From positions 1,488,001 through 1,552,000 of the forward strand of contig CP082962.1 in assembly GCA_021730285.1 (NCBI GenBank): a stretch of 64,000 nucleotides of DNA. The letters run 5' to 3'. Position 1 is the first letter of the stretch. Every line of letters starts with the position of its first letter. A model generated the notes under the pieces. That model made no database searches and was not told the DNA's origin. It was given only the letters and a program-made list of their open reading frames with translations. The stretch is from Desulfovibrio sp. JY (GTDB lineage: Bacteria > Desulfobacterota > Desulfovibrionia > Desulfovibrionales > Desulfovibrionaceae). Positions 1-64,000 of the stretch are shown here, in pieces. Both the position numbers and the translations under genes were made by a program.

Positions 1-755
1 TCGGAGCCGAGATAGGCCTCGATGACCGCCGGGTTGGCCCGGACCTCGTCTGGGGTCCCCTGGCAGATGCACACGCCATGGTCGAGCACCACCAGCCGGT
101 GGCTGACGTTCATGACCACGCTCATGTCGTGTTCGACCAGAAGCACGTTGATCCCGGTTGCGGCGATGCGCTGAATGGTTTCCATCAGCTCCCGGCTTTC
201 CGAGGGATTGAGCCCGGCGGCCGGCTCGTCCAGAAGCAGGGTCTTGGGGTCGGACCCCAGCGCCCGGGCGATCTCCAGGCGGCGCTGCAGGCCGTAGGGA
301 AGATTCTTGGCTACCGTGTCGGCATGGTCGCCCAGTCCGGCGAACTCCAGGGCCTCCATGGCCCGGCGGCGCACTCCGGATTCCTCGCGGCGCTGGAAGG
401 GCGAGCGCAGCACCGCGCCCAAAACGCTGGCCTTGGTGCGGCAATGCCTGGCCACCATGACGTTTTCCAGGGCGGTCATGGCGGTGAAAAGCCGGATGTT
501 CTGAAAGGTGCGGGCAATGCCTCGGGCCAGGATGTGGTGGGGCCGCAGCCCGGAGAGGGGGGCGTCGTCGTAGGTGACCTGGCCGCCGGAAATTTTGTAA
601 ACACCTGTAATGACGTTGAAGATGGTGGTCTTCCCGGCGCCGTTGGGCCCAATGAGGCTTAAAATCTCGCCGGGGCGAAGATCGAATGACACTTCCGTGA
701 GGGCTTGGAGACCTCCGAAGTGGACGCTGACATCGGTGAGACGCAAGTGGGCCAT
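1..755 (-). CDS. livG: Branched-chain amino acid ABC transporter ATPase, LivG type (3' end cut off)
   Basis: This is the cytoplasmic ATPase that powers high-affinity uptake of leucine, isoleucine and valine. Reading the minus strand from ATG at 755 gives a protein starting MAHLRLTDVSVHFGG, with Walker A GPNGAGKTT near residue 38, the LivG-type stretch TFQNIRLF near 88, Walker B LLLDEPAAGLNP and the switch histidine in LLVEHDMSVV. The insertion between Q-loop and signature, and AAGLNP, are typical of LivG rather than LivF. About 251 codons lie in the window and the last residues seen (VIEAYLGS) match a LivG C-terminus, so only a few codons are missing. The signature reads LPYGLQRRLEIARAL, as usual for the family. 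livF and the permease genes would be expected just outside the left edge or nearby. The ribosome site is weak. Confidence 0.93.
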   Translation of the reverse strand, partial: MAHLRLTDVSVHFGGLQALTEVSFDLRPGEILSLIGPNGAGKTTIFNVITGVYKISGGQVTYDDAPLSGLRPHHILARGIARTFQNIRLFTAMTALENVMVARHCRTKASVLGAVLRSPFQRREESGVRRRAMEALEFAGLGDHADTVAKNLPYGLQRRLEIARALGSDPKTLLLDEPAAGLNPSESRELMETIQRIAATGINVLLVEHDMSVVMNVSHRLVVLDHGVCICQGTPDEVRANPAVIEAYLGS

Positions 756-1129
756 GGAACAAGGTTCATACGAAAAAATCCGTCAAAAAACAAAGGGAAA
801 ATTGCAAAGCATCCAACGGGTTAATGTCGCTTCTTAGGCTGTGGTTCCTGTGCCGGTCGTCGCGCGGAACTTGGCGGATTTGTTAAAACTTCGTTACGCC
901 GCCTGGCCTTTTCAACCGTGATTCCCGGCCGGAGGGGCGTATTTTTGCCCGGGAAAGGATCGACGAATATTTTCCCGCCGGACAGGGAAAAATTCTGATT
1001 TTGTCAAAATGCTCGTCGAAGTTTCGGGAAACGGCCTCTCCGCCGCCGCGTCCGTTTTTTTCCTCCGGACCGGCCGTCCGCCATGCCGGGCACGGCCGTT
1101 GCATCGTGCACGGCCAGGAGGTGTCGCGC
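756..1129. other. Intergenic region between livG and the NlpC/P60 gene
   Basis: The two genes point away from each other, so this stretch must carry both promoters. An open frame runs into the lipoprotein gene from about 1001, but it has no ribosome site and destroys the signal peptide, so it is not taken as coding. I see no RNA gene, no convincing hairpin and no clear -35/-10 pair. Confidence 0.5.
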
Positions 1130-1606
1130 ATGCGGAGCGCCCTACGCATCGCCCTGATGGTTTTTCTCGGCCTGTCGCTCGGCGGCTGCGCCTTTTTCGG
1201 TTCCGACCGCCTGCCGCCGCCCATCGCCCCGGGCAAGGGGTCGATCGTGGACACGGCCCGGTCGCAAATCGGCGTGCCCTATCGCTATGCCGGGGAGTCG
1301 CCCCGCAACGGCTTCGACTGCTCGGGCTTCGTCCAGTGGGTCTACGCCCGCCACGGCATACGCCTGCCCCGCCGGACCGACGACCAGCTGCGGGTCGGCC
1401 GGCCTGTGTCCAAAAGCGAGCTAAGACCCGGCGATCTGGTCTTTTTCATGCCGTCGACCAAGTCCGGCAGCCTGCATGTGGGCATCTTCGACGGCCACGG
1501 CAGCTTCATCCACAGCCCCTCCTCCGGCGGCCGGGTGCGCGCGGACAGCATGCTCGCCCCGTACTGGCGCGCGACGTATTACGCGGCCAACCGCGTCACA
1601 CGCTAA
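1130..1606 (+). CDS. NlpC/P60 family lipoprotein, probable peptidoglycan endopeptidase
   Basis: A 158-residue lipoprotein likely to cut peptide bonds in peptidoglycan stems in the periplasm. The start is fixed by AGGAGG at 1116-1121, eight bases before ATG, and by the lipoprotein signal that follows: MRSALRIALMVFLGLSLGGC with a GGC lipobox, giving Cys20. The NlpC/P60 domain covers about residues 40-150. The catalytic Cys sits in NGFDCSGFVQWVY, the His in LHVGIFDGHGSFIH and the third polar residue lies just after. Length and layout match small Spr/NlpC-type lipoproteins. It stands alone, divergent from livG, and is followed by a hairpin terminator. The substrate bond cannot be told from sequence. 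Confidence 0.9.
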   Translation: MRSALRIALMVFLGLSLGGCAFFGSDRLPPPIAPGKGSIVDTARSQIGVPYRYAGESPRNGFDCSGFVQWVYARHGIRLPRRTDDQLRVGRPVSKSELRPGDLVFFMPSTKSGSLHVGIFDGHGSFIHSPSSGGRVRADSMLAPYWRATYYAANRVTR

Positions 1607-1771
1607 CTGACGGGCTTTCGGGACGTTGCGCGCCTTGTTGGTTTCGATGCCGGTGCATGGGAACGGGGTTTTCTTTCCTGGAACTACTGTCGTATTCTTT
1701 GCGCGGGAGGCGGTCGGCCAAAGGCTTTGACAGTCTCCGGGCTTTCTTTTTAAATTCATAGAAAATCAAAC

Positions 1772-1797
1772 GGTGCGCCGTTCGCACCATCTTTTTT
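1772..1797 (+). terminator. Probable intrinsic terminator after the NlpC/P60 gene
   Basis: A perfect 6-bp stem (GGTGCG at 1772-1777, CGCACC at 1783-1788) is followed within three bases by six T. It lies 165 bases past the lipoprotein stop and just before the histidine kinase start, so it would separate the two units. Confidence 0.55.
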
Positions 1798-1849
1798 GTC
1801 GGCCAAAGCGCGACCACCCGCCCGTTCGCGGCCGAAAACCGGGAGTCCC

Positions 1850-4684
1850 ATGCGCCACGCGTCCTTGCGGGTAAAAATCAATATCGCGATACTGCTGGCG
1901 TTTCTCATGGCCGCCATGGCCTTTGGGATGATCCTGACCCGGTATATGGGCAATCGCAAGGTTGCCGCCCAGAACCGGGCCCGCGTCCTTTTGGCCGTCG
2001 TGGCCGCCCGTCGCCTGGAAGCCCTGCAGCCGCTGCTCGACAAGCAGCTGCAGCTGGCGGCCGCCAAGGACATTCTCGAACGGGTGGTCAAGGTCGACGG
2101 CGTGACCGGAGCCTCTCTCTATGATGCCTCGGGCAGGTTGTTGGTTTTTGCCGGCAGCGCCAAGCCGGCCAAGACCCTGGTCGACGGCGGCGGCCAGCTC
2201 CCGCCGCCCGGGCGCGTCTTCACCGTCGCCGCCTCGGAGGCCGACGGCAAGTTGGCCGCCTCCCTGATCGAGCCCGTGACAAGCGCCGACGGCCGCCTTC
2301 TGGCCTCCCTGCGCCTGCGTTATTCCCTCGGCGAGCTTGTCGACCTCAACCAGCGGACCTGGATCGCCTTCGCCCTGGCCGTGGCGTCGGCCTACATCCT
2401 TTTGGCCGGGCTGCTCAACATCCTGCTGCACCGGCTGGTGCTGTCCCCCGTGGATACGTTGCGCCGGGGCCTCGAGGCCGTGCAGGACGGGCAATTGGGC
2501 CACCGCGTGCCGGTGGGTTCGCGCGACGCCATGGGCCGCGTGGCCCTGGCGTTTAACGCCATGTCCGCCAGGCTCAAGGAGACGAGCGAGTCCCTGACCA
2601 GGAGCCGCGACGAACTCGAGGAGAATCGGCGGCTTCTGGAAAAGCGCGTCGAGGAGCGGACGGCCGAGCTGGCCCGGACCAACGGAAGGCTTCTGGCCGA
2701 GGCGGCGGCCCGTCGCGAGGCCGAGGACCGGCAGCAGCGCGCCCTGGCCCTGCATCGGGCCATCCTGGAGTCCACGGCCGAGGGCATGGTCTGCGTGTCC
2801 CTGCCGATGCCCGGGGACGTGCTGGCCCACAACCGTCGGTTTCTGGAACTGTGGGGGCTCGCGGAAAATTGGGCCGCGTTGCCGGAGTCGGAGAGGGCGC
2901 GGCTTCTTCTCGACAATCTGGCCGACCCCGAGGCCGCCCGGGCCGGGTACGAGGCGCTCATGGGCGACGGGCAGCGCCTGGAGACGACGGTGCTGGCGCT
3001 GCGCGACGGCCGCTTTTTCGAGCGTCGTTCCGGCCCCATCCGTCAGGGAAGTTCCTCCATCGGCCGCGTGTTTTCCTATGTGGACGTGACCGAAGAGACA
3101 CGGCTTCGGGCCCGCACGGAGCAGCAAAAGACCATGGCCGAGGAGGCGAGCAAGGCCAAGGGGGCTTTTCTGGCCGTCATGAGCCACGAAATCCGCACGC
3201 CGCTCAATGTCGTCATCGGCCTGACCGAGGAACTGCTCGCCGGCGAGGCCACGGGCGAACAGCGGGACCACTTCCGGATCATCCAGCAGTCGGCCGCCCA
3301 CCTGCTCGGCGTGGTCAACGACGTGCTCGATTTTTCCAAGATCGAGGCCGGCAAGCTGGTGCTCGAGCGTATCGACTTCCGCGTGCGCGAACTCGTGGCC
3401 GGCGTGGCCGACGTGTTCGCCCGGGAGGCCCGGGTCAAGGGACTCGATTTCGCGGTTGCGGTCGACGCCGCCGTGCCGGCGTTTTTGCGCGGCGATCCGG
3501 GCCGGCTGCGCCAGGTGCTGCTCAACCTGCTCGGCAATGCGGTGAAATTCACCGAGGCCGGGTCGGTCTCCCTGGAGGTATCGCCCATCACCGCCGAGCC
3601 GCCGGACCGGGTCGGCCTCGTCATCCGGGTGGCGGATACCGGCATCGGCATCGCCCCGGACCGGCGGGACGGCATTTTCGAGGATTTCCAGCAGGGCGCG
3701 GGGTCCATTGCCCGGCGCTTCGGCGGCACGGGGCTGGGGCTGGCCATCTGCAAGGGCATCGTCACGCGCATGGGCGGGACCCTCACCGTGGACGCCAATC
3801 CCGGCGGGGGCAGCGTGTTTGTCGCTACGGCCTGGTTCGCTCCGGGCCGGGCGGTCGCGCCGGAGGCGCCGGAGTGCGAGCCGCCGACCGACGCCCTGTC
3901 GCGGCCCCTGCGCATCCTGCTTGTCGAGGACAATGCCTTAAACGCCGCCGTCACGAGGCTGCACCTGGCCCGCATGGGGCACGACCTGACCGTGGCGGAC
4001 AGCGCCGCCGCCGCCTACGATCTGCTGGCCCGCAAGCCCTTTCACGCCGTGCTCATGGATATCGAGATGCCCGACGTCGACGGCATCACCGCCACCCGGG
4101 TCATCCGGGCCGGCGGGCCGGCCGACGGCCCGGTCCGCGATCCTGGCATCCCCATCATCGCGGTCACGGCCCATGCCGTGGAGGACGTGCGCCAGAAATG
4201 CCTGGAGGCCGGCATGAGCGGCTTCGTCACCAAGCCCGTCAACTACCGGACCCTGCGCCGCATCCTCGAACAAGCGGGCGAGGCCGCGGACCCGGGCGTG
4301 CCCGCGCCCGATGCCGCCGCCGCGCCAGCCCCGGCCGACGACCTGTTCGATCCCGACGCGGCCCGGCAGGGCATGGGCATCACCTGGCCCCAGTACCGGG
4401 AACTGGCCCTGGTCAGCTTCAACGAGGGCGAACGGCGGCTGTCCGATGCCGGGCAGGCCATGGCCGCCGGGGACACGGAGAGCGCGATCATCGCCGCCCA
4501 CACCGTCAAGGGCGCGACCGCGACCATGGGGGCCTATGCCTGCCGGCGCGTGGCGTCGGAACTGGAAAAGGCCCTGCGCCGGGGCGACGAGGTCGCCGCC
4601 GGCAAGTCCCTGGAAGAGCTTTCCACCTTGTGGGAGGCCCTGCGCGCAGCCTATCTCGATTGGCGCGCCAAAAACGGGGATTGA
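1850..4684 (+). CDS. Hybrid sensor histidine kinase with receiver and Hpt domains
   Basis: A 944-residue inner-membrane sensor carrying an entire phosphorelay in one chain. Order: TM1 about 8-30, periplasmic sensor of about 135 residues, TM2 about 171-193, HAMP to about 247, coiled coil 248-300, PAS-like domain to about 415, HisKA with His446 in MSHEIRTPLN, HATPase with N box, DTGIGIAP and GGTGLGLAI, receiver with Asp737 in LMDIEMPDVDG and Lys in VTKPVN, and a C-terminal Hpt with His884 in AAHTVKGA. The ATG at 1850 follows GGGAG and places TM1 at the N-terminus; the frame can be opened upstream from TTG at 1796 but without a good ribosome site. No dedicated response regulator lies beside it. 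The signal sensed is unknown. The layout resembles BarA/TorS-type kinases. Confidence 0.93.
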   Translation: MRHASLRVKINIAILLAFLMAAMAFGMILTRYMGNRKVAAQNRARVLLAVVAARRLEALQPLLDKQLQLAAAKDILERVVKVDGVTGASLYDASGRLLVFAGSAKPAKTLVDGGGQLPPPGRVFTVAASEADGKLAASLIEPVTSADGRLLASLRLRYSLGELVDLNQRTWIAFALAVASAYILLAGLLNILLHRLVLSPVDTLRRGLEAVQDGQLGHRVPVGSRDAMGRVALAFNAMSARLKETSESLTRSRDELEENRRLLEKRVEERTAELARTNGRLLAEAAARREAEDRQQRALALHRAILESTAEGMVCVSLPMPGDVLAHNRRFLELWGLAENWAALPESERARLLLDNLADPEAARAGYEALMGDGQRLETTVLALRDGRFFERRSGPIRQGSSSIGRVFSYVDVTEETRLRARTEQQKTMAEEASKAKGAFLAVMSHEIRTPLNVVIGLTEELLAGEATGEQRDHFRIIQQSAAHLLGVVNDVLDFSKIEAGKLVLERIDFRVRELVAGVADVFAREARVKGLDFAVAVDAAVPAFLRGDPGRLRQVLLNLLGNAVKFTEAGSVSLEVSPITAEPPDRVGLVIRVADTGIGIAPDRRDGIFEDFQQGAGSIARRFGGTGLGLAICKGIVTRMGGTLTVDANPGGGSVFVATAWFAPGRAVAPEAPECEPPTDALSRPLRILLVEDNALNAAVTRLHLARMGHDLTVADSAAAAYDLLARKPFHAVLMDIEMPDVDGITATRVIRAGGPADGPVRDPGIPIIAVTAHAVEDVRQKCLEAGMSGFVTKPVNYRTLRRILEQAGEAADPGVPAPDAAAAPAPADDLFDPDAARQGMGITWPQYRELALVSFNEGERRLSDAGQAMAAGDTESAIIAAHTVKGATATMGAYACRRVASELEKALRRGDEVAAGKSLEELSTLWEALRAAYLDWRAKNGD

Positions 4685-4724
4685 CCGCCCCTTGGCGATC
4701 CCGGCCTTATCCCGTAAAAAAACA

Positions 4725-5429
4725 ATGATGGATGCAGCGAACGCCACAGGCGAGGCCCCGATGGGCCCGGACACGGTGCTGGACCTGGCTGGGGTCGCCT
4801 GCACGTTTGGCGACAGGGGCGTGCTCGGCGGCATCGACCTGACGCTGGCCCAGGGGGATTTCGCCTTTCTCACCGGCCCGTCCGGTTCGGGCAAGACCAC
4901 GCTGTTGCGCCTGCTGCACGGCAGCCTGCCCTGGCAGGAGGGCAGGGGGGTGATCGCCGGCCATGACCTGGCTGCCGTGCAGCAGGCCGGGCTTTACAAA
5001 CTTCGCCGCGACGTCTCCATGGTTTTTCAGGATTTCCGCATTCTTCCCGACCGCACCGTGTTCGACAACGTGGCCTTGCCGCTGCTGGTGCGCGGCATGG
5101 AGCGCGGCCGGCTGCGCCACCGGGTGCGCGCGGCGCTGCTGGCCCTGGAACTGGCCGACGACGCCGGGCGGTCCTGCGCCGAACTGCCCGGCGGCGGCCA
5201 GCAGCGCGTGGCCATTGCCCGGGCCGTGGTGGCCGGCCCGAAAATCATGCTGGCCGACGAACCGACCGGCAACCTCGACGCCGCGCTTTCCGTGAAGGTG
5301 CTTTCCATCCTGCGCCAGTTCGCCGTCCACGGTACGGCCGTGCTCATGGCCACCCACGACAGGGAACTTATGGCCGGCGTTCCCGACGCCCGGGTCTTCA
5401 CCCTGCCGGGCCGGGAGGGGGCGGCATGA
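4725..5429 (+). CDS. ftsE: Cell-division ABC transporter ATPase FtsE
   Basis: The cytoplasmic ATPase that, with FtsX, controls septal peptidoglycan hydrolases. The 234 residues show Walker A GPSGSGKTTLLRLLHG, the FtsE-type Q loop FQDFRILPDRTVFDNVALP, Walker B MLADEPTGNLD and the H loop MATHDREL. The ABC signature reads [15 protein letters not shown] where FtsE proteins normally have LSGGEQQR, a real departure at the ATP-contacting serine. Its stop overlaps the ftsX start (ATGA), so translation is probably coupled. The start is uncertain: ATG at 4725 has no clear ribosome site, whereas ATG at 4761, preceded by GGCGAGG, would give a protein nearer the usual 222 residues. It follows the histidine kinase stop by 40 bases. 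Confidence 0.9.
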   Translation: MMDAANATGEAPMGPDTVLDLAGVACTFGDRGVLGGIDLTLAQGDFAFLTGPSGSGKTTLLRLLHGSLPWQEGRGVIAGHDLAAVQQAGLYKLRRDVSMVFQDFRILPDRTVFDNVALPLLVRGMERGRLRHRVRAALLALELADDAGRSCAELPGGGQQRVAIARAVVAGPKIMLADEPTGNLDAALSVKVLSILRQFAVHGTAVLMATHDRELMAGVPDARVFTLPGREGAA

Positions 5430-6298
5430 TCGGGCGGCTTTTCTTGTCCGGAGCGCGGGATCTGCTGCGCCATCCCGGGCGGCTGGCGGCGACCGTGGCC
5501 GGGGTTGCCGCCGTGGTCTACCTGTGCGGGCTTTTCGTGCTGGCCGGCACGGCGCTGGACGCCGCCTTCGCCCGGGAACAGGGTCGGGTGCGCTTTCAGG
5601 TCTACTGGAAGCCCGGGGCGGACCCCGCGCTCATCGCCCGGCAGATGGACTGGATGCGCGCCCTGCCCGGACTTGTCGCCACCCAGGCCTTCACCCCGTC
5701 CCAGGCCCTGGCCCTTCTGGGGCACAGCCTCGGGCCCCAGGCCGACCTGTCCGCTTTCGCCGCCCATAACCCGCTGCCCCAGACCATGCTGCTCACCTTC
5801 CGGCCGCCCGTGGCCGGGGAGGGCTTTGCCCGCGACATGTACAAGCGCCTGTCCGGGGTCGAGGGCGTGGCCGAGGTGCGCTACGATCCCCACGCCATGG
5901 ACGCCGCCGTGGCCGTGGGGCTGGTGACGCGCCGGGCCGTGCTGCCTCTGGCCGGGCTGCTCACGCTCCTTGTCGGGCTCGTGGTCGGCGGCATGGTGCG
6001 CCTGTCCATGCTGCACCGGCGGGAGGAACTGGAAATTTTGCGGCTGGTCGGGGCCAGCGAATGGTACATCCGGCTGCCGCTGGCCGTGGGCGCGACCCTG
6101 ACCGGGCTTTGCGGCGCGGGCGTGGCGCTGGCGGCGCTGCGCCTCACCCAGGCCACCCTGGCCTATGCCCTGGACGTGCCGCCGATTTTTTTTCGCCTGC
6201 CCTTCATGCCCGGCTGGCTGGCCCTGGCCCTGGCCCTGGCCGCCGCCTTCGTCGCCGGGCTGGCCGGACTGGCCGCCGCCCTGGAGCCCCGTTCCTGA
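5426..6298 (+). CDS. ftsX: Cell-division permease-like protein FtsX
   Basis: The membrane partner of FtsE, linking ATP hydrolysis to periplasmic cell-wall amidases through its extracellular domain. The 290 residues have TM1 about 20-42, a periplasmic domain with the FtsX-type region around residues 50-160, then three more membrane segments at about 170-195, 215-240 and 262-285. The cytoplasmic loop LHRREELEILRLVGASEWYIRLP is the diagnostic FtsX motif between TM2 and TM3. Translation starts inside the ftsE stop and ends in TGATG, shared with the next gene, giving a tightly coupled three-gene unit. Confidence 0.92.
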   Translation: MIGRLFLSGARDLLRHPGRLAATVAGVAAVVYLCGLFVLAGTALDAAFAREQGRVRFQVYWKPGADPALIARQMDWMRALPGLVATQAFTPSQALALLGHSLGPQADLSAFAAHNPLPQTMLLTFRPPVAGEGFARDMYKRLSGVEGVAEVRYDPHAMDAAVAVGLVTRRAVLPLAGLLTLLVGLVVGGMVRLSMLHRREELEILRLVGASEWYIRLPLAVGATLTGLCGAGVALAALRLTQATLAYALDVPPIFFRLPFMPGWLALALALAAAFVAGLAGLAAALEPRS

Positions 6299-7098
6299 TG
6301 GCCTGCGGCATCGTTTTGGCCGCCCATGGCTCCCGGCATCCCGGGGCCATGGCCGGACTAGCCGCCTTTGGCGAACGCCTCGGCCGGGAATACCCGGAGT
6401 GTCTGGTGGCCATCGCCCGCACGATCGGCCGCAAGCACGGCGGCACCGAGGCCTTCGGCGGGGCGCGGCGCGTGCCGGACGTCCTGGCCGCCATGGCGGA
6501 GAGGGGGATAAAACGGGTAGCGGTCCAGTCCCTGCACGTGGTGCCGGGCGAGGAATATCACGAGATGCTGGCCGGGCTGCGGCGGTTTCTGGAAAACGGC
6601 GGCCGGCGCATGACCTTTTCCGTTGGCGCGCCGCTTCTGGCCAGCCTTGCCGATGTGGACCGGGTGGCCGGGGCGGTGCTGGCCGGGCTGCCGCCGGAGC
6701 GCGCGCCGAACGAGGCGCTGGTGGTCATGGGACACGGCGCGCCGCCGCCCGGGGCCGGCTTTTACGAGGCGCTGCGCGAAAAACTTTTCCGCCTCGATCC
6801 GCTCGCCCGGTTCGGGGCCATGCCGCGCGAGCGGGGGGTGCCGTGCCCCGATCTCGAAGCCATCGTGGCCGACCTGACAGCCCGGAATGTGCGCACCGCC
6901 TGGCTCTTGCCCTTTCTCACCGTGGCCGGGGCCCATGCCTGCTGCGACCTGGCCGGCGACGCCCCGGCCTCCTGGCGCGGCCGCCTGGAAGCCGCCGGCA
7001 TCGCCTGCCGGCCGCACCTCGCCGGACTTGTCGAACAGCCGGCCATGACCGCCGTCTGGCGCGAGCATCTGGCCACCGCCCTGGGCCACCTCGCGTAA
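6298..7098 (+). CDS. cbiK: Anaerobic sirohydrochlorin cobaltochelatase CbiK
   Basis: A 266-residue class II chelatase that inserts Co2+ into sirohydrochlorin in the early-cobalt route to vitamin B12; in sulfate reducers the same family can also supply sirohaem. Visible signs are the N-terminal VLAAHGSRHPGAM, the metal-site region SLHVVPGEEYHEML, the second-half VMGHGAP, and PFLTVAGAHACCDLAGD, which corresponds to the conserved His/Asp motif near the CbiK C-terminus. No signal peptide is seen, so this looks like the cytoplasmic form rather than the periplasmic variant known in Desulfovibrio. It is translationally coupled to ftsX (TGATG), an unusual pairing with no obvious functional link. No other cobalamin gene is in the window. 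Confidence 0.9.
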   Translation: MACGIVLAAHGSRHPGAMAGLAAFGERLGREYPECLVAIARTIGRKHGGTEAFGGARRVPDVLAAMAERGIKRVAVQSLHVVPGEEYHEMLAGLRRFLENGGRRMTFSVGAPLLASLADVDRVAGAVLAGLPPERAPNEALVVMGHGAPPPGAGFYEALREKLFRLDPLARFGAMPRERGVPCPDLEAIVADLTARNVRTAWLLPFLTVAGAHACCDLAGDAPASWRGRLEAAGIACRPHLAGLVEQPAMTAVWREHLATALGHLA

Positions 7099-7190
7099 CG
7101 CGACGTTGACGCCGCTTTGGGGTTGTGAAAATATCGGTCGGCTTACGCGCATGGGTGCGCGGCCAAACTTTCGCTCCTGAGGATTCCCCC

Positions 7191-8129
7191 ATGAACTGGC
7201 CCCACAAGGATCTTCTCGACGTATCCCAGCTCTCCAGGGAAGACGTGGACGTGATCATGCGCACCGCCGCGTCCTTCCGCGAGATCAACTCCCGGCCGGT
7301 CAAGAAGGTTCCCACGCTCAAGGGCAAGAGCGTGGTCCTTTTTTTCGCCGAGCCGAGCACCCGCACCAAAACCTCCTTCGATATCGCCGGCAAGCGCCTG
7401 TCCGCCGACACCTTCGGCCTGGCCAAGACCGGCAGCTCCCTGCAAAAGGGCGAGACGCTCAAGGATACGGTGCGCACCCTCGAAGCCATGAACCCCGACG
7501 CCATCGTCATCCGCCATTCCTCTTCCGGAGCGGCCGATTTCGTGGCCCAGCGCGTCTCCTGCGCCGTCATCAACGCCGGCGACGGCTGGCATGCCCATCC
7601 GACCCAGGCGCTGCTCGATCTTTTCACGTTGCTCAACGTGTGGGACACGCTGGCCGGCAAGACCATCGTCATCCTCGGCGACGTGGCCCACAGCCGCGTG
7701 GCCCGGTCCAACTGCCGCCTGCTCCCCACCCTCGGGGCCAGGGTGCGCATCTGCGCCCCCCGCACCCTGCTGCCGACCGATGCCAGAGCCTTCGACGCCG
7801 AGATCTTCCACGATCCGGACGAGGCGCTTAGGGGGGCCGACGCGGTCATGTGCCTGCGCCTCCAGCTCGAACGCCAGGAAGCCGGGCTTTTGCCCGACCT
7901 GCGCGAATACGCCCGCCGTTTCTGCCTCACGCCAAAGCGCCTGGCCCTGGCCAATCCCGACGTCAAGGTGCTCCATCCCGGCCCCATCAACCGGGGCGTG
8001 GAGATCGCCTCGGAACTGGCCGACGCCGGCAATTCGCTCATTCTCGACCAGGTGTCCTCGGGCGTGGCCGTGCGCATGGCCGTCCTTTACCTGCACATCA
8101 CCCGCAAGGAAAAAGGGGAAACCGCGTGA
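7191..8129 (+). CDS. pyrB: Aspartate carbamoyltransferase catalytic subunit
   Basis: Catalyses the first committed step of pyrimidine synthesis, carbamoyl phosphate plus aspartate to carbamoyl aspartate. The 312 residues contain the carbamoyl-phosphate motif PSTRTKTSF near residue 54, the [10 protein letters not shown] motif near 136, and a C-terminal [11 protein letters not shown]. The start at 7191 follows GAGG at 7179-7182; the frame is open further upstream but lacks a ribosome site there. It overlaps pyrC by four bases (GTGA). No pyrI lies next to it, so the enzyme may work with the PyrC neighbour or as an unregulated trimer. Confidence 0.96.
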
Positions 8130-9424
8130 CAGCCAAATCCCTGGCCATCCGCAACGTCCGGGTTCCCGGCCGTGAAGGCGTGTTCGACCTGCTTGTGGCC
8201 GAAGGCGTGATCCGGGAACTGCGCGCCCATGATGCGGCCGCGCCGTTCGACGATTACGAGGGCATAGACGGCCGCGACATGCTGCTGATGCCGGCCCTGA
8301 CCGATGCCCACACCCATCTGCGCGAGCCCGGCCAGGAATGGAAGGAGGACATCGCCTCGGGACTGGCCGCCGCGGCCGCCGGCGGGTTTTCCAACATCAT
8401 GTGCATGGCCAACACCACGCCGGTCAACGACAACGCCGCCGTGACGCGCCTGATGCTGCTCCGCGCGGCCGAGTCCTGGCCCAACGGGCCGCGCCTTTTC
8501 CCCATCGGCGCGCTCACCCTGGGGCTTCGCGGCAAGGAACTCGCGCCCATGGGCGAGCTGTTCGAAGCCGGCTGCGTGGCCTTTTCCAACGACGGCGAGC
8601 CCGTGGCCGATACCGAAATTTTCCGCCGCGCCCTGGAATACGCCGCCGAGCTGGCCCCGGTCATCGACCATTGCGAGGACCCCTACATGGCCAAGGGATC
8701 GGGGGCCAACGAAGGGGCCATGAGCGCGCGCCTGGGCCTTCGCGGCCAGCCCGACGCGGCCGAGGCCATCCAGGCCGCCCGCGATATCCTGCTGGCCGAA
8801 TACCTGGGCGTTCCCGTGCATCTGGCCCACATTTCCTGCCGCAAATCCGTGGAACTGATCGCCGACGCCAAAAAGCGCGGGGTCAGGGTCACGGCCGAGA
8901 CCTGCCCGCACTACCTGCTCATGACCGACGCGGCGCTGCTGGGCTACGACAGCCTGGCCAAGGTCAATCCGCCGCTTCGCACCGACGACGACCGGCTGGC
9001 CCTGGTCGAGGCCCTGCGCGCCGGCGTCATCGACATCCTGGCCACGGACCACGCCCCCCACGCCGCCCACGAAAAGGAAACGCCCTTCGAGGACGCCAAA
9101 AACGGCATCTCGGGCCTGGATACCGCCCTGGCCGCCCTGTGGGAGCTGGTGCGCCAGGGGCGGCTGACCCCCGAGGACATCGTCACCCGCTTTGCCTGGC
9201 GTCCGGCCGAAATTTTCAAGCTCCCTGTCAACCGCTTCGCCCCCGGCGACCCGGCCGATTTTCTGCTCTTCGACCCGGAAGATTCCTGGGTCGTCACCCC
9301 CGAAGCCCTGCGCTCCAAAGGCAAGAACACGCCGCTTCTGGGCCAGCCGCTCACCGGCCGCGTGGTGCTGACCACCGTCGGCGGCGTCGTGGTGCACGAC
9401 CGTATCCGCCCCAACGGAGCCTGA
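8126..9424 (+). CDS. pyrC: Dihydroorotase
   Basis: Closes carbamoyl aspartate to dihydroorotate, the step after PyrB. The 432-residue protein is a class I (long) dihydroorotase: metal-binding [17 protein letters not shown] near residue 60, NTTPVND, a second histidine in [16 protein letters not shown], and the metal-site aspartate in ILATDHAPH followed by the substrate motif GISGLDTAL. All metal ligands appear present, so it should be active rather than a PyrC-like structural partner. The GTG start overlaps the pyrB stop, giving coupled pyrBC translation. Confidence 0.96.
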
Positions 9425-9466
9425 CGCAAGACCCCGACACCCAAACGCCCCCCGGAGGTTTTTTCC

Positions 9467-10789
9467 ATGGCGCAACCCTTCAAGGACGCCAACGCCATCT
9501 GCAAGACCATCATGCGCAACGGCTACGATGCCTACGTCATCAACGCCGTGCTCCAGGAAAAAGCCCTGGACCCCGCCGCACCGGAACTCGACCTGGCAAC
9601 CGACGTCCCCTTGTCCGAGCTGCAGAAGCTTTTTCCCGAGACCGAAGCCGTAAGCCAAGACGGGTCCTACGCCCGGGTGCGCTCCGGCGACACGCTGCTC
9701 AACTTCCACCCGGCCGATACCGCCGACGCCTCCCACCCCGAGGAGACCGTGGCCCGGCTTACCCGGCGCATGATCGATCGTCTCGACGCCCTGGGGCTCC
9801 TGCCGAGCAACCAGATCAGCCCCTATCTGCCGCATTGCCGGGACGACCACGACGGCTTCGCCGACCTCGCCGGCGGCGAGGTGCGCCTGCTCGGCATCCC
9901 CGACGAATCCATCCGCCAGAACTACCTGCGGGCCGTCCGGGCGCTGCGCTTCTCGGCCAACTACAACATCCCGGTCGAGGCCAATACCCTCATTGCCATT
10001 CTGCGCGCCTCGCGCCGCATCCTCGACTACGTGTCGGTCAAAGACATCATGGACGAGTGGCGCAGGGTCGAGGCCGAAAACATGGCCACCTTCGTCGAAC
10101 TGCTCTACGACACCATGATCCTGCACTGGTTTCTGCCCGAGGTGGCGACCCTTGCCCGCATCAAGCAGAAATCCGAGGAAGGCGTCGAATATACGCTGTT
10201 CGAGGAAACCCTCGCCGTCATGCGCCATTACCCCGAGGAGCTGCCCTACGACTGGTACGGCACCCTGGCCTGCCTGTTCCACGACGTGGGCAAGCTGCAT
10301 ACCGCCGAATACGCCGCGGGCGACCTGCATTTCTTCCAGCACCATCAGGTCGGGGCCAAGGTTACCCGCAAGATCCTTTCGCGCCTGGGCTTTCCCCCGG
10401 ACGAGACCGACCTCGTCTGCAACCTCGTGCGCGGCCACATGCGCTTCCACTTCATGCTCACCGACCGGGGCATCCGCCGTTTCAAAGCCCTGGACCAGTA
10501 CCCGCGCCTGATCGAAATGGCCCGGGCCGATATCAAGGCCGTTGGCGGCAACTACAAGGAATTCAACCACAATATCAAAATGCTCGAGCGTACCGAAACG
10601 CCCGAGGAGATGCTCGAACCGCTCTTGAACGGCGCCCAGATCATGCAACTGCTCGAACTCAAGCCCGGCCCGGCCGTGGGACTCATCCGCGACGCGCTGC
10701 TCAAGGCCCAAATCGCCGGCGACGTCACCAGCCTGGAAGAAGCCGAACACTTCGTACGCGATTCCTGGGAGAAGCAAGAGTTGCACTAA
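9467..10789 (+). CDS. HD-domain protein related to tRNA nucleotidyltransferase/poly(A) polymerase, with a degenerate catalytic head
   Basis: A 440-residue protein built like a class II CCA-adding enzyme or poly(A) polymerase followed by an HD domain. The head keeps the family shape (ELDLATDVPLSELQKLFPET resembles the usual DIDLATDATP...LFP strand) but the glycine-rich GGxVRD segment reads VINAVLQEK and the first metal-binding Asp of the DxD pair is Glu. The middle (VRLLGIPDESIRQNYLRAV, RALRFSANYNI) matches the neck of that family, RxLRxxRF. The HD domain is intact by eye: CLFHDVGKLH, then HHQVG and a distal Asp. A ribosome site (GGAGG) precedes ATG at 9467. It follows pyrC by 42 bases, so probably the same transcript. 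Likely role: phosphohydrolase or RNA binding rather than nucleotide addition; this is inference. Confidence 0.75.
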   Translation: MAQPFKDANAICKTIMRNGYDAYVINAVLQEKALDPAAPELDLATDVPLSELQKLFPETEAVSQDGSYARVRSGDTLLNFHPADTADASHPEETVARLTRRMIDRLDALGLLPSNQISPYLPHCRDDHDGFADLAGGEVRLLGIPDESIRQNYLRAVRALRFSANYNIPVEANTLIAILRASRRILDYVSVKDIMDEWRRVEAENMATFVELLYDTMILHWFLPEVATLARIKQKSEEGVEYTLFEETLAVMRHYPEELPYDWYGTLACLFHDVGKLHTAEYAAGDLHFFQHHQVGAKVTRKILSRLGFPPDETDLVCNLVRGHMRFHFMLTDRGIRRFKALDQYPRLIEMARADIKAVGGNYKEFNHNIKMLERTETPEEMLEPLLNGAQIMQLLELKPGPAVGLIRDALLKAQIAGDVTSLEEAEHFVRDSWEKQELH

Positions 10790-10820
10790 GGCTGGCGCTG
10801 CGGCTGCGCGCCTCCGGCGG

Positions 10821-11342
10821 CCAGGGGTGCTGCCCCTGGACCCCGGCAGGAGAGGCTCTGCCTCTCCTGCACCTCTCCGCCGGGGGGCTTGATGCCCCCC
10901 GGACCCCCCTTTACCGGGTTGGGATGGTGAAGCGGAGGAGGGCTGGGGCAGGGTTTTTTGGACGGCGGGAGACCGACGTTTGTTGCCGCAATCGGCCCGG
11001 CGGCACGAGGGGCTTTCGCCCCTCGACGCCGGACACGATTGCGGCAACAAGGTGCGCCAGCGGCGAAGCGCCGCATTGAAGAAGATACTTTTTCTGAATG
11101 TCGCCCCAAAGGGGCGACCGGCGTGGTGGCGGCGGAATTTATCCGGGGCGAGCTTGCCGCGTAGCGGCATGCACCGTCCCGGCAAATTCCGCCGCCATCT
11201 TCACCCAACCGCCTGACCGCGCGCCAATCCCGCTTCCGTCCGGCCAAAGCACACCGGATGGGGGGCCCGGGGGGCCCGTGGCCCCTCGGCGGGGCGCAGG
11301 GGCAGAGCCCCTGCCGGGGTCCGGGGCGGAGCCCCGCTCCAG
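10821..11342. repeat. Structured non-coding block with inverted end repeats and nested hairpins
   Basis: This fills most of the 592-base gap before rlmN. The left end (10821-10910) carries three hairpins in a row: a 7-bp stem at 10821-10839, a 10-bp stem at 10846-10870 (GCAGGAGAGG/CCTCTCCTGC) and an 8-bp stem at 10880-10902. The right end (about 11255-11342) is a diverged copy of the left end in reverse orientation, with the shared core GGACCCCGGCAGG and a GGCTCTGCC loop. Between them are two long imperfect hairpins: outer stem 10980-10993 with 11037-11050 (14 bp) enclosing a 7-bp inner stem, and outer stem 11127-11140 with 11184-11197 (14 bp), plus a 7-bp stem at 11101-11117. No coding frame here is convincing. 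Confidence 0.75.
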
Positions 11343-11381
11343 TACCGACCACCGATACCGAAACCGACCGCCAGAACCGCT

Positions 11382-12434
11382 ATGACGAACCTGATCGACC
11401 TGACGTTCCACGAGCTTGAGGCGCTGATCGTGTCGCTTGGCGAGCCGCCGTATCGGGCGCGCCAGGTCTGGCAGTGGTTGTGGCAGAAGGGCTGTCGCGA
11501 CATCGGCCAGATGACGGACGTGTCCAAGGCGTTGCGGGCGCGGCTGGCCGAGGTGGCGGAGATTGTCTGGCCGGACGTGTTGCGGGTGCGCGAGAGCGCC
11601 GACGGCACGGTGAAGTTTTTGCTGGGGCTGTCGGATAGCGAGGCGGTGGAGTGTGTTTTGATCCCGGAGAAGGATCATTTCACGGCCTGCCTGTCGACCC
11701 AGGTGGGGTGCGCCATGGGGTGCGGGTTTTGCGCCACGGGCATGCTGGGATTTAAGCGCAACATGACGCCTGGGGAGATGCTCGGCCAGGTGCTGGTGGC
11801 GCGGCAGTATCTGCTGGATGCGGGCGAACGGCTGGCGTTGCGCAATCTGGTCTTCATGGGCATGGGCGAGCCCCTTCTCAATTACGACAATCTGGTCAAG
11901 ACGCTTGAGGCGTTGCATCATCCGCAGGGCCTGGATTTTTCGGGCCGGCGCATCACGGTGTCCACGGCCGGGGTGCGGCGCAATCTGCTGGAGCTTGGCC
12001 GCATGGGGTTGTGTTCGCTGGCGATATCGCTTCATGCGCCGACGCAGGAGAAGCGGGCGAAGATCATGCCCGGGGCGGCCAAGCTGCCGCTTGCCGAGCT
12101 TATTGGAATTTTGCGGGAGTATCCGCTGAAGCCTCGGGAGCGGCTGACCTTCGAGTATCTGCTGCTCGACGGGGTCAACGATTCCGATGCCGACGCGCGG
12201 GAGCTGGTGCGGCTTCTGTCCACGGTCAAGGCCAAGGTGAATCTGATCGTGTACAATGCCACGCCGGGGCTGCCGTTTCGCCAGCCGGACGCCGGGCGCG
12301 TGGCGTCGTTCCAGGAGATTTTGAAGGCCAAGGGGATTACGACCACGATTCGCAAGAGCAAGGGGGCGGATATCGCGGCGGCCTGCGGGCAGTTGCGGGC
12401 CGAGGCGGAGTGCGCCGGGCGCGGCGACGCATAA
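11382..12434 (+). CDS. rlmN: Dual-specificity 23S rRNA/tRNA adenine-C2 methyltransferase RlmN
   Basis: A cytoplasmic radical SAM enzyme that methylates C2 of A2503 in 23S rRNA and A37 in some tRNAs. The 350 residues hold the cluster motif CxxxCxxC as CAMGCGFC at Cys110, 114 and 117. The two catalytic cysteines expected of RlmN are visible: Cys103 in TACLSTQVGC and the methyl-carrying Cys near 335 in IAAACGQLRAE. Other family marks are LVFMGMGEPLLNYDN, ITVSTAGV and LAISLHAPT. The final C-terminal residues are short. The start follows the structured block directly and has no strong ribosome site. Confidence 0.96.
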   Translation: MTNLIDLTFHELEALIVSLGEPPYRARQVWQWLWQKGCRDIGQMTDVSKALRARLAEVAEIVWPDVLRVRESADGTVKFLLGLSDSEAVECVLIPEKDHFTACLSTQVGCAMGCGFCATGMLGFKRNMTPGEMLGQVLVARQYLLDAGERLALRNLVFMGMGEPLLNYDNLVKTLEALHHPQGLDFSGRRITVSTAGVRRNLLELGRMGLCSLAISLHAPTQEKRAKIMPGAAKLPLAELIGILREYPLKPRERLTFEYLLLDGVNDSDADARELVRLLSTVKAKVNLIVYNATPGLPFRQPDAGRVASFQEILKAKGITTTIRKSKGADIAAACGQLRAEAECAGRGDA

Positions 12435-12527
12435 AATTCGGCCGGCCACGCGGCGCTTGTCACCGATTTGCCGTTTGAGTAAGGTTATCTTCCTTTTTTG
12501 CGTAAATACCGGCTAAAGGAACAGTCC

Positions 12528-12902
12528 ATGAAACGACCCGATTTCGCCAAGTGCGGCGGCCTCGTCCCCGCCATCGCCCAGGAAGCCTGCACCGGCGAGG
12601 TGCTCATGATGGCCTACATGAACGAAGAGGCCTACGATAAAACCCTTGAAACCGGCGAGGTGCATTACTTTAGCCGCAGCCGGCAGAAACTCTGGCATAA
12701 GGGCGGCACGTCCGGCCATGTCCAGAAAGTCCAGTCCGTGCGCCTGGACTGCGATGCCGACACCATCCTGGTCCTGGTGGAGCAGATCGGCGGCGCGGCT
12801 TGTCACGAAGGCTACAAGTCCTGCTTTTTCACCGAGATCACAAACGACGGCGAGCGCACCTGTTCGCCCAAGGTTTTCGATCCCAAGGAGGTCTATAAAT
12901 AA
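12528..12902 (+). CDS. hisI: Phosphoribosyl-AMP cyclohydrolase
   Basis: The third step of histidine synthesis, opening the adenine ring of phosphoribosyl-AMP. The 124 residues are a stand-alone cyclohydrolase without the HisE pyrophosphatase domain. Conserved pieces are [33 protein letters not shown], the Mg-binding [12 protein letters not shown], and the Zn-binding cysteines in [11 protein letters not shown]. The start is set by AAAGGA at 12515-12520, eight bases before ATG. hisG begins directly after the TAA, so the two form an operon. Confidence 0.96.
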
Positions 12903-13784
12903 ATGTCCGCCAGCAACATGCTCAAACTCGGCATTCCCAAAGGCTCCCTCCAGGACGCCACCATCGCGCTGTTCGAGAAATCCGGATGGAAGATCCGGAT
13001 GCATCACCGCAATTATTTTCCTGAAATCAATGACCCGGAGCTGACCTGCTCCATGTGCCGCGCCCAGGAAATGTCCCGCTACGTCGAATCCGGGACCCTC
13101 GACTGCGGCCTGACCGGCAAGGACTGGATTCTCGAAAACGAGTCCGACGTGGTGGTCGTTTCCGACCTCGTCTACTCCAAGGTCAGCAACCGCCCGGCCC
13201 GCTGGGTCCTGGCCGTGGCTGCCGACGCCCCCTACAAGCGTCCCGAGGACCTGGCCGGCAAGAAGATCGCCACCGAGCTGGTCAATTTCACCAAGAAGTA
13301 TTTCGCCGGCGCGGGCGTGCCCGTGGAGGTGGAATTCTCCTGGGGCGCGACCGAGGCCAAGGTGGTCGAAGGGCTGGCCGACGCCATCGTGGAAGTCACC
13401 GAGACCGGCACCACGATCAAGGCCCATGGCCTGCGCATCATCTCCGAGCTGCTTTTGACCAACACCCAGCTGATCGCCAACAAGAAATCCTGGGAAGATC
13501 CGTTCAAGCGGCGCAAGATCGAGGTCATCAACATGCTGCTCCAGGGCGCGCTGTGCGCCGAGGGCCTCGTCGGGCTCAAGATGAACGTGCCCGAGGAGAA
13601 GATGCCCGACATCATGGCGCTTCTGCCGAGCCTCACCTCCCCGACCGTGGCCAATCTCTACAACAAGAACTGGCTGTCCATCGAGATCGTGGTGGGCGAG
13701 GGCACCGTGCGCGACCTGATCCCCAAGCTCCACGACCTGGGCGCCGAGGGCATCATCGAATACGCGCTCAATAAGGTTATTTAA
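12903..13784 (+). CDS. hisG: ATP phosphoribosyltransferase, long form
   Basis: Catalyses the first and feedback-controlled step of histidine synthesis, joining ATP and PRPP. At 293 residues this is the long HisG with a C-terminal regulatory domain (from about residue 220), so no HisZ is needed. Family features are [22 protein letters not shown] at the N-terminus (KGSL), [10 protein letters not shown], and the PRPP loop region [16 protein letters not shown]. It abuts hisI and is followed by a hairpin repeat that probably stops transcription before the convergent toxin gene. Confidence 0.95.
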
Positions 13785-13796
13785 GTAAGAGCTGCC

Positions 13797-13937
13797 GGGG
13801 GGAAACCTTTCAAGAAAGGTTTCCCCCTGGACCCCCTTTCCAAAGACTTTTAACGGTGACAGGTTGTTAGCGTTAAAAGTTTTGGGGAGAGGAGAGCGCG
13901 AGAGGGGGCCCTTTTTAAAAAAAGGGCCCCCTCTCGC
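13797..13937. repeat. Dispersed double-hairpin element, copy A
   Basis: This lies between the convergent hisG and toxin genes. The first hairpin (13798-13827) pairs GGGGGAAACCTTT with AAAGGTTTCCCCC. The second (13898-13937) is a 19-bp perfect stem of GCGAGAGGGGGCCC plus T5 against A5 plus GGGCCCCCTCTCGC. The spacer carries the family signatures GACTTTTAACGGT and TTTTGGGGAGAGGAGAG. It can act as a terminator for both strands. The same element recurs at 21295, 22274, 25214, 31727 and 36306. Confidence 0.85.
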
Positions 13938-13955
13938 ATTCTTCACTCCAGAAAT

Positions 13956-14210
13956 TTAATAATGATACCTGCAGGCTATGATGACGCAGTCGCCGTCCTC
14001 GATCAGGTAGACGAGGCGGTGTTCCATGTCGATGCGCCGCGACCAGCAGCCGGCCAGATCGAATTTGAGCGGCTCGGGCTTGCCCGTGCCGGAAAAGGGC
14101 TCGCGCAGTATTTCCCGGATCAGCGCATTGATCTTTTTGCATTTGGCCTTGTCCCGGGCCTGCCAGGAAAGGTAGTCCTCCCAGGCTTGCGGCGTCCAGA
14201 CGAGGCGCAT
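13956..14210 (-). CDS. RelE/YoeB-family toxin (mRNA interferase)
   Basis: An 84-residue basic toxin likely to cut mRNA on the ribosome. The frame reads MRLVWTPQAWEDYLSWQARD at the N-terminus, then KINALIREILREPFSGTGKPEPLK, and ends HRLVYLIEDGDCVIIACRYHY. This matches Txe/YoeB proteins in length, in the PLKFDLAGCWSRRI core and in the final CRYHY with the catalytic His and Tyr. It begins four bases after the antitoxin stop, as expected for a yefM-yoeB operon. Confidence 0.93.
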   Translation of the reverse strand: MRLVWTPQAWEDYLSWQARDKAKCKKINALIREILREPFSGTGKPEPLKFDLAGCWSRRIDMEHRLVYLIEDGDCVIIACRYHY

Positions 14211-14214
14211 GCGG

Positions 14215-14469
14215 TCAGTCCTCGATCAGGGCGTGGGGCTTCGTTTCCCCGGCCCGGGCCCTGGCCAGGCTTTCCCGCAGCCGGGCGGCGTTGGTCGGGC
14301 TTTGCAGCAGGTAGGCGGTTTCCTCGATGGCGTTGTAGTCGGCAAGACTCATCAGTACCACGGCCTGGGCCTTTTGCCGGGTGATGATGACCGGCGCGTT
14401 GTCCTGGCAGACCCGGTCCATGGTCGCGGCCAGATGTTCCCGGGCATGGGTGTAGGTGATGGCATCCAT
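14215..14469 (-). CDS. YefM/Phd-family antitoxin
   Basis: An 84-residue antitoxin that binds the toxin and represses its own promoter. The N-terminal half (MDAITYTHAREHLAATMDRV, then APVIITRQKAQAVVLMSLADYNAIEETAYLL) is the Phd/YefM DNA-binding fold; the acidic and flexible C-terminal part would wrap the toxin. It is first in the operon, with toxin directly downstream. A YefM-like operator lies about 40 bases upstream. Confidence 0.93.
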   Translation of the reverse strand: MDAITYTHAREHLAATMDRVCQDNAPVIITRQKAQAVVLMSLADYNAIEETAYLLQSPTNAARLRESLARARAGETKPHALIED

Positions 14470-14507
14470 GTGATGGCTCCCGGACGGTTTTTGTCGTCCT
14501 TTTTAGA

Positions 14508-14535
14508 TCTGTACGAATTTCTGTACAGGAGTCAA
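14508..14535 (-). promoter_or_regulatory. Candidate autoregulated promoter/operator of the toxin-antitoxin pair
   Basis: On the minus strand a TTGACT -35 box (14530-14535) is followed after 16 bases by TACAGA (14508-14513). Two TGTAC boxes, TGTACA at 14522-14527 and TGTACG at 14510-14515 (plus-strand reading), are 12 bases apart and overlap spacer and -10. YefM proteins are known to bind TGTACA palindromes, so repressor binding here would block the polymerase. Confidence 0.6.
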
Positions 14536-14542
14536 GGGGGGC

Positions 14543-15088
14543 CTACCGCTCGGGCAGGTTGGGGATGATCTGGTTGGCGGCGGCGATCAGGCTGTTGCGC
14601 AGGGTCGGCTCGCTGTTGAGAAACTGGGCCACGGCCGTGGCCAGGGGCTCGGGAATGCCCGTGACGTCGCGCACGCCCAGGCGCGCGTCCACGGCCCGCC
14701 GGCTTTTCTTGTCGATGCGCACCATCGGGGCCAGATGAAATCGCACATTGACCGGGTCGGAGCCGGAATAGAGTCGGCAGCGCACTTCCTGCTGGGGCAG
14801 GGGCACGTCCCCGCCGGCATGGACCCGGGCAATGACCGAGGAGCGCGTGGCGGTGAGGTCGGCGGCGCAGGACAGGTCCGTCAAGAAGCCGAAGGTGCTG
14901 GATTCGAGCTTGCCCCGGGTGGCGGCGTCCAGGCGGAACCCGGTGCGGCAGTTGATGTGCTCGGCTCGCGGGTTGTCGAACACCTTTTGGCAGGTGTCGC
15001 CCTCCAGGGTGACGCCGGCCGTGGCGGGCGCGGTAACGGCCAGGGTGGCCAGAGCGACGCAACACAGCAGGGCAAGAGGGCGTGACAT
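14543..15088 (-). CDS. Exported protein of unknown function
   Basis: I do not recognise a family. The 181 residues begin with a signal peptide (MSRPLALLCCVALATLAVTA, cleavage likely after ATA near residue 24). The mature part has four cysteines that could form disulfides (TCQKVF, INCRTGF, LSCAADL, VRCRLY) and no membrane segment, so a soluble periplasmic protein is likely. GGAG lies ten bases before the ATG. The gene starts 37 bases after a small gene on the same strand and ends just before the antitoxin promoter. Confidence 0.75.
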   Translation of the reverse strand: MSRPLALLCCVALATLAVTAPATAGVTLEGDTCQKVFDNPRAEHINCRTGFRLDAATRGKLESSTFGFLTDLSCAADLTATRSSVIARVHAGGDVPLPQQEVRCRLYSGSDPVNVRFHLAPMVRIDKKSRRAVDARLGVRDVTGIPEPLATAVAQFLNSEPTLRNSLIAAANQIIPNLPER

Positions 15089-15165
15089 GGGGCTTGGCTC
15101 CGGAAGGCGTTAAAAAGAGGGCAGGGCACACCTATCCCCGGACGCGGGCGGGAGCAAGGGGCCGG

Positions 15166-15402
15166 TTATTTCTTTTCCTGGCCGCGCTTGCCGGCCTCCC
15201 AGACGAGTCGGCCGATGCGCTGGCCGAGATCGGCCTGCCGGGCGCGCACCAGGGCCTCGGCCGCCTCGGGATTGCCCTGGGATTTGAGCAGACTGGCCGA
15301 TTCCAGGTCGCGCAGGTGCCGGGCGCATTCCTTGATCAGGCCCGACAGGTCGAGGGTTTCGATCTCCGGCGGCACCCGCACCGAACGGACCTTGTTTTGC
15401 AT
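15166..15402 (-). CDS. Small cytoplasmic protein of unknown function
   Basis: A 78-residue protein with no signal peptide or membrane segment and a predicted mostly helical, charged body (DLSGLIKECARHLRDLESAS, then RARQADLGQRIGRLVWEAG). GGGAGG sits just before the ATG at 15402; the frame is open further upstream but that extension looks non-coding. The next gene downstream on this strand is the exported protein at 14543. No family recognised. Confidence 0.65.
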   Translation of the reverse strand: MQNKVRSVRVPPEIETLDLSGLIKECARHLRDLESASLLKSQGNPEAAEALVRARQADLGQRIGRLVWEAGKRGQEKK

Positions 15403-15566
15403 GCCGGCCTCCCGTTTTCGAAACGAAATACGAAAAGTCCCGCTCTTGTCAACGCATGTCGGGCGATACCCCGGCCGGCTTCCCTCTTGAGGGATCGGGC
15501 AAGCTCGGGTAGCGTTGCCGGCGTATAACGGAAAGGGCGTTGGCCCAGGGCAATGGGAGGAGGAGC

Positions 15567-16715
15567 ATGGCACTGACGCGCGGCGATAAAATGATCATTC
15601 TCGGCGCGGTGGCGCTGGCCGCGACCGTGGTTTTGGGTCTGGCCATCCTCAAACGCCCCGGCCTTTTTTCCGGCGGCAAGGAACCGGTGGCCAATATCGC
15701 CCCGGCCCCGACCGCCGCAACACCCGCGCCGCCGGCTCCGGCCGCCGTGTCGGCTCCTGTGGCGGCCCCGGCCGCCGCGCCCGTGCAGCCGGTCCAGCCC
15801 GCGCCGGCGGCGCCGCCCGTTCCCCAGGTCGCCGCGCCGCAAGCCGCGCCGGCCGCAGCCGAAAAGACGCCCGTCCCGGCCGGGCAGACGCCGCAGGGCG
15901 TGGCATCCGGCCCGCAGGACGCCGCCAAGCCGGCCGCTCCAGGAGACGAGACCCTGGAAAAGATGTTCGCGGAAATATCCGGCGACGCCGCGCCGTCGGA
16001 AAAGCCCGGCGAGGCCAAACAGGCTTCGCCCAAGGCCGCTCCCTCGCCCGAGCCCAAGGCCGCGCCGGCTCCCGGGGAGAACCCGACGCCGCCGGCCGCC
16101 GTGTCCGAGGGCGCCCCGGCCGCCGCCCCGGCCAAGGCCGAGGCCAAGGCCCCACCTGCCGCGACCAAACCGGCCAAGGACAAAAACGGTGCCGGGGGCA
16201 AGGCCGATGCCAAGGCCAAGCACGAGCCTGCCGCGTCCAAGCCGGCCGCCGCGCCGGCCAAGGCCGCAGGAGGGACCGAGGCCGCGCCCAAGCCCAAACC
16301 GGCCGTTGCCGCGGCCAAAACCGCCGCCAAACCGGCTGCCAAACCGGCCGCCGCGCCCCACAAGGCCACGGACAAATCCGTTGCCGCCCTGGGCCGGGTC
16401 ATCCGCGTCATCGGCGAGGAGAAGCCCGGGTTCTACGAACTGGTCATCCAGACGACCAAGCCGCCGGCGAGCTTCACCAAGATGTTTTTGACCAATCCGC
16501 CGCGCATGGTGCTCGATATCGCCGGCTCCTGGGACTACCATGGGGCGTCGGCGAGCGATACGGGCGGCGCGTTTATCCGCCGCATACGCATCGGCCGGCA
16601 TGCGGACCTGTTCCGGGTGGTGCTCGACATGGCGCCGGACGCCCCGGCCAGGCTTCGCGGCGCACCCACGGTCACCCGGGTGCCCGAGGGCGTGGCCCTG
16701 CGTATCCCCAAATAA
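15567..16715 (+). CDS. Membrane-anchored AMIN-domain protein with Ala/Pro/Lys-rich linker
   Basis: A 382-residue envelope protein. After ALTRGDKM comes one membrane segment (about 10-30), then roughly 240 residues of low-complexity Ala/Pro/Lys-rich linker that could span the periplasm and wall, and a C-terminal folded domain (about 275-382). That domain reads RVIRVIGEEKPGFYELVIQT, NPPRMVLDIAGSWDY, IRRIRIGRHADLFRVVLDM and VTRVPEGVALRI, the strand pattern of AMIN domains, which bind peptidoglycan or secretin partners. GGAGGAGG precedes the ATG at 15567. It heads a three-gene envelope operon; the next gene starts 21 bases on. Confidence 0.8.
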   Translation: MALTRGDKMIILGAVALAATVVLGLAILKRPGLFSGGKEPVANIAPAPTAATPAPPAPAAVSAPVAAPAAAPVQPVQPAPAAPPVPQVAAPQAAPAAAEKTPVPAGQTPQGVASGPQDAAKPAAPGDETLEKMFAEISGDAAPSEKPGEAKQASPKAAPSPEPKAAPAPGENPTPPAAVSEGAPAAAPAKAEAKAPPAATKPAKDKNGAGGKADAKAKHEPAASKPAAAPAKAAGGTEAAPKPKPAVAAAKTAAKPAAKPAAAPHKATDKSVAALGRVIRVIGEEKPGFYELVIQTTKPPASFTKMFLTNPPRMVLDIAGSWDYHGASASDTGGAFIRRIRIGRHADLFRVVLDMAPDAPARLRGAPTVTRVPEGVALRIPK

Positions 16716-16736
16716 TCCCAAACGGCAAAGGAACCC

Positions 16737-17825
16737 GTGGCCTTGAAACGCTTTTTTTCCGCCCTGTGGAAAACCGTCAAATGGGGCGTCATCGGCGTCC
16801 TGTGCCTGGAAGTGCTGTCGTTTGCGGTTATAACCACCACCAACTGGATCATCTACGGCAATCTGCGCGAAGGCCCCAAGGCCGTTTACGATCCCTACGC
16901 GCTTTTTCTCATGGGCAACGGCATCTGGCCCACGGCCAATATCGGGTACGTCGAGAATCATCCCGAGCTTTCGCGCGTCATCTGGTTTTTCGGCGGCTCC
17001 ACCATGCGGGCCAGCGCCGCGCCCTACCAGCATTCCATCCCGAGCCTGCTGGCCAAGACGCTCAATGCCACGGGCAAACCCTACGCCTACAACTGCTTCA
17101 ATTTCGGGGTCAATTCCTTCAATTCCCTGCTCGAAGTGAAGTACCTCGAAAAACAGCTCATCGAGTATCCCATCCGGCCCCAACTGGTGGTCTTTTACGA
17201 CGGGGCCAACGACGCCAACTACTTTGCCGTGCAAAAAACGCCCTATGCCCATGAGGGCCGCGAACGGGTCAAGGGCGTCATCGAAAGCTACTACAAGGCC
17301 GGTTACGGTATCCTCAAGCCGCTTAACGCCGCCTACTACGCCTCGTTTACCCGGGAACTGCTGCAAAAGCTGCTTTACACCGCCAAGCCGGTCGACCCGG
17401 ATTCGCCGGAACTGGCCAAATTCGTGGACCTGACCGTCAAGCGCTACGACTTCGCCAACACGGTATGCGCGGCCTACGGGGCGCGGTTTCTGCTCTTCCT
17501 GCAACCGGTCTACTGGGTCGAGACCTGCCACGGGGAAAACGCGGCCGTGGCGGCCAGCGAAAAAAAGACGATTCTCGGCCGCAAGACCTTTCCCCACGTG
17601 CGCGACAACTTCATGACCGTTTACGCCGCCCTGGAAAAAGGACTGGCCGGCAAACCCTATTTCGTGGACCTTCGAAACGCCCTGTGTGGGCGTAACGCCC
17701 CGGCCTACACGGCCGACGGCGTCCATAACACCGATGCCGGGCGCGAGGGCATCGCGGCGGCCATGCTGCCGGCCATCCGCGACCGCTTTTCCGCCATGCC
17801 CAGCACGACCGACGGAGGGAAATGA
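16737..17825 (+). CDS. Membrane-anchored SGNH/GDSL-family hydrolase
   Basis: A 362-residue protein with one N-terminal membrane segment (about 14-36) and a periplasmic catalytic domain. The SGNH blocks are visible: IWFFGGSTMRASAAP supplies the nucleophile Ser, VVFYDGANDANYF the block with Gly-Asn-Asp, and DGVHNTDAGREGI the Asp-His pair near the C-terminus. Such enzymes deacylate or deacetylate sugars, lipids or wall polymers; the substrate here is unknown. Start is GTG at 16737 after AAAGGA. Its stop overlaps the next start (ATGA), so it is coupled to the EipA-type gene. Confidence 0.82.
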   Translation: MALKRFFSALWKTVKWGVIGVLCLEVLSFAVITTTNWIIYGNLREGPKAVYDPYALFLMGNGIWPTANIGYVENHPELSRVIWFFGGSTMRASAAPYQHSIPSLLAKTLNATGKPYAYNCFNFGVNSFNSLLEVKYLEKQLIEYPIRPQLVVFYDGANDANYFAVQKTPYAHEGRERVKGVIESYYKAGYGILKPLNAAYYASFTRELLQKLLYTAKPVDPDSPELAKFVDLTVKRYDFANTVCAAYGARFLLFLQPVYWVETCHGENAAVAASEKKTILGRKTFPHVRDNFMTVYAALEKGLAGKPYFVDLRNALCGRNAPAYTADGVHNTDAGREGIAAAMLPAIRDRFSAMPSTTDGGK

Positions 17826-18829
17826 TGCAACGCTTCACCGCGACGATTGTCTTGGCCGTGGGCTGCGTTTTCGTCCTGGCCGCCGCTGTCGGGGCCCAGG
17901 ACTCGCTCAAGGAACGCTCGCTTTCCGACACCCCGGCACCCGCGCACACCGCGCCCGGGACCGCCGCCCAGCCGGCGACGGGCCAATCCCGACCCGGCGC
18001 GGCCACGGTGACGCCGGTCCCCGCGCCTGCCACCGGGCAGCCCGCAGCGACCCAGCCCCAACCCGGGGCGGCCACGCCGGCACAGGCGCCGACCCAGGTC
18101 CCCGTCCAGGGAACCCACCCGGCCGCAACGCAGCCGGCCGACCGGCCGTCGCCCCCTTCCGGGGCAACGCCCATCAACGGCCACACCGACCTCACGCCGC
18201 CGCCCCCGCCACCGTCCGGCGGCGCGCCCATGGGCGAACAACCGGCCGGCTCCCCGCCGCCTCCTCCGGGCGGAGCAACGCCCATCAACGGCCAGACCAA
18301 TTTCACGCCGCCGCCCCCACCGCCTCCGTCGCCGCCCACCAAGAGCCAGACCTACAACCGCAAAGAGGTCAACCGCGAGGTCATGGGCTTTTTCGAAAGC
18401 GGTTCGCGCGGCTTGGCGGAAATGGTGGCCCGGGCCTTCAACGACCTCGGCCAGCCCTCGGGCTTCATCAAAGGCAACGAGGCCGGCGGGGCGCTGATCG
18501 TCGGGCTGCGCTATGGCACGGGCACACTCTACCTCAAGGGCCGCAAGCCGGTTCCGGTGTACTGGCAAAGCCCGTCGATCGGGCTCGATCTCGGCGTCAA
18601 CGCGGGCAAGGTCTTCACCCTGGTCTACGGCCTGACCAGTCCCGACCAGCTCTTCCAGCGGTTTCCGGGCGTGGACGGCAGCGTCTACATCCTCGGCGGC
18701 TTCGGCATGAACTACCAGCGTACCGAGGGCATCACCCTGGCCCCCATTCGTTTCGGCGTGGGGCTGCGCCTGGGGGCCAATGTCGGCTACCAGGACTACA
18801 CCCGCACCCAGGAGATCAATCCGTTCTAA
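17822..18829 (+). CDS. EipA/DUF1134-family envelope protein with proline-rich repeats
   Basis: A 335-residue secreted protein: signal peptide (about 1-25), a long Pro/Ala-rich region (about 30-180), and a C-terminal DUF1134 domain (about 185-335) reading REVMGFFESGSRGLAEMV, GALIVGLRYGTGTLYLKGRK, VYWQSPSIGLDLGVNAGKVF and ILGGFGMNYQ. In alphaproteobacteria the family founder EipA supports envelope integrity; transfer of that role here is inference. The proline region holds a repeated unit (GATPINGHTDLTPPPPPP and GATPINGQTNFTPPPPPPP, about 33 residues apart). Translation is coupled to the SGNH gene, with the AMIN protein first in the operon. Confidence 0.85.
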   Translation: MMQRFTATIVLAVGCVFVLAAAVGAQDSLKERSLSDTPAPAHTAPGTAAQPATGQSRPGAATVTPVPAPATGQPAATQPQPGAATPAQAPTQVPVQGTHPAATQPADRPSPPSGATPINGHTDLTPPPPPPSGGAPMGEQPAGSPPPPPGGATPINGQTNFTPPPPPPPSPPTKSQTYNRKEVNREVMGFFESGSRGLAEMVARAFNDLGQPSGFIKGNEAGGALIVGLRYGTGTLYLKGRKPVPVYWQSPSIGLDLGVNAGKVFTLVYGLTSPDQLFQRFPGVDGSVYILGGFGMNYQRTEGITLAPIRFGVGLRLGANVGYQDYTRTQEINPF

Positions 18830-18853
18830 GCCCTCTCTGGCCCAGATCACGCA

Positions 18854-18888
18854 CGCCCGCCTGTCCGGCTCTGGCCGGGCGGCGGGCG
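18854..18888 (+). terminator. Hairpin after the envelope operon
   Basis: CGCCCGC (18854-18860) pairs with GCGGGCG (18882-18888), with an inner CCGGC/GCCGG stem. It lies 25 bases beyond the EipA-type stop. There is no T run, so it may stabilise the 3' end rather than terminate on its own. The rest of the 299-base gap to 19128 shows no gene. Confidence 0.4.
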
Positions 18889-19128
18889 TTGCCTGTCGTT
18901 GCCTTCGACGCTTGGCGGCAGGGATGTTTTTCAGGCCGAAGCGTCAGTTTTTTTGACGGGTTGGCAGGATTCCCGACAGGTACGGCCCTGACATCCCCCT
19001 GTACCGGCGGGTATTGGCTTGTTTTTTTCGACAAGCCGACTGGCATGATTTGTGAAAAAAAGAACGCTTCGATTCCTTAAGGCGAAGCAAGACTGTACAA
19101 CAGGCGGCAATGAGCGCAAACTTGCCGG

Positions 19129-21315
19129 ATGATCGGTAACGGAGCGCGATCCGGGGGTGATGTGATCGCCCACACCATCGACTCGCCTTGCCCGGGACAG
19201 CCGGAAACGGACAACGGCCTGGGCGGGCGCGTGCCGAGCATTCTTGTGGTCGAGGACGAGCGAATCGTCGCCCTTGACCTCAAGGTCATCCTGAAACGGC
19301 TGGGCTACACCCTGGCCGGGATCACCACTTCCGGAGCCGATGCGGTGGAGCTTTGCGACGCCCTGCGCCCGGACCTCGTCCTCATGGACATCTTTCTCAA
19401 GGGCGACATGGACGGCGTGGACGCCGCCTGTGTGATCCAGTCCGAATGCGACATCCCGGTCATCTTCCTGACGTCCCACACCGACCAGGTCACCCTCCAG
19501 CGGGCCAAGCGCACCGCCCCTTACGGCTACGTGCTCAAGCCCGTGGACGAGAACTGGCTGCGCACGGCCGTGGAAGTGGCCATCTTCAAGCACCGCACCG
19601 AGCAGGAGCTTAAAAAAAGCGAGCAGCGTTACCGCCACCTGTTTTCCGGCATGCTCAACGCCTTTTTGCTCCTGGAGCTCCAGCCGCCCGACATGGGGGG
19701 CGATGGGCGGGGCAATCTGCGGATTCTCGAGGCCAACCCGTCCTTCGAGCGCATAACGGGCCTTTCCCGGTCCGAGGTGATCGGCCACCTCCTGACGGAG
19801 GTGTTTCCGGGCATCGAGCCTTTTTGGCTGGATACGCTTGGCGAAACGGCCAAAAGTGGCCGTTCGCAGCGCTTCGAGAACGTCCTGGCCGACTGCAACA
19901 TGTTTTTCCTGGCTCAGGCCTATTCCCCCCAGCCCGGACAGGTGGCCGTGGTCCTGGAAGACGTCACCGAGCGCAAGTCCGGCGAGGAGCGGCTGCGGTA
20001 CCGCACCTTCCACGACGCCCTGACCGGATTGCCCAACCGGGCCCTTTGCCTCGACCGCATCACCCGGGCCATCGAGCGGGCCAGACGGCGTTCCAATTAC
20101 ATCTATGCCCTGCTGTTCCTGGATGTCGATCGGTTCAAGCTTATAAACGACAGCCTGGGCCATCTCGCCGGCGACGAACTGCTCAAGCGCGTGGGGGAAC
20201 GGTTGCGCCACGAGGTGCGCCAACTCGACACCGTGGCCCGTGTCGGCGGCGACGAGTTCGTGCTGCTTCTGGAAGAGATCGCCACCCCGGCCGACGCGCT
20301 GCATATCGTCAAGGCCGTGCGCGAACGCCTGCGCACGCCCTTCACCATCGCCAAACGGCAGTTCTACGTCACCGCCAGCATGGGCGTGGTCCTGGGGCCG
20401 GCCGATTACGAGCGGCCCGAGGAACTCATGCAAAACGCGGCCATCGCCATGAACGAGGCGCGCAAGGCCGGCTGGGGCCGGGTGCGCGTGTTCGAGTGGT
20501 CCATGCGCCAGCGGGCCGAGCGGGTGATGGACCTGGAAACCAACCTGCGCCAGGCGCTCAATCACCGGGAATTCGTCCTGCACTACCAGCCGATCTTCGA
20601 TCTGAAGACGCTTGCGCCGTGCGGCGTGGAGGCGCTGGTGCGCTGGCGTCGTCCCACGGGCGAACTCGTGCCCCCGGACGAGTTCATCCCGGCCGCCGAG
20701 GAAAGCGGGATGATCATTCCCCTTGGCGCGATGGTCCTGACCGAGGCCTGCCGGGCCATGGGCCGATTGCGGCGCGGGGTGCTGGGCGGGAACAGCTTTT
20801 TCATGTCCGTCAACCTGTCGGCGCGGCAGTTCACCCAGCCGGATCTGGTCAAGCAGGTGGTCCAGGCGCTGCGCAACGAACACATGAAGCCGGGCGACCT
20901 CAAGCTCGAGATCACCGAAAGCGTGCTCATGGAGCACCCGGAATCGGCCATGTTGAAGCTGCGCGGGTTGCAGGATTTCGGCGTCGGCATCGGCATCGAC
21001 GATTTCGGCACCGGTTACTCCTCCCTGGCCTACCTCCAGCGCTTTCCCCTCAACACCCTCAAGGTGGACCGGGGGTTCGTTTCCGGCATGGAGGAGCACG
21101 GCAACCGGGCCATCGTGCGATCGGTCATCGGCCTGGCCCACAGCCTGGGCTACGACGTGGTGGCCGAGGGTATCGAGACGGAAAGCCAGCTTCACGATCT
21201 GGCCGGACTCGGTTGCGACCTGGGCCAGGGCTTCCTCTACGCCCGCCCCATGGAGGAGGAGGCGCTGACGAGTTTTTTGGAGGGGAAAGAGGGTGCGAGA
21301 GGGGAAACCCTTTGA
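19129..21315 (+). CDS. Response regulator with PAS, GGDEF and EAL domains
   Basis: A 728-residue cytoplasmic protein for c-di-GMP turnover. Order: receiver (about 36-155) with acidic pair in VVEDER, phospho-acceptor Asp87 in LVLMDIFLKG, Thr in IFLTSH and Lys in YVLKPVD; PAS-like domain (about 165-285); GGDEF (about 290-450) with an intact RVGGDEF active site; EAL (about 465-715) with EALVRW, NLSARQF, EITESVLM, DDFGTGYSS, KVDRGFV and AEGIET, all catalytic residues present. Which activity dominates cannot be told. ATG at 19129 starts about 35 residues before the receiver; later starts are possible. The last seven codons lie inside hairpin copy B, so the C-terminus (EGARGETL) is repeat-derived. 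Confidence 0.92.
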   Translation: MIGNGARSGGDVIAHTIDSPCPGQPETDNGLGGRVPSILVVEDERIVALDLKVILKRLGYTLAGITTSGADAVELCDALRPDLVLMDIFLKGDMDGVDAACVIQSECDIPVIFLTSHTDQVTLQRAKRTAPYGYVLKPVDENWLRTAVEVAIFKHRTEQELKKSEQRYRHLFSGMLNAFLLLELQPPDMGGDGRGNLRILEANPSFERITGLSRSEVIGHLLTEVFPGIEPFWLDTLGETAKSGRSQRFENVLADCNMFFLAQAYSPQPGQVAVVLEDVTERKSGEERLRYRTFHDALTGLPNRALCLDRITRAIERARRRSNYIYALLFLDVDRFKLINDSLGHLAGDELLKRVGERLRHEVRQLDTVARVGGDEFVLLLEEIATPADALHIVKAVRERLRTPFTIAKRQFYVTASMGVVLGPADYERPEELMQNAAIAMNEARKAGWGRVRVFEWSMRQRAERVMDLETNLRQALNHREFVLHYQPIFDLKTLAPCGVEALVRWRRPTGELVPPDEFIPAAEESGMIIPLGAMVLTEACRAMGRLRRGVLGGNSFFMSVNLSARQFTQPDLVKQVVQALRNEHMKPGDLKLEITESVLMEHPESAMLKLRGLQDFGVGIGIDDFGTGYSSLAYLQRFPLNTLKVDRGFVSGMEEHGNRAIVRSVIGLAHSLGYDVVAEGIETESQLHDLAGLGCDLGQGFLYARPMEEEALTSFLEGKEGARGETL

Positions 21316-21458
21316 AAAGGGTTCTCCCCTCTCGCGCTCTCCCCTTCCTAAACTTTATAATAATATAAATAGGTAACGGACAACGCACCGTTACCTATAA
21401 AAGTTTTTTGAAAGGGGGTCTGGGGGGAAACTTTTCGTAAGACAAAGTTTCCCCCCGG
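21295..21458. repeat. Dispersed double-hairpin element, copy B (inverted relative to copy C)
   Basis: The first hairpin (21295-21335) overlaps the end of the GGDEF-EAL gene. A 9-bp central hairpin (AGGTAACGG/CCGTTACCT, 21371-21396) and a third (about 21422-21456, stem GGGGGGAAACTTT/AAAGTTTCCCCCC) follow. About 60 bases at its left and 37 at its right match the reverse complement of copy C exactly, so rlpA sits between near-identical inverted repeats. Confidence 0.85.
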
Positions 21459-21521
21459 CCTCTTCCCTATCCCTCCCCATGGCGGGGTTGCCAGCGGACG
21501 CCCGAGCAGCTACCACAAAGC

Positions 21522-22265
21522 ATGCCGCACCGTCCTTCCAGTCTTTTTTACCGGTCGGCGATCCGTCTCGCTCTCGGCCTGGTCGCGGCCCTGGCCTTGT
21601 GGGGTTGCGCGGCCAAAGCGCCGATCCCCCGTTCCTCCCGCACTCCGGCCACCATGCGCCCCTATACGATCAAGGGCGTCACCTATCGGCCGCTGCACAC
21701 GGCCAGGGGGTATGACGAGAAGGGCATCGCTTCCTGGTACGGTCCGGGTTTTCACGGGCGTCTGACCTCGAGCGGGGAGACGTACGACCAGCACCAGATG
21801 ACCTGCGCGCACAAGCTTCTTCCCATGCAGACCATGGTGCGGGTGACGAACCTGCAAAACGGGCGCAGTTGCGTGCTGCGGGTCAACGATCGCGGGCCGT
21901 TCGTGTCCGGACGCATCGTCGACCTGTCCTTGGCCGGGGCCAAGACCCTGGGTGTCTACGGCCTGGGCACAGCCAAAGTGCGGGTGCAGGTGGAAGGGGA
22001 GGTGCCGGGGGCGACGCCGGACGGCGAATTGCCCGGCCCGTTTTTCGTGCAGGTGGGGGCTTTTGCCGACAGGCGTAACGCCGAGCGGCTGTTGTCGCGG
22101 CTTTTCGCCTCCGGCTACGCCGGGTCGCGCATCAACTACAAGGAGATCGACGGCACCCGGTATTTCCGGGTCCACGCCGGCATCTTCGCCACGCCGGCCG
22201 AGGCCGATGTGGCGCGCCTGCGTCTGGCCACGGTTTTCGACGGGGCGTTCGTCATCGCGCAGTAG
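21522..22265 (+). CDS. rlpA: Septal-ring lytic transglycosylase-type lipoprotein RlpA
   Basis: A 247-residue outer-membrane lipoprotein that binds, and in some species cleaves, denuded glycan strands at the division site. The signal ends in a lipobox (LALWGC, Cys29). The double-psi beta-barrel runs from about 65 to 160, with GIASWYGPGFHGRLTSSGE (the catalytic-region Asp/Glu and Thr-Ser-Gly-Glu motif), AHKLLPMQTMVRVTNL and VRVNDRGPFV. A SPOR domain (about 170-247) starts FFVQVGAFADRRNAERLLSRL and ends with the usual strand, and would target it to septal peptidoglycan. It stands alone between inverted copies of the dispersed repeat. Confidence 0.94.
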   Translation: MPHRPSSLFYRSAIRLALGLVAALALWGCAAKAPIPRSSRTPATMRPYTIKGVTYRPLHTARGYDEKGIASWYGPGFHGRLTSSGETYDQHQMTCAHKLLPMQTMVRVTNLQNGRSCVLRVNDRGPFVSGRIVDLSLAGAKTLGVYGLGTAKVRVQVEGEVPGATPDGELPGPFFVQVGAFADRRNAERLLSRLFASGYAGSRINYKEIDGTRYFRVHAGIFATPAEADVARLRLATVFDGAFVIAQ

Positions 22266-22273
22266 GAAAGAGG

Positions 22274-22437
22274 CCGGGGGGAAACTTTGTCTTACGAAAA
22301 GTTTCCCCCCGGACCCCCCTTCAAAAGACTTTCAAAGGTAACAGGATGCTATTCGTTACCGAGTTATATTACTATAAAGTTTAGGAAGGGGAGAGCGCGA
22401 GAGGGGAGAACCCTTTTCAAAGGGTTTCCCCTCTCGC
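22274..22437. repeat. Dispersed double-hairpin element, copy C
   Basis: It lies between the convergent rlpA and HU/IHF genes. It starts nine bases after the rlpA stop with the stem GGGGGGAAACTTT/AAAGTTTCCCCCC around TGTCTTACGA, then the spacer with GGTAAC...GTTACC, then the GCGAGAGGGG/CCCCTCTCGC hairpin (22397-22437). It is the mirror image of copy B. Confidence 0.85.
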
Positions 22438-22458
22438 ATCGCCTTTTGAAAGTGAATG

Positions 22459-22761
22459 CTACAGCACTTCGTCGGGGTTGAGTTCGGCCCGGAACTTGCG
22501 CGAGAGCCGAAACACCACCACCTTGCGCGGCGGCAGCATGATGGATTCGTTGGTCTGGGGGTTGCGGCCCTTGCGGGCTTTCTTGTCGTAGGACTCGAAC
22601 TTGCCGAAGCCGCTGACCAGAAGCGAGTGGTCCTTTTTGATGGACTGCTTCATCAGTTCGAGCAGGTGGTCGACCAGCACCTTGACCTCGGCCCGGTTGC
22701 GTTCGGTCTTTTCGTAGATGTAATCGACGATGTCGGCCTTGGTGAGCGTTTTTCCGTTCAT
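22459..22761 (-). CDS. HU/IHF-family nucleoid DNA-bending protein
   Basis: A 100-residue basic protein of the HU/IHF fold, which dimerises and bends DNA. It has LTKADIVDYIYEKTERNRAE at the N-terminus, the core SGFGKFESYDKKARKGRNP and the DNA-gripping arm ending VVVFRLSRKFRAELN. The arm tip has QTNESIMLPPRK, closer to IHF-alpha than to plain HU, but one subunit alone does not settle this. GGAG lies before the ATG at 22761, and an upstream in-frame ATG six codons earlier lacks one. Confidence 0.92.
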   Translation of the reverse strand: MNGKTLTKADIVDYIYEKTERNRAEVKVLVDHLLELMKQSIKKDHSLLVSGFGKFESYDKKARKGRNPQTNESIMLPPRKVVVFRLSRKFRAELNPDEVL

Positions 22762-22866
22762 GGCGTTTCTCCGGCGCATTGGCGGTTGAGGACCTCTGGG
22801 TGCGGCCCGCTTGAGGCTGTCGCGGTGTCGTCCATGGCGCGAGTATCGACTTGGCCGGCGCCCGTG

Positions 22867-23292
22867 CTAGGAAGTGCCAAGGGCTTGCCGTGCCGCCCGG
22901 GCCAGGGCTTCCATGGTCGCGCCGTCGGGATAGGGCTGCCCGGGCCACAGGGCCAGGCCGTCCCCGGCGCGTCGGGGAATCAGGTGCAGGTGGGCGTGGA
23001 AGACCACCTGACCGGCGGACTCGTAATTGTTCATCTGCACGTTTATGCCCGTGGCCTTGGTCGCGGCCATGATCGCCCGGCCCACCGGGGCCAGCGCCGC
23101 GAAAAGGCGGCCGCCCACTTCCTCGGGCAGGTCGAACAGGGTGGCGTAGTGGGCCTTGGGGATGACCAGGGCATGCCCCGGAGCCACCGGCGCGACGTCG
23201 AGAAAGGCCAGCACGTGCTCGGTTTCGTAAATCCTGGCGCAGGGAATGTCGCCCTTGACGATTTTGCAAAAAATACAGTCCGCTTCCGACAT
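22867..23292 (-). CDS. HIT-family nucleotide-binding protein (Hint/HinT type)
   Basis: A 141-residue cytoplasmic protein of the histidine-triad superfamily, hydrolysing nucleoside phosphoramidates or similar adenylated compounds. Visible are DCIFCKIVKGDIPCARIYE at the N-terminus (the pair of Cys common in bacterial HIT proteins), FLDVAPVAPGHALVIPK, and the triad VFHAHLHLIPR with the catalytic middle His. I chose ATG at 23292 because the HIT core starts right after it; ten extra codons back to GTG 23322 are possible. It is transcribed in the same direction as the HU/IHF gene, 105 bases apart. Confidence 0.92.
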   Translation of the reverse strand: MSEADCIFCKIVKGDIPCARIYETEHVLAFLDVAPVAPGHALVIPKAHYATLFDLPEEVGGRLFAALAPVGRAIMAATKATGINVQMNNYESAGQVVFHAHLHLIPRRAGDGLALWPGQPYPDGATMEALARAARQALGTS

Positions 23293-23426
23293 GTTTTCCC
23301 ACTTCTCCAGGGGCATCGTCACGGGACGACGCGGGGTTTGGCCCGGCGGACTGGCGGCCGGGCAAGTGCATTGACTCCCTGATAGTCAAGGAAAAGCTTT
23401 TTTTCAAGAGGCTTAGGAGAAAAATA

Positions 23427-24521
23427 TTGTTCGTATCCCCAAGTTGTCAGGAAAGTGTCGTCCCGGCGACTATTCCGGGCTGTGACAGGGGCCGTTTTTT
23501 TCGCCATCCCGAGCCGGAAACGCCGCGTTCCCGGGTCTGGCCGGTTTTTGTGACATTCCAGGGATGCCCGGGCCGCTGCCTGTTTTGCGCCCAGCATCTC
23601 CAGTCCGGCCAGGCCGCGCAGCCGCTGTCCCGGGTGCTGGCGGCCATGACGACCGAACTCGAGGCGGCCGGCCGGCAGGGGCGCGGCCCGTACGAGCTGG
23701 CGTTCTACGGCGGGGTGTTCACGGCCTTGCCCGAACCCTGGCCGCAACGCTTTCTGGAGGCGGCGGGGCGGTTTCGGGAGTCCGGGCTTATTACGCGCGT
23801 GCGCTGTTCCACGCGCCCCGACGCCTGCGCTCCCGGGCTTTTGGCGCGCCTGGCCGGGGCGGGGCTGGACATGGTGGAATTGGGGGCGCAAACCTTCGAC
23901 GACGCCGTGCTGCGGACCGCCGGCCGGGGCCATGACGCCGCCGCCGTGCGCCGGGCCGCCGCCGACGTGATCCGGGCCGGCCTTGGGCTCGGGTTGCAAC
24001 TTTTGCCAGGGTTGCCGGGACATACGCCGCAGGGGCTGGCCCGGGACGCGGCCGAGGCCGCCGCGCTCGCCCCGGAAATCGTGCGCCTGCACCCGTGCCT
24101 GGTGGTCGACGGCACGCCCCTGGCCGGGCTGTACCGGGAAGGGCGCTACGTGCCCTGGGATCTGGACACGACGCTTTGGGCCCTGGCCGACGTGTTGCCG
24201 GTGCTGTGGCGGGCGGGGGCGCGGGTGGCCCGCATCGGGCTGTGTCCCGAACCCGCCTTTCAAGCCGCCGTGCTGGCCGGCCCCGTGCATCCGGCCCTTG
24301 GCGCGCGGGTCCGGGCCCGGGCGCTGTGGCGCCTTGTCGCGGACGAGGTCCGGGCCATGGGTGGTTTCGCGGCCGGGCTGGCCGCGCCCAGGCGTTTTGC
24401 CGGTGAGTTTTTCGGCCATGCCGGGGAGATGCGTCCGGCCTATGCCGCCCTGGGCCTTGACCGGGGAAACGTCCGCTTCGAGGATCGGGCGGATTTTTTC
24501 TTGGCGGCCCGCGAGGTTTGA
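23427..24521 (+). CDS. Elp3-like radical SAM protein
   Basis: A 364-residue cytoplasmic iron-sulfur enzyme. The radical SAM cluster motif is GCPGRCLFCAQH (CxxxCxxC) near residues 47-54, followed by ELAFYGGVFTALP, STRPD and MVELGAQTFDDAVL, LLPGLPGHTPQG and HPCLVVDGTPLAGLY. These follow the plan of the Elp3/oxygen-independent coproporphyrinogen-like subgroup annotated as radical SAM in many anaerobes; there is no acetyltransferase domain. The start is TTG at 23427, supported by AGGAG at 23415-23419 and the absence of any better codon. The substrate is unknown. Confidence 0.82.
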   Translation: MFVSPSCQESVVPATIPGCDRGRFFRHPEPETPRSRVWPVFVTFQGCPGRCLFCAQHLQSGQAAQPLSRVLAAMTTELEAAGRQGRGPYELAFYGGVFTALPEPWPQRFLEAAGRFRESGLITRVRCSTRPDACAPGLLARLAGAGLDMVELGAQTFDDAVLRTAGRGHDAAAVRRAAADVIRAGLGLGLQLLPGLPGHTPQGLARDAAEAAALAPEIVRLHPCLVVDGTPLAGLYREGRYVPWDLDTTLWALADVLPVLWRAGARVARIGLCPEPAFQAAVLAGPVHPALGARVRARALWRLVADEVRAMGGFAAGLAAPRRFAGEFFGHAGEMRPAYAALGLDRGNVRFEDRADFFLAAREV

Positions 24522-24605
24522 CTTTGGTCAGCCTCTCGTGCGACACATTATCACGCAGGGGTACGCCCCGGCGAGGACGAACCGTCAAACGTCTGGTGGA
24601 AGATC

Positions 24606-25115
24606 ATGAAGCGATGCATTTTGGCCCTGGCCTGCTTTGCCATGCTTGCACACGCCTCGGCTGTCCGGGCGGATACGCCCAACATACGGCAAAGCATCAA
24701 CTATTTTATGAACTACTTCAACGAATCCGTTGTACAGGCCATCCATCTCAAGGAATACGAGCAGCGAGAAAAGCTCACCCAGAAGAGGCCGTATGCCCCG
24801 GAATACGTCTTCATCATGGATATGAACGCCCGCGTCGAGAAGACCCTCGGCCTGGTGCTCAATCTCTGTGATATCTATTATATTTACAACAAGACGACCT
24901 ATTGCTTCACGAAAGACGAGAAGAACTATCTTTTCGATCGTATCGACAATATCATGGATACGTTGCAAAAGATTACGGAAACGCCCTACAACGTCGATCC
25001 CGGTCTGGTCGCGGACAAGAAAGGCTTCGTCGGCAAGAACATTGTCGAGTTCAACAAGCGCATCCAGGATCTGCGCGCCTTCATCAAGACCTCCCTGGTG
25101 GTTTTTCAGCGTTAG
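24606..25115 (+). CDS. Exported helical protein of unknown function
   Basis: A 169-residue protein with a clear signal peptide (MKRCILALACFAMLAHASA, cleavage after VRA near 22). The mature part is predicted largely helical, with paired cysteines (NLCDIYYIYNKTTYCF) and many Tyr, Asn and Lys residues. That composition is AT-richer than most neighbours and may mark a recent arrival. GTGGAAG precedes the ATG. It is followed by repeat copy D. No family recognised. Confidence 0.7.
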   Translation: MKRCILALACFAMLAHASAVRADTPNIRQSINYFMNYFNESVVQAIHLKEYEQREKLTQKRPYAPEYVFIMDMNARVEKTLGLVLNLCDIYYIYNKTTYCFTKDEKNYLFDRIDNIMDTLQKITETPYNVDPGLVADKKGFVGKNIVEFNKRIQDLRAFIKTSLVVFQR

Positions 25116-25182
25116 AACCTGTTCTGACCTGCACCGGGTGACCTGTTTCCCCTGAAAGTTTTTCTTCGAGAGCTTCCTTGGA

Positions 25183-26466
25183 ATGCATGCTCGCGAGGCG
25201 ACACTCATCACGGCGAAAAGTTTCGGAAAGGGAGAGCGCGAGAGGGGAGAACCCTTTTCAAAGGGTTTCCCCTCTCGCCTGCCCCTTGCATCCCTTCCTC
25301 TCCCCCTCGGGCCGTACGCCATAACGGCCCGGCGCATCGTCACCCGGCTGCCGCCGGACGGGCCGCCGGAGCGCCTGGACGATGGGGCCGTGGTGCTGGC
25401 CGGCCGGCGCATTCTCGACGTCGGTCCCCGCCGCCGGGTCCTGGCCGGATTTTCCGGACCCGTTACCGACCTCGGCCCGGCCACCCTTGTTCCCGGACTC
25501 GTCAACGCCCACGTCCACCTGGAGCTGTCCCGGCTTCGCGGCCTGTCCCCGCGCGGGCTGGGCTTTCCCGCCTGGGCCGCCTGGCTCATGCGCCAGGATT
25601 TGTCGCCGCCGTCCCCGGACGTCCTCGACGCGGCCGTGTCGGAAATGGTCGAAACCGGCACCGGCGCGGTCATCGACGTGGGCTCCCGGGCCGGTCCGGC
25701 CGTGGCCGAGGCCCTGGCCCGGGCCGGGTTGTCGGGGCTCGTCTGCCACGAATATTTCGGCTTTCGCCGTCTGCCGCCGGCGGATATTCCCCCGAAGCTC
25801 GTCGCGGCCGTGGCCGACGCGCCGGGGCTTGCCGCCGCACCCAGCGGCCATGCCCTCTATTCCACCAGCCCCGAGAACCTGGGCCGGGCCAGGGAGGCCT
25901 GCCGGCGTCTTGGCGCGCCGTTTTGCCTGCATCTGGCCGAACAGGCCGGGGAAACGGCGCTTCTGGCCACGGGCGAGGGCGAGCTGGCGGAACTTTTGCG
26001 CGGCCGGGTCCTGCCACGGGGCTGGCGCGCGCCCAGGCGTTCCCCGGTGGCCGAGGCCCGGGCCCAGGGGCTTTTGGGGCCGACCACCCTGGCCGTGCAC
26101 GCCGTGTGGCTGGATGCGGCGGATAAAAAGCTTTTGGCCGATACCGGCACGACCGTGTGCCTGTGTCCGCGCAGCAATGCCGTCATCGGCGTGGGCACGG
26201 CCGACGCGCCGGGCCTTCTCGCCGCCGGCGTGCCTTTCTGCCTGGGCACGGACAGCCTGGCCTCCAACGACGACCTGAACCTGTGGAACGAGGTCCGGGC
26301 GCTTTTCGCCGCGTATCCGGATTTTTCCGGCCGGGCGGTGCTCGCGGCTCTGAGCGCCACACCGGCCCGGCTGCTTGGCCGGGAGTGCGATCTGGGACTT
26401 TTGGCTCCCGGAGCCATGGGCGGGGCGGCCATGGTCCCGGACGACCTGACGGAGCATTTCCGCTAG
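25183..26466 (+). CDS. Amidohydrolase-family deaminase/hydrolase; N-terminus overlaps a repeat
   Basis: A metal-dependent amidohydrolase of the cytosine deaminase/chlorohydrolase branch. Metal ligands and catalytic residues are in VNAHVHLELSRL (HxH), FCLHLAEQAGE, LAVHAVWLD and CLGTDSLASNDDLNLWNEV. This layout resembles adenosine- or aminodeoxyfutalosine-deaminase-type enzymes; the latter serves menaquinone synthesis, but nothing nearby confirms it. The start is uncertain. The frame opens at ATG 25183 with no ribosome site, and codons 11-32 come from hairpin copy D; the first codons that look native follow at about 25300, where only rare start codons (CTG at 25279) are available. Either the repeat was fused in frame or initiation is unusual. 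Confidence 0.78.
   Translation: MHAREATLITAKSFGKGERERGEPFSKGFPSRLPLASLPLPLGPYAITARRIVTRLPPDGPPERLDDGAVVLAGRRILDVGPRRRVLAGFSGPVTDLGPATLVPGLVNAHVHLELSRLRGLSPRGLGFPAWAAWLMRQDLSPPSPDVLDAAVSEMVETGTGAVIDVGSRAGPAVAEALARAGLSGLVCHEYFGFRRLPPADIPPKLVAAVADAPGLAAAPSGHALYSTSPENLGRAREACRRLGAPFCLHLAEQAGETALLATGEGELAELLRGRVLPRGWRAPRRSPVAEARAQGLLGPTTLAVHAVWLDAADKKLLADTGTTVCLCPRSNAVIGVGTADAPGLLAAGVPFCLGTDSLASNDDLNLWNEVRALFAAYPDFSGRAVLAALSATPARLLGRECDLGLLAPGAMGGAAMVPDDLTEHFR
25214..25278. repeat. Dispersed hairpin element, copy D (partial)
   Basis: It retains the GAAAAGTTTCGGAAAGGGAG spacer end and the GCGAGAGGGG/CCCCTCTCGC hairpin (25238-25278); the second hairpin is missing. Its sequence is in frame with the amidohydrolase that follows. 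Confidence 0.8.
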
Positions 26467-26617
26467 TTTGTTCGTTTGAAGTACAAATATTTCGCCATGA
26501 TGCTATTCTTGCCAAGCTGGTGCCAAACGCCTAAGAAGGGCATATGCTCCGGCAAGCGGCCAGCGCGTTTCCACAGGGAAACGCGTTGCCGACATTCGCG
26601 AATTCGAGGCGAGCATC

Positions 26618-27865
26618 ATGAGTTGTACCTTGGCTGAGTCCAATTATGCCGTGGCCCGTCAGCCTATCTATCTGGTCGATGGGGGCGTGTACGGCTACGA
26701 ATTGCTGTATCGCACCGTCGGTGGCCCCAATTTTGCCATGGTACCCTCGGACGCGGAAGCCACACTGGCCGTGCTGGCCAACGGCATCCAGGCCATCTCC
26801 CAGGACATTGGGCCGGACAAAAAGATTTTCATCAATTTTTCCAAGGAAATATTGGAAAAAGGCTACTACAGTTTCCTCGACCCGGCCCGGTTCGTGCTCG
26901 AGGTGCTGGAAACCGTCTCCTGCAACGCGGCGTTTGCGGAAACCCTGCGGGGTATCGGCGAGGCGGGGTACATGCTGGCTTTGGACGATTATGTGGGCGA
27001 TCCGGTCTTCGATGCGATCCTGCCTGTCGTGACCTTCGTCAAGATCGACATGCTGGCCCTGCGCGACGACCCGGACAGGCTCGAGGCGGTCGTGGCCGCC
27101 TGTCAGGCCCGGGGCAAGGAGATTCTGGCCGAAAAGGTGGAGACCGAGGCCGACCTGGAATTTTGCCGCGCCCGGGACATCCCCTTGGCCCAGGGATTTT
27201 ATTACAGCCGGCCCCAGGTGGTCACGACCAGGGTTCTGGACGCCGGCCAGACGACGCGGCTGGGGCTTTTGGCCGAACTGGCCCAGCCGGAGGTCGACAT
27301 GGCCAGGGTGCGCGAGACCATCGCCGCGGACGTGGCCCTGACCTACAAGCTCCTGCGCCACGTCAACGCCGCGAGTTTTTACCGGGGCGAGCCCGTCGAG
27401 TCCCTGCGGTTCGCCCTCGACCTCCTTGGCAGCAAGGCCCTGTGGAGCTGGGTGACCGTCAATCTGCTCGCTTCCCTGGCCGCCACGCCCCGGGATCTGG
27501 AGCTGGCTTTCGTTTCGGCCGTACGGGGACGCTTTCTGGCCCAGGCCGACCAGGCGCGCGGCGGCGTGTGCCACAAAGGGGGGGGCATGTGCCTGCTGGG
27601 GCTGCTCTCCCTGCTCGACGCCATGCTCGGCTTGCCCATGGACAAGGCGCTTTCCGGGCTGCCCATCGACGCCGCCATTCGCGATGCCCTGCTCGGGCGG
27701 GCAAGCACATGCCAACCGTGTCTGGCCCTGTGCAAAAGCTACGACGGCCGGGAACCCACCCCGGCCACGCGGAAGCTCTTTGTCGCCTTCAACCTCTCGG
27801 ACAAGGCCGTTGCCGGCGCGTATTACGAGGCGCTGGCCTGGGCGGCCGCGATGTTTCGGGGATAG
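26618..27865 (+). CDS. EAL-HDOD signalling protein, probable c-di-GMP phosphodiesterase
   Basis: A 415-residue cytoplasmic protein of the YuxH type. The N-terminal EAL domain (about 10-205) keeps the usual catalytic set: YELLYR for EAL, FINFSKEIL, LEVLET, LALDDYVGD, VKIDML, AEKVET and AQGFYYSRP. The C-terminal HDOD domain (about 210-400) has DVALTYKLLRHVNAASFY and IxLLGxxxLWSWV and lacks metal-binding HD residues, as normal for HDOD. It may couple c-di-GMP breakdown to a protein partner. A paralogue with a broken EAL domain lies at 50777. Confidence 0.85.
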   Translation: MSCTLAESNYAVARQPIYLVDGGVYGYELLYRTVGGPNFAMVPSDAEATLAVLANGIQAISQDIGPDKKIFINFSKEILEKGYYSFLDPARFVLEVLETVSCNAAFAETLRGIGEAGYMLALDDYVGDPVFDAILPVVTFVKIDMLALRDDPDRLEAVVAACQARGKEILAEKVETEADLEFCRARDIPLAQGFYYSRPQVVTTRVLDAGQTTRLGLLAELAQPEVDMARVRETIAADVALTYKLLRHVNAASFYRGEPVESLRFALDLLGSKALWSWVTVNLLASLAATPRDLELAFVSAVRGRFLAQADQARGGVCHKGGGMCLLGLLSLLDAMLGLPMDKALSGLPIDAAIRDALLGRASTCQPCLALCKSYDGREPTPATRKLFVAFNLSDKAVAGAYYEALAWAAAMFRG

Positions 27866-27917
27866 GGCCGCTTCGAAAGCGCTACGCCGCCGTTTCCCGC
27901 ATGCGCGGCCGGGCGCG

Positions 27918-28772
27918 TCAGGAGGCCGCGATCGGCTTTCCGGCCGGCTTGCGGCGCGCGGCCTGTTTGGCCGCGAGTTGCGAAAAAAGCGGCATCAGGA
28001 GCGCGAAGAGTTCGGCCTGGGACGAAATGTTGCACCTGGCATAGAGTTGCCGGCGAAAGACCTTGACGGTTTCTGGGCTGATGCCCAGATGCAGGCCGAT
28101 GGAAAGGGTGGAATGTCCCTGGAGAATGAAGGCGGCCACTTCCGCCTGACGCGGGCTCAAGCCGATGCCGGTCCTGGTGGCGATCGCCCGGCGGAAGGAC
28201 TCGGATGAGGCGGGTTTGGCCTCGCCGCCCGGTCGATCGAACGCATAATCCTTCCATTGCGCCTCGAGCAGCGAACTGAGGACGTGTTCGTAGGAGCGCA
28301 GCAGCTTGAGTTCGTCCGGCGCAAACGCGACGCCGCTCGAACGATCCTTGCCGAAACAGGCGGTCACCGTTTTGTTGCCGCCCAGATTGGCGAATATGGC
28401 CACTTCGTCCACCAGGGTCGTCTGCCGGTAGTAGGCGGAAAAATAGTCGCTGCGCGTCAGCTTCGACGGCGCGATCTCGACGAGACGCCGCACGCCGTTG
28501 TCCGCGCCCTTGAGATGTTCGTGGTAGAAGGGATCGAGCTGGTAGGCTCCGGTCAGGTAGCTCCGGTCCATGTTCAGGTACACGACCGGATCCTTGCATT
28601 GCCGGTAGAGCACGGCCGGGGTCCCCTTGCCGTTGTAGACGATGACGATGAGATTATCGAACGTCGTCAGCTTGCCGACAAACGTGGACAATGACCTGGA
28701 GAAGTCCTCTTCCCCGAGGAATTTTATGGCTTTTGCCAAAGCCACGTCCCGTTCCCGCACTGCCGCCGCCAT
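27918..28772 (-). CDS. LuxR-family transcriptional regulator
   Basis: A 284-residue regulator with an unrecognised N-terminal sensing region (about 1-200, GAF-like in length) and a C-terminal LuxR helix-turn-helix: GIGLSPRQAEVAAFILQGHS, then IGLHLGISPETVKVFRRQLYARC. The N-terminal half contains YLNMDRSYLTGAYQLDPFY, reminiscent of regulators found next to amine or amino-acid catabolic genes in proteobacteria. The ATG at 28772 follows GGAG at proper distance; a GTG nine bases upstream is too close to it. It diverges from the permease-nitrilase pair, its likely target. Confidence 0.83.
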   Translation of the reverse strand: MAAAVRERDVALAKAIKFLGEEDFSRSLSTFVGKLTTFDNLIVIVYNGKGTPAVLYRQCKDPVVYLNMDRSYLTGAYQLDPFYHEHLKGADNGVRRLVEIAPSKLTRSDYFSAYYRQTTLVDEVAIFANLGGNKTVTACFGKDRSSGVAFAPDELKLLRSYEHVLSSLLEAQWKDYAFDRPGGEAKPASSESFRRAIATRTGIGLSPRQAEVAAFILQGHSTLSIGLHLGISPETVKVFRRQLYARCNISSQAELFALLMPLFSQLAAKQAARRKPAGKPIAAS

Positions 28773-29423
28773 GGCCCGCACACTCCGTTAACGTCCCGGT
28801 GCAATACCGCTCGCGCCGTCCTGTCCCGGCGCCGTCGCGCGCAACCGTTGCCGCGTCCCCGCCAGCCTGTCCGCCGCTCCTTGGCGCGAAGCGGCGAATC
28901 GTCCCGTCTGCCCGCCCCACCTGATCCGCGCCTTGCCTGGCCCTGCCGACGGGTGGCGGCGTCACGGGAAGGAAGGCATCAAAGAGGCGCCCGGCTCACG
29001 GGGAACGCCGGATGCCTCGCCCAGACGCCTCGCCGAAGGCCCGGACGCGGGCGGATGGTGAGGCAAAGGCCGCCCGGACCGGATTCTATCGATACAATAA
29101 TGTCCTGGGATTGTTAATACGCTTCGATCAGGAGGTGTTGGCAGGGAAATATTCGTGGATATCATGCTAAAATATTTAAGCTTCCATGCCGAAGCATCTT
29201 TTTTGAGCGGGCTCGGCATACGCCTTTTGGGGTATGGACGGAATTCACAATACTGTCATTAAACTTTCTCTGTCCTTGCATGTGGGGGCAAATTTCCGGG
29301 AAGGCCGCTCCCGCGCGGGAACGCACCGGAAAACGGCTCCTGCATGGTTGGAAATGCCGCACGCGGCAACAGTGGCGTGATCGGGTTTTCTTCCAGACAA
29401 TTCGCATCGGAGGAGAGAGAGCA
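28773..29423. other. Divergent intergenic region between the LuxR regulator and the permease gene
   Basis: This holds the promoters for both directions. The part from about 29090 to 29270 is clearly AT-richer than its surroundings and contains the palindrome TATCGATA and an AGGAGGTG at 29130 that precedes only very short frames. I could not pick a promoter with confidence. Confidence 0.5.
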
Positions 29424-30806
29424 ATGTCGGACGCAACGACGCACCTCAATCGAACGTTGTCGCTCAAAGCCGTCGTCCTTTTCGGCCTGGCCTACATGAC
29501 CCCGCTGATCGTGCTCGGGACGTTCGGGGTCGTGGCCAGCGCCACCAACGGCGCCGTGCCCACGGCCTACATCATCACGACCGTGGCGATGATTTTCACG
29601 GCCTACAGCTACGGCATCATGGCCAAGGCCTATCCCGTGGCCGGATCGGCCTACACCTATGTCCGCAAATCCATCGACGCGCGCCTGGGCTTCATGGTCG
29701 GCTGGGGGATCCTGCTGGACTACTTCTTTTTGCCCATGGTCATCTGGCTGATCGGCGCGGCCTACCTGACGGCGCAGTTTCCCGGGGTGCCGAGCTGGGT
29801 CTTCCTGCTCGGATTCATCGCCCTGACCACCGTGCTCAACGTGTACGGCATCCAGCTGGCGTCCCGGGTCAACTCGCTGCTCATGGTCTTTCAGGTGCTG
29901 GTCATCGTCATTTTCGTGCTGCTCTCGTTGCGCCATATCATCGGCGACCACGGCGTGCAGGCCGCCTTCAGCCTGACGCCGTTTTTCAACCCGGGTTCGA
30001 CGTTTTCCACCATCGCCGCCGGCGCGGCCGTGGCCGCCTACTCCTTCCTCGGCTTCGACGCCGTCACCACGCTGACGGAGGAAACGATCGATCCCAAGCG
30101 CACCATTCCCAAAGCGATCATTCTGACGGCGCTGATCGGCGGGGCCATCTACGTCTTCGTCGGCTACACCACCCAGCTTGTGCACCCCGGGGCGACCTTC
30201 CAGGATGCCGACTCGGCAGCCTTCGAGATCGCCAAGGCCATCGGCTCGGACCTTTTCGGCGCGATTTTCCTCGCCGGCATGGTTCTCGCGCAGTTCACCT
30301 CCGGCATCGCCGCCCAGGCCAGCGCCTCCCGGCTCATGTACGCCATGGGGCGCGATTCCGTGCTGCCCAACCGCTTTTTCGGTCAGCTGCACAAGCGGTT
30401 CCGCACCCCCGTCGGCAACATCATCCTGACCGGGGCCATCGGCGTCATCGCCCTGTTCCTCGATGTGCTGTCCGCAGCCTCGTTTATTAACTTCGGCGCG
30501 TTCGTCGCCTTCACCATGGTCAATCTCTCGGTGGTCTTCATGTACCGCAGGGACGCGGCGACGCGGCAACGGTACGGCGCGTTTCGGGCCGTGGTGCTTC
30601 CTTTGATCGGCGCGGTCGTCAATATCTGGTTGTTGTCCCATCTCGACCGCAACGCCGTGATTCTCGGTTCCGTCTGGCTGTGCCTCGGGCTCGCGCAGTT
30701 GCTGTACCTCACCAAATTCTTCTCGAAAGAGCCGCCCGAAGTCGATTTCGACGAAGAGCAGGCCCTTGCCGAAAGCGACGTCGCCGCCGCGACGACGAGG
30801 GCCTAG
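29424..30806 (+). CDS. APC-family amino acid/polyamine permease
   Basis: A 460-residue inner-membrane transporter with 12 predicted helices. It shows the APC signature near the N-terminus (LKAVVLFGLAYMTPLIVLG, then GTFGVVASATNG), the helix-3 region AGSAYTYVRKSID, SFLGFDAVTTLTEETIDP and GRDSVLPNRFFGQLHKRF. These match the putrescine/amino-acid importer branch. The ATG at 29424 follows GGAGGAG at 29409-29415. The nitrilase gene starts two bases after its stop, so the pair is one operon, probably controlled by the divergent LuxR regulator. The substrate is likely a nitrogen compound that the nitrilase homologue hydrolyses. Confidence 0.9.
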   Translation: MSDATTHLNRTLSLKAVVLFGLAYMTPLIVLGTFGVVASATNGAVPTAYIITTVAMIFTAYSYGIMAKAYPVAGSAYTYVRKSIDARLGFMVGWGILLDYFFLPMVIWLIGAAYLTAQFPGVPSWVFLLGFIALTTVLNVYGIQLASRVNSLLMVFQVLVIVIFVLLSLRHIIGDHGVQAAFSLTPFFNPGSTFSTIAAGAAVAAYSFLGFDAVTTLTEETIDPKRTIPKAIILTALIGGAIYVFVGYTTQLVHPGATFQDADSAAFEIAKAIGSDLFGAIFLAGMVLAQFTSGIAAQASASRLMYAMGRDSVLPNRFFGQLHKRFRTPVGNIILTGAIGVIALFLDVLSAASFINFGAFVAFTMVNLSVVFMYRRDAATRQRYGAFRAVVLPLIGAVVNIWLLSHLDRNAVILGSVWLCLGLAQLLYLTKFFSKEPPEVDFDEEQALAESDVAAATTRA

Positions 30807-30808
30807 GC

Positions 30809-31675
30809 ATGGCCCGGAACCTGCCTATCCTCGCCGTGCAGGCCACTTCCCGGACCGGGGAGGCGGGACTGGACGCGTTCGAGAGCGAACTGGAAGCGTT
30901 GCTGTCGGATTTTCCGCAAACGAAGCTGGTCGTGTACCCGGAGATCCATCTCTGCGGCGTTTCCGGCACGCCCGGGGAGCGTAGCGCCGCGCTCGTGGAA
31001 GCCGCGCAACCCCTTGAAGGGCCGCGTATCGAGCGGCTCTCCGCCGTGGCCCGGCGGCTCGGCGTCTGGCTTATGCCCGGGACCGTCTGCGAGTCGGCCG
31101 GCGGGGGGAAGGTGTACAATACCGCCCCGGTCTTTTCGCCGCAGGGGGAGCTGGCCGCGACCTACCGCAAGTGTTTCCCCTGGCGTCCTTTCGAGCCGTA
31201 CGTCCCGGGCAACGCTTTCACGGTGTTCGACATCCCGGACATCGGCCGCGTCGGCCTGGCCATCTGCTACGACATCTGGTTCCCGGAAGTGGCGCGCCAG
31301 CTCGCCTGGATGGGGGCGGAGGTGATCCTCAATCCGGCCCAGACCTCGACCTGCGACCGGGAGAAGGAGAAAACCCTGGTCCAGGCGAACGCCATTTTCA
31401 ATCAGGTGTTCGTCGTCAGCATCAATGCCGCCGCGCCGGCGGGAACGGGGCAGAGCCTGATCGCCGACCCCGAGGGCAATGTCCGGGTGAGCCTGCCCAG
31501 CGAGTCGTCGGCGATCATGACCGATGTGCTCAATCTGGAGGAGGTGGAGCGGGTGCGCCGGTTCGGCACCTGCGGCCTCAACCGCATGTGGGCGCAGTTC
31601 GGCAAGGAGGACGCGCCGCTGGCGCTGCCGCTCTACAACGGCGCCATCGATCCCCGCACCTGGGGCGGTCGATAA
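30809..31675 (+). CDS. Carbon-nitrogen hydrolase (nitrilase superfamily)
   Basis: A 288-residue cytoplasmic hydrolase of the nitrilase fold, cleaving an amide, carbamoyl or nitrile bond. The catalytic triad is visible: Glu in VVYPEIHLCG, Lys in YRKCFPWRPFEPY and Cys in LAICYDIWFPEVAR. It probably acts as an amidase or carbamoylase; the position beside a permease suggests it processes the imported compound. It starts two bases after the permease stop without its own strong ribosome site, so translation is probably coupled. Repeat copy E follows. Confidence 0.88.
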   Translation: MARNLPILAVQATSRTGEAGLDAFESELEALLSDFPQTKLVVYPEIHLCGVSGTPGERSAALVEAAQPLEGPRIERLSAVARRLGVWLMPGTVCESAGGGKVYNTAPVFSPQGELAATYRKCFPWRPFEPYVPGNAFTVFDIPDIGRVGLAICYDIWFPEVARQLAWMGAEVILNPAQTSTCDREKEKTLVQANAIFNQVFVVSINAAAPAGTGQSLIADPEGNVRVSLPSESSAIMTDVLNLEEVERVRRFGTCGLNRMWAQFGKEDAPLALPLYNGAIDPRTWGGR

Positions 31676-31726
31676 CATACGATGGGCGCTACGTTTCCGT
31701 AACACCCCTTATGTCGCCACCCCATT

Positions 31727-31795
31727 ATAAACTTTAGGAAGAGGATGCGAGAGGGGAGAACCCTTTCTTGAAAGGGTTTCCCCTCTCGCATCCTC
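31727..31795. repeat. Dispersed hairpin element, copy E (partial)
   Basis: ATAAACTTTAGGAA leads into a hairpin at 31741-31795 whose outer 16 bp pair perfectly (GAGGATGCGAGAGGGG with CCCCTCTCGCATCCTC). The second hairpin is missing. It separates the convergent nitrilase and Rrf2 genes. Confidence 0.85.
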
Positions 31796-31835
31796 TTCCC
31801 TCTCCCTTTCCCATTCCCATTCCCTTTCTTCCCTC

Positions 31836-32288
31836 TCAAATCACATAGGCCGGGACGCCCGCCATGGCCTCGCGACGGCGGTCCTCCTCCAGCAGGTCGC
31901 GCAGGGTCCGCGCGTCGTAGACCTTTTCCAGGGCGGCCCTGGCCTCTTCCCATACCTCGCGAAACACGCAGCCGCCACGCAGGGGACAGTCGTGTCCCGG
32001 CCGCTCCCGGTGGCAGTCCACCGGGCTGATGGGGCCGTCCATGAACCGGATGACCTCGCCCACGGTCACGGTTTCGGCCGGGCGGGCCAGGTAGAAGCCG
32101 CCTTCCTTGCCCCGTTGGGAGTCCACGAACCCGCCCTGGCGCAACTGGTGCAGGATGACTTCCAGAAACCTTTTGGGGATGGCTTGCCGTTCGGCGATGC
32201 CGCCGGCGGGAATGGGGCCGTCGCCCTTGCGCCGGGCCAGCTCGAACAGGGCGCGCAGGGCGTATTGGCATTTCTGGGTGACGGGCAT
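31836..32288 (-). CDS. Rrf2-family transcriptional regulator, possible Fe-S sensor
   Basis: A 150-residue DNA-binding protein. MPVTQKCQYALRALFELARR and the wing QRGKEGGFYLARPAETVTVG are classical Rrf2. Three cysteines (CHRERPGHDCPLRGGC, spacing C-x8-C-x5-C) lie where IscR-like members bind an iron-sulfur cluster, although the first gap is longer than in IscR. GAGGAGA precedes the ATG. It diverges from the isochorismatase-family gene 201 bases away, its most likely target. Confidence 0.9.
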   Translation of the reverse strand: MPVTQKCQYALRALFELARRKGDGPIPAGGIAERQAIPKRFLEVILHQLRQGGFVDSQRGKEGGFYLARPAETVTVGEVIRFMDGPISPVDCHRERPGHDCPLRGGCVFREVWEEARAALEKVYDARTLRDLLEEDRRREAMAGVPAYVI

Positions 32289-32489
32289 GGCCTGTCTCCT
32301 CGCCGGCGTACGCTGCCGTGCCGGCCCCCGGCGTGGTGATCCTTTTCGCGCACCCCTTGCCGCCGGGGTGCGAAAAGGGGATAGGACGACAAAGACGATC
32401 GATTCAATGCTGATTATTGCCAAAAACGATAGTCCGGCGTCAAGGCGCATGCCTCGCCGGGCCGGGCCCGAAAGGGGCAAGGAGCCGTC

Positions 32490-33053
32490 ATGACCAGGGA
32501 CGCCATTATCGACGCCGCAACGGCCTTCGTGCTTGTGGACATCCAAAACGACTATTTTCCGGGCGGGGCCATGGAGCTTCATGGGGCCGAGGACGCGGCC
32601 GGCCGGGCCGCCGGCGTTCTGGCCCGGTTCCGGGATAAGGGCGCTCCCGTCATCCACGTGCGCCACGAAGCGGCGCGGCCCGGGGCGACGTTTTTTCTTC
32701 CCGGCTCCTGGGGCGCGGCGATCCATGGGACGGTCGCCCCCAGGCCTGGCGAACCGGTGGTGACCAAGGCTTTTCCCAACAGTTTCCGGGAAACGGAGCT
32801 TGCCGCGCGCCTGGACGCGGCCGGAGCCAAGCGGCTGGTCGTTTGCGGCATGATGACCCACATGTGCGTGGATGCGACGGTGCGGGCCGCCTTCGATCTG
32901 CGCTATCCGGTGACGGTGGTGGCCGACGCCTGCGCCACGCGGGGATTGGCCTTCGGCGGCAGGAACGTGGCCGCGCCCGACGTCCAGGCGGCCTTTCTGG
33001 CGGCTCTTGGCGCGGTCTACGCCACTATGGTCGTGGCCGCGGATCTGGTCTGA
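32490..33053 (+). CDS. Isochorismatase-family cysteine hydrolase
   Basis: A 187-residue hydrolase of the isochorismatase/nicotinamidase fold. The catalytic residues are visible: Asp in VLVDIQNDYFPGGAM, Lys in VTKAFPNSF and Cys in VCGMMTHMCVDATVRAAFD, with the conserved cis-peptide before it. No siderophore gene is near, so an amidase role (nicotinamide-like or ureidoacrylate-like) is as likely as isochorismate. The start at 32490 is ATG. It diverges from the Rrf2 regulator. Confidence 0.88.
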   Translation: MTRDAIIDAATAFVLVDIQNDYFPGGAMELHGAEDAAGRAAGVLARFRDKGAPVIHVRHEAARPGATFFLPGSWGAAIHGTVAPRPGEPVVTKAFPNSFRETELAARLDAAGAKRLVVCGMMTHMCVDATVRAAFDLRYPVTVVADACATRGLAFGGRNVAAPDVQAAFLAALGAVYATMVVAADLV

Positions 33054-33060
33054 CGGGATC

Positions 33061-33831
33061 CTACAGGCCGATACGGCGGGCGTAGACCAGGATGTCGCGC
33101 TGGGACAGCATGCCGGCCAGGCTTCCGTTCTCGTGGATGACGGCCAGGCGGCGCACGCCTTTCTGGCGCATGAAAAGGATCACCTTGTAGACCACGGCGG
33201 TGGTCGGCACGCTGATCACCGGCGCGGTCATATGGCGGGAAACCGGGGCGGTCAGGCGTTCGGGAAAGCCCATGATCCGGGACAGCACGTCGCGTTCGCT
33301 TAAGATGCCGGCGGGCTTGTCCGCATTGAGGGCCAGGAGGCAGTCGGCGTTTTTTTCGCGCATGAGGGCCAGGGCCTCGCGCACGCTCCGGTCGGCGGGG
33401 AGGGTGACGGGATCGCGGCGCATCAGGTCGCTGCACACGGCGTCCTCCACCATGAAGTCCACGGCCAGGGCGTCCACGAGTTCCTTTTCCGTGACCAGCC
33501 CCAGCAGCGAACCGCTGAAGTCCATCACCGGCAGATGGCGCACCGCGCGCTCGAGCAGGAGCTTGACCGCCTCGGAGACGCGCATGTCCTTGGCCACGGC
33601 CCCTTCCGGCCGGGTCAGGAAATCGCGGATGGACGCGTCGAGGTCCAGGTCCACGTCGAAGTGGCGGACGAGTTGGTTTTCGGTCAGGAAGCCCACAACC
33701 TTGGCTCCGCTGACAGCGGCCAGGCAACTGATGCCCTCGCGGGCCATAAGGTCGGCGGCCTGCGTTACGGAAGCCTCCGCAGCGACGATATGGGGCCTTT
33801 TGGCCAATTCGCCGACCCTCTGCTTGAACAT
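33061..33831 (-). CDS. Four-CBS-domain protein
   Basis: A 256-residue protein composed of two CBS pairs, which bind adenine nucleotides or related ligands as energy sensors. The four units are about 5-60 (VTQAADLMAREGISCLAAV), 75-125, 140-190 (SVREALALMREKNADCLLAL) and 205-255 (ILFMRQKGVRRLAVIHENG). No catalytic or membrane domain is attached. The ATG at 33831 was preferred; a GTG start at 33864 would add 11 residues and cannot be excluded. It is convergent with the isochorismatase-type gene, seven bases between stops. Confidence 0.85.
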   Translation of the reverse strand: MFKQRVGELAKRPHIVAAEASVTQAADLMAREGISCLAAVSGAKVVGFLTENQLVRHFDVDLDLDASIRDFLTRPEGAVAKDMRVSEAVKLLLERAVRHLPVMDFSGSLLGLVTEKELVDALAVDFMVEDAVCSDLMRRDPVTLPADRSVREALALMREKNADCLLALNADKPAGILSERDVLSRIMGFPERLTAPVSRHMTAPVISVPTTAVVYKVILFMRQKGVRRLAVIHENGSLAGMLSQRDILVYARRIGL

Positions 33832-33980
33832 GGGATACCCGAATGGAAGGAAGTGTTTATGCACAATATCCCGCGTTGGTTGAAAGTCAAGAAAAGCGGA
33901 CGGCCGGGTGCGCCATGCCTTGCCCGCCTGGATGAAATCAGGTAATTGGCATAAGTATTGCGTACCAGGGAGCCCGTGTC

Positions 33981-35006
33981 ATGATGTCCGCCAAAGCCGC
34001 CTCTCATCCCGGCCCCGGCCGACCGGGGATCGGTGATTCCCGGTCGTCGGCCCAGGCCGCCTTTGCGGCACGTTTTCTGGCCTACGGGGAACCGCTGCGC
34101 GCGCAGTCGGCGACCTGCGTCGCGGTTTCCGATCCGGACGGGGCCAAGGCGCGTCTGCTGGAGGCGCCGGGCTCCCCTACAAGCTGTCTGGCCGCCCTCA
34201 ACCCGCCGCCGCTGCCCCAAGCCTATCTGGCCCTGCGCCGGGCCGTTGACGACCCCCTGGCCACCCCGGCCGGCGTGGGGGCCATCATTTCCATGGACCC
34301 AGGCCTGGCCGCCTATGTCCTGCGCCTGGCCAACAGCCCGCTGTACGCCCCGGCGGCCAGGGTGGAGACCATTTCCCGGGCCGTGAGCCTCATCGGGCTG
34401 GACGAGCTCGAGACCATGGCCGCCGGCTCGGTCCTCAGCCGGCTTGCCGCCTGTCCGCCCAGGTCCGACCTGCTCGTGCTGGATGATTTCTGGAAGCATG
34501 CCGTGGCCGTGGGCCTGCTCTCCCGGGCCCTGGCCGAACGCGTGGGCGAGCGGGGCGGGGAGCGGTTTTTCGTGGCCGGACTGCTCCATGACGTGGGCCG
34601 GCTGCTTCTGGCCGTGGCCGAGCCCGATCTGGCCGCCGTCAGCCTGGCCCGGACGGGTCCGTCCCGCCTGTCCCTGGACGCGGCCGAGCGCCTCGAGCTG
34701 GGCTTCGACCATGCCGCCCTGGGCGGGCGCATCGCCGGCAAATGGCGGTTGCCGGAACATCTGGCCGTGGCCGTGGCTGGCCACCACCAGCCCTCCCAGT
34801 ACCCGGACAGCCTCATGGCCGCCGCGGTGCATGCCGCCGATTTCATGGCCAACGCCCTGGGCGTGCGGGCGACGCCCTGCGCCGGCCTGCCGCGTCTCGA
34901 CGGGCGGGTTCTGGCCCCTTTCAACCTGGAGCAGGCCGATCCCGTCGAATTTCAGGAAATCCTGACCAGCGGTCTGGCCGCCATGATCGCCCTGGTGGCG
35001 TCGTGA
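33981..35006 (+). CDS. HDOD-domain signalling protein
   Basis: A 341-residue cytoplasmic protein dominated by an HDOD domain (about 70-290): TPAGVGAIISMDPGLAAYVLRLANSPLY, the run SRAVSLIGLDELETMA and VAGLLHDVGRLLLAV, where an HD pair remains but the other metal ligands do not. HDOD proteins act in signalling through protein contacts; no partner domain is fused here. The next small gene follows by about 70 bases. Confidence 0.85.
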   Translation: MMSAKAASHPGPGRPGIGDSRSSAQAAFAARFLAYGEPLRAQSATCVAVSDPDGAKARLLEAPGSPTSCLAALNPPPLPQAYLALRRAVDDPLATPAGVGAIISMDPGLAAYVLRLANSPLYAPAARVETISRAVSLIGLDELETMAAGSVLSRLAACPPRSDLLVLDDFWKHAVAVGLLSRALAERVGERGGERFFVAGLLHDVGRLLLAVAEPDLAAVSLARTGPSRLSLDAAERLELGFDHAALGGRIAGKWRLPEHLAVAVAGHHQPSQYPDSLMAAAVHAADFMANALGVRATPCAGLPRLDGRVLAPFNLEQADPVEFQEILTSGLAAMIALVAS

Positions 35007-35077
35007 TCGCCGGCGTCGGCGGCGCTTGCCATTGGCCGGCGGCGGATATATCCTCAGGGAAAATGGAGCAATCAGCC

Positions 35078-35272
35078 ATGCGGCCCTCCAACACCGTGAC
35101 CATCACTCCGCTGAACGGGACCCATATCAACGACATGATTATGGATTACATGTCGGTCAAGGGCGACGCCCGTCGCGCGGAGTTGGCGCATTTCCTCTCG
35201 AGCAGCCGCAATATCCAAAGCGAGATCATGGCCGTGACGCTGCGCGGCATGATCATGAACGCTTCGGCCTGA
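35078..35272 (+). CDS. Small protein of unknown function
   Basis: A 64-residue cytoplasmic protein starting MRPSNTVTITPLNGTHINDM and rich in Met, with a helical C-terminal half ending VTLRGMIMNASA. GGAG at 35065-35068 lies nine bases before ATG 35078; an earlier ATG at 35063 is possible but too close to its own AGGGA. It sits between the HDOD gene and two exported proteins on the same strand. No family recognised. Confidence 0.6.
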   Translation: MRPSNTVTITPLNGTHINDMIMDYMSVKGDARRAELAHFLSSSRNIQSEIMAVTLRGMIMNASA

Positions 35273-35293
35273 TTCTTCCCCCCCAAAAAAAAC

Positions 35294-35881
35294 ATGAAAA
35301 TCCGTTTTTGCATCGCGGCCGTCGTGTGCGCACTGCTGGTGACCGCACCCGGTTTCGCCAGGCAAAGTCAGGCGGCCAAGACCCACGCCGCGAAAAAATC
35401 CCATCGGACCACCGAACAGGCCGCCGGCAACGAATCCGTCGACGTCCCGGGCAAGGTCATCCAGGAACCCAACTCCTTCCACGGCACCAAGTGGGGCACG
35501 CCCATGGCCGCCGTGCCCGATCTGACCGTGGTGGAAAAGGACGGGCAGGCCTCCTACGCCACGGTTGCCGGCGTGGTCTACCGCATCGGCGACGCCTTTT
35601 TGAGCGACGTCGTCTACGGCTTTTGCCAAAGCAAGTTCGCGGCCGTGATGGTGGAATACAAAGGCCGCAAGGCCCACGAGAGCATCCGCAATTTTCTGAC
35701 CGCCAAGTACACCAAGCCCCTGGAAATGGACGGGCATCCCGACGATCTGGCCTGGCCGCTCGGGAATGTCTTCATCCGCATGTCCTTTTCCAAGGAAAAG
35801 GACACGGGGTCGCTCAGCTACTTCTACCAGCCGCTGTTCGCGCCCTGCGCCGGGCCGGACGGCAACAAGGCCGCGCAATGA
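35294..35881 (+). CDS. Exported protein of unknown function
   Basis: A 195-residue protein with a signal peptide (MKIRFCIAAVVCALLVTAPG, cleavage after GFA near 22) followed by a basic linker and a soluble domain. The domain starts SFHGTKWGTPMAAVPDL, a WGxxxxxV start resembling small exported proteins of the same size in other deltaproteobacteria, but I cannot name the family. Its stop overlaps the next start (ATGA), so the two exported proteins are made together. Confidence 0.72.
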   Translation: MKIRFCIAAVVCALLVTAPGFARQSQAAKTHAAKKSHRTTEQAAGNESVDVPGKVIQEPNSFHGTKWGTPMAAVPDLTVVEKDGQASYATVAGVVYRIGDAFLSDVVYGFCQSKFAAVMVEYKGRKAHESIRNFLTAKYTKPLEMDGHPDDLAWPLGNVFIRMSFSKEKDTGSLSYFYQPLFAPCAGPDGNKAAQ

Positions 35882-36282
35882 CCCGCCGGGTGTTTTGGTT
35901 TTTCCTGCCCGTCCTCCTCGTCGCCGTCGGCGCCTGGGCGGCGGAAAGCGGCCGCTCCATGCCGTTCAACAAACAAAACGTGTTCAACTACCTGCAACGG
36001 GTGGACGCGGCCAAGCGCAAGCTGCCGGAGAAAATGTCGGCCGACGAGTACCGGGAACGGGTTTGCGATCTGTACGCCGACACCCTGCGCCAGGGCGGCT
36101 ACGATTTCGAGCACACGGTGCAAAACGCCCTGCAGTTCGCCGCCAAGGGCAACGACAAACTCGACGATCCCCGGTTTCTGTTTCTCGCCGGCGTGTTCCA
36201 GGTGCACCCCGACGTCTACCTGCGCATGAAGCTCATCTCCAAGGCCACCCACAACGACGTGATGCACTATTTCGGACATTAG
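35878..36282 (+). CDS. Small exported protein, coupled to the gene before it
   Basis: A 134-residue protein with a signal peptide (TRRVFWFFLPVLLVAVGAWA) and a helical body containing NVFNYLQRVDAAKRKLP, one Cys and FLFLAGVFQVHPDVYLRM. It starts inside the stop of the previous gene. No family recognised; the two may act as a periplasmic pair. Repeat copy F follows. Confidence 0.7.
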   Translation: MTRRVFWFFLPVLLVAVGAWAAESGRSMPFNKQNVFNYLQRVDAAKRKLPEKMSADEYRERVCDLYADTLRQGGYDFEHTVQNALQFAAKGNDKLDDPRFLFLAGVFQVHPDVYLRMKLISKATHNDVMHYFGH

Positions 36283-36305
36283 TTTTTTGGGAAGGAAGAA
36301 GATGT

Positions 36306-36471
36306 GCGAGAGGGGGACCCTTTTTGAAAAAAGGGTCCCCCTCTCGCGCTCTCCCCTCCCCAAAACTTTTAACGGTTACAGGTGGGGTTCCGGTCACTCA
36401 CTGTACCCGTTGAGAGTCTTTGGAAGGGGGGTCCGGGGGGAGAACCTTTCTTCAGAAAGGGTTCCCCCCGG
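36306..36471. repeat. Dispersed double-hairpin element, copy F
   Basis: The GCGAGAGGGGGACCCTTTTT hairpin (36306-36347) comes first, then the spacer with CCAAAACTTTTAACGGTTAC, then the CCGGGGGG/CCCCCCGG hairpin (36434-36471). The orientation is as copy B and opposite to A and C. It separates convergent genes. Confidence 0.85.
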
Positions 36472-36479
36472 TATCCTTT

Positions 36480-37736
36480 TCAAAGTTCTTTTTGCAGCAA
36501 ACGCAGCAGCAGGCCGTCGAGGGTGTCGGTCAGCGCGGCGCACAGGCCGCCGCCGCCCGGGCCCTGGCCGAAGAGTTCCCGGCGTTCGGCCACGAGGTCG
36601 GGATCGGCCGTGGCCGGGCCGTCGACCAGGGACAGGGTGATCTCGAGGCGTCGGGCCGGGAAGAACGTCTCCAGCCGCGCGGCGAAGTCCTGCATGCGCG
36701 CGGCGAAGTCGCCGCCGACCTCGCGCCAGTAGTTCTGGGCGGCCTCGGTCGGGGGCAGGGCGGCCGCGCCGGCCAGCATGGCGGCCAGGTTGGACAGGGG
36801 AAAGCCGGGCATGCCCGGTCGCCAGCCGAGCAGCCAGGTGTTTCGCGCGAAAAGGAATCGGGCCTGCCGGCCGGCCAGAATGGCGGCGGCCATGGCCTGC
36901 CTGGCCTCGGTCAGGTGCTGGTCATCGAAGCGCGCCGGAGCGGCCGCCGGGTCCCAGGCCGGCACGACGCGGCCGAAGGCGTCGCCGCAGGTGAAAACCG
37001 TGAGCAGATGGGACAGCCAGGCATTGGCCTGGGGCGAATCCGGCGTTTCCAGGTGGGCATGGGACAGGACGTAGCGCCCCTGGCCATAGCGGCCCGAGAG
37101 CATGCAGGCCCCCCCCTCGAGAAAGGCCGGGGTGAGGGTTACGCCGAAGCGCTCGCGGCACTGGTCCAAAAGCGCCTCGGACATGCCGCCAAGGGCGATG
37201 TCGGCCAGAAGCAGGTCCGCTTCGGCCCCGGCATAAGCGGCGACCACGGCCACGTCCGGGTCGGGGCCGTTTTCCGGCGGGCAAAATCCGGCCGGCCACC
37301 AGACCGGGGCGGCCAGGGCCGGGGGAACGTCGGGCGGGGTCAGGCGCGAATCCGGGTCCAGGCGCAGCCGCACGTGGCCGCTGACCAGATGATCGAGGCG
37401 GTCGGCGAAGGTCCGGCGCGTCCAGGAGCAAAGGGCCAGTCCGTCGGGGTGGGACAGGGCCAGTCCGGCCCCGCCGCAAAAGCCGCAGTAGACGCCGCCT
37501 TTGGCCACGTAGTCGCGGATGGCCGCCGTGCCGGCCGGCCCCAGGGCGGCGAATTTGCGCCGGGCGAATCCGCCGGGCACGAACAGCGCGGTCGGCGGCT
37601 CGCGCCAAAGCGCCCCGGCGGCGACCTGCGCGCAACTGACGGGACGCGCGTCGGCGCCCAGGGCGGCGAGCCCTCGGCACAACAGCAATCCCCACAAGTA
37701 CGAATGGTCCCACAGGACGAAAAACCGCGCGGCCAT
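36480..37736 (-). CDS. BPL_N (biotin-protein-ligase N-terminal) domain protein
   Basis: A 418-residue cytoplasmic protein. Its first half is a glutamine-amidotransferase-like fold as found at the N-terminus of some biotin-protein ligases: RFFVLWDHSYLWGLLLCRGL, ALFVPGGFARRKFAAL and IRDYVAKGGVYCGFCGGAGLAL, where the Cys holds the nucleophile position. The second half has no ligase motif that I can see, so this is probably not a working biotin ligase. The ATG at 37736 was chosen as the first with the fold intact. It diverges from valS. Function unknown. Confidence 0.7.
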   Translation of the reverse strand: MAARFFVLWDHSYLWGLLLCRGLAALGADARPVSCAQVAAGALWREPPTALFVPGGFARRKFAALGPAGTAAIRDYVAKGGVYCGFCGGAGLALSHPDGLALCSWTRRTFADRLDHLVSGHVRLRLDPDSRLTPPDVPPALAAPVWWPAGFCPPENGPDPDVAVVAAYAGAEADLLLADIALGGMSEALLDQCRERFGVTLTPAFLEGGACMLSGRYGQGRYVLSHAHLETPDSPQANAWLSHLLTVFTCGDAFGRVVPAWDPAAAPARFDDQHLTEARQAMAAAILAGRQARFLFARNTWLLGWRPGMPGFPLSNLAAMLAGAAALPPTEAAQNYWREVGGDFAARMQDFAARLETFFPARRLEITLSLVDGPATADPDLVAERRELFGQGPGGGGLCAALTDTLDGLLLRLLQKEL

Positions 37737-37830
37737 GGGGCAACCTAGCGTCTCGGCGCGTGGGCGGCAAGGCGCTAGGCCGAACGCGGGCGCGGGACAG
37801 TGACAACCGCGGCGATCTTTTGTATCCAAG

Positions 37831-37863
37831 GCCGCTTGAGCGGCGCTTTTGCGCCGCCTTTTT
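37831..37863 (+). promoter_or_regulatory. Possible transcription attenuator in the valS leader
   Basis: GCGGCGC (37840-37846) pairs with GCGCCGC (37851-37857) and is followed by CTTTTT, the form of an intrinsic terminator, only 14 bases before the valS start. An upstream GCCGC (37831-37835) can instead pair with GCGGC (37840-37844), which is shared with the terminator stem. Two exclusive structures of this kind could switch valS transcription. No T-box features were seen. Confidence 0.5.
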
Positions 37864-37877
37864 CCAAGGAGCGCAGC

Positions 37878-40547
<2,670 letters not shown>

Positions 40548-40565
40548 ACGGCCTTTTCTTCCATT

Positions 40566-40617
40566 GAAACGACAAACGCCGGGCGGTTCCGAAGAACCGC
40601 CCGGCGTTTGTCGTTTC
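40566..40617 (+). terminator. Strong hairpin after valS
   Basis: A perfect 24-bp stem (40566-40589 with 40594-40617) closes on a CGAA loop, 18 bases past the valS stop. There is little T run, but such a stem should halt or protect transcripts from both sides; the Rrf2 gene converges on it. Confidence 0.75.
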
Positions 40618-40718
40618 ATGCCCCTTGGGATTCCCCGCCGGAATCCAAATGAACTGCAGCGCACTTCTTCCGGTCAACGCGCTTGTCGTGCCAACCGGAA
40701 AAGCAAAGTCCCGTCGGG

Positions 40719-41207
40719 TTAAAGCGACCGTATCCAGGCCGCCATGGCCTGCCGCTTGCCCTCGGAAAAGCCGCCTTGGACCTGCGCATGGAGCCAGCCC
40801 AGGCTCCTGGCGCGCAGCTTGTCGCGAAAAGCCTCCTCGGCCTCCTGCATCACCACCTTGATCAGACAGGGGCACTTGCCCGAAAACACGGAGGAACCGT
40901 CCTCGAAGATGTTCTTCTGGCGGATCTCGGCGCACTGAAAGAAAAACGACACCCCTTCCACCGCTTCCACCACGTCCCAAAACGTCACCTCGTCCGCCGG
41001 CCGGGCCAGCTCGTAGCCGCCCTTCACCCCGGAGACGGACCGGACGATGCCCGCCTTGCGCAGCTTGGAAAAAATCTTCGAAAGATAGCTTTCGGTGATA
41101 TCATGGAGTCCGGCCAACTGCCGAATCCCCACCGTCGTGCCGGAGGGCAGGTCGATCATATAAAAAAGAGAATGAAATGCGTATTCTACGCCAACACTGA
41201 ATTGCAC
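40719..41207 (-). CDS. Rrf2-family transcriptional regulator
   Basis: A 162-residue regulator with the typical QFSVGVEYAFHSLFYMIDLP start, recognition helix ITESYLSKIFSKLRKAGIV and wing SVSGVKGGYELARPADEV. Cysteines (FFQCAEIR and SGKCPCL) could hold a redox or Fe-S ligand set. The GTG start at 41207 has GGGAGG seven bases upstream and is where the family normally begins; the open frame continues upstream but is not family-like. It diverges from the FMN-binding protein gene, with a palindromic operator between. Confidence 0.9.
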   Translation of the reverse strand: MQFSVGVEYAFHSLFYMIDLPSGTTVGIRQLAGLHDITESYLSKIFSKLRKAGIVRSVSGVKGGYELARPADEVTFWDVVEAVEGVSFFFQCAEIRQKNIFEDGSSVFSGKCPCLIKVVMQEAEEAFRDKLRARSLGWLHAQVQGGFSEGKRQAMAAWIRSL

Positions 41208-41265
41208 CGGCCGCCTCCCTGCCTTTGAACTGCCCCCCCAAATACCCGGCGTCGACGGTTTTGTC

Positions 41266-41314
41266 TTGACCCGGCCCGACTGCCTTATTATGGATATCAA
41301 CGACAATTATTGTC
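41266..41314 (+). promoter_or_regulatory. Promoter of the FMN-binding protein gene with a probable Rrf2 operator
   Basis: TTGACC (41266-41271) and TATGGA (41289-41294) are 17 bases apart. The perfect palindrome GACAATTATTGTC (41302-41314) covers the expected start point, with outer ATGGA/TCCAT pairing around it. Rrf2 binding here would repress the FMN-binding protein; the neighbouring divergent Rrf2 gene may be co-regulated. Confidence 0.55.
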
Positions 41315-41344
41315 CATGATTATTTTACCCCAAGGAGTCGCAAG

Positions 41345-41716
41345 ATGTTCACGGAGACCTTTCACGAAGTCCTCGGCAAGGAAGGCGTGGTTTCCATCGT
41401 GACCTGCGCCGACGGCGAAGCCCACGTGGTCAATACCTGGAATTCCTACCTGGTTTCGCCCAGAGACGGCACGCTGCTCATTCCCGCCTGGAAGATGCGG
41501 GAAACGGAGCGCAAGACGCAAGGCAACGACGCCGTGCAGTTGACCCTCGGCAGCAAGGAAGTCGCCGGCCTGCGGGGACCGGGCACGGGGTTCCACCTGC
41601 GCGGCACAGCCCGCTTTCTGCGCTCGGGTCCGGAATTCGATCTCATGAAGGAAAAGTTTCCTTTCACCACCCGCGTGCTGGAGGTCACCGTCACCTCGTT
41701 GCAGCAAACCCTGTAA
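41345..41716 (+). CDS. Small FMN-binding protein (flavin electron carrier)
   Basis: A 123-residue flavoprotein of the PNPOx-like split-barrel fold, closely like the dimeric FMN-binding protein described in Desulfovibrio vulgaris: MFTETFHEVLGKEGVVSIVT, HVVNTWNSYL, LGSKEVAGLRGPGTGFHLRG and the C-terminal VTVTSLQQTL follow that protein as I recall it. It probably carries electrons or scavenges FMN in the cytoplasm. The ribosome site AAGGAG lies just before ATG 41345. It is divergent from, and probably controlled by, the Rrf2 regulator. Confidence 0.92.
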   Translation: MFTETFHEVLGKEGVVSIVTCADGEAHVVNTWNSYLVSPRDGTLLIPAWKMRETERKTQGNDAVQLTLGSKEVAGLRGPGTGFHLRGTARFLRSGPEFDLMKEKFPFTTRVLEVTVTSLQQTL

Positions 41717-41812
41717 CCGGTGCTTCCTCCCTGTCAAAACAAGCAGGCCGGCCCGACCGCCGACGCGCGTCAGCGAACGGACCGGCCCCGCGGAAACACC
41801 CGGGCGTTCGGG

Positions 41813-43999
41813 CTAGCCCCTGGGCAGCGCCCGAGTCTTTCTGATTCTGGCGGGCGCGTGCGCAGCAGACGCTTCTTCGCCGCGCATTTCGGCGATAAGC
41901 CGCGTCAGCACGGCCGACTGCTCGGCCAGGCCGGAAACGGCCTGGGCCGATTGCCGCATGCCTTCCGAGGCTTCGAGGGAAATCCGGTTGATGTCGTCGA
42001 TGCTGCGGTTGATCTCTTCGCTCGTGGCCGATTGCTGCTCCGAGGCCGTGGCAATGGACTGGATCTGGCTCGCCACCATGTCGGCCAGGGACACGATTTC
42101 GTTGAGCGCCTCCCCGGACTGGTTGGCGCGCTGCGTCGTGTCCGCGATGGTTTCCACCGTTTGCTTGACCTTGTCCACGTTGCTGGCCGCGCCCTGCTGG
42201 ATGCCGGTGACCGCCTGGCCCACCTCCTTGGTGGCGTTCATGGTCTTTTCGGCCAGCTTTCTGACTTCGTCGGCAACGACCGCGAAACCGCGCCCGGCGT
42301 CGCCGGCCCGGGCCGCCTCGATGGCGGCGTTAAGGGCCAGCAGGTTGGTCTGGTCCGCGATGTCGGAGATGACGTTCATGATCGCGCCGATGCCGCTGGC
42401 CCGCTCGCCGAGCGTTTCCATGTCGCGCTGCAACTCCCGGGCGTGGCTTTGCACCGTGTCGATGCCGCGCACGACCTCGCCCACGACCTCCTTGCCGCGC
42501 AGGGCCTTCTCCTTGGCCTGGTCGGCGGTGCCGGCGGCCATGGAGGCGTTCTTGGCCACCTCGAGCACGGTGGAATTCATCTCTTCCATGGCCGTGGCGG
42601 TCTCGGCCGCGCTTTGGGATTGCTGGGACGCGCCGTTGCTGGCCTGTTCGATCTGGGCCGAGAGTTCTTCCGAGGCGGTGGCCGTGGTCTGGGCCACCTC
42701 CTGCAAGGTGACGGCGGCGGTCAGCATGGCGTCGCGCTGGGAAGTGGCCTCGCGCTGGGCCGCTTCGGCCCGGTCCATGGCTTGTCTGGCCTTGGCCGCC
42801 TCTTCGGCCGCCTCGGCCGACCGGGCGTCGGCTTCCTTGATGCGTTCCTTGAGGCGTTCCACCATGGTGCGCAGGCTGTCGGCGAGCTTGCCCACCTCGT
42901 CGCCCTGGTGGATGTCGAGCACGCCGTCCAGGTCGCCGCCGGCCACCCGGTCGGCAAAGACCACGCTGGACAGGATCGGCCGGGTGATGGCCCGGGTCAG
43001 GGAGAACGCGACGCCGATGCAAAGGAGCAGGGCGGCGACGAGGCCGGAAATCATGATGGTGCTTGCCGTCTCGAGTTCGGCCACGGCCGCGTCGGACAGC
43101 CGCTGGGTGTTGGTCATGCCCGCCTTGGCCATGTCCATGGCCAGGCTCTCGATGTTGGCCGCCGCTTCGTCGCGCTTGACGCCCAGCTCGGCCAGGGCGG
43201 CCATGCCGGCGTCAAACGCGGTCATGGCCGCCTTGTACTGGTTCAGGGACTGCCCGACATCGGCGATTTCCTTCTGGTCTTCCAGCTTGCGCGTGAGGGA
43301 ACCCAGGTGTTTTACCACCGCCTCCGCCTTGGGAAACAGTTGCAGCGCCTCGGTCCGGATGCTGCGGTCACCCACGGCCTGGGACTTGAAGTTGCGCACC
43401 CGGATGTCGAAGCCGAGCCGCGTGATGTCGGCCACATCGGACAGCTTGGACAACCGCTCGGCCAGTGCGGCGCCGTCCGCCCCGGCCTTGATTTCCTCGG
43501 CGAACTGCTTTTTCTGGCTGACCGAAAGCTGTTCCACGCTTTGGACGAAATCCGCCGCCGCCGTATCCATGGCCTTGCGCGCGCCGGCCAGGGCCTTGAT
43601 CCTCGTTTCGGTTTCCCCGGCCAGGGCAATGTAGTCATCGGCCGCGGCCCCGACTTTGGGCAGGTCCGCCCGCAAGCGCACCAGATCGGGATATTGGGTG
43701 GAAAGGTCCTTGGCCTGGGCCAGGGCCTTGCGCACGGCCTCGATCTGTTTCTTGGCCTGTTCCCGATAGCTCTCCTCCATGCTCAAGGAATAGCCGCGCA
43801 TGGCGTACATGGTGAGCAAGGATGTCCGTTCGATTTCATTGGCGATGCCCGTTTCGGGGATGTATTGGCTTGAAAGCTTTTCGGAAGTTTTTTCCACGGT
43901 GCGCATGTTGAAGACGCCGAGCAGGCCGAGAGCGCAGGCTATGAGAATGAGGCAGCCGAAGCCGATGCCTATCTTGAGGCCGAGTTTCATGTTCTTCAT
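41813..43999 (-). CDS. Methyl-accepting chemotaxis protein
   Basis: A 728-residue inner-membrane chemoreceptor: TM1 about 8-28, a large periplasmic helical-bundle sensor (about 30-310), TM2 about 315-335, HAMP, and a cytoplasmic signalling domain with the hairpin tip [20 protein letters not shown] and [19 protein letters not shown], the CheA/CheW contact site. [20 protein letters not shown] and similar stretches carry methylation-type Glu/Gln pairs. The start is ATG 43999 with GAGGAAC upstream. The ligand is unknown. It is convergent with the FMN-binding protein gene. Confidence 0.96.
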
Positions 44000-44281
44000 G
44001 CGAAGTTCCTCTGTGCTAAAGTCAGTTCCAGCCCGGGCATCCCCATCCATCAATACTTTGAAACGAATGTTATAATATGTCTTACTTTACTGAATGAATC
44101 TATTTTGCCCGATGCCGTTAAAAAAAACAATAGCATCACCCCGGCAGCTGCAATGCCTGGCCGTCGTCCATAACCCAGCGCCAGGATGCGACGGCCTGTC
44201 GCTATCCTGCATTGTTTTGGAAAAAGCGGTTAGCCGGGGAAGACGGACGTCGGACCCGGCGCGGCGGAGAAAATTCTCCGG

Positions 44282-46711
44282 CTACGGCGCGGAAGGCTCC
44301 TGGCCGCACGCCCCGGTGTGGAGCATGCGCTCCACAGCCTCCCGGGCGATGGGGCGCGAGAAAAGAAACCCCTGCCCGGACTCGCAGGCGAAATCGTTGA
44401 GCACCGCCGACTGCGCCTCCAGCTCCACGCCCTCGGCCACCACGTCGAGGCCCAGGCTGTGGGCCAGGGCTACCACCGCGCCGACGATCTTGCGGTTCTC
44501 GTTGGCCTCGATCTCGCTGACGAAGGTGCGGTCGACCTTCAACGTATCGATGGGGAAGCGCTGGAGATAGGACAGCGACGAGTAGCCGGTGCCGAAATCG
44601 TCCACCGACAGGCGCACGCCAAGCTCCTTGAGGCGCTTGAGCCGCAGGATCGACACCTCCGGGTTGTCCATGATGACCGTTTCCGTGATTTCGAGCTTGA
44701 GCACGCGCGGATCGAGTCCGGTGCTCCGCAGGATACGCTCCACGTCCTCGACCAGGGTCGGCTGGGTGAGCTGCTTGGCCGACAGGTTCACGCTCATGGA
44801 CATGCCCCGCACCTGGGGAAAGTCCGCCTGCCAGCAAACCATGGTCCGACAGGCCTCTTCCAGCACCCACAGCCCCAGCGGCACGATCAGCCCGGTATCC
44901 TCGGCCACGGGGATGAAATCCTTTGGCGCGGCCACGCCTTTGTCCGGACGCCGCCAGCGCACCAGCGCCTCGAAGCCTTGCAGGCTGCGGTCGGAAAGCG
45001 ACAGGATCGGCTGGTAGTCGAGGAAGAATTCCCCCCGGTCAAGCGCCAGGCGCAAGGCGCTTTCCAGGTCCATCAGCCGGATGGCGTCTTCGAGCATGCG
45101 GGTGTTGAAGACCTTGAAGCGGTTTCTGCCCTCGCCCTTGGCCCGGTGCAGGGCGATGTTGGCGTTGCGCAGGAGCTCCTCGGGCTTGTCGTAGAGGCAG
45201 GGGCTGATGACGATGCCCATGGAGCAGGTGACGTGGATGTCGTGGTCGCAGAACTGGAAGACTTCCCCGACGGCGCTGCGGATGCGTTTGACGATGCGCA
45301 CGATCTCCCGGTAGGAGCCGGTTTCCTCGAGCAGCACCACGAATTCGTCGCCGCCCAGGCGCGAGACCGTGTCCAGCCCGCGCACGCATTCCCGAAGCCG
45401 CTTGGACACGCCCTCCAGGAGCCTGTCCCCCATGTGGTGGCCCAGGCTGTCGTTTATGACCTTGAACCGGTCGAGGTCGAGGAAGATCACGGCGTACTGG
45501 TAGTTGTCGCGGCGTTTGGAGCGCTCGATGGCCTGGCGGATGCGGTCCAGGCACAGGGAGCGGTTGGGCAGGCCGGTCAGCGGATCGTGGAAGGCCATGT
45601 GGGCCAGCTGGCTTTCCAGGCGTTTGCGGTCGGTGATGTCCGTGACGAGTCCGCCGGCCAGGCGCGAGTCCTCGTCGTGGCCCATGGGAAAAAGCGCCAG
45701 CAGCAGCGTCTTGTCCGCGCCGCCGATGGATACGGTCGCTTCCTTTTTGACCGGCTCGTTCCAGGCGATGACCCGGCTGGCGTCGCGCGACAGGGCGGTG
45801 GCCAGCTCCTCGGGCAGGGCGTCGGCCACGGGCACGCCATGGGCCGGCGGGCCGCACAGGCCGAAAATGCCCCAGGCGGCGGCATTGGCCGCCAGCAGCC
45901 GGTCCTCGGCGTCGAGCACGAAAAACCCATCGGGACAACGTCCCAGTTCCAGGTCCGGCTGGTCCGGCCGCAGGTCCGGGGCGCGGGCGGGACAGGCCTC
46001 GAGCAGCAGCCGGGGGCCGTCGTCGGCGGGCAGGGGAACGAAGGTGAGGGCCAGGGGGATGGCGCGGCCGTCCGGCAGACGGCCCAGGACGCGGGCGCGG
46101 GTCGTTTCCCCGCCAAGGGCCGCGGGAAGCAGCGGCGATACCTGGCTCCAGGCCTCCGGGCCCAGGACGGCCTCGAGGGAGGCGTCGGCCAGGCTTCCGG
46201 GCAGGCGGGCAAAGAGCTTTTCCCCGGCCGGATTGGCGTCGAGCAGCCGGCCGTCCGCGTCGAGCAGGAACTGGGCCGTGGTCGCGGCGGCGAACACGGC
46301 GCGGCTTTGGGCCTGGCCCTTGGCCAGGGCCCTGTCCAGTCGCTGGCGGGCCAGGCTGGTTTCCACGGCGGCCAGGAGCGTCTGGTCGTCCGGCGGATGG
46401 GACAGGAGGAAGGTGACCTGGGCCCGGCGCTCCGGTTCGAGCCGGCAGGCGTCGCCGTTTCGGGCCAGGAGAATAACGGGGATGTCGTGCCCTTCGCGCA
46501 GCAGCCCGGCCGCGTCCGCGCCGTCGCAGGCCCCTTCGAGGTCGAGGCGCAGGACGGCCAGGTCCGGCCGGTCGGCATCCGCCTGTTCCAGGGTCTCCCG
46601 GCAGGACGCCGTGGGCCCGAGCGGCACGTAGCCGTTTTTATCGAGGAGCCCGGCCAGATATGCGGCCGCGGCACGGTCCTGCTCGCCGATCAGAATGCGG
46701 GGAGGCGTCAT
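44282..46711 (-). CDS. GGDEF-EAL protein with a degenerate receiver domain
   Basis: An 809-residue c-di-GMP protein with the same plan as 19129: receiver-like domain (about 1-125), PAS-like domains (about 135-360), GGDEF (about 370-535) with intact RLGGDEF near 450, and EAL (about 550-800) with EALVRW, NLSAKQL, EITETVIM, DDFGTGYSS, KVDRTFV and AEGVEL. The receiver has lost its key residues: the acidic pair reads GEQD, the phospho-acceptor position is Arg55 in AVLRLDLEG, the Thr is Ala in ILLARN and the Lys is replaced in FLLSHPP. It therefore cannot be a normal phosphorylated regulator. A second, diverged PAS runs FFVLDAEDRLLAANAAAWGI. Confidence 0.92.
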   Translation of the reverse strand: MTPPRILIGEQDRAAAAYLAGLLDKNGYVPLGPTASCRETLEQADADRPDLAVLRLDLEGACDGADAAGLLREGHDIPVILLARNGDACRLEPERRAQVTFLLSHPPDDQTLLAAVETSLARQRLDRALAKGQAQSRAVFAAATTAQFLLDADGRLLDANPAGEKLFARLPGSLADASLEAVLGPEAWSQVSPLLPAALGGETTRARVLGRLPDGRAIPLALTFVPLPADDGPRLLLEACPARAPDLRPDQPDLELGRCPDGFFVLDAEDRLLAANAAAWGIFGLCGPPAHGVPVADALPEELATALSRDASRVIAWNEPVKKEATVSIGGADKTLLLALFPMGHDEDSRLAGGLVTDITDRKRLESQLAHMAFHDPLTGLPNRSLCLDRIRQAIERSKRRDNYQYAVIFLDLDRFKVINDSLGHHMGDRLLEGVSKRLRECVRGLDTVSRLGGDEFVVLLEETGSYREIVRIVKRIRSAVGEVFQFCDHDIHVTCSMGIVISPCLYDKPEELLRNANIALHRAKGEGRNRFKVFNTRMLEDAIRLMDLESALRLALDRGEFFLDYQPILSLSDRSLQGFEALVRWRRPDKGVAAPKDFIPVAEDTGLIVPLGLWVLEEACRTMVCWQADFPQVRGMSMSVNLSAKQLTQPTLVEDVERILRSTGLDPRVLKLEITETVIMDNPEVSILRLKRLKELGVRLSVDDFGTGYSSLSYLQRFPIDTLKVDRTFVSEIEANENRKIVGAVVALAHSLGLDVVAEGVELEAQSAVLNDFACESGQGFLFSRPIAREAVERMLHTGACGQEPSAP

Positions 46712-46840
46712 GAAAACTCCCTGCCACGCAAAAGCAGCGTGTTATGATGCCGCCGGGGAGTCCGGCAACGTCATAGCGGCATGGTAGCGCAGGAAGGTTT
46801 CTTCACGCAACCGTCATGAAGCGTGTTGGCCGGGCGGTCG

Positions 46841-47341
46841 CTAATTGGTGGGGTACCACAACTTGATGGACGAGCCCTTGTCCCCCGGCTTTTGGGCCAT
46901 GTGGAATTCGTACCGGGCCGTATCGTCGGTGAGCCGGAAGATGGCCGTGCCCACGTTGCCCTTGACCATGCTTTGGAAATGCAGGGACTGGCAGTCGTCG
47001 TCGAGGGCTTTGCCCGTGGCGTCGAAACGGGACATGCAGATGCGAAGCAGCGGATTGGCCTGGTCGCTTAAAAGCGAGTCCATGCTGGAGGGCGGTTTGC
47101 GCCGCAGTTCCGCCGTAACGATGACTTCCTTGTACGGCACCTTTTGCAGCGTCACCTTGTCGCCGGTGGGCACGTATTTTTCCTCGGTGCGCATCCGCTC
47201 CTCGATGTCCGTCACCTTGACGAAGTCGCTGCGCAACTCCTTGTAACGCGTCAGGTCGGATGCGCCGGCCAGGCGGGGACACAGGGCCGCCGCGAAAAGC
47301 AGGGTCAAAACCAGGACGGGCAGGTGACGCAACGGGATCAT
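46841..47341 (-). CDS. Exported protein of unknown function
   Basis: A 166-residue protein with a signal peptide (LPVLVLTLLFAAALCPRLAG, cleavage near 27) and a soluble domain with two cysteines (RICMSRFD and DDDCQSLHF) that may form a disulfide. GGAGGTG sits ten bases before the ATG. It follows the CBS-pair gene by 39 bases on the same strand. No family recognised. Confidence 0.72.
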   Translation of the reverse strand: MIPLRHLPVLVLTLLFAAALCPRLAGASDLTRYKELRSDFVKVTDIEERMRTEEKYVPTGDKVTLQKVPYKEVIVTAELRRKPPSSMDSLLSDQANPLLRICMSRFDATGKALDDDCQSLHFQSMVKGNVGTAIFRLTDDTARYEFHMAQKPGDKGSSIKLWYPTN

Positions 47342-47380
47342 GGGGGGACACCTCCGTTTGGCTTGCGACCGGTCGCGCCG

Positions 47381-47773
47381 TTACGATTCGTCGCGCCGGG
47401 GAGCGATGGGGAAAATGGCGAGTTTGAGAAAATCGGTTTCCGTGATGATGCCGACCAGTCGGTCGTTCTCGACCACGGGCAGACAGCCGAACTTGTTGTA
47501 GATCATGGTTTCGGCCGCCGCGCGTAGGGCCGTGTCCGGGGAAACGGTCACGAGGTCGGTGCGCATGACGTCCTTAAGCGCCGTGACCGGGTCCTTCCTG
47601 TTTTCCAGGGACAGCAGGTCGCGCTGGGTCACGAGCCCCACGAGTTGTCCGTCTTCGTCCGTGACCGGGATATGGCGGACGAAAAGCTCCTGCATGAGGG
47701 ACATGGCGTCGGCCAGACTGTCCGACTCGCGCAGGCAGCGCAATTGGCTGGTCATCAGATCGGCTACAAGCAT
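47381..47773 (-). CDS. CBS-pair protein
   Basis: A 130-residue stand-alone Bateman module: CBS1 about 5-60 (LADAMSLMQELFVRHIPVTD) and CBS2 about 70-120 (RAAAETMIYNKFGCLPVVEN). It probably binds an adenine nucleotide as a regulator of another protein. The exported protein follows on the same strand. Confidence 0.88.
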   Translation of the reverse strand: MLVADLMTSQLRCLRESDSLADAMSLMQELFVRHIPVTDEDGQLVGLVTQRDLLSLENRKDPVTALKDVMRTDLVTVSPDTALRAAAETMIYNKFGCLPVVENDRLVGIITETDFLKLAIFPIAPRRDES

Positions 47774-47961
47774 GGGGTGACTCCGAAAAACGGCGACACG
47801 ATCCGTTTTCCGGAATCCTTGCCGAATCAGGGCGGCAAGTCAAGACGGCCCCCGCCGCGCATTTGCCTGCTCTCCCGGCGTGCCGGCATACGGCATCCGG
47901 GAAGGGCCGTACGCGCCCGCGCCCCGCCCGGCTCCCGCCCGGCCGGACAGCCTGACCCGAC

Positions 47962-47990
47962 AAAAAAAGGCCGGGGAAACCCCCGGCCTT
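47962..47990 (-). terminator. Intrinsic terminator of the small Lys-rich gene
   Basis: Read on the minus strand, AAGGCCGGGG/CCCCGGCCTT form a 10-bp perfect stem (47967-47990) followed by a run of seven T (47962-47968). This is a textbook terminator 38 bases past the stop of the small gene at 48028. Confidence 0.88.
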
Positions 47991-48027
47991 CTCGCGGCCC
48001 GAGCGCCGCCTCAAAACGATCCGGCGC

Positions 48028-48201
48028 CTAGTTGGCCGGGGTGGTGCTCTTTTTGGCCTTCTTCTTGGCCTTCAGCATCTCGACGACAGAGTAGCTGTCG
48101 CTCTTGGTGGGCTTTTTATGCTTCTTCTTCTTGGTGCCGGCGAAAGCCATGGAGGTGGCGAGCAGGCAGGAAATGACGGTGAAGACAATGATCTTTTTCA
48201 T
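48028..48201 (-). CDS. Small exported lysine-rich protein
   Basis: A 57-residue protein: signal peptide KKIIVFTVISCLLATSMAFA, then a tail of Lys, Ser and Thr (GTKKKKHKKPTKSDS, VEMLKAKKKAKKS). AAGGAG precedes the ATG and a strong terminator follows, so it is probably a real, separately transcribed gene. The function is unknown; a cationic periplasmic peptide that binds nucleic acid, lipid or wall polymer is possible. Confidence 0.72.
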   Translation of the reverse strand: MKKIIVFTVISCLLATSMAFAGTKKKKHKKPTKSDSYSVVEMLKAKKKAKKSTTPAN

Positions 48202-48575
48202 GATTGCGCTCCTTAAGCGACGTTCGAAAATCTGGCGAATCCCCCCCAGCCGACGAGGCGGGCCCCCACATGGGCCGGTGCCCCCACGTCGACCGGGCGA
48301 CATGTTTCCCGAGTCGACATATGGGGTCTAAGCCCGGACCCCTTTCCGGCCACTTACGCCAGCATTACAGCGATGAAATATGAAATACGCGATATTCCGG
48401 CAGGTTGCTGCGGCCTTGCCGGGCGATTACAGATGTGAAAATCAAGTGAAATCTGTGGCGCTCCCGCCCACTGGTCTTTATGAGCCGTACCATGTACACC
48501 ATGCCAAAAGATCGTGCGGGAAAAGGGTGCGCCATCCCCGCGCCCCCTGATGTACGGGACAAGGAAAAACGGCCC
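48202..48575. other. Divergent intergenic region before the two-component operon
   Basis: This gap carries promoters in both directions. I see no gene. The open frame that extends the response regulator upstream to about 48480 lacks a ribosome site. Confidence 0.5.
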
Positions 48576-49247
48576 ATGCGGATTCTGCTCGTTGAGGACG
48601 ACGAGAAAATCGCGTCGTTTATCATCGGCGGCCTGCGGCAAAGCGGATTCGCCGTGGACCATGCCGCCAACGGGCTGGACGGGCTGCACCTTGCCGCGAC
48701 CGAACCGTACGCCGTGGCCGTCATCGACGTCATGCTGCCGGGGCTCGACGGGCTCAAGGTCATCGAGGAGCTGCGCCGGCGCAAGGTCAATACGCCCATT
48801 ATCATCCTGTCGGCCAAGCGCTCGGTCGAGGACCGGGTGCGGGGGCTCGAAACCGGCAGCGACGACTACATTTCCAAGCCCTTTTCCTTTTCCGAACTGC
48901 TGGCCCGGGTCCAGGCGCTCATCCGCCGCTCCTCCAGCGTGTCCGAACCCACCCGGCTGACCGTGGGCGAGCTGTCCATGAACCTGCTCACCCGGGAGGT
49001 GCATCGCGGCGAGACCGCCGTGCAACTCCAGCCGCGCGAGTTCGCTCTGCTCGAGTATTTCATGCGCAATGCCGGCAAGGTGCTGTCCAAGACCATGATC
49101 ATGGAGCATGTCTGGGACTACCATTTCGATCCCCAGACCAACCTGGTGGACGTGCTCGTGTGCCGGCTGCGCAACAAGATCGACCGGGACTGGGACAAGA
49201 AGATGCTGCATACCCTGCGCGGGGTCGGGTATGTCCTTAAAGAGTAG
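48576..49247 (+). CDS. OmpR/PhoB-family response regulator
   Basis: A 223-residue DNA-binding regulator: receiver with acidic pair in LLVEDDEKI, Asp51 in [11 protein letters not shown] and Lys in YISKPFSF, then a winged helix with [20 protein letters not shown] and [23 protein letters not shown] precedes ATG 48576. The kinase start lies inside its 3' end (17-base overlap), so the pair is translated together. The plan resembles CopR/QseB-type regulators; the signal is unknown. Confidence 0.95.
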
Positions 49248-50643
49248 GGCGCTTTTCCGTTCCACCACCGTTCGTCTGACCGTCCGCTATTCCCTGATTT
49301 TCATTTCCAGCGCGCTGATCCTGTTTCTCCTGGCCTATTCGCTGCTCTCCGACGCCGTGCGCCAGGGCGACCGGGTGGCCATGGCCCAGAAGCTGCGCGA
49401 ATACGCCTCCATCGGCCTCAAAAAGGGGCTGAGCGGTCTGGTCGATTTCGTGCGCACCGAGCGCGAGAATTACGACTACGACGAATACTATCTGCGCATC
49501 GTGGACGCCGACGGGAAGCAGCTGCTCAACCTTTCCCCGTCCGACCTGCCGCCGTTGCCGGAAAAGCTCGAGAACGACGCCCCGAGCGCCGGCATCCAGT
49601 GGTTTTTCCTGCCCCAGAAAAAGGATGCCGCCTTGCTGGAAGTGGCCTCCCGGGCGCTTCCCGGCGGCGGCGTGGTGTACATGGGCAAGGACGCCAGCGA
49701 CCGCGAACGGCTGCTGCGGCAGTTCCGGGTGATTTTCGCCGGCATCATGGCCCCGGTGGCGCTGATCGGCCTGGCCGCCGGCTTCGTGCTGGCCCGGCGC
49801 GTGCTCAAGCCCATCCAGAACCTCATCGACACCGTGCGGGCCATCGACACCGGCCGTATGGACGCCCGCGTCCCGGCCGTGGGGGCCGATGACGAACTCA
49901 ACGAGCTGGCGCTGCTTTTCAACGCCATGCTCGACAAGATCAAGGCGCTTCTTGCCGGCATGCGCGAGGCGCTGGACAACGTGGCCCACGACCTGCGCAC
50001 CCCGGCCACCCGGACCCTGGCCGCCGTGGAGGTGGCCGCCACCAAGACCGATCCCGACGCCCTGCGCGAGGCCCTGCTCGACTGCGCCGAGGAGACCCGT
50101 CGCATGGTGTCCATGCTCGATATCCTCATGGACATTTCCGAGGCCGAGACCGGGGCCATGCGCCTGCACCTGGGCCCGATGGACATGGCCACCCTGATCG
50201 GGGAGACGGCCGAGCTGTACCAGTACGTGGCCGAGGAGAAAGGGGTTGCCGTGGTCGTCGATACGACCGGGCGGCTGCCGGTGATGGCCGACGTGGACCG
50301 CATGCGCCAGGTGCTGGCCAATCTGCTGGACAACGCCGTCAAATACACCCCGGCCGGCGGCCGGGTGGAACTTTCCGGCCGGCTGCACGACGGGGCGGTG
50401 TCGGTGTGCGTGGCGGACACGGGCGAGGGGATAGGCGCCGAGGACATTCCCCGCATTTTCGAACGCCTCTACCGGGCCGACAAGAGCCGGTCACGGCGGG
50501 GGCTGGGGCTTGGGCTGTCGCTGGTGCGGGCGGTGCTCTTCGCCCATGGCGGGGTCATCGACGTGCAGAGCAGGCCGGGCCAGGGCAGCCGCTTCACCTT
50601 CAGCCTGCCGGCGGCGACGGAGGGCGAACTTCCCGCTTTGTGA
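49231..50643 (+). CDS. Sensor histidine kinase partner of the OmpR-type regulator
   Basis: A 470-residue inner-membrane kinase: TM1 about 15-40, periplasmic sensor to about 165, TM2 about 167-187, HAMP, dimerisation domain with His253 in [12 protein letters not shown], and ATPase domain with N box [19 protein letters not shown] and [10 protein letters not shown]. Start ATG 49231 sits within the regulator gene in another frame. The layout fits CusS/QseC-type kinases with a metal or envelope cue, but no ligand can be named. Confidence 0.95.
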
Positions 50644-50776
50644 CGCCGTTGCGGTGTAACGCGCCGCATATTCGGGAAAAGGCGTTGTCAAGGCCGGCCG
50701 GCTCGGGCATGATTACGGCAAGGTCGGGGACCGAAGGTGTTTGCCCGGACGCACCGTCAATCACGGGGAGACCGCC

Positions 50777-52045
50777 ATGACCGAAACGGAAGCTACCAGC
50801 GCCACGCCGTTTTTTTTCACCAAACAGGCCCTGTTCGACGTCAAGCGCAAGCTGTGGGGATACGAGATCCAGGGCGGTTCGGACGCCTGCGAGGCCGTGG
50901 CCTGCTTTGCCGACCGCGAACAGGTGGCCGACTCCCTGGCTTCTTCCTCGTACATGGGCGTGCAGCACGCCGTGGAGCGGGGCAAGAAGGTCGTGGCCCC
51001 CTTTGACGAGGTCGGGCTGCTCGCCAAGGCCCCGTACGCCCTGCCGCCGGCGCACGGCGTGGTCAAGGCCGTGGGGGCGGTGACGCAGCCCGAGGCGCTT
51101 ACGGCGGCCGTGCGCCAGTTGCGGGCCGACGGCTACGTCCTGGCCCTGGATTCCGGGCCGGGCATGGCCGCGACGCCGGGTTTGGCCGAACTGGCCGATG
51201 TATTGTGCTTCGACGCCGGCTCCGGGGCCGATCCCCGCGATTTCCTGGACGCCGCCCGGGGCCGCAAGGTCATCCTGCTCGCTTCCAGGGTGCAGGGGCT
51301 CGAGCAGTTCGAGGCCCTCAAGGCCGCCGGCTTCACCCTGTTCCAGGGGCGGTTTTTCAAGGAGCCCGAGATCATCGCCGAGCGGCGGCTCACCTCGCAC
51401 CAGATGAGCCGGTTCACCCTGCTGCGCCTGATCGAGGCCGAGGATCCGGATGTGGACGCCCTGGCCGAGGGGATCTCCGCCGACGTGTCCGTGAGTTTCC
51501 GCTTGCTCTCCTACCTCAACAGCGCCGCTTTCGGCTTTCCGCAAAAGATCCAGTCCATCCGGCAAGCCATCATGCTTCTCGGCTCGATCACGATGCGCAA
51601 CTGGCTGCGGGCCGTGCTTTTGGCCGACATGGCCCAGCACGGCGACATGCCGCGCGAGCTGGCCGAGCTGTCCCTCGGCCGGGCGCGGTTTTTGGAGCTC
51701 GTGGCCACGCGCTACGACTACTGGGACTTCAATCCGGGCTCGCTGTTCCTGCTGGGGCTTTTTTCCCTGCTCGACGCCATCCTGGGCATGCCCATGGCCA
51801 AGGTGACCGAGCATCTGCCCCTGGAGGAAACGCTCAAGGCGGCGCTTCGCCGCGAAACCCAGAGCGAATACGAGCCGCTGCTCGACCTCGTGGCCTGTAT
51901 CGAGGACGCGGACTGGGCGCGCCTCGACGACCTGACCCGCAAGCTCGGCTTCGACCTGGAAACGGTCAAGGCCTGCGCCAGCGAGGCCATGGCCTGGAGC
52001 AGCGCCTTTTTCATCACCCAGCATGCGGTCGGGCCATCGTCCTGA
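50777..52045 (+). CDS. EAL-HDOD protein with a degenerate EAL domain
   Basis: A 422-residue paralogue of the protein at 26618. The HDOD half is well kept (SFRLLSYLNSAAFGFPQKIQ, RQAIMLLGSITMRNWLRAVL). The EAL half has lost catalytic residues: GYEIQGG keeps one Glu, but LALDSGPGM, LCFDAGSG and LLASRVQG lack the second Asp, the Lys and the Glu. It probably binds c-di-GMP or a partner without cutting it. GGGGAG lies just before ATG 50777. Confidence 0.83.
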   Translation: MTETEATSATPFFFTKQALFDVKRKLWGYEIQGGSDACEAVACFADREQVADSLASSSYMGVQHAVERGKKVVAPFDEVGLLAKAPYALPPAHGVVKAVGAVTQPEALTAAVRQLRADGYVLALDSGPGMAATPGLAELADVLCFDAGSGADPRDFLDAARGRKVILLASRVQGLEQFEALKAAGFTLFQGRFFKEPEIIAERRLTSHQMSRFTLLRLIEAEDPDVDALAEGISADVSVSFRLLSYLNSAAFGFPQKIQSIRQAIMLLGSITMRNWLRAVLLADMAQHGDMPRELAELSLGRARFLELVATRYDYWDFNPGSLFLLGLFSLLDAILGMPMAKVTEHLPLEETLKAALRRETQSEYEPLLDLVACIEDADWARLDDLTRKLGFDLETVKACASEAMAWSSAFFITQHAVGPSS

Positions 52046-52125
52046 CGGCGGCCAGTCCCGAGTCCATCCTTGCAAGACAGGCCCCCGGAAGCGGGAAGGC
52101 GTTTCCGTCCGGGGCGGCGCGGGCG

Positions 52126-52536
52126 TTATGGCGACAGGGGCGGCGGGGGAATCAGGCCGAGCTTGGCCAGTTCCGCCAGCAGGGTTTCGCGGCGCAGGGG
52201 CTTGGGCAGGTAGGCGTCGGCCCGGCCGTGAAAGAAGGATTCGCTGACATTCTTGGTGTCCGTCAGCACCGAAATCATGATGAGCTTGAAGCGTTCGGCC
52301 GGATTGTGGGTGTCCTCGATGCGGCGCAGGGCCTGGACCACTTCGTTGCCGTCCATGCCGGGCATGAGGATGTCCATAAAGACGGCGGTAAAGGGCCTGT
52401 CCTCCTCCAGGGCGGCCTCGAAGGCGGACAGGGCCTCCATGCCGTCGCAGGCGGTGAGGCATTCGGCGTAGGCGGAAAGAAAGGTCCGCAGGAAAAGAAT
52501 AATGCTTTCGTCGTCATCCACGATGAGAAAGCGCAT
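52126..52536 (-). CDS. Single-domain response regulator (CheY-like)
   Basis: A 136-residue receiver with acidic pair VDDDES, phospho-acceptor Asp55 in VFMDILMPGMDG and Lys near 109 in YLPKPL. There is no output domain, so it acts as a phosphate shuttle or by binding a partner. The Hpt gene lies 42 bases upstream on the same strand. Confidence 0.92.
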   Translation of the reverse strand: MRFLIVDDDESIILFLRTFLSAYAECLTACDGMEALSAFEAALEEDRPFTAVFMDILMPGMDGNEVVQALRRIEDTHNPAERFKLIMISVLTDTKNVSESFFHGRADAYLPKPLRRETLLAELAKLGLIPPPPLSP

Positions 52537-52578
52537 GATGGAGCCCCCGGTCCCGGCGGCAGTGCCGGTCCAAAGATG

Positions 52579-52950
52579 TTAGGGGCTTTTTTTGGCGGAA
52601 GCAACCGCCGCGTCCTTGGTCGGGGCTTCGACGAATTCGATGTCCGTCTCGCGGAAGTAGCGGCCCAGGGCGGCGATAAGGCGGCCGGCCGCGGCAAGGT
52701 CGGCGCGGGCGACGTTTTCCTCCAGGGCCTGGGCCATGTCCGCCGCTTCCGGGAGCTGGAAGGTGGCGGCCGATCCCCGGATGGTGTGGGCCAGCCGGCA
52801 GAGGGTTTCGCTGTCGCGGGCGGCCAGGGCTTTTTCGAGTTCCGCGACGTGCTCGTTCTGTATGGCCAGAAACCGGGCAAAGATGGGGCGCAGTTCCGCC
52901 GATACGGCCACGGTTTTCGGGGGGATGTCGGCGGGTGGGGCGGCGCTCAT
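52579..52950 (-). CDS. Stand-alone histidine phosphotransfer (Hpt) protein
   Basis: A 123-residue helical-bundle protein with phospho-accepting His55 in RLAHTIRGSAATF. It probably passes phosphate between a hybrid kinase and the receiver encoded next to it. AAGGAG lies 12 bases before ATG. The two genes form a small phosphorelay operon. Confidence 0.88.
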   Translation of the reverse strand: MSAAPPADIPPKTVAVSAELRPIFARFLAIQNEHVAELEKALAARDSETLCRLAHTIRGSAATFQLPEAADMAQALEENVARADLAAAGRLIAALGRYFRETDIEFVEAPTKDAAVASAKKSP

Positions 52951-53014
52951 GCCGGCCGGATCTCCTTGTTTGTGCCTTGACGGGGTGCCGCTTGGGCAAT
53001 TAAGGAAGTTTCAC

Positions 53015-53091
<77 letters not shown>

Positions 53092-53116
53092 GTAAAATCC
53101 AATAATTACAGCGTTT

Positions 53117-53160
53117 GAAGGCGACTTGTCGAAGACGGCGGGTCGCCTTCTTGTTTTATT
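53117..53160 (+). terminator. Terminator after tRNA-Arg
   Basis: GAAGGCGAC (53117-53125) pairs with GTCGCCTTC (53142-53150), followed by TTGTTTTATT. Confidence 0.8.
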
Positions 53161-53225
53161 CGCACCTTGTGCTCCAACAAAGAGGCGCAACGGTGGCCAC
53201 CGGTTGCGAGCGGGGTATCGCCGGG

Positions 53226-53912
53226 TCAGCGCCGGAGGCGGCGCATGTTTTTTTGCGACAGGATGTGCCTGACGACGAAATCCTTTCCATTGGGGATGTA
53301 GTCCGTCACCCACTGCATCGCGCCCCGCACGTCGCCGGCCATGACCATCCGCGTCATCGCGCGGTGATTGGCGATTTCGTTTTGCGTGTCGTCCCGGTCA
53401 TTTTCGATGCAGGCGATAATGACCTGCAAGGTCCGCATCAGGCTCTCTTCCAGTTCGGCCAGCTTCAAACTGCCCGTAAGCCCGACCAGCGCCTTGTGAT
53501 AATTGATATGGGCATTGGCTATGGCGACCGGATCATCCAGGTCGGCCTGGGCTTCGTAGACGACCGTGCTCTCTTCCAGGGCGCGCAACAGGCGCTGCGG
53601 CGTCGTGGGAATGCATTCGCAGGCCTTGAGCTCCAGAATCTGACGCGTCAGGAAGATATCGTCTATTTCCTCGAGTGTCAGCTTGCGCACGGACGCCCCC
53701 TTGTTCGGCAGGTGCGCCACAAGCTCCTCGGTCGCCAGGATGCGCAGGGCCTCCCGCACCGAACTGCGGGAAACGCCGAGCGAATGCGACAACGTCATCT
53801 CCTTGAGCTGGTCGCCGGGCAGAAAGGTCCCGTCGAAAATGGCGCGCCGCAAGGTCTCCGCAATCATGGCCACGCTGCTGGACTTCGCCCCTTCGGTCTC
53901 GCGGATCGTCAT
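53226..53912 (-). CDS. GntR-family regulator, FCD type
   Basis: A 228-residue regulator: winged helix (about 15-75) with FLPGDQLKEMTLSHSLGVSR and SSVREALRIL, then an FCD ligand domain (about 85-215). Such proteins sense small acids such as amino-acid or sugar metabolites through a metal site in FCD. It is the last gene of a six-gene minus-strand operon and probably represses it. The matching operator candidate is the TGTCNGACA pair at 58721. ATG at 53912 is preferred over TTG one codon earlier. Confidence 0.92.
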   Translation of the reverse strand: MTIRETEGAKSSSVAMIAETLRRAIFDGTFLPGDQLKEMTLSHSLGVSRSSVREALRILATEELVAHLPNKGASVRKLTLEEIDDIFLTRQILELKACECIPTTPQRLLRALEESTVVYEAQADLDDPVAIANAHINYHKALVGLTGSLKLAELEESLMRTLQVIIACIENDRDDTQNEIANHRAMTRMVMAGDVRGAMQWVTDYIPNGKDFVVRHILSQKNMRRLRR

Positions 53913-53927
53913 CAATATCCCTGAAGG

Positions 53928-55181
53928 TTATTTTCCCGCTTTCCAAACGACGCGGCCCCGGGAAAGGGACACGTCCACAAGTGGGGCGCCGATGGCCGTA
54001 GCCAGCTGGCCCGGATGCTCGCAATCGAAAATGGTCACATCGCCGCGCTTGCCCACATCCAGGGAACCCCGGTCATGGCTTTTCCCCAGGGCGTAGGCGG
54101 CGTTGAGGGTCGCGCCGACAATGGCCTCGGCCGGGGTGAGCCTGAACCACGAACAGGCCAGCGCCATGGTCAACGGCAACGACGTGGCCTGGAACGACGA
54201 ACAATAGTCCGTGGCGATGGCGACAGGCACGTTGTTCTTGATAAAAAGCCTTGCGTTGGCTTTTTGCGCGTCCAGATAAAACTGTTCCGCCACCGGCAAA
54301 AGCACGGCGACGGTCGCGGTGGCCCCCACGGCATTGATTTCGGCATCCGGCGTATAGGTGAGATGGTCGGCGGAAAGCGCCCCCCCCTCGACCGCCGTAC
54401 GCCATCCCCGCGAATCGGAGGACGCATCCGCATGGACGCGGACAGGTAATCCCAAAGAAGCCGAAACAGCAATCAGTTCTCTTGCCTGCTCGGCTGAGAA
54501 GTCGCCATTTTCACACGAAAGGTCCTGCGACTGGGCAATGCCTTGGGCAAGCACCGCCGGCAGCATCTCGTTTTTGACCACAGCGACGTACTCTTCCGCG
54601 CTCCGTCCGTCCTGGGGCGCGATATGCGCGCCGAGAAACGTGCAGACGATATCCATGGGCGTGTGCGCGGCGGCTTGGCGCAGCAGGCGCAGCAGGCGCA
54701 GTTCCCCCTGCGTATCCAGGCCGTAGCCGGACTTGACCTCGAGGGTGGTCACGCCCCCCGCCGCGATCCGCTCAAAGGCCCGGGCGACGTTGCGCAAAAG
54801 CTCGTCGTCGCCGGCCTGGCGTGTCTTTACGATGGTGGACCAGATGCCGCCGCCTTCGGCGCGAATCGCCCGGCCGTCGGCGCCTTCGAGTCGGCGCACG
54901 TATTCCCAGTGCCGGTCGCCCGCGAAAATGGGGTGCGAATGGCATTCCACAAGTCCGGGCAGCACCGTTTTTCCGGAGGCGTCCAGCACCGGGGCGTCGT
55001 CCCCGTAGGCCCGAAGCACCTCTCGCGAATCGCCCACGGCCACGATGACGCCGCCGCGAATGGCCAGCGCGCCGTCGGCAACGATGTCGAGCTCCCCCTG
55101 GGCCCGGCCCGTCCTGGGGCGTTTCGAATCCGTAACCCGCACGAGGCTGGCCGCGTGCGCAATGGTGATATCGCCGTTCAC
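53928..55181 (-). CDS. Imidazolonepropionase-like amidohydrolase (HutI family)
   Basis: A 417-residue zinc/iron amidohydrolase. The HutI signatures are present: GLVECHSHPIFAGDRHWEYV near residue 80, EGGGIWSTI, TTLEVKSGYGLD, FLGAHIAP, VHADAS, SADHLTYT and ATDYCSSF. HutI opens 4-imidazolone-5-propionate to formiminoglutamate in histidine breakdown, but hutH, hutU and hutG are absent here, so the natural substrate may be a different imidazolone or hydantoin-like ring. The GTG start at 55181 follows AAAGAGG. It lies between aroM and the regulator in one operon. Confidence 0.85.
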   Translation of the reverse strand: MNGDITIAHAASLVRVTDSKRPRTGRAQGELDIVADGALAIRGGVIVAVGDSREVLRAYGDDAPVLDASGKTVLPGLVECHSHPIFAGDRHWEYVRRLEGADGRAIRAEGGGIWSTIVKTRQAGDDELLRNVARAFERIAAGGVTTLEVKSGYGLDTQGELRLLRLLRQAAAHTPMDIVCTFLGAHIAPQDGRSAEEYVAVVKNEMLPAVLAQGIAQSQDLSCENGDFSAEQARELIAVSASLGLPVRVHADASSDSRGWRTAVEGGALSADHLTYTPDAEINAVGATATVAVLLPVAEQFYLDAQKANARLFIKNNVPVAIATDYCSSFQATSLPLTMALACSWFRLTPAEAIVGATLNAAYALGKSHDRGSLDVGKRGDVTIFDCEHPGQLATAIGAPLVDVSLSRGRVVWKAGK

Positions 55182-55243
55182 TGCATCCTCTTTGCCGCAT
55201 AAAGCGGCGTCAGGCGCGGTCTCCTGCCGGGACACGCGCCGGC

Positions 55244-55918
55244 TCAGACGAGTTCCTGGAGAATGCGCGCCGTAATGCTTGTGGCGCTCAGGGTCGGCAG
55301 TCCGGACGTGTCGCGCACCGTCCGGCGCTGCAGCTCCGTAAACCCCATGTCGTCGAGCAAAACATAGTCCGCGCCGACCGTCTTCGCCCGAAACGCCGCC
55401 CGGACCAGGGCCTCCTGCCCGTCGTAGGGCGAAGCCGCCGCCGTGGAAATCCGGGCCGCATAGGATCGCCACTGCGTCGGCGCCGCCTCCATGTCGGATT
55501 CCGGTCCGATGACGCACAGATGCCCGTGGCCCGCCAGGGCGGCGACCACGGAGCGGATGACCGTTATCGGTTCGATGAGCCTGGGAATGGCGCGTTTGAG
55601 CATGGGAAACCGCCCCGAGCAAAGCAGCAGCAGGGCATCGCACTCCGCTTCCAGCTTCCGTCCGGCGGCGATAAGGCGGGGCAGCAGCAGACGCTTGGCG
55701 ACAAGCACGCCCCTGACGACGCCATCCTGCTTGCGCAGGCAGGTCTCGATGCCGGATTCTCCCTGCTCCGGGGCCAGCCGCGCCCAGTCGCCGGCACCCA
55801 GGCCGTCCAGGGCGCCCCGTTGCCTGAAGGCGATGCGATCCCCCAGGATGGCGCGAAACGTGGGTTCGATATCCGTGCGGGGCGCCTGGCCCAGCGTGAG
55901 TATGCCAAGAGTGACCAT
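55244..55918 (-). CDS. AroM-family protein
   Basis: A 224-residue cytoplasmic protein matching the AroM family: TLGILTLGQAPRTDIEPTFR, RQRGALDGL, LLLLCSGRFP with the conserved Cys, and SATSITARIL at the C-terminus. The family is related to Asp/Glu/hydantoin racemases but has no settled function. The two halves each carry a Cys/Thr-like position, as in two-base racemases. It lies between the transporter genes and the HutI-like gene. The start at ATG 55918 begins the conserved N-terminus. Confidence 0.85.
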   Translation of the reverse strand: MVTLGILTLGQAPRTDIEPTFRAILGDRIAFRQRGALDGLGAGDWARLAPEQGESGIETCLRKQDGVVRGVLVAKRLLLPRLIAAGRKLEAECDALLLLCSGRFPMLKRAIPRLIEPITVIRSVVAALAGHGHLCVIGPESDMEAAPTQWRSYAARISTAAASPYDGQEALVRAAFRAKTVGADYVLLDDMGFTELQRRTVRDTSGLPTLSATSITARILQELV

Positions 55919-55952
55919 ATGCTTCTTGTGTGGGAGGCCAGGACAAAGAGGA

Positions 55953-55978
55953 GCCACTCCCCGCGGGGGGAGTGGCTT
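55953..55978 (-). terminator. Hairpin between the binding-protein gene and the aroM-family gene
   Basis: An 11-bp perfect stem (55953-55963 with 55968-55978, loop of four) sits in the gap after the binding-protein stop. A hairpin here often makes a binding protein more abundant than the genes downstream, by partial termination or mRNA protection. Confidence 0.55.
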
Positions 55979-55999
55979 CTTTCCGCGATGGCCGAGGCC

Positions 56000-56851
56000 C
56001 TAGTTCACGGCTTCGCCATTGATGAGAGGCCGCTTCAGCGCGCCGGTCTCGGCGCCCCATTTCTTGAGAATCTTAAGGTAGGTGCCGTCGGCGAAAACCT
56101 TTTGCAGCGCGGCGTACACCGCATCGCGGAGCTTGGCGTTCTCCTTGCTGAAGGCGATGCCGTAGGGATTGGATTCCAGCAGCGGCCCCACGGCCACGAA
56201 AGCGCCCTTTTGCTGCACATTGGCCCAGCCCAGGGCCTCGGGGCTGAGGGCGGAAGCCTGGGCCCGGCCCTGGAGCATCTGCATGCGCGCGGAGGCCGCG
56301 GAATCCACCGCCATGATGTTGATGCCGGGCTTGCCCTTGTCGACCAGATTTTCCTTGCTCCACTTCTGCATGGTGGTCAGGTAGTCCGTGGAGGCGGAGA
56401 CGGCCAGGGTCTTGCCGCTCAGGTCTTCCAGGTTCTTGATTTTTCCGGCCAGGGCCTTGGTGGTGAAACACTGGGTGCCGGAGTTGAAGTAGTCGATGAA
56501 GTCCAGGGACTTGCGACGCTCCGCGCTGTCGGACATGCCGGAAAGGACCATGTCCACGCGCTTGGTGTTGATGGAGTTGATCAGCTGGTCGAAATTCTGG
56601 TCGTCAAATTGGACCTTGATGCCCAATTCCTTGGCAATGGCCTGGGCCAGTTCCACGTCGATGCCGTCCAGGGTGTCGGAGCCGGGGGCCTTGAATTCCA
56701 TGGGGGGGAATATGCCGTTGACGCCGATGATGATCTTGCCGCTTTTCTGGATGGCATCGGGCAACATGTCGTGCAGCGATGCGGCAAAGGCCGTTCCGGA
56801 AAACAGCAGGACACAACCACACAACAACGAGGCGAGCTTTCTTTTCAGCAA
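56000..56851 (-). CDS. Amino-acid-type ABC transporter substrate-binding protein
   Basis: A 283-residue periplasmic protein of solute-binding family 3. The signal peptide (KRKLASLLCGCVLLFSGTAFA) is followed by IIIGVNGIFPPMEF, DGIDVELAQAIAKELG, FDQLINSINTKRVDMVLSGM and a typical lysine/arginine/cystine-type hinge. The start is TTG at 56851, preceded by GGAGGAAAAG; no ATG fits. Ligand probably a polar amino acid or related ring compound, given the neighbours. Confidence 0.9.
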   Translation of the reverse strand: MLKRKLASLLCGCVLLFSGTAFAASLHDMLPDAIQKSGKIIIGVNGIFPPMEFKAPGSDTLDGIDVELAQAIAKELGIKVQFDDQNFDQLINSINTKRVDMVLSGMSDSAERRKSLDFIDYFNSGTQCFTTKALAGKIKNLEDLSGKTLAVSASTDYLTTMQKWSKENLVDKGKPGINIMAVDSAASARMQMLQGRAQASALSPEALGWANVQQKGAFVAVGPLLESNPYGIAFSKENAKLRDAVYAALQKVFADGTYLKILKKWGAETGALKRPLINGEAVN

Positions 56852-56999
56852 CGTCTTTTCCTCCAAATGATTCCTGCCGCGCCCCGCCTGCGACCTGCCG
56901 TGCGCCGGGCGGACGAGGCCCGGTATCGACCGTCTCCGCCGTTTGCGCCAGGTGGGCCGCAGACCACGGCAGCCTACGTGAAAAAAAAACCGCAACAGC

Positions 57000-57752
57000 C
57001 TAGGCTATGGTTCCAAGGAACGCCTTGGTGCGCTCGTGCCGGGGATTTTCAAAAACCTCCGACGGCGTTCCCTCTTCCACCACGGAGCCATGGTCCATAA
57101 GCGCCACCTTATGGGCCACGTTTTTGGCGAATTCCATTTCGTGGGTGACGATGACCATGGTCATGCCGCTCTCGGCCAGGTCGCGCATGACGGTCAGCAC
57201 CTCGCCCACAAGTTCGGGGTCGAGCGCGCTCGTCGGTTCGTCGAAGAGCATCAGGTCGGGTTCCATGGCCAACGACCGTGCAATGGCGACGCGCTGCTGC
57301 TGCCCGCCGGAAAGTTGTTTGGGAAAACGATCCGCCCAATCCCGCAGCCCGACCTGCTTCAAGAGCGCATAGGCGCGCTGCCGCATCTTCCGGGGATCTT
57401 CCTTTTTGACGGTGACGGGGCCTTCGATGATGTTTTCCAGAACGGTCATGTGCGGGAACAGGTTGAAATTCTGGAAGACCATGCCGATCCGGGTGCGTAT
57501 TTTGCAGAGCTCTTTTTCGCTCTGCTCGTACAACCGCCCTTTGCGTTCATCGAATCCGATCAACGATCCGTCGACATAGATCCGCCCGGCATTGATCGTT
57601 TCCAGATGATTGATGCAGCGCAGAAAGGTGCTTTTTCCGGAGCCCGAGGGGCCGAGCAGGCACAGCACCTCGCCCCTGTGCACCTCGAGGCTGATACCTT
57701 TGAGGATTTCGTGGTCGCCGTACGATTTGTGGACGTTGACCGTACGCAGCAT
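57000..57752 (-). CDS. Amino-acid-type ABC transporter ATPase
   Basis: A 250-residue ATPase of the GlnQ/HisP group: Walker [20 protein letters not shown] loop [17 protein letters not shown], signature [16 protein letters not shown], Walker [18 protein letters not shown] loop [11 protein letters not shown]. The ATG at 57752 has AGGA eight bases upstream. It lies between permease and binding protein. Confidence 0.95.
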
Positions 57753-57772
57753 GGGGACATCCTGTCGCATGG

Positions 57773-58651
57773 CTAGGCTCCGCACCGTTGTCTTTTGCCG
57801 AAGGTATTCTCCCGGAGGGTTCCCAGGAAGCTGCGTTGCGTGGCAAAAGCATGGCCGCGGGCGAAGCGCCGCTCAATGCCGACCTGCGCGACGCTGAGGA
57901 TGGTCACGACGATCAGGTACCAGCCGGTGGCGACGATAAGCAGCTCCATGACCTTGGCATTGACGAAATAGATGATCTGGGCCTTGTGCAACAGCTCGGT
58001 GTAGGCGATGGCGCTGGCCATGGAGGACGTTTTGAGCAGGCCGATGAATTCGTTGCCGATGGGCGGCACGATAACGCGCATGGCCTGGGGCAGGATGATG
58101 CGGCGCATGGCCGTAAGGCGCGACATGCCAAGGGCCGTGGCGGCGTCTATCTGCCCCTTGTCGACGGACAGGATGCCGCCGCGCACGATTTCCGTCAGAT
58201 AGGCGCCTTCGTTGAGGCCCAACCCGAGCAGGGCGGCCATGAAGGGCGTCATCACGTCCACCATGCGGTATTGGGCGAAACCCAGATTCACCACGGGAAA
58301 AATAAGCGCCAGATTGAACCAGATCAGCAGTTGCAGATAGACGGGGGCCCCCCGGAACAGCCAGATGTACAACCTTGAAAACATGTTGGAGACGGGATTT
58401 TGGGACAGGCGCATGATGGCGAATACCACCCCCAGCACCAGGCCCATGAGCATGGAGCAGGCCGTGATGAGGATGGTGCTGGCCAGTCCCTTGAGCAGCG
58501 CGGTCGAAAAAAAGAACTCGTCCACCACGGACCAGTCGATCTGGCCCACCCTGAAAGCATTCACGATAAGCCCCAGCAGGCCTATCAGGATAATGCCGGA
58601 AACCCACCGTCCGTAGTGGCGAAGCGGGATGATTCTGTCGTTGGTCGCCAT
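57773..58651 (-). CDS. Amino-acid-type ABC transporter permease
   Basis: A 292-residue inner-membrane permease of the HisM/GlnP group with about five or six helices. The ATPase-contact motif is [32 protein letters not shown], preceded by [17 protein letters not shown] and [11 protein letters not shown]. One permease only, so it probably works as a homodimer. It is the first gene of the operon, reading from 58651; TTG at 58663 is an alternative start. Confidence 0.93.
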
Positions 58652-58720
58652 TTCCTTTCCCAAGTCCCAAAGTCACGAAAATCGTTTGCCGCCTGGCCGC
58701 CGAGCGGAAACCGTAAAAAA

Positions 58721-58743
58721 TGTCCGACAATTTTTGTCAGACA
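58721..58743. promoter_or_regulatory. Tandem palindromes TGTCNGACA, candidate GntR operators
   Basis: TGTCCGACA (58721-58729) and TGTCAGACA (58735-58743), 14 bases apart, lie 70 bases ahead of the permease start. TNGTCNGACNA-type palindromes are the usual targets of FCD-type GntR regulators. They lie upstream of the operon that ends with such a gene and also face the fusion gene at 59387. Confidence 0.6.
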
Positions 58744-59026
58744 ACTTTTGCCTCGAGACGTTGTTGCCGTCAAGCCAAATTACGGTGTGATGACAAATAT
58801 GACAAAACGGCACGCCTCGTTCCGGCGACACTCCGGGCCATGCCGCGCCGGCGCGTTTTCGACCAGTCCCTGCCGGGCCAAGGCGCGCTCCTGGGTGACG
58901 TGAGCGCAACGAACGCCCCGTAAGGACCTTCCGGGGCGTCCCGTGGTGCGCGGCCGTAAAAAGTGGCAACGGGGTATTGTGTTCGGTTGGCGGCGGCCCT
59001 TGGCCTGCGCCAAAGGAGTAAACAGA

Positions 59027-59095
59027 ATGTCTATATTTAGAAAAATGAAGGAAAATCGGCCTGTTGTAAGGCGGAAATCAGCCCGTCGTCCATGA
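59027..59095 (+). CDS. Possible 22-residue basic peptide
   Basis: AAGGAG lies eight bases before ATG 59027, opening a frame MSIFRKMKENRPVVRRKSAR plus two residues and TGA. Ten of 22 residues are Lys or Arg. It precedes the fusion gene by 291 bases. It could be a leader peptide or a chance frame. Confidence 0.35.
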   Translation: MSIFRKMKENRPVVRRKSARRP

Positions 59096-59386
59096 TCGGG
59101 ACGTGCATGCGGCAGCAACCGCGTTTTTGTGCCTCGCCTCTTTCATCATTGCTGGTCTTAAGATATCAGTGCATTATCCGAAATGGCTGGGCAACAGTGA
59201 CGTATTCGCCCCGTATGCCTTAACTAACATACTCTCAACCGAGCCGTTTGGCCTTCGGAGGGTGTCCCCGTCTGCCGTCGTTTTCCGCCTTTGTCGTGAG
59301 ACACGGGCGCTCCACGGAATAGACAACCAGATTCCATATCAAGATACACATCCCGTGCGCCTGCCAAGGCCGCCAGGAGGGAGTTC

Positions 59387-60844
59387 GTGAACGCCAAAAC
59401 CGATCTTTGGGTCGATACCGACGTGTCCATCGGGTTGGAGCATTTTCCCGGTTTCTACCGGGACATCGACGACGCCCTGGCCCTGATCCTCCTTTTTAAC
59501 AGTCCCCTGGTCACCCTTCGCGGCGTAAGCTCCACCTTCGGCAACACCGACGCCAGGCACGCCTACGCCATCGCCGCCAAGCTGACGGAAAAATTCGGCC
59601 CCAAGGGCCTGCCCGTCCAACAAGGCGCGGCCGGGCCCATCAAAAAGGGCGCCCCCCTGCCGGCCTCCGACGCCACCTGGGCCATGGCCGACGCCCTGCG
59701 CCAGGGCCCCATGACCATCGTGAGCCTTGGCGCGGCCACCAACATCGCCGTGCTCATCGCCTCCCACCCGGAACTGGTCGACAACATCGCGGGCATCGTG
59801 GCCATGGCCGGCTCGCGCTGCATGCCGGGGGAGGAATTCCTTGTCGGCCCCCGGCAGCTGAAGCCCTTTTGCGCCATGAACTTCGAAGCCGACGTGGAGG
59901 CCTGGCGCATCATCCTCGAAAGCAACGTGCCGCTGACCTTCGCCCCCTTCGACCTGAGCCGTCAGGTCTGGATCACCGAAGAGGACGCGCGCGGCCTGGA
60001 AAATACCGGCGATACGGGGTCCTACCTCGCGCCCTACATGTACAAGTGGGCCAGGGAATGGACGACGCTGTACGGCAGTCCGGGATTCAACCCCTTCGAC
60101 GCCCTGGCCGCCGGCTATTTCCTGGCCCCGGAATTTTTCGGCGGCGAGGAGCTGCCCGTGGGCATCCTGGAGCCCGGCGAGCAGGGGAACCACCGCGACG
60201 TGCCCTGCCTGATCGTTTCGGACTCCATGGGCAACCACCGCCGGGCCACCTCCCTTCGCACCATCAATCAAGGGTTCAAGCCGTTTTTCCTGGAGGCGCT
60301 TAAGGGCGGGTTTTGCATGGCCACGTCGGTGATGGGCTTTTCCCATATCAACATCGTGGTCGACGACCTGGACAAGGCCACGGAATTCTACGGTCGCGCC
60401 CTGGGCTTCCAGATGGCCTACAACGACGCCGGAGCCATCGACTTTCCGAACTACACGTCCCCGGCCTTTGCCCGCGACGCCGGGTTTCTGGACGGCAAGG
60501 TGGACGTGGACGTGCGCTTCCTGCGCCATCCCCAGGCCGGTTTGTGCCTGGAGCTCATGTGCTACCACGTCCCCGGGGGCTCCCGGGACATCGTTTTTCA
60601 CAGGACCGACGACATGGGCGGCCCGCGCCATGTGGCCCTGGAAGTGGCTGACATCGCCGCGGTTTTCGCGCATGTCAAAAAACAGCCGGAGGTGCGGATG
60701 ATCAACCCGTCCCCGGATTACGGGCCGCCGGAAAACCTCGGCACATCGACAATTTCCTTTTTTTACTGGCTCGATCCGTATGGGGTGCAATGGGAGATGG
60801 AACAGGGGCGGCCACTGGGATTCGGCCGGGAAATAAGCGGCTAG
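59387..60844 (+). CDS. Nucleoside hydrolase fused to a VOC/glyoxalase-type domain
   Basis: A 485-residue cytoplasmic fusion protein. The N-terminal part (about 1-305) is an inosine/uridine-type nucleoside hydrolase: VDTDVSIGLEHF, YRDIDDALALILLFNSP (the Ca-binding Asp cluster), VSSTFGNTDARHAY, PMTIVSLGAATNIAVL, IVAMAGSR and GFNPFDALAAGYF. Between the first two Asp motifs it carries several extra residues compared with typical DTDPGxDDA. The C-terminal part (about 316-480) is a VOC domain: SHINIVVDDLDKATEFYGRAL, LELMCYHVPG, RHVALEVADIAAVFAHV and FYWLDPYGVQWEM. I know of no described enzyme with this arrangement. GTG at 59387 follows AGGAGGGAG. It is divergent from the transporter operon. Confidence 0.85.
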   Translation: MNAKTDLWVDTDVSIGLEHFPGFYRDIDDALALILLFNSPLVTLRGVSSTFGNTDARHAYAIAAKLTEKFGPKGLPVQQGAAGPIKKGAPLPASDATWAMADALRQGPMTIVSLGAATNIAVLIASHPELVDNIAGIVAMAGSRCMPGEEFLVGPRQLKPFCAMNFEADVEAWRIILESNVPLTFAPFDLSRQVWITEEDARGLENTGDTGSYLAPYMYKWAREWTTLYGSPGFNPFDALAAGYFLAPEFFGGEELPVGILEPGEQGNHRDVPCLIVSDSMGNHRRATSLRTINQGFKPFFLEALKGGFCMATSVMGFSHINIVVDDLDKATEFYGRALGFQMAYNDAGAIDFPNYTSPAFARDAGFLDGKVDVDVRFLRHPQAGLCLELMCYHVPGGSRDIVFHRTDDMGGPRHVALEVADIAAVFAHVKKQPEVRMINPSPDYGPPENLGTSTISFFYWLDPYGVQWEMEQGRPLGFGREISG

Positions 60845-60963
60845 CGTCGCGTTTCTGAAAAAAGCCCGCGCGTCGCAGGCGACCCTCGGCCGGCGCGACG
60901 GCCACGGGTGAAGCGTGATTCCCGGGGAGGCACGGCCCGGGACGGCGGCGGGGAGGAGCATCG

Positions 60964-63900
60964 ATGATCGGCCTACCTGGCTATTCCAGGTTCGAAACCA
61001 TTCACACCGGCCGCAAGCACCGGGTGGTGCGCGCCGTGGAAGACGCCACCGGCCGGCCGGTGGCGCTCAAGATGCCGGCCATGCTGCTGCCTTCGGGCAA
61101 GGCCCTGACCGTTCTGGAAAAGGAATACGAATATCTGGCCCGGCTGGACCTGCCGGACATCCCCCATGCCGAGCGTCTCATCCATACCGGGCGCTCCATC
61201 GTCCTGGTCATGGAATGCTTCGAATGCCCCACCCTGAAGCAGGCGGCCGAGGACCGCGCCCTGCGCTTGGCCGAACTGACGGACGTCTCGGAAAAGCTGG
61301 CCCGCATCCTGGTCCAGCTCCATGCCCGGGGCATCATCCACCGCGACATCACCCCGGCCAACATCCTCTACGACCGCGCCGCCGGGCGGGTGGTGCTCAT
61401 CGACTTCGGCTCGGCCATCGACATGCCCCAGCAGTCCTCGGCCGGGCTTCGGCCCGAGACCGTGGAGGGCACGGTGGCCTACATGTCCCCGGAGCAGACC
61501 GGGCGCATCAACCGTCCCGTGGATTTTCGCTCCGATTTCTACTCGTTCGGCGTCACGTTCTACGAGATGCTGGCCGGGCGGCGGCCGTTTGCGGGCGACG
61601 ACGCCGGGGCGCTGATCCACAGCCACCTGGCCGTGACCCCGCCCGCGCCGCACAGCCTCGATCCGGCCATTCCCCAGGCCCTGTCCGACATCGCCATGAA
61701 GTGCCTGGCCAAGGATGCCGGGGACCGCTACCAGAGCGCCGTGGGCCTTCACGCGGACCTGCACCGCTGCCGCGCGGACCTGGAGCGGCGCGGCGAGATC
61801 GCGCCCTTTCCCCTGGGCGAGGCCGATGCGCGCGACCGGTTCCAGTTTCCCGAGCGTATTGTCGGACGCAGCCGGGAGCTTACCGCGCTGCAGGACCTCT
61901 ACGAGCATGTCGGCCGGGGCCACAGCGGCGTGGTCATGGTCCGGGGCGTCTCCGGGGTGGGCAAGACCTCCCTGGTCCAGGAACTGAGCCGGGCCGTGGC
62001 CGCGAAAAAAGGCTACGTGGCCTACGGCAAGTACGACCAGTACAATAGGGCCGTGCCCTTTTCCGGGCTCATCCAGGCCTTGTCCCTGCTGCTCCGTCAG
62101 ATTTTAAGCGAAGGCGAGGCGCGCATCGCCTCGTGGAAGCGGCGCATCCTGGCCGCCCTCGGCCAAAACGGCCGGGTGCTGTGCGAGGTCATCCCGGACC
62201 TGGAGACGCTTATCGGCGAGCAGCCGCCGGTGCATGCCCTGGATCCGGTGGAGGCCCGCACTCGCCAGGGCACGCTCTTTCGGCGGTTCATGGAAGCCCT
62301 TGGCCGCTGCGACCATCCGCTGCTGCTTTTCCTCGACGACCTGCAATGGATCGACGCGGCCAGCCTGTCGCTTTTGGAACTCATGGGCAGCCTGCGCGGG
62401 GAGGGGGCCATCCTGTGCGTCGGGGCCTACCGCAGCAACGAGGTGGCCGAGACGCATCCCCTGGCCGTGACCCTGGCCGCCATGCGCAAACGGCAGGCCA
62501 CCATCGCCGAGGTCCTTGTCGGGCCGCTGACGGAAGCCAACCTGCGCGGCTACCTGGCCGAGATGTTCCACATGCAAACCGCCGAGGTCGCTTCCCTGGC
62601 CAGGGCCCTGCACGGCAAGACCGACGGCAATCCGCTCTTTTTCCGCACCCTTCTGGCCTCGCTCTACCAGGATGGCCATCTGCGCTTCGACGCGGAGGTC
62701 CGGCACTGGGTCTGGGACGCCCCGGCCATCGCGGCCATGCCCTATGCCGACAACGTGGTGGAGGCGCTGCGGGCGCGTCTGGCCACCTTGCCGGCCGGCT
62801 GCCTGGAGCTTTTGCCCCTTGGCGCGCTGATCGGCAATCCGTTCTCCCTGGATGCGCTGCGGAGCTTAAGCGGCCGCGTCCGCACCGAGCTGGCCCGCAA
62901 TCTGGCGCCGGCCCTGGCGCAAGGGCTCATCACCTCGCCGCGCCGGGACGTGGAGCTTTACATCCAGCACTCGGCCGACCGCCTGGAGGACGTCACCTTC
63001 ACCTTCTGCCACGACCGCATCCAGCAGGCCGCCTATGCCCTGCTGGCGGAGGAGCGCAAACCCGGCCTGCATCTGGCGGCGGGACGGCTGCTGTGGCAGT
63101 CGTTGCCGCCGGGAAAGGACGACAGCCGGCTTTTCGACGTGCTGGAGCACATGCACAAGGGCGCGGCCCTTCTGACCGACCCCGGGGAGCGCCTCCGGGT
63201 GGCGGAACTGGCCCTTGGGGCCGGACGCAAGGCCAAGACGTCCACGGCCTTCGCCGATGCGGCCGAAATGCTGGACTTCGCCCGCTCCCTGTTGCCCGAG
63301 TCGCCCTGGAACAGCGACTACGCCCTGTGGCGCGAAATTTCCCTGGCTTTGGCCCAGGCCCTGTACCTGGCCGGCCGCTACGACGAGGCCGAGGCGCGTT
63401 GCGCCGAGATCCGCGCCCATGCCGTCACCGACCGCGACCGGCTCCGGCTCTGTAACGTCCAGGCCAAGCAATACCATCATCAGGCCCGCTACGCGGAAGC
63501 CGTGGAGCTGGAATACCGGGCCCTGGTCCTGCTCGGCTTCGCCATCCCCCGCGAGGACGAAGCCCTGCTCGCCCTGTTCCAGGAGGAAAAGGCCCGCATC
63601 GAGTTCCTGATCGACCGCAGGGCCGGCGGCGATCCGGCCGCCCTCTACGACCAGCCCGAAGCCGCCGACCCCGACCATATCCTGGCCCAGGAGATGTTTT
63701 TCGACCTGTATGCCGACTCCTACCTCATCGGGCGAGGTCTGGTCTGCGCCGCGGTCTCGGCGGTCATGACCCGTCTGGCCATGGAAGAGGGCAAAAGCCC
63801 GATGGCCTCGGTGGCCTACATCCATTACGCCTCGACCCTGTGCGCCATGGGCCTTTGCGCCCACGACTACCGCACCGGCCATGCCCTCGGCAGCCTGGCC

Positions 63901-64000
63901 GCCCGGCTGGCCGAGCACTACGCCGTCCCGGCCCTGCAAAACTACACCTACCACGTCTTTTCCCTGGCCGTGAACCATTGGCTCAATCCCCTGGGCACAA
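60964..64000 (+). CDS. Large protein kinase-AAA ATPase signalling protein (3' end cut off)
   Basis: At least 1012 residues lie in the window. The N-terminal domain (about 1-280) is a Ser/Thr protein kinase with VALKMP, IIHRDITPANIL (Thr where Lys is usual), VVLIDFGSA, GTVAYMSPEQTG and DFRSDFYSFGVTFYEML. It is followed by an AAA/STAND-type ATPase with Walker A RGVSGVGKTSLV near residue 328 and Walker B LLLFLDDLQWIDAASL, then helical repeats. Proteins of this build usually continue into GAF and histidine-kinase domains; those would lie beyond the right edge. The ATG follows GGAGGAG. Confidence 0.88.
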   Translation, partial: MIGLPGYSRFETIHTGRKHRVVRAVEDATGRPVALKMPAMLLPSGKALTVLEKEYEYLARLDLPDIPHAERLIHTGRSIVLVMECFECPTLKQAAEDRALRLAELTDVSEKLARILVQLHARGIIHRDITPANILYDRAAGRVVLIDFGSAIDMPQQSSAGLRPETVEGTVAYMSPEQTGRINRPVDFRSDFYSFGVTFYEMLAGRRPFAGDDAGALIHSHLAVTPPAPHSLDPAIPQALSDIAMKCLAKDAGDRYQSAVGLHADLHRCRADLERRGEIAPFPLGEADARDRFQFPERIVGRSRELTALQDLYEHVGRGHSGVVMVRGVSGVGKTSLVQELSRAVAAKKGYVAYGKYDQYNRAVPFSGLIQALSLLLRQILSEGEARIASWKRRILAALGQNGRVLCEVIPDLETLIGEQPPVHALDPVEARTRQGTLFRRFMEALGRCDHPLLLFLDDLQWIDAASLSLLELMGSLRGEGAILCVGAYRSNEVAETHPLAVTLAAMRKRQATIAEVLVGPLTEANLRGYLAEMFHMQTAEVASLARALHGKTDGNPLFFRTLLASLYQDGHLRFDAEVRHWVWDAPAIAAMPYADNVVEALRARLATLPAGCLELLPLGALIGNPFSLDALRSLSGRVRTELARNLAPALAQGLITSPRRDVELYIQHSADRLEDVTFTFCHDRIQQAAYALLAEERKPGLHLAAGRLLWQSLPPGKDDSRLFDVLEHMHKGAALLTDPGERLRVAELALGAGRKAKTSTAFADAAEMLDFARSLLPESPWNSDYALWREISLALAQALYLAGRYDEAEARCAEIRAHAVTDRDRLRLCNVQAKQYHHQARYAEAVELEYRALVLLGFAIPREDEALLALFQEEKARIEFLIDRRAGGDPAALYDQPEAADPDHILAQEMFFDLYADSYLIGRGLVCAAVSAVMTRLAMEEGKSPMASVAYIHYASTLCAMGLCAHDYRTGHALGSLAARLAEHYAVPALQNYTYHVFSLAVNHWLNPLGT

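Follow-up and report, generated by a model that had tools for sequence, protein, structure and literature searches.

Near the end of the window (the whole 64,000-nucleotide stretch of Desulfovibrio sp. JY DNA analysed here) lies a row of three genes: first a fusion of a nucleoside hydrolase (IUNH) to a VOC domain, then a gene for a kinase-ATPase-GGDEF protein of the diguanylate cyclase type, then one for a glyoxalase-III-like DJ-1 protein. The second is only partly in the window, and the earlier note, which had singled out the fusion, could see it in part and the third not at all. The features within the window are:

59375..59380, + strand: AGGAGG, likely ribosome-binding site, read directly from the sequence, 6 nt upstream of the GTG
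59387..60844, + strand: IUNH-VOC fusion gene, 485 aa, GTG to TAG, one open frame
59387..60304, + strand: IUNH half (N-ribohydrolase fold), residues 1-306; Pfam PF01156
59423..59467, + strand: residues 13-27, the part of the Asp cluster that carries the insertion (D12 and D28 flank it), from alignment A4 and unfused relatives
60095..60100, + strand: F237-D238, Phe at the group I leaving-group His site followed by the last calcium Asp, from alignments and the family definition in passages of PMC8910321
60317..60319, + strand: Met311 codon, possibly a relic of an earlier VOC start codon
60320..60841, + strand: VOC half (glyoxalase fold), residues 312-485; PF00903; presumed ligands H320, E389, H415 and E470
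60964..64000, + strand: gene for a Ser/Thr kinase - AAA_16 - GAF - GGDEF protein, continuing beyond the window end (L087, 3965-9136)

The uninterrupted 485-residue frame described in the earlier note is present at 59387-60844, and the fusion is genuine: Pfam finds both domains above their curated cut-offs, PF01156 (IU_nuc_hydro) spanning residues 27-260 (E 8.4e-36) and PF00903 (Glyoxalase) residues 318-470 (E 5.8e-9). An AlphaFold2 model of the whole protein had a mean pLDDT of 84.0 and a pTM of 0.70. The congener G011 carries an intact orthologue at 89% identity with no indels, and dN/dS between the two is 0.23 for the IUNH half and 0.10 for the VOC half, indicating purifying selection; the frame is thus the product of neither chance nor a frameshift. 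That a sequencing or assembly error merged two separate genes, the flaw that the earlier note had thought might undo the fusion, is refuted: the two domains do each occur separately and two relatives (L036 and L052) have broken frames in their own assemblies, but the G011 frame and 13 more complete frames among the loci of our genome scan leave this reading practically no probability. Met311 is conserved in the window protein, L002 and L030 (alignment A4).

Searches with PADLOC profiles returned no family for either the fusion or the DJ-1 protein, and an anti-phage defence role was rejected; among the matches listed for the kinase protein (25 of 33), those found fall in its kinase/ATPase part. 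A connection with the six minus-strand HutI/AroM/ABC genes was likewise rejected: within 19 kb surrounding the G011 fusion none of them has a match at E 1e-20, and the fusion is preceded there by the end of an RND pump gene (named by eye from its sequence).

The two halves and their presumed active sites

The IUNH half is predicted to adopt the NH fold, its model aligning to 4kpn with a VIA-align Z of 33.7 (rmsd 2.2, 272 aligned). The window protein has all four Asp-cluster residues (D10, D12, D28 and D29), as read from alignment A4, which covers 16 of 18 window-type fusions, the frame-broken L036 and L052 being left out. The NH family fingerprint given in section 2.3 of a family review, DxDxxxDD, spaces the corresponding Asp residues by 4 (PMC8910321), as against 16 residues from D12 to D28; the window protein therefore lacks the fingerprint at its family spacing and carries 12 extra residues between these two positions, bearing out the insertion reported earlier. 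Nor is such an insertion peculiar to the fusion: three unfused hydrolases (L015, L019 and L013) have 7 extra residues at the same site. The third calcium Asp, D238, lies about 230 residues downstream and is conserved in 23 of the 25 distinct window-type sequences; the calcium Asp residues are likewise intact in 23 of the 25, and in 7/7 IUNH sequences of a second architecture described below. L032 and L033 have damaged calcium ligands in the IUNH half and whole VOC ligands; L117 has the same motifs as the other window-type sequences.

In active NHs, according to the passages of the review on their grouping, the residue just before the last calcium Asp is His in group I, Trp in group II and Cys in group III (PMC8910321). 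None of these stands at that position in the window type, where we found Phe in 24 of the 25 distinct sequences and Val in L032, and both alignment and model show no His or Trp in the beta3-alpha3 stretch (residues 80-94 of the window protein). All 25 have Ala or Asp at the position aligned to E166 of CfNH, which we take to contact the ribose. Compared with group I N-ribohydrolases (E. coli RihA/RihB and plant NRh; PF01156), with which it shares the fold (Z about 33) and the calcium Asp residues, the window protein differs in its Asp-cluster insertion, in Phe for His, in the His-free beta3-alpha3 stretch and in its C-terminal VOC domain. With the usual leaving-group residues missing from the IUNH half, it is doubtful that this half would cleave ordinary purine or pyrimidine nucleosides.

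The VOC half was modelled with a pLDDT of 91.8 as a paired beta-alpha-beta3 fold that matched 1ss4_B best in the PDB (Z 15.0, rmsd 2.3, 145 aligned, 17% identity), an entry whose title names no function, and that also matched L-DOPA dioxygenase (Z 12.6) and E. coli GlxI (Z 11.4). The ligands H320, E389, H415 and E470, presumed in that they were placed by alignment and by the general pattern of the family, are invariant in 40/40 aligned VOCs, comprising 12/18 window-type fusions, 7/7 of the second type and 21/35 stand-alone VOCs; their H, E, H, E order is presumably that of E. coli GlxI. Fold and presumed ligands are thus shared with VOC metalloenzymes of the glyoxalase I / methylmalonyl-CoA epimerase / FosX type (PF00903), from which the window VOC is set apart by low identity and by its fusion to an IUNH. 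The half scored 28.3 bits on the methylmalonyl-CoA epimerase model TIGR03081, whose curated cut-off is 114.95, and no glyoxalase I equivalog profile reached its cut-off on the window protein. The earlier claim that both halves keep their family motifs accordingly stands for the VOC half, with all four presumed ligands, and fails for the IUNH half, where F237 occupies the leaving-group position.

Distribution and gene neighbourhood

A genome scan with the VOC half alignment (A3) as query, restricted to two peptide patterns so that all its counts are lower bounds, gave 57 loci. The window-type fusion occurs in at least 16 of these, in addition to the window and G011; 13 of the 16 are complete, L033 is cut by a contig end, and L036 and L052 are frame-broken. 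A Vibrionaceae sample contained it in 16 of 296 genomes, seven of these being scan loci again (G730, G733 and G734, the others by identical sequence). Seven of the 57 scan loci have a second architecture, IUNH - DJ-1 - VOC, in which a DJ-1/PfpI domain is fused in. Its IUNH belongs to another lineage (a single clade with the window type was rejected, AU p 8e-7) and its DJ-1 has no significant BLAST similarity to the DJ-1 of the window row, whereas the VOC domains of both architectures fall in one clade with support 100/99, in a tree of the same 40 VOC sequences as the alignment above. The fusion was assembled from different lineages. The pairing, often joined by a DJ-1 family enzyme or flanked by a signalling enzyme, recurs in several bacterial phyla, which suggests a so far undescribed pathway that handles ribose-linked molecules. 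One locus of the window-type kind, in genome G751, has an IUNH without a VOC, and a genome-wide search found no VOC there, an empty answer that alone is weak proof. A plasmid tblastn with the whole protein gave, among the matches listed (40 of 167 records), IUNH proteins at below 30% identity.

The protein encoded next to the fusion is 1723 aa in all and has a GGEEF motif; in G011 an 86% orthologue adjoins the fusion. GGDEF domains abound across the genus, with matches in 14/14 genomes, but a close full-length kinase gene (86-87%) is found only in the two of 14 that hold an intact fusion; G012 has a 34% kinase homologue and no fusion. The DJ-1 gene is confined to the same two genomes. Its 223-aa product matches 4p5p (8e-39) and the glyoxalase III 4lru (E 1.5e-25) and is, by sequence, of the Hsp31/glyoxalase III type, from which it differs in sharing a row with, or elsewhere being fused to, IUNH-VOC; of the catalytic triad, which we take to be Glu-Cys-His, the Glu and the Cys-His pair are conserved in four aligned sequences. 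No DJ-1 match was found in the flanks of 11 + 6 Vibrio-type loci, and of six Vibrio-type genomes three yielded no homologue and three hold one at 34-40%.

Two further neighbours can be recorded. A CxxCH protein beside the Vibrio-type fusions has a signal-like N-terminus; its reading as cytochrome P460 found no family support in Pfam or PDB-sequence profile searches. One second-architecture locus, L042, has a Cache-HD protein in its flank.

A candidate two-site enzyme and its alternatives

Our best explanation, which we advance tentatively, is a two-site cytosolic enzyme in a small regulated unit. The calcium-binding N-ribohydrolase half would bind a riboside and break its N-glycosidic bond; the VOC half, working with a divalent metal as glyoxalase-I/epimerase-type enzymes do, would isomerise or detoxify the reactive product freed next door; the glyoxalase-III-type DJ-1 of the same row, fused in some species, would finish the conversion; and the adjoining diguanylate cyclase would tie the compound's presence to c-di-GMP. 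With Phe in place of the leaving-group acid and a facing loop devoid of His, the enzyme would in nature probably act not on a plain nucleoside but on a riboside whose leaving group needs no protonation or one with a modified 5' end or base. The use of two different hydrolases, amid varied gene neighbours, speaks against a single common substrate.

That a base or ring might be released and then transformed, as the earlier note had proposed, is plausible. The VOC site is presumably complete, and enzymes of the N-glycosidic bond recur with this VOC family: IUNHs of two lineages are fused to it, and nucleoside phosphorylases of two types are encoded next to it, namely PNP_UDP_1 in L033 with a 64% homologue in L034, and another type in L027/L077. 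This repeated association fits cleavage followed by transformation. For the two-site enzyme as a whole, purifying selection, recurrent fusion, the second assembly, the intact VOC and calcium sites, the co-occurrence with DJ-1 and kinase genes, the glyoxalase III type of the DJ-1 and the acid phosphatase and RNase T2 genes by the second architecture in L054 lend support; the missing leaving-group elements, the Ala or Asp at the CfNH E166 position, the damage in L032 and L033, G751 with its lone IUNH, the Vibrio-type flanks without DJ-1, the GGDEF domains found throughout the genus, the G012 kinase homologue without a fusion and the second-architecture flanks without a GGDEF match count against it.

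The main rival, which we consider conceivable though doubtful, is that the IUNH half is a ligand-binding module like XopQ, recognising for example ADP-ribose, so that the protein would sense or buffer a riboside on behalf of the neighbouring diguanylate cyclase, the VOC half adding a second site for binding or catalysis. The absence of the leaving-group residue is what section 2.3.4 of the family review states for XopQ, and XopQ/HopQ are described there as keeping the calcium site (PMC8910321). A GGDEF gene adjoins 16/18 window-type fusions and 8/8 further Vibrionaceae loci (taken from 17), and had no match in the other 41 scan loci, an unmatched control in which hosts differ, several flanks are short and a single query was used. 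L116 retains the IUNH, the CxxCH protein and the GGDEF protein with the VOC absent, and the calcium-site damage in L032 and L033 points the same way. Retention of the calcium Asp residues in nearly all distinct sequences counts against this rival, as do two S. solfataricus NHs that lack the His and are nonetheless enzymes, according to the same review (PMC8910321), and the second architecture, which in L054 lies beside acid phosphatase and RNase T2 genes and has no GGDEF match in its flanks. XopQ is an injected plant-pathogen effector, whereas the window protein has no evident signal peptide, is fused to a VOC and lies beside a GGDEF gene; the absence of XopQ from the best 50 PDB fold matches of the IUNH half does not exclude a likeness.

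The two-site enzyme could instead be more ordinary, with common nucleosides cleaved and the VOC and DJ-1 removing dicarbonyls or 2-oxoaldehydes from ribose catabolism. Both folds are glyoxalase-like, DJ-1/PARK7 is described in passages of one paper as a glutathione-free glyoxalase (PMC10634309), and the order RNase T2 - acid phosphatase - fusion in L054 resembles RNA salvage. A housekeeping detoxification enzyme needs no hydrolase fusion, however, the window hydrolase lacks the residues used on ordinary nucleosides, and no ribokinase was found among the subset of neighbours of window-type fusions that was scanned; we regard this reading as unlikely.

Salvage or repair of methylglyoxal-glycated purine nucleosides, in which the hydrolase would free the base, the VOC isomerise the adduct and DJ-1 remove it, is improbable. 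The domain set fits, phosphorylase-superfamily and IMPDH/GMP-reductase genes adjoin in L034, and Hsp31-type DJ-1 proteins are reported in passages on their function to repair glycated nucleic acids (PMC10431920), but that deglycase function is disputed in parts of a further source (PMC10634309).

Salvage of queuosine or 7-deazaguanine, with the IUNH as a QueK-like queuosine hydrolase and the VOC acting on the freed deazapurine, seems very unlikely. QueK, which we liken to the fusion by description only, is a member of the nucleoside-hydrolase family that acts on a modified nucleoside and is described as serving in queuosine salvage (passages of PMC11130926). In ten loci with a stand-alone VOC, of which two are one and the same Arsenophonus gene pair, a YhhQ-like transporter gene lies immediately upstream; 7/10 of the encoded transporters match PF02592 at E 0.01. 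Three transporters were tested against the queuosine-precursor-transporter model, however, of which two gave no match and one fell below the cut-off, and YhhQ-like genes adjoin only stand-alone VOCs and not the fused clade; QueL, the partner of QueK, is described as a radical enzyme (passages of PMC11570991), in contrast to the VOC here.

Possible meaning for nucleoside hydrolases and c-di-GMP signalling

Literature searches and passages of two family reviews yielded no description of the IUNH-VOC architecture, and one source describes what nucleoside hydrolases do physiologically as unclear for most organisms (passage of PMC10526354). The recurrent fusion around one VOC clade names partner enzymes of an undescribed pathway, and the fusion, DJ-1 and diguanylate cyclase make up a defined gene set with which that pathway can be tested. 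Going further, IUNH, DJ-1/PfpI and the VOC clade could form an undescribed module, assembled at least twice from IUNHs and DJ-1s of different origin, that processes a modified or damaged riboside and has its own diguanylate cyclase to report that compound's arrival, a proposal that we offer as a possibility short of a probable one. DJ-1/glyoxalase-III proteins, whose function is debated (passages of PMC10634309), would gain a definite partner in metabolism, and c-di-GMP signalling might prove to take a small molecule as input. If the module reading is true, riboside chemistry would be linked to c-di-GMP signalling.

The fused gene and its predicted folds

The fusion is followed by two genes, the second of them outside the window:

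59387-60844 (+): IUNH-VOC fusion gene; single open frame of 485 codons, GTG start, AGGAGG ahead
60964 to beyond the window end: 1723-aa protein, kinase - AAA_16 - GAF - GGDEF (GGEEF), downstream of the fusion
G000:C1:1554362-1555033 (window's own genome): 223-aa DJ-1 protein, after the 1723-aa kinase-GGDEF gene

The uninterrupted 485-residue frame described in the earlier note was borne out; Pfam places a nucleoside hydrolase domain (IUNH, PF01156) at residues 27-260 (E 8.4e-36) and a VOC/glyoxalase domain (PF00903) at residues 318-470 (E 5.8e-9). An artefact, such as two genes joined by a sequencing frameshift, is excluded by the congener G011, whose 485-residue frame is 89% identical with no indels, and by the dN/dS between the two genes (Nei-Gojobori), 0.23 in the IUNH part and 0.10 in the VOC part. 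AlphaFold2, given 16 aligned fusion sequences headed by the window's own, modelled the fusion with a mean pLDDT of 84.0 and a pTM of 0.70; for the VOC part alone the pLDDT was 91.8. By VIA-align, structural matches of the modelled IUNH half include plant NRh and E. coli RihA, and 4kpn aligns with it over 272 residues (Z 33.7, rmsd 2.2); the best match of the VOC half is 1ss4, titled as a glyoxalase-family protein (Z 15.0, rmsd 2.3, 145 aligned).

An odd set of minus-strand genes at window 53226-58663 encodes a GntR-type regulator, HutI (imidazolonepropionase; 350 bits, above cut-off), an AroM-family protein and a polar amino-acid ABC transporter; none of this row is near the fusion in G011.

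Occurrence and assembly of the fused architectures

Scanning genome contigs with the VOC half as query gave 57 loci, 16 of which hold an IUNH-VOC fusion: 13 are complete frames, L033 is truncated by the contig end, L036 is broken near its start and L052 in its VOC part. Their hosts are Desulfobacterales-type genomes, Psychromonas, Aliagarivorans, Alginatibacterium, Motilimonas and Vibrio; at L032 and L034 a DJ-1/PfpI domain lies N-terminal to the IUNH. A second architecture of ~750 aa, IUNH - DJ-1/PfpI - VOC, was found at 7/57 loci (Pfam was run on three of the seven), in Psychromonas, Vibrio penaeicida, Desulfobulbus, Nitrospirae, Clostridia, Aminicenantes and Bacteroidales. The VOC occurs without an IUNH at 34/57 loci, namely a stand-alone cluster of 33 and L074. 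Among 296 sampled genomes of Vibrionaceae, the family of L038's host, 17 match the fusion at E 1e-40; 16 of these matches span both halves (seven are scan loci again), and one, G751, has the IUNH alone. G785 and G945 carry a DJ-1 domain in front of the fusion, their open frames being 738 and 743 residues long.

L032 5354-7528 and L033 2-1456: fusions with damaged IUNH calcium ligands, VOC ligands whole
L074 1910-3067: VOC and hexapeptide acetyltransferase-like domain in one 385-aa frame
L116 6488-9430 (G751): unfused IUNH of the window's type behind a CxxCH protein and a GGDEF protein; no VOC found in that genome
L003 1261-3155 (congener G003): VOC-end remnant, then a kinase gene with a match to its first 390 residues only
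L028, L055, L057, L063, L065, L068, L069, L072, L076, L086: accessory cassettes of a YhhQ-like gene and a stand-alone VOC; HTH and small-protein genes accompany most of them

A genome of the window's family encodes a second-type stand-alone IUNH with a signal-like N-terminus (L011 756-1862, -). A Photorhabdus stand-alone VOC (L064 5522-7561) lies directly 3' of tail-fibre and tail-fibre-assembly genes, a position expected for a prophage cargo gene.

In its own lineage the fusion gene is patchy and rare. It is intact in 2/14 genomes of the genus, and G003 retains a piece of the VOC end, next to a kinase gene whose match is confined to its first 390 residues; these same three genomes are the only matches among 348 of the class (E 1e-12), and in a phylum sample of 395 genomes (E 1e-7) the only whole-length match was the window's own gene. 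Within the 14 genomes, both the DJ-1 gene and a close (86-87%) full-length kinase gene are confined to the two with an intact fusion; the congener G012 has a kinase homologue at 34%, and GGDEF-only matches occur in all 14.

A tree of 40 selected VOC domains (12/18 window's-type fusions, 7/7 second-type, 21/35 stand-alone) separates the 19 fused domains and L031 from the 20 other stand-alone ones with support 100/99. In a tree of 42 IUNH domains, six comparison rows of which are long branches, a single clade of the two fused groups was rejected (AU p 8e-7). The DJ-1 domains of the two groups have no significant BLAST similarity to each other, one being Hsp31/glyoxalase-III-like and the other isonitrile-hydratase-like; one VOC clade has thus been joined to two IUNH and two DJ-1 stocks. 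In our view nothing else argues as strongly for a link between the three activities, but domain swapping inside a single older fusion could also have produced the pattern.

Active-site residues of the two halves

The earlier note's view that both halves keep their family motifs holds for the VOC half but only in part for the IUNH half. The presumed VOC metal ligands H320, E389, H415 and E470 are invariant in 40/40 aligned sequences. E. coli glyoxalase I has the same set of four ligands, so that the VOC half is more likely an isomerase, epimerase or lyase than an iron dioxygenase. Across 31 aligned IUNH rows (25 distinct, the unfused G751 protein among them), the calcium Asp residues are intact in all but L032 and L033 (23/25). 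Immediately before the last of these Asp residues stands Phe in 24/25 and Val in L032, the beta3-alpha3 stretch of the window's IUNH has neither His nor Trp, and the position aligned to C. fasciculata E166, which presumably serves the ribose 5'-OH, is Ala or Asp in 25/25. The second architecture keeps the E166-equivalent Glu, likewise has the Phe, and has an invariant His in the beta3-alpha3 region.

The insertion in the Asp cluster is real, twelve residues beyond the usual spacing between its two parts, but not specific to the fusion: at the same place the unfused L015 and L019 (DTDPNMWVPRRD[VI]DD) and L013 (DTDPAIGIPGTDADD) have seven extra residues and L020 has two. It characterises a wider subgroup and did not arise from the fusion.

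The review PMC8910321 assigns NHs to group I, II or III according to whether His, Trp or Cys, respectively, precedes the last calcium Asp, describes XopQ as having the calcium site and lacking leaving-group residues, and reports two archaeal NHs that are active without that His. Because the leaving-group residues are missing here too, a sensor in which a XopQ-like, non-catalytic IUNH would feed a cyclase fits nearly as well as a two-site enzyme; G751, retaining IUNH and cyclase with no VOC found, favours it. L032 and L033, with the VOC kept and the IUNH damaged, show that the fates of the two halves can diverge.

Neighbouring genes and proposed role

The order fusion, kinase-GGDEF, DJ-1 recurs in G011 and L030; in L032 and L034 the kinase-GGDEF gene is upstream and the DJ-1 is fused, and at 11 Vibrio-type loci a HAMP-like/GGDEF gene and a CxxCH protein with a signal-like N-terminus precede the fusion. 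A GGDEF gene adjoins 16/18 fusions (window, G011 and 14/16 scan loci), the exceptions being L033, whose contig starts inside the fusion, and L052, where none was seen; the same GGDEF query had no match at the other 41 scan loci, which are not a matched control. A GGDEF gene also adjoins each of eight additional Vibrionaceae loci taken from the 17 fusion matches; the seven of them open to comparison are all distinct from the scan genes. A Cache-HD domain protein lies ~700 bases 3' of the IUNH - DJ-1 - VOC gene at L042 (8216-11104); such HD domains commonly act as c-di-GMP phosphodiesterases.

In four cases the VOC family is linked to an enzyme of N-glycosidic bonds; two of these are the fused IUNH lineages. 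An MTA/SAH-nucleosidase-like PNP_UDP_1 protein follows the fusion at L033, where the IUNH calcium site is damaged, and at L034, where both are intact; L032, also damaged, has no phosphorylase in its flank and a 38% homologue elsewhere in the genome. Another phosphorylase directly precedes the stand-alone VOC at L027 and L077. The cluster common to these loci (L027 5156-13806, L077 3116-11991) encodes an AsnA-like enzyme, methyltransferase, LD-carboxypeptidase, nucleoside phosphorylase, VOC, GloA, an extra leucyl-tRNA synthetase and an aminoacyl-tRNA-ligase-like protein, and may serve to make a nucleoside antibiotic, in which case the extra LeuRS would be a resistant one.

Among second-architecture loci, L054 has acid phosphatase and RNase T2 genes alongside, and L045, L048 and L050 have related HAD-type proteins whose N-termini resemble signal peptides; of these, L048 alone passes the Pfam cut-off. 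Ten stand-alone VOCs, two of which (L028 and L072) represent the same Arsenophonus gene pair, directly follow a YhhQ-like membrane protein/transporter gene; 7/10 match PF02592 at E 0.01, and none of three YhhQ-like proteins tested reached the queuosine-precursor-transporter cut-off.

Both folds are already known; their combination, repeated assembly and signalling neighbourhood appear undescribed in the searchable literature. We found no description of the IUNH-VOC architecture in the literature searched, and subscription papers or architecture databases beyond that scope may list it. For fused, glyoxalase and related words, the matching passages of PMC8910321 name one other multidomain NH-like protein, Sde_0182, and the searched text of the NH family review PMC10526354 has no match.

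We tentatively favour, as the most likely single reading, a fusion whose IUNH half would open an unusual riboside and whose second metal site, in the VOC half, would convert the reactive product; the DJ-1 partner and the diguanylate cyclase would belong to the same circuit.
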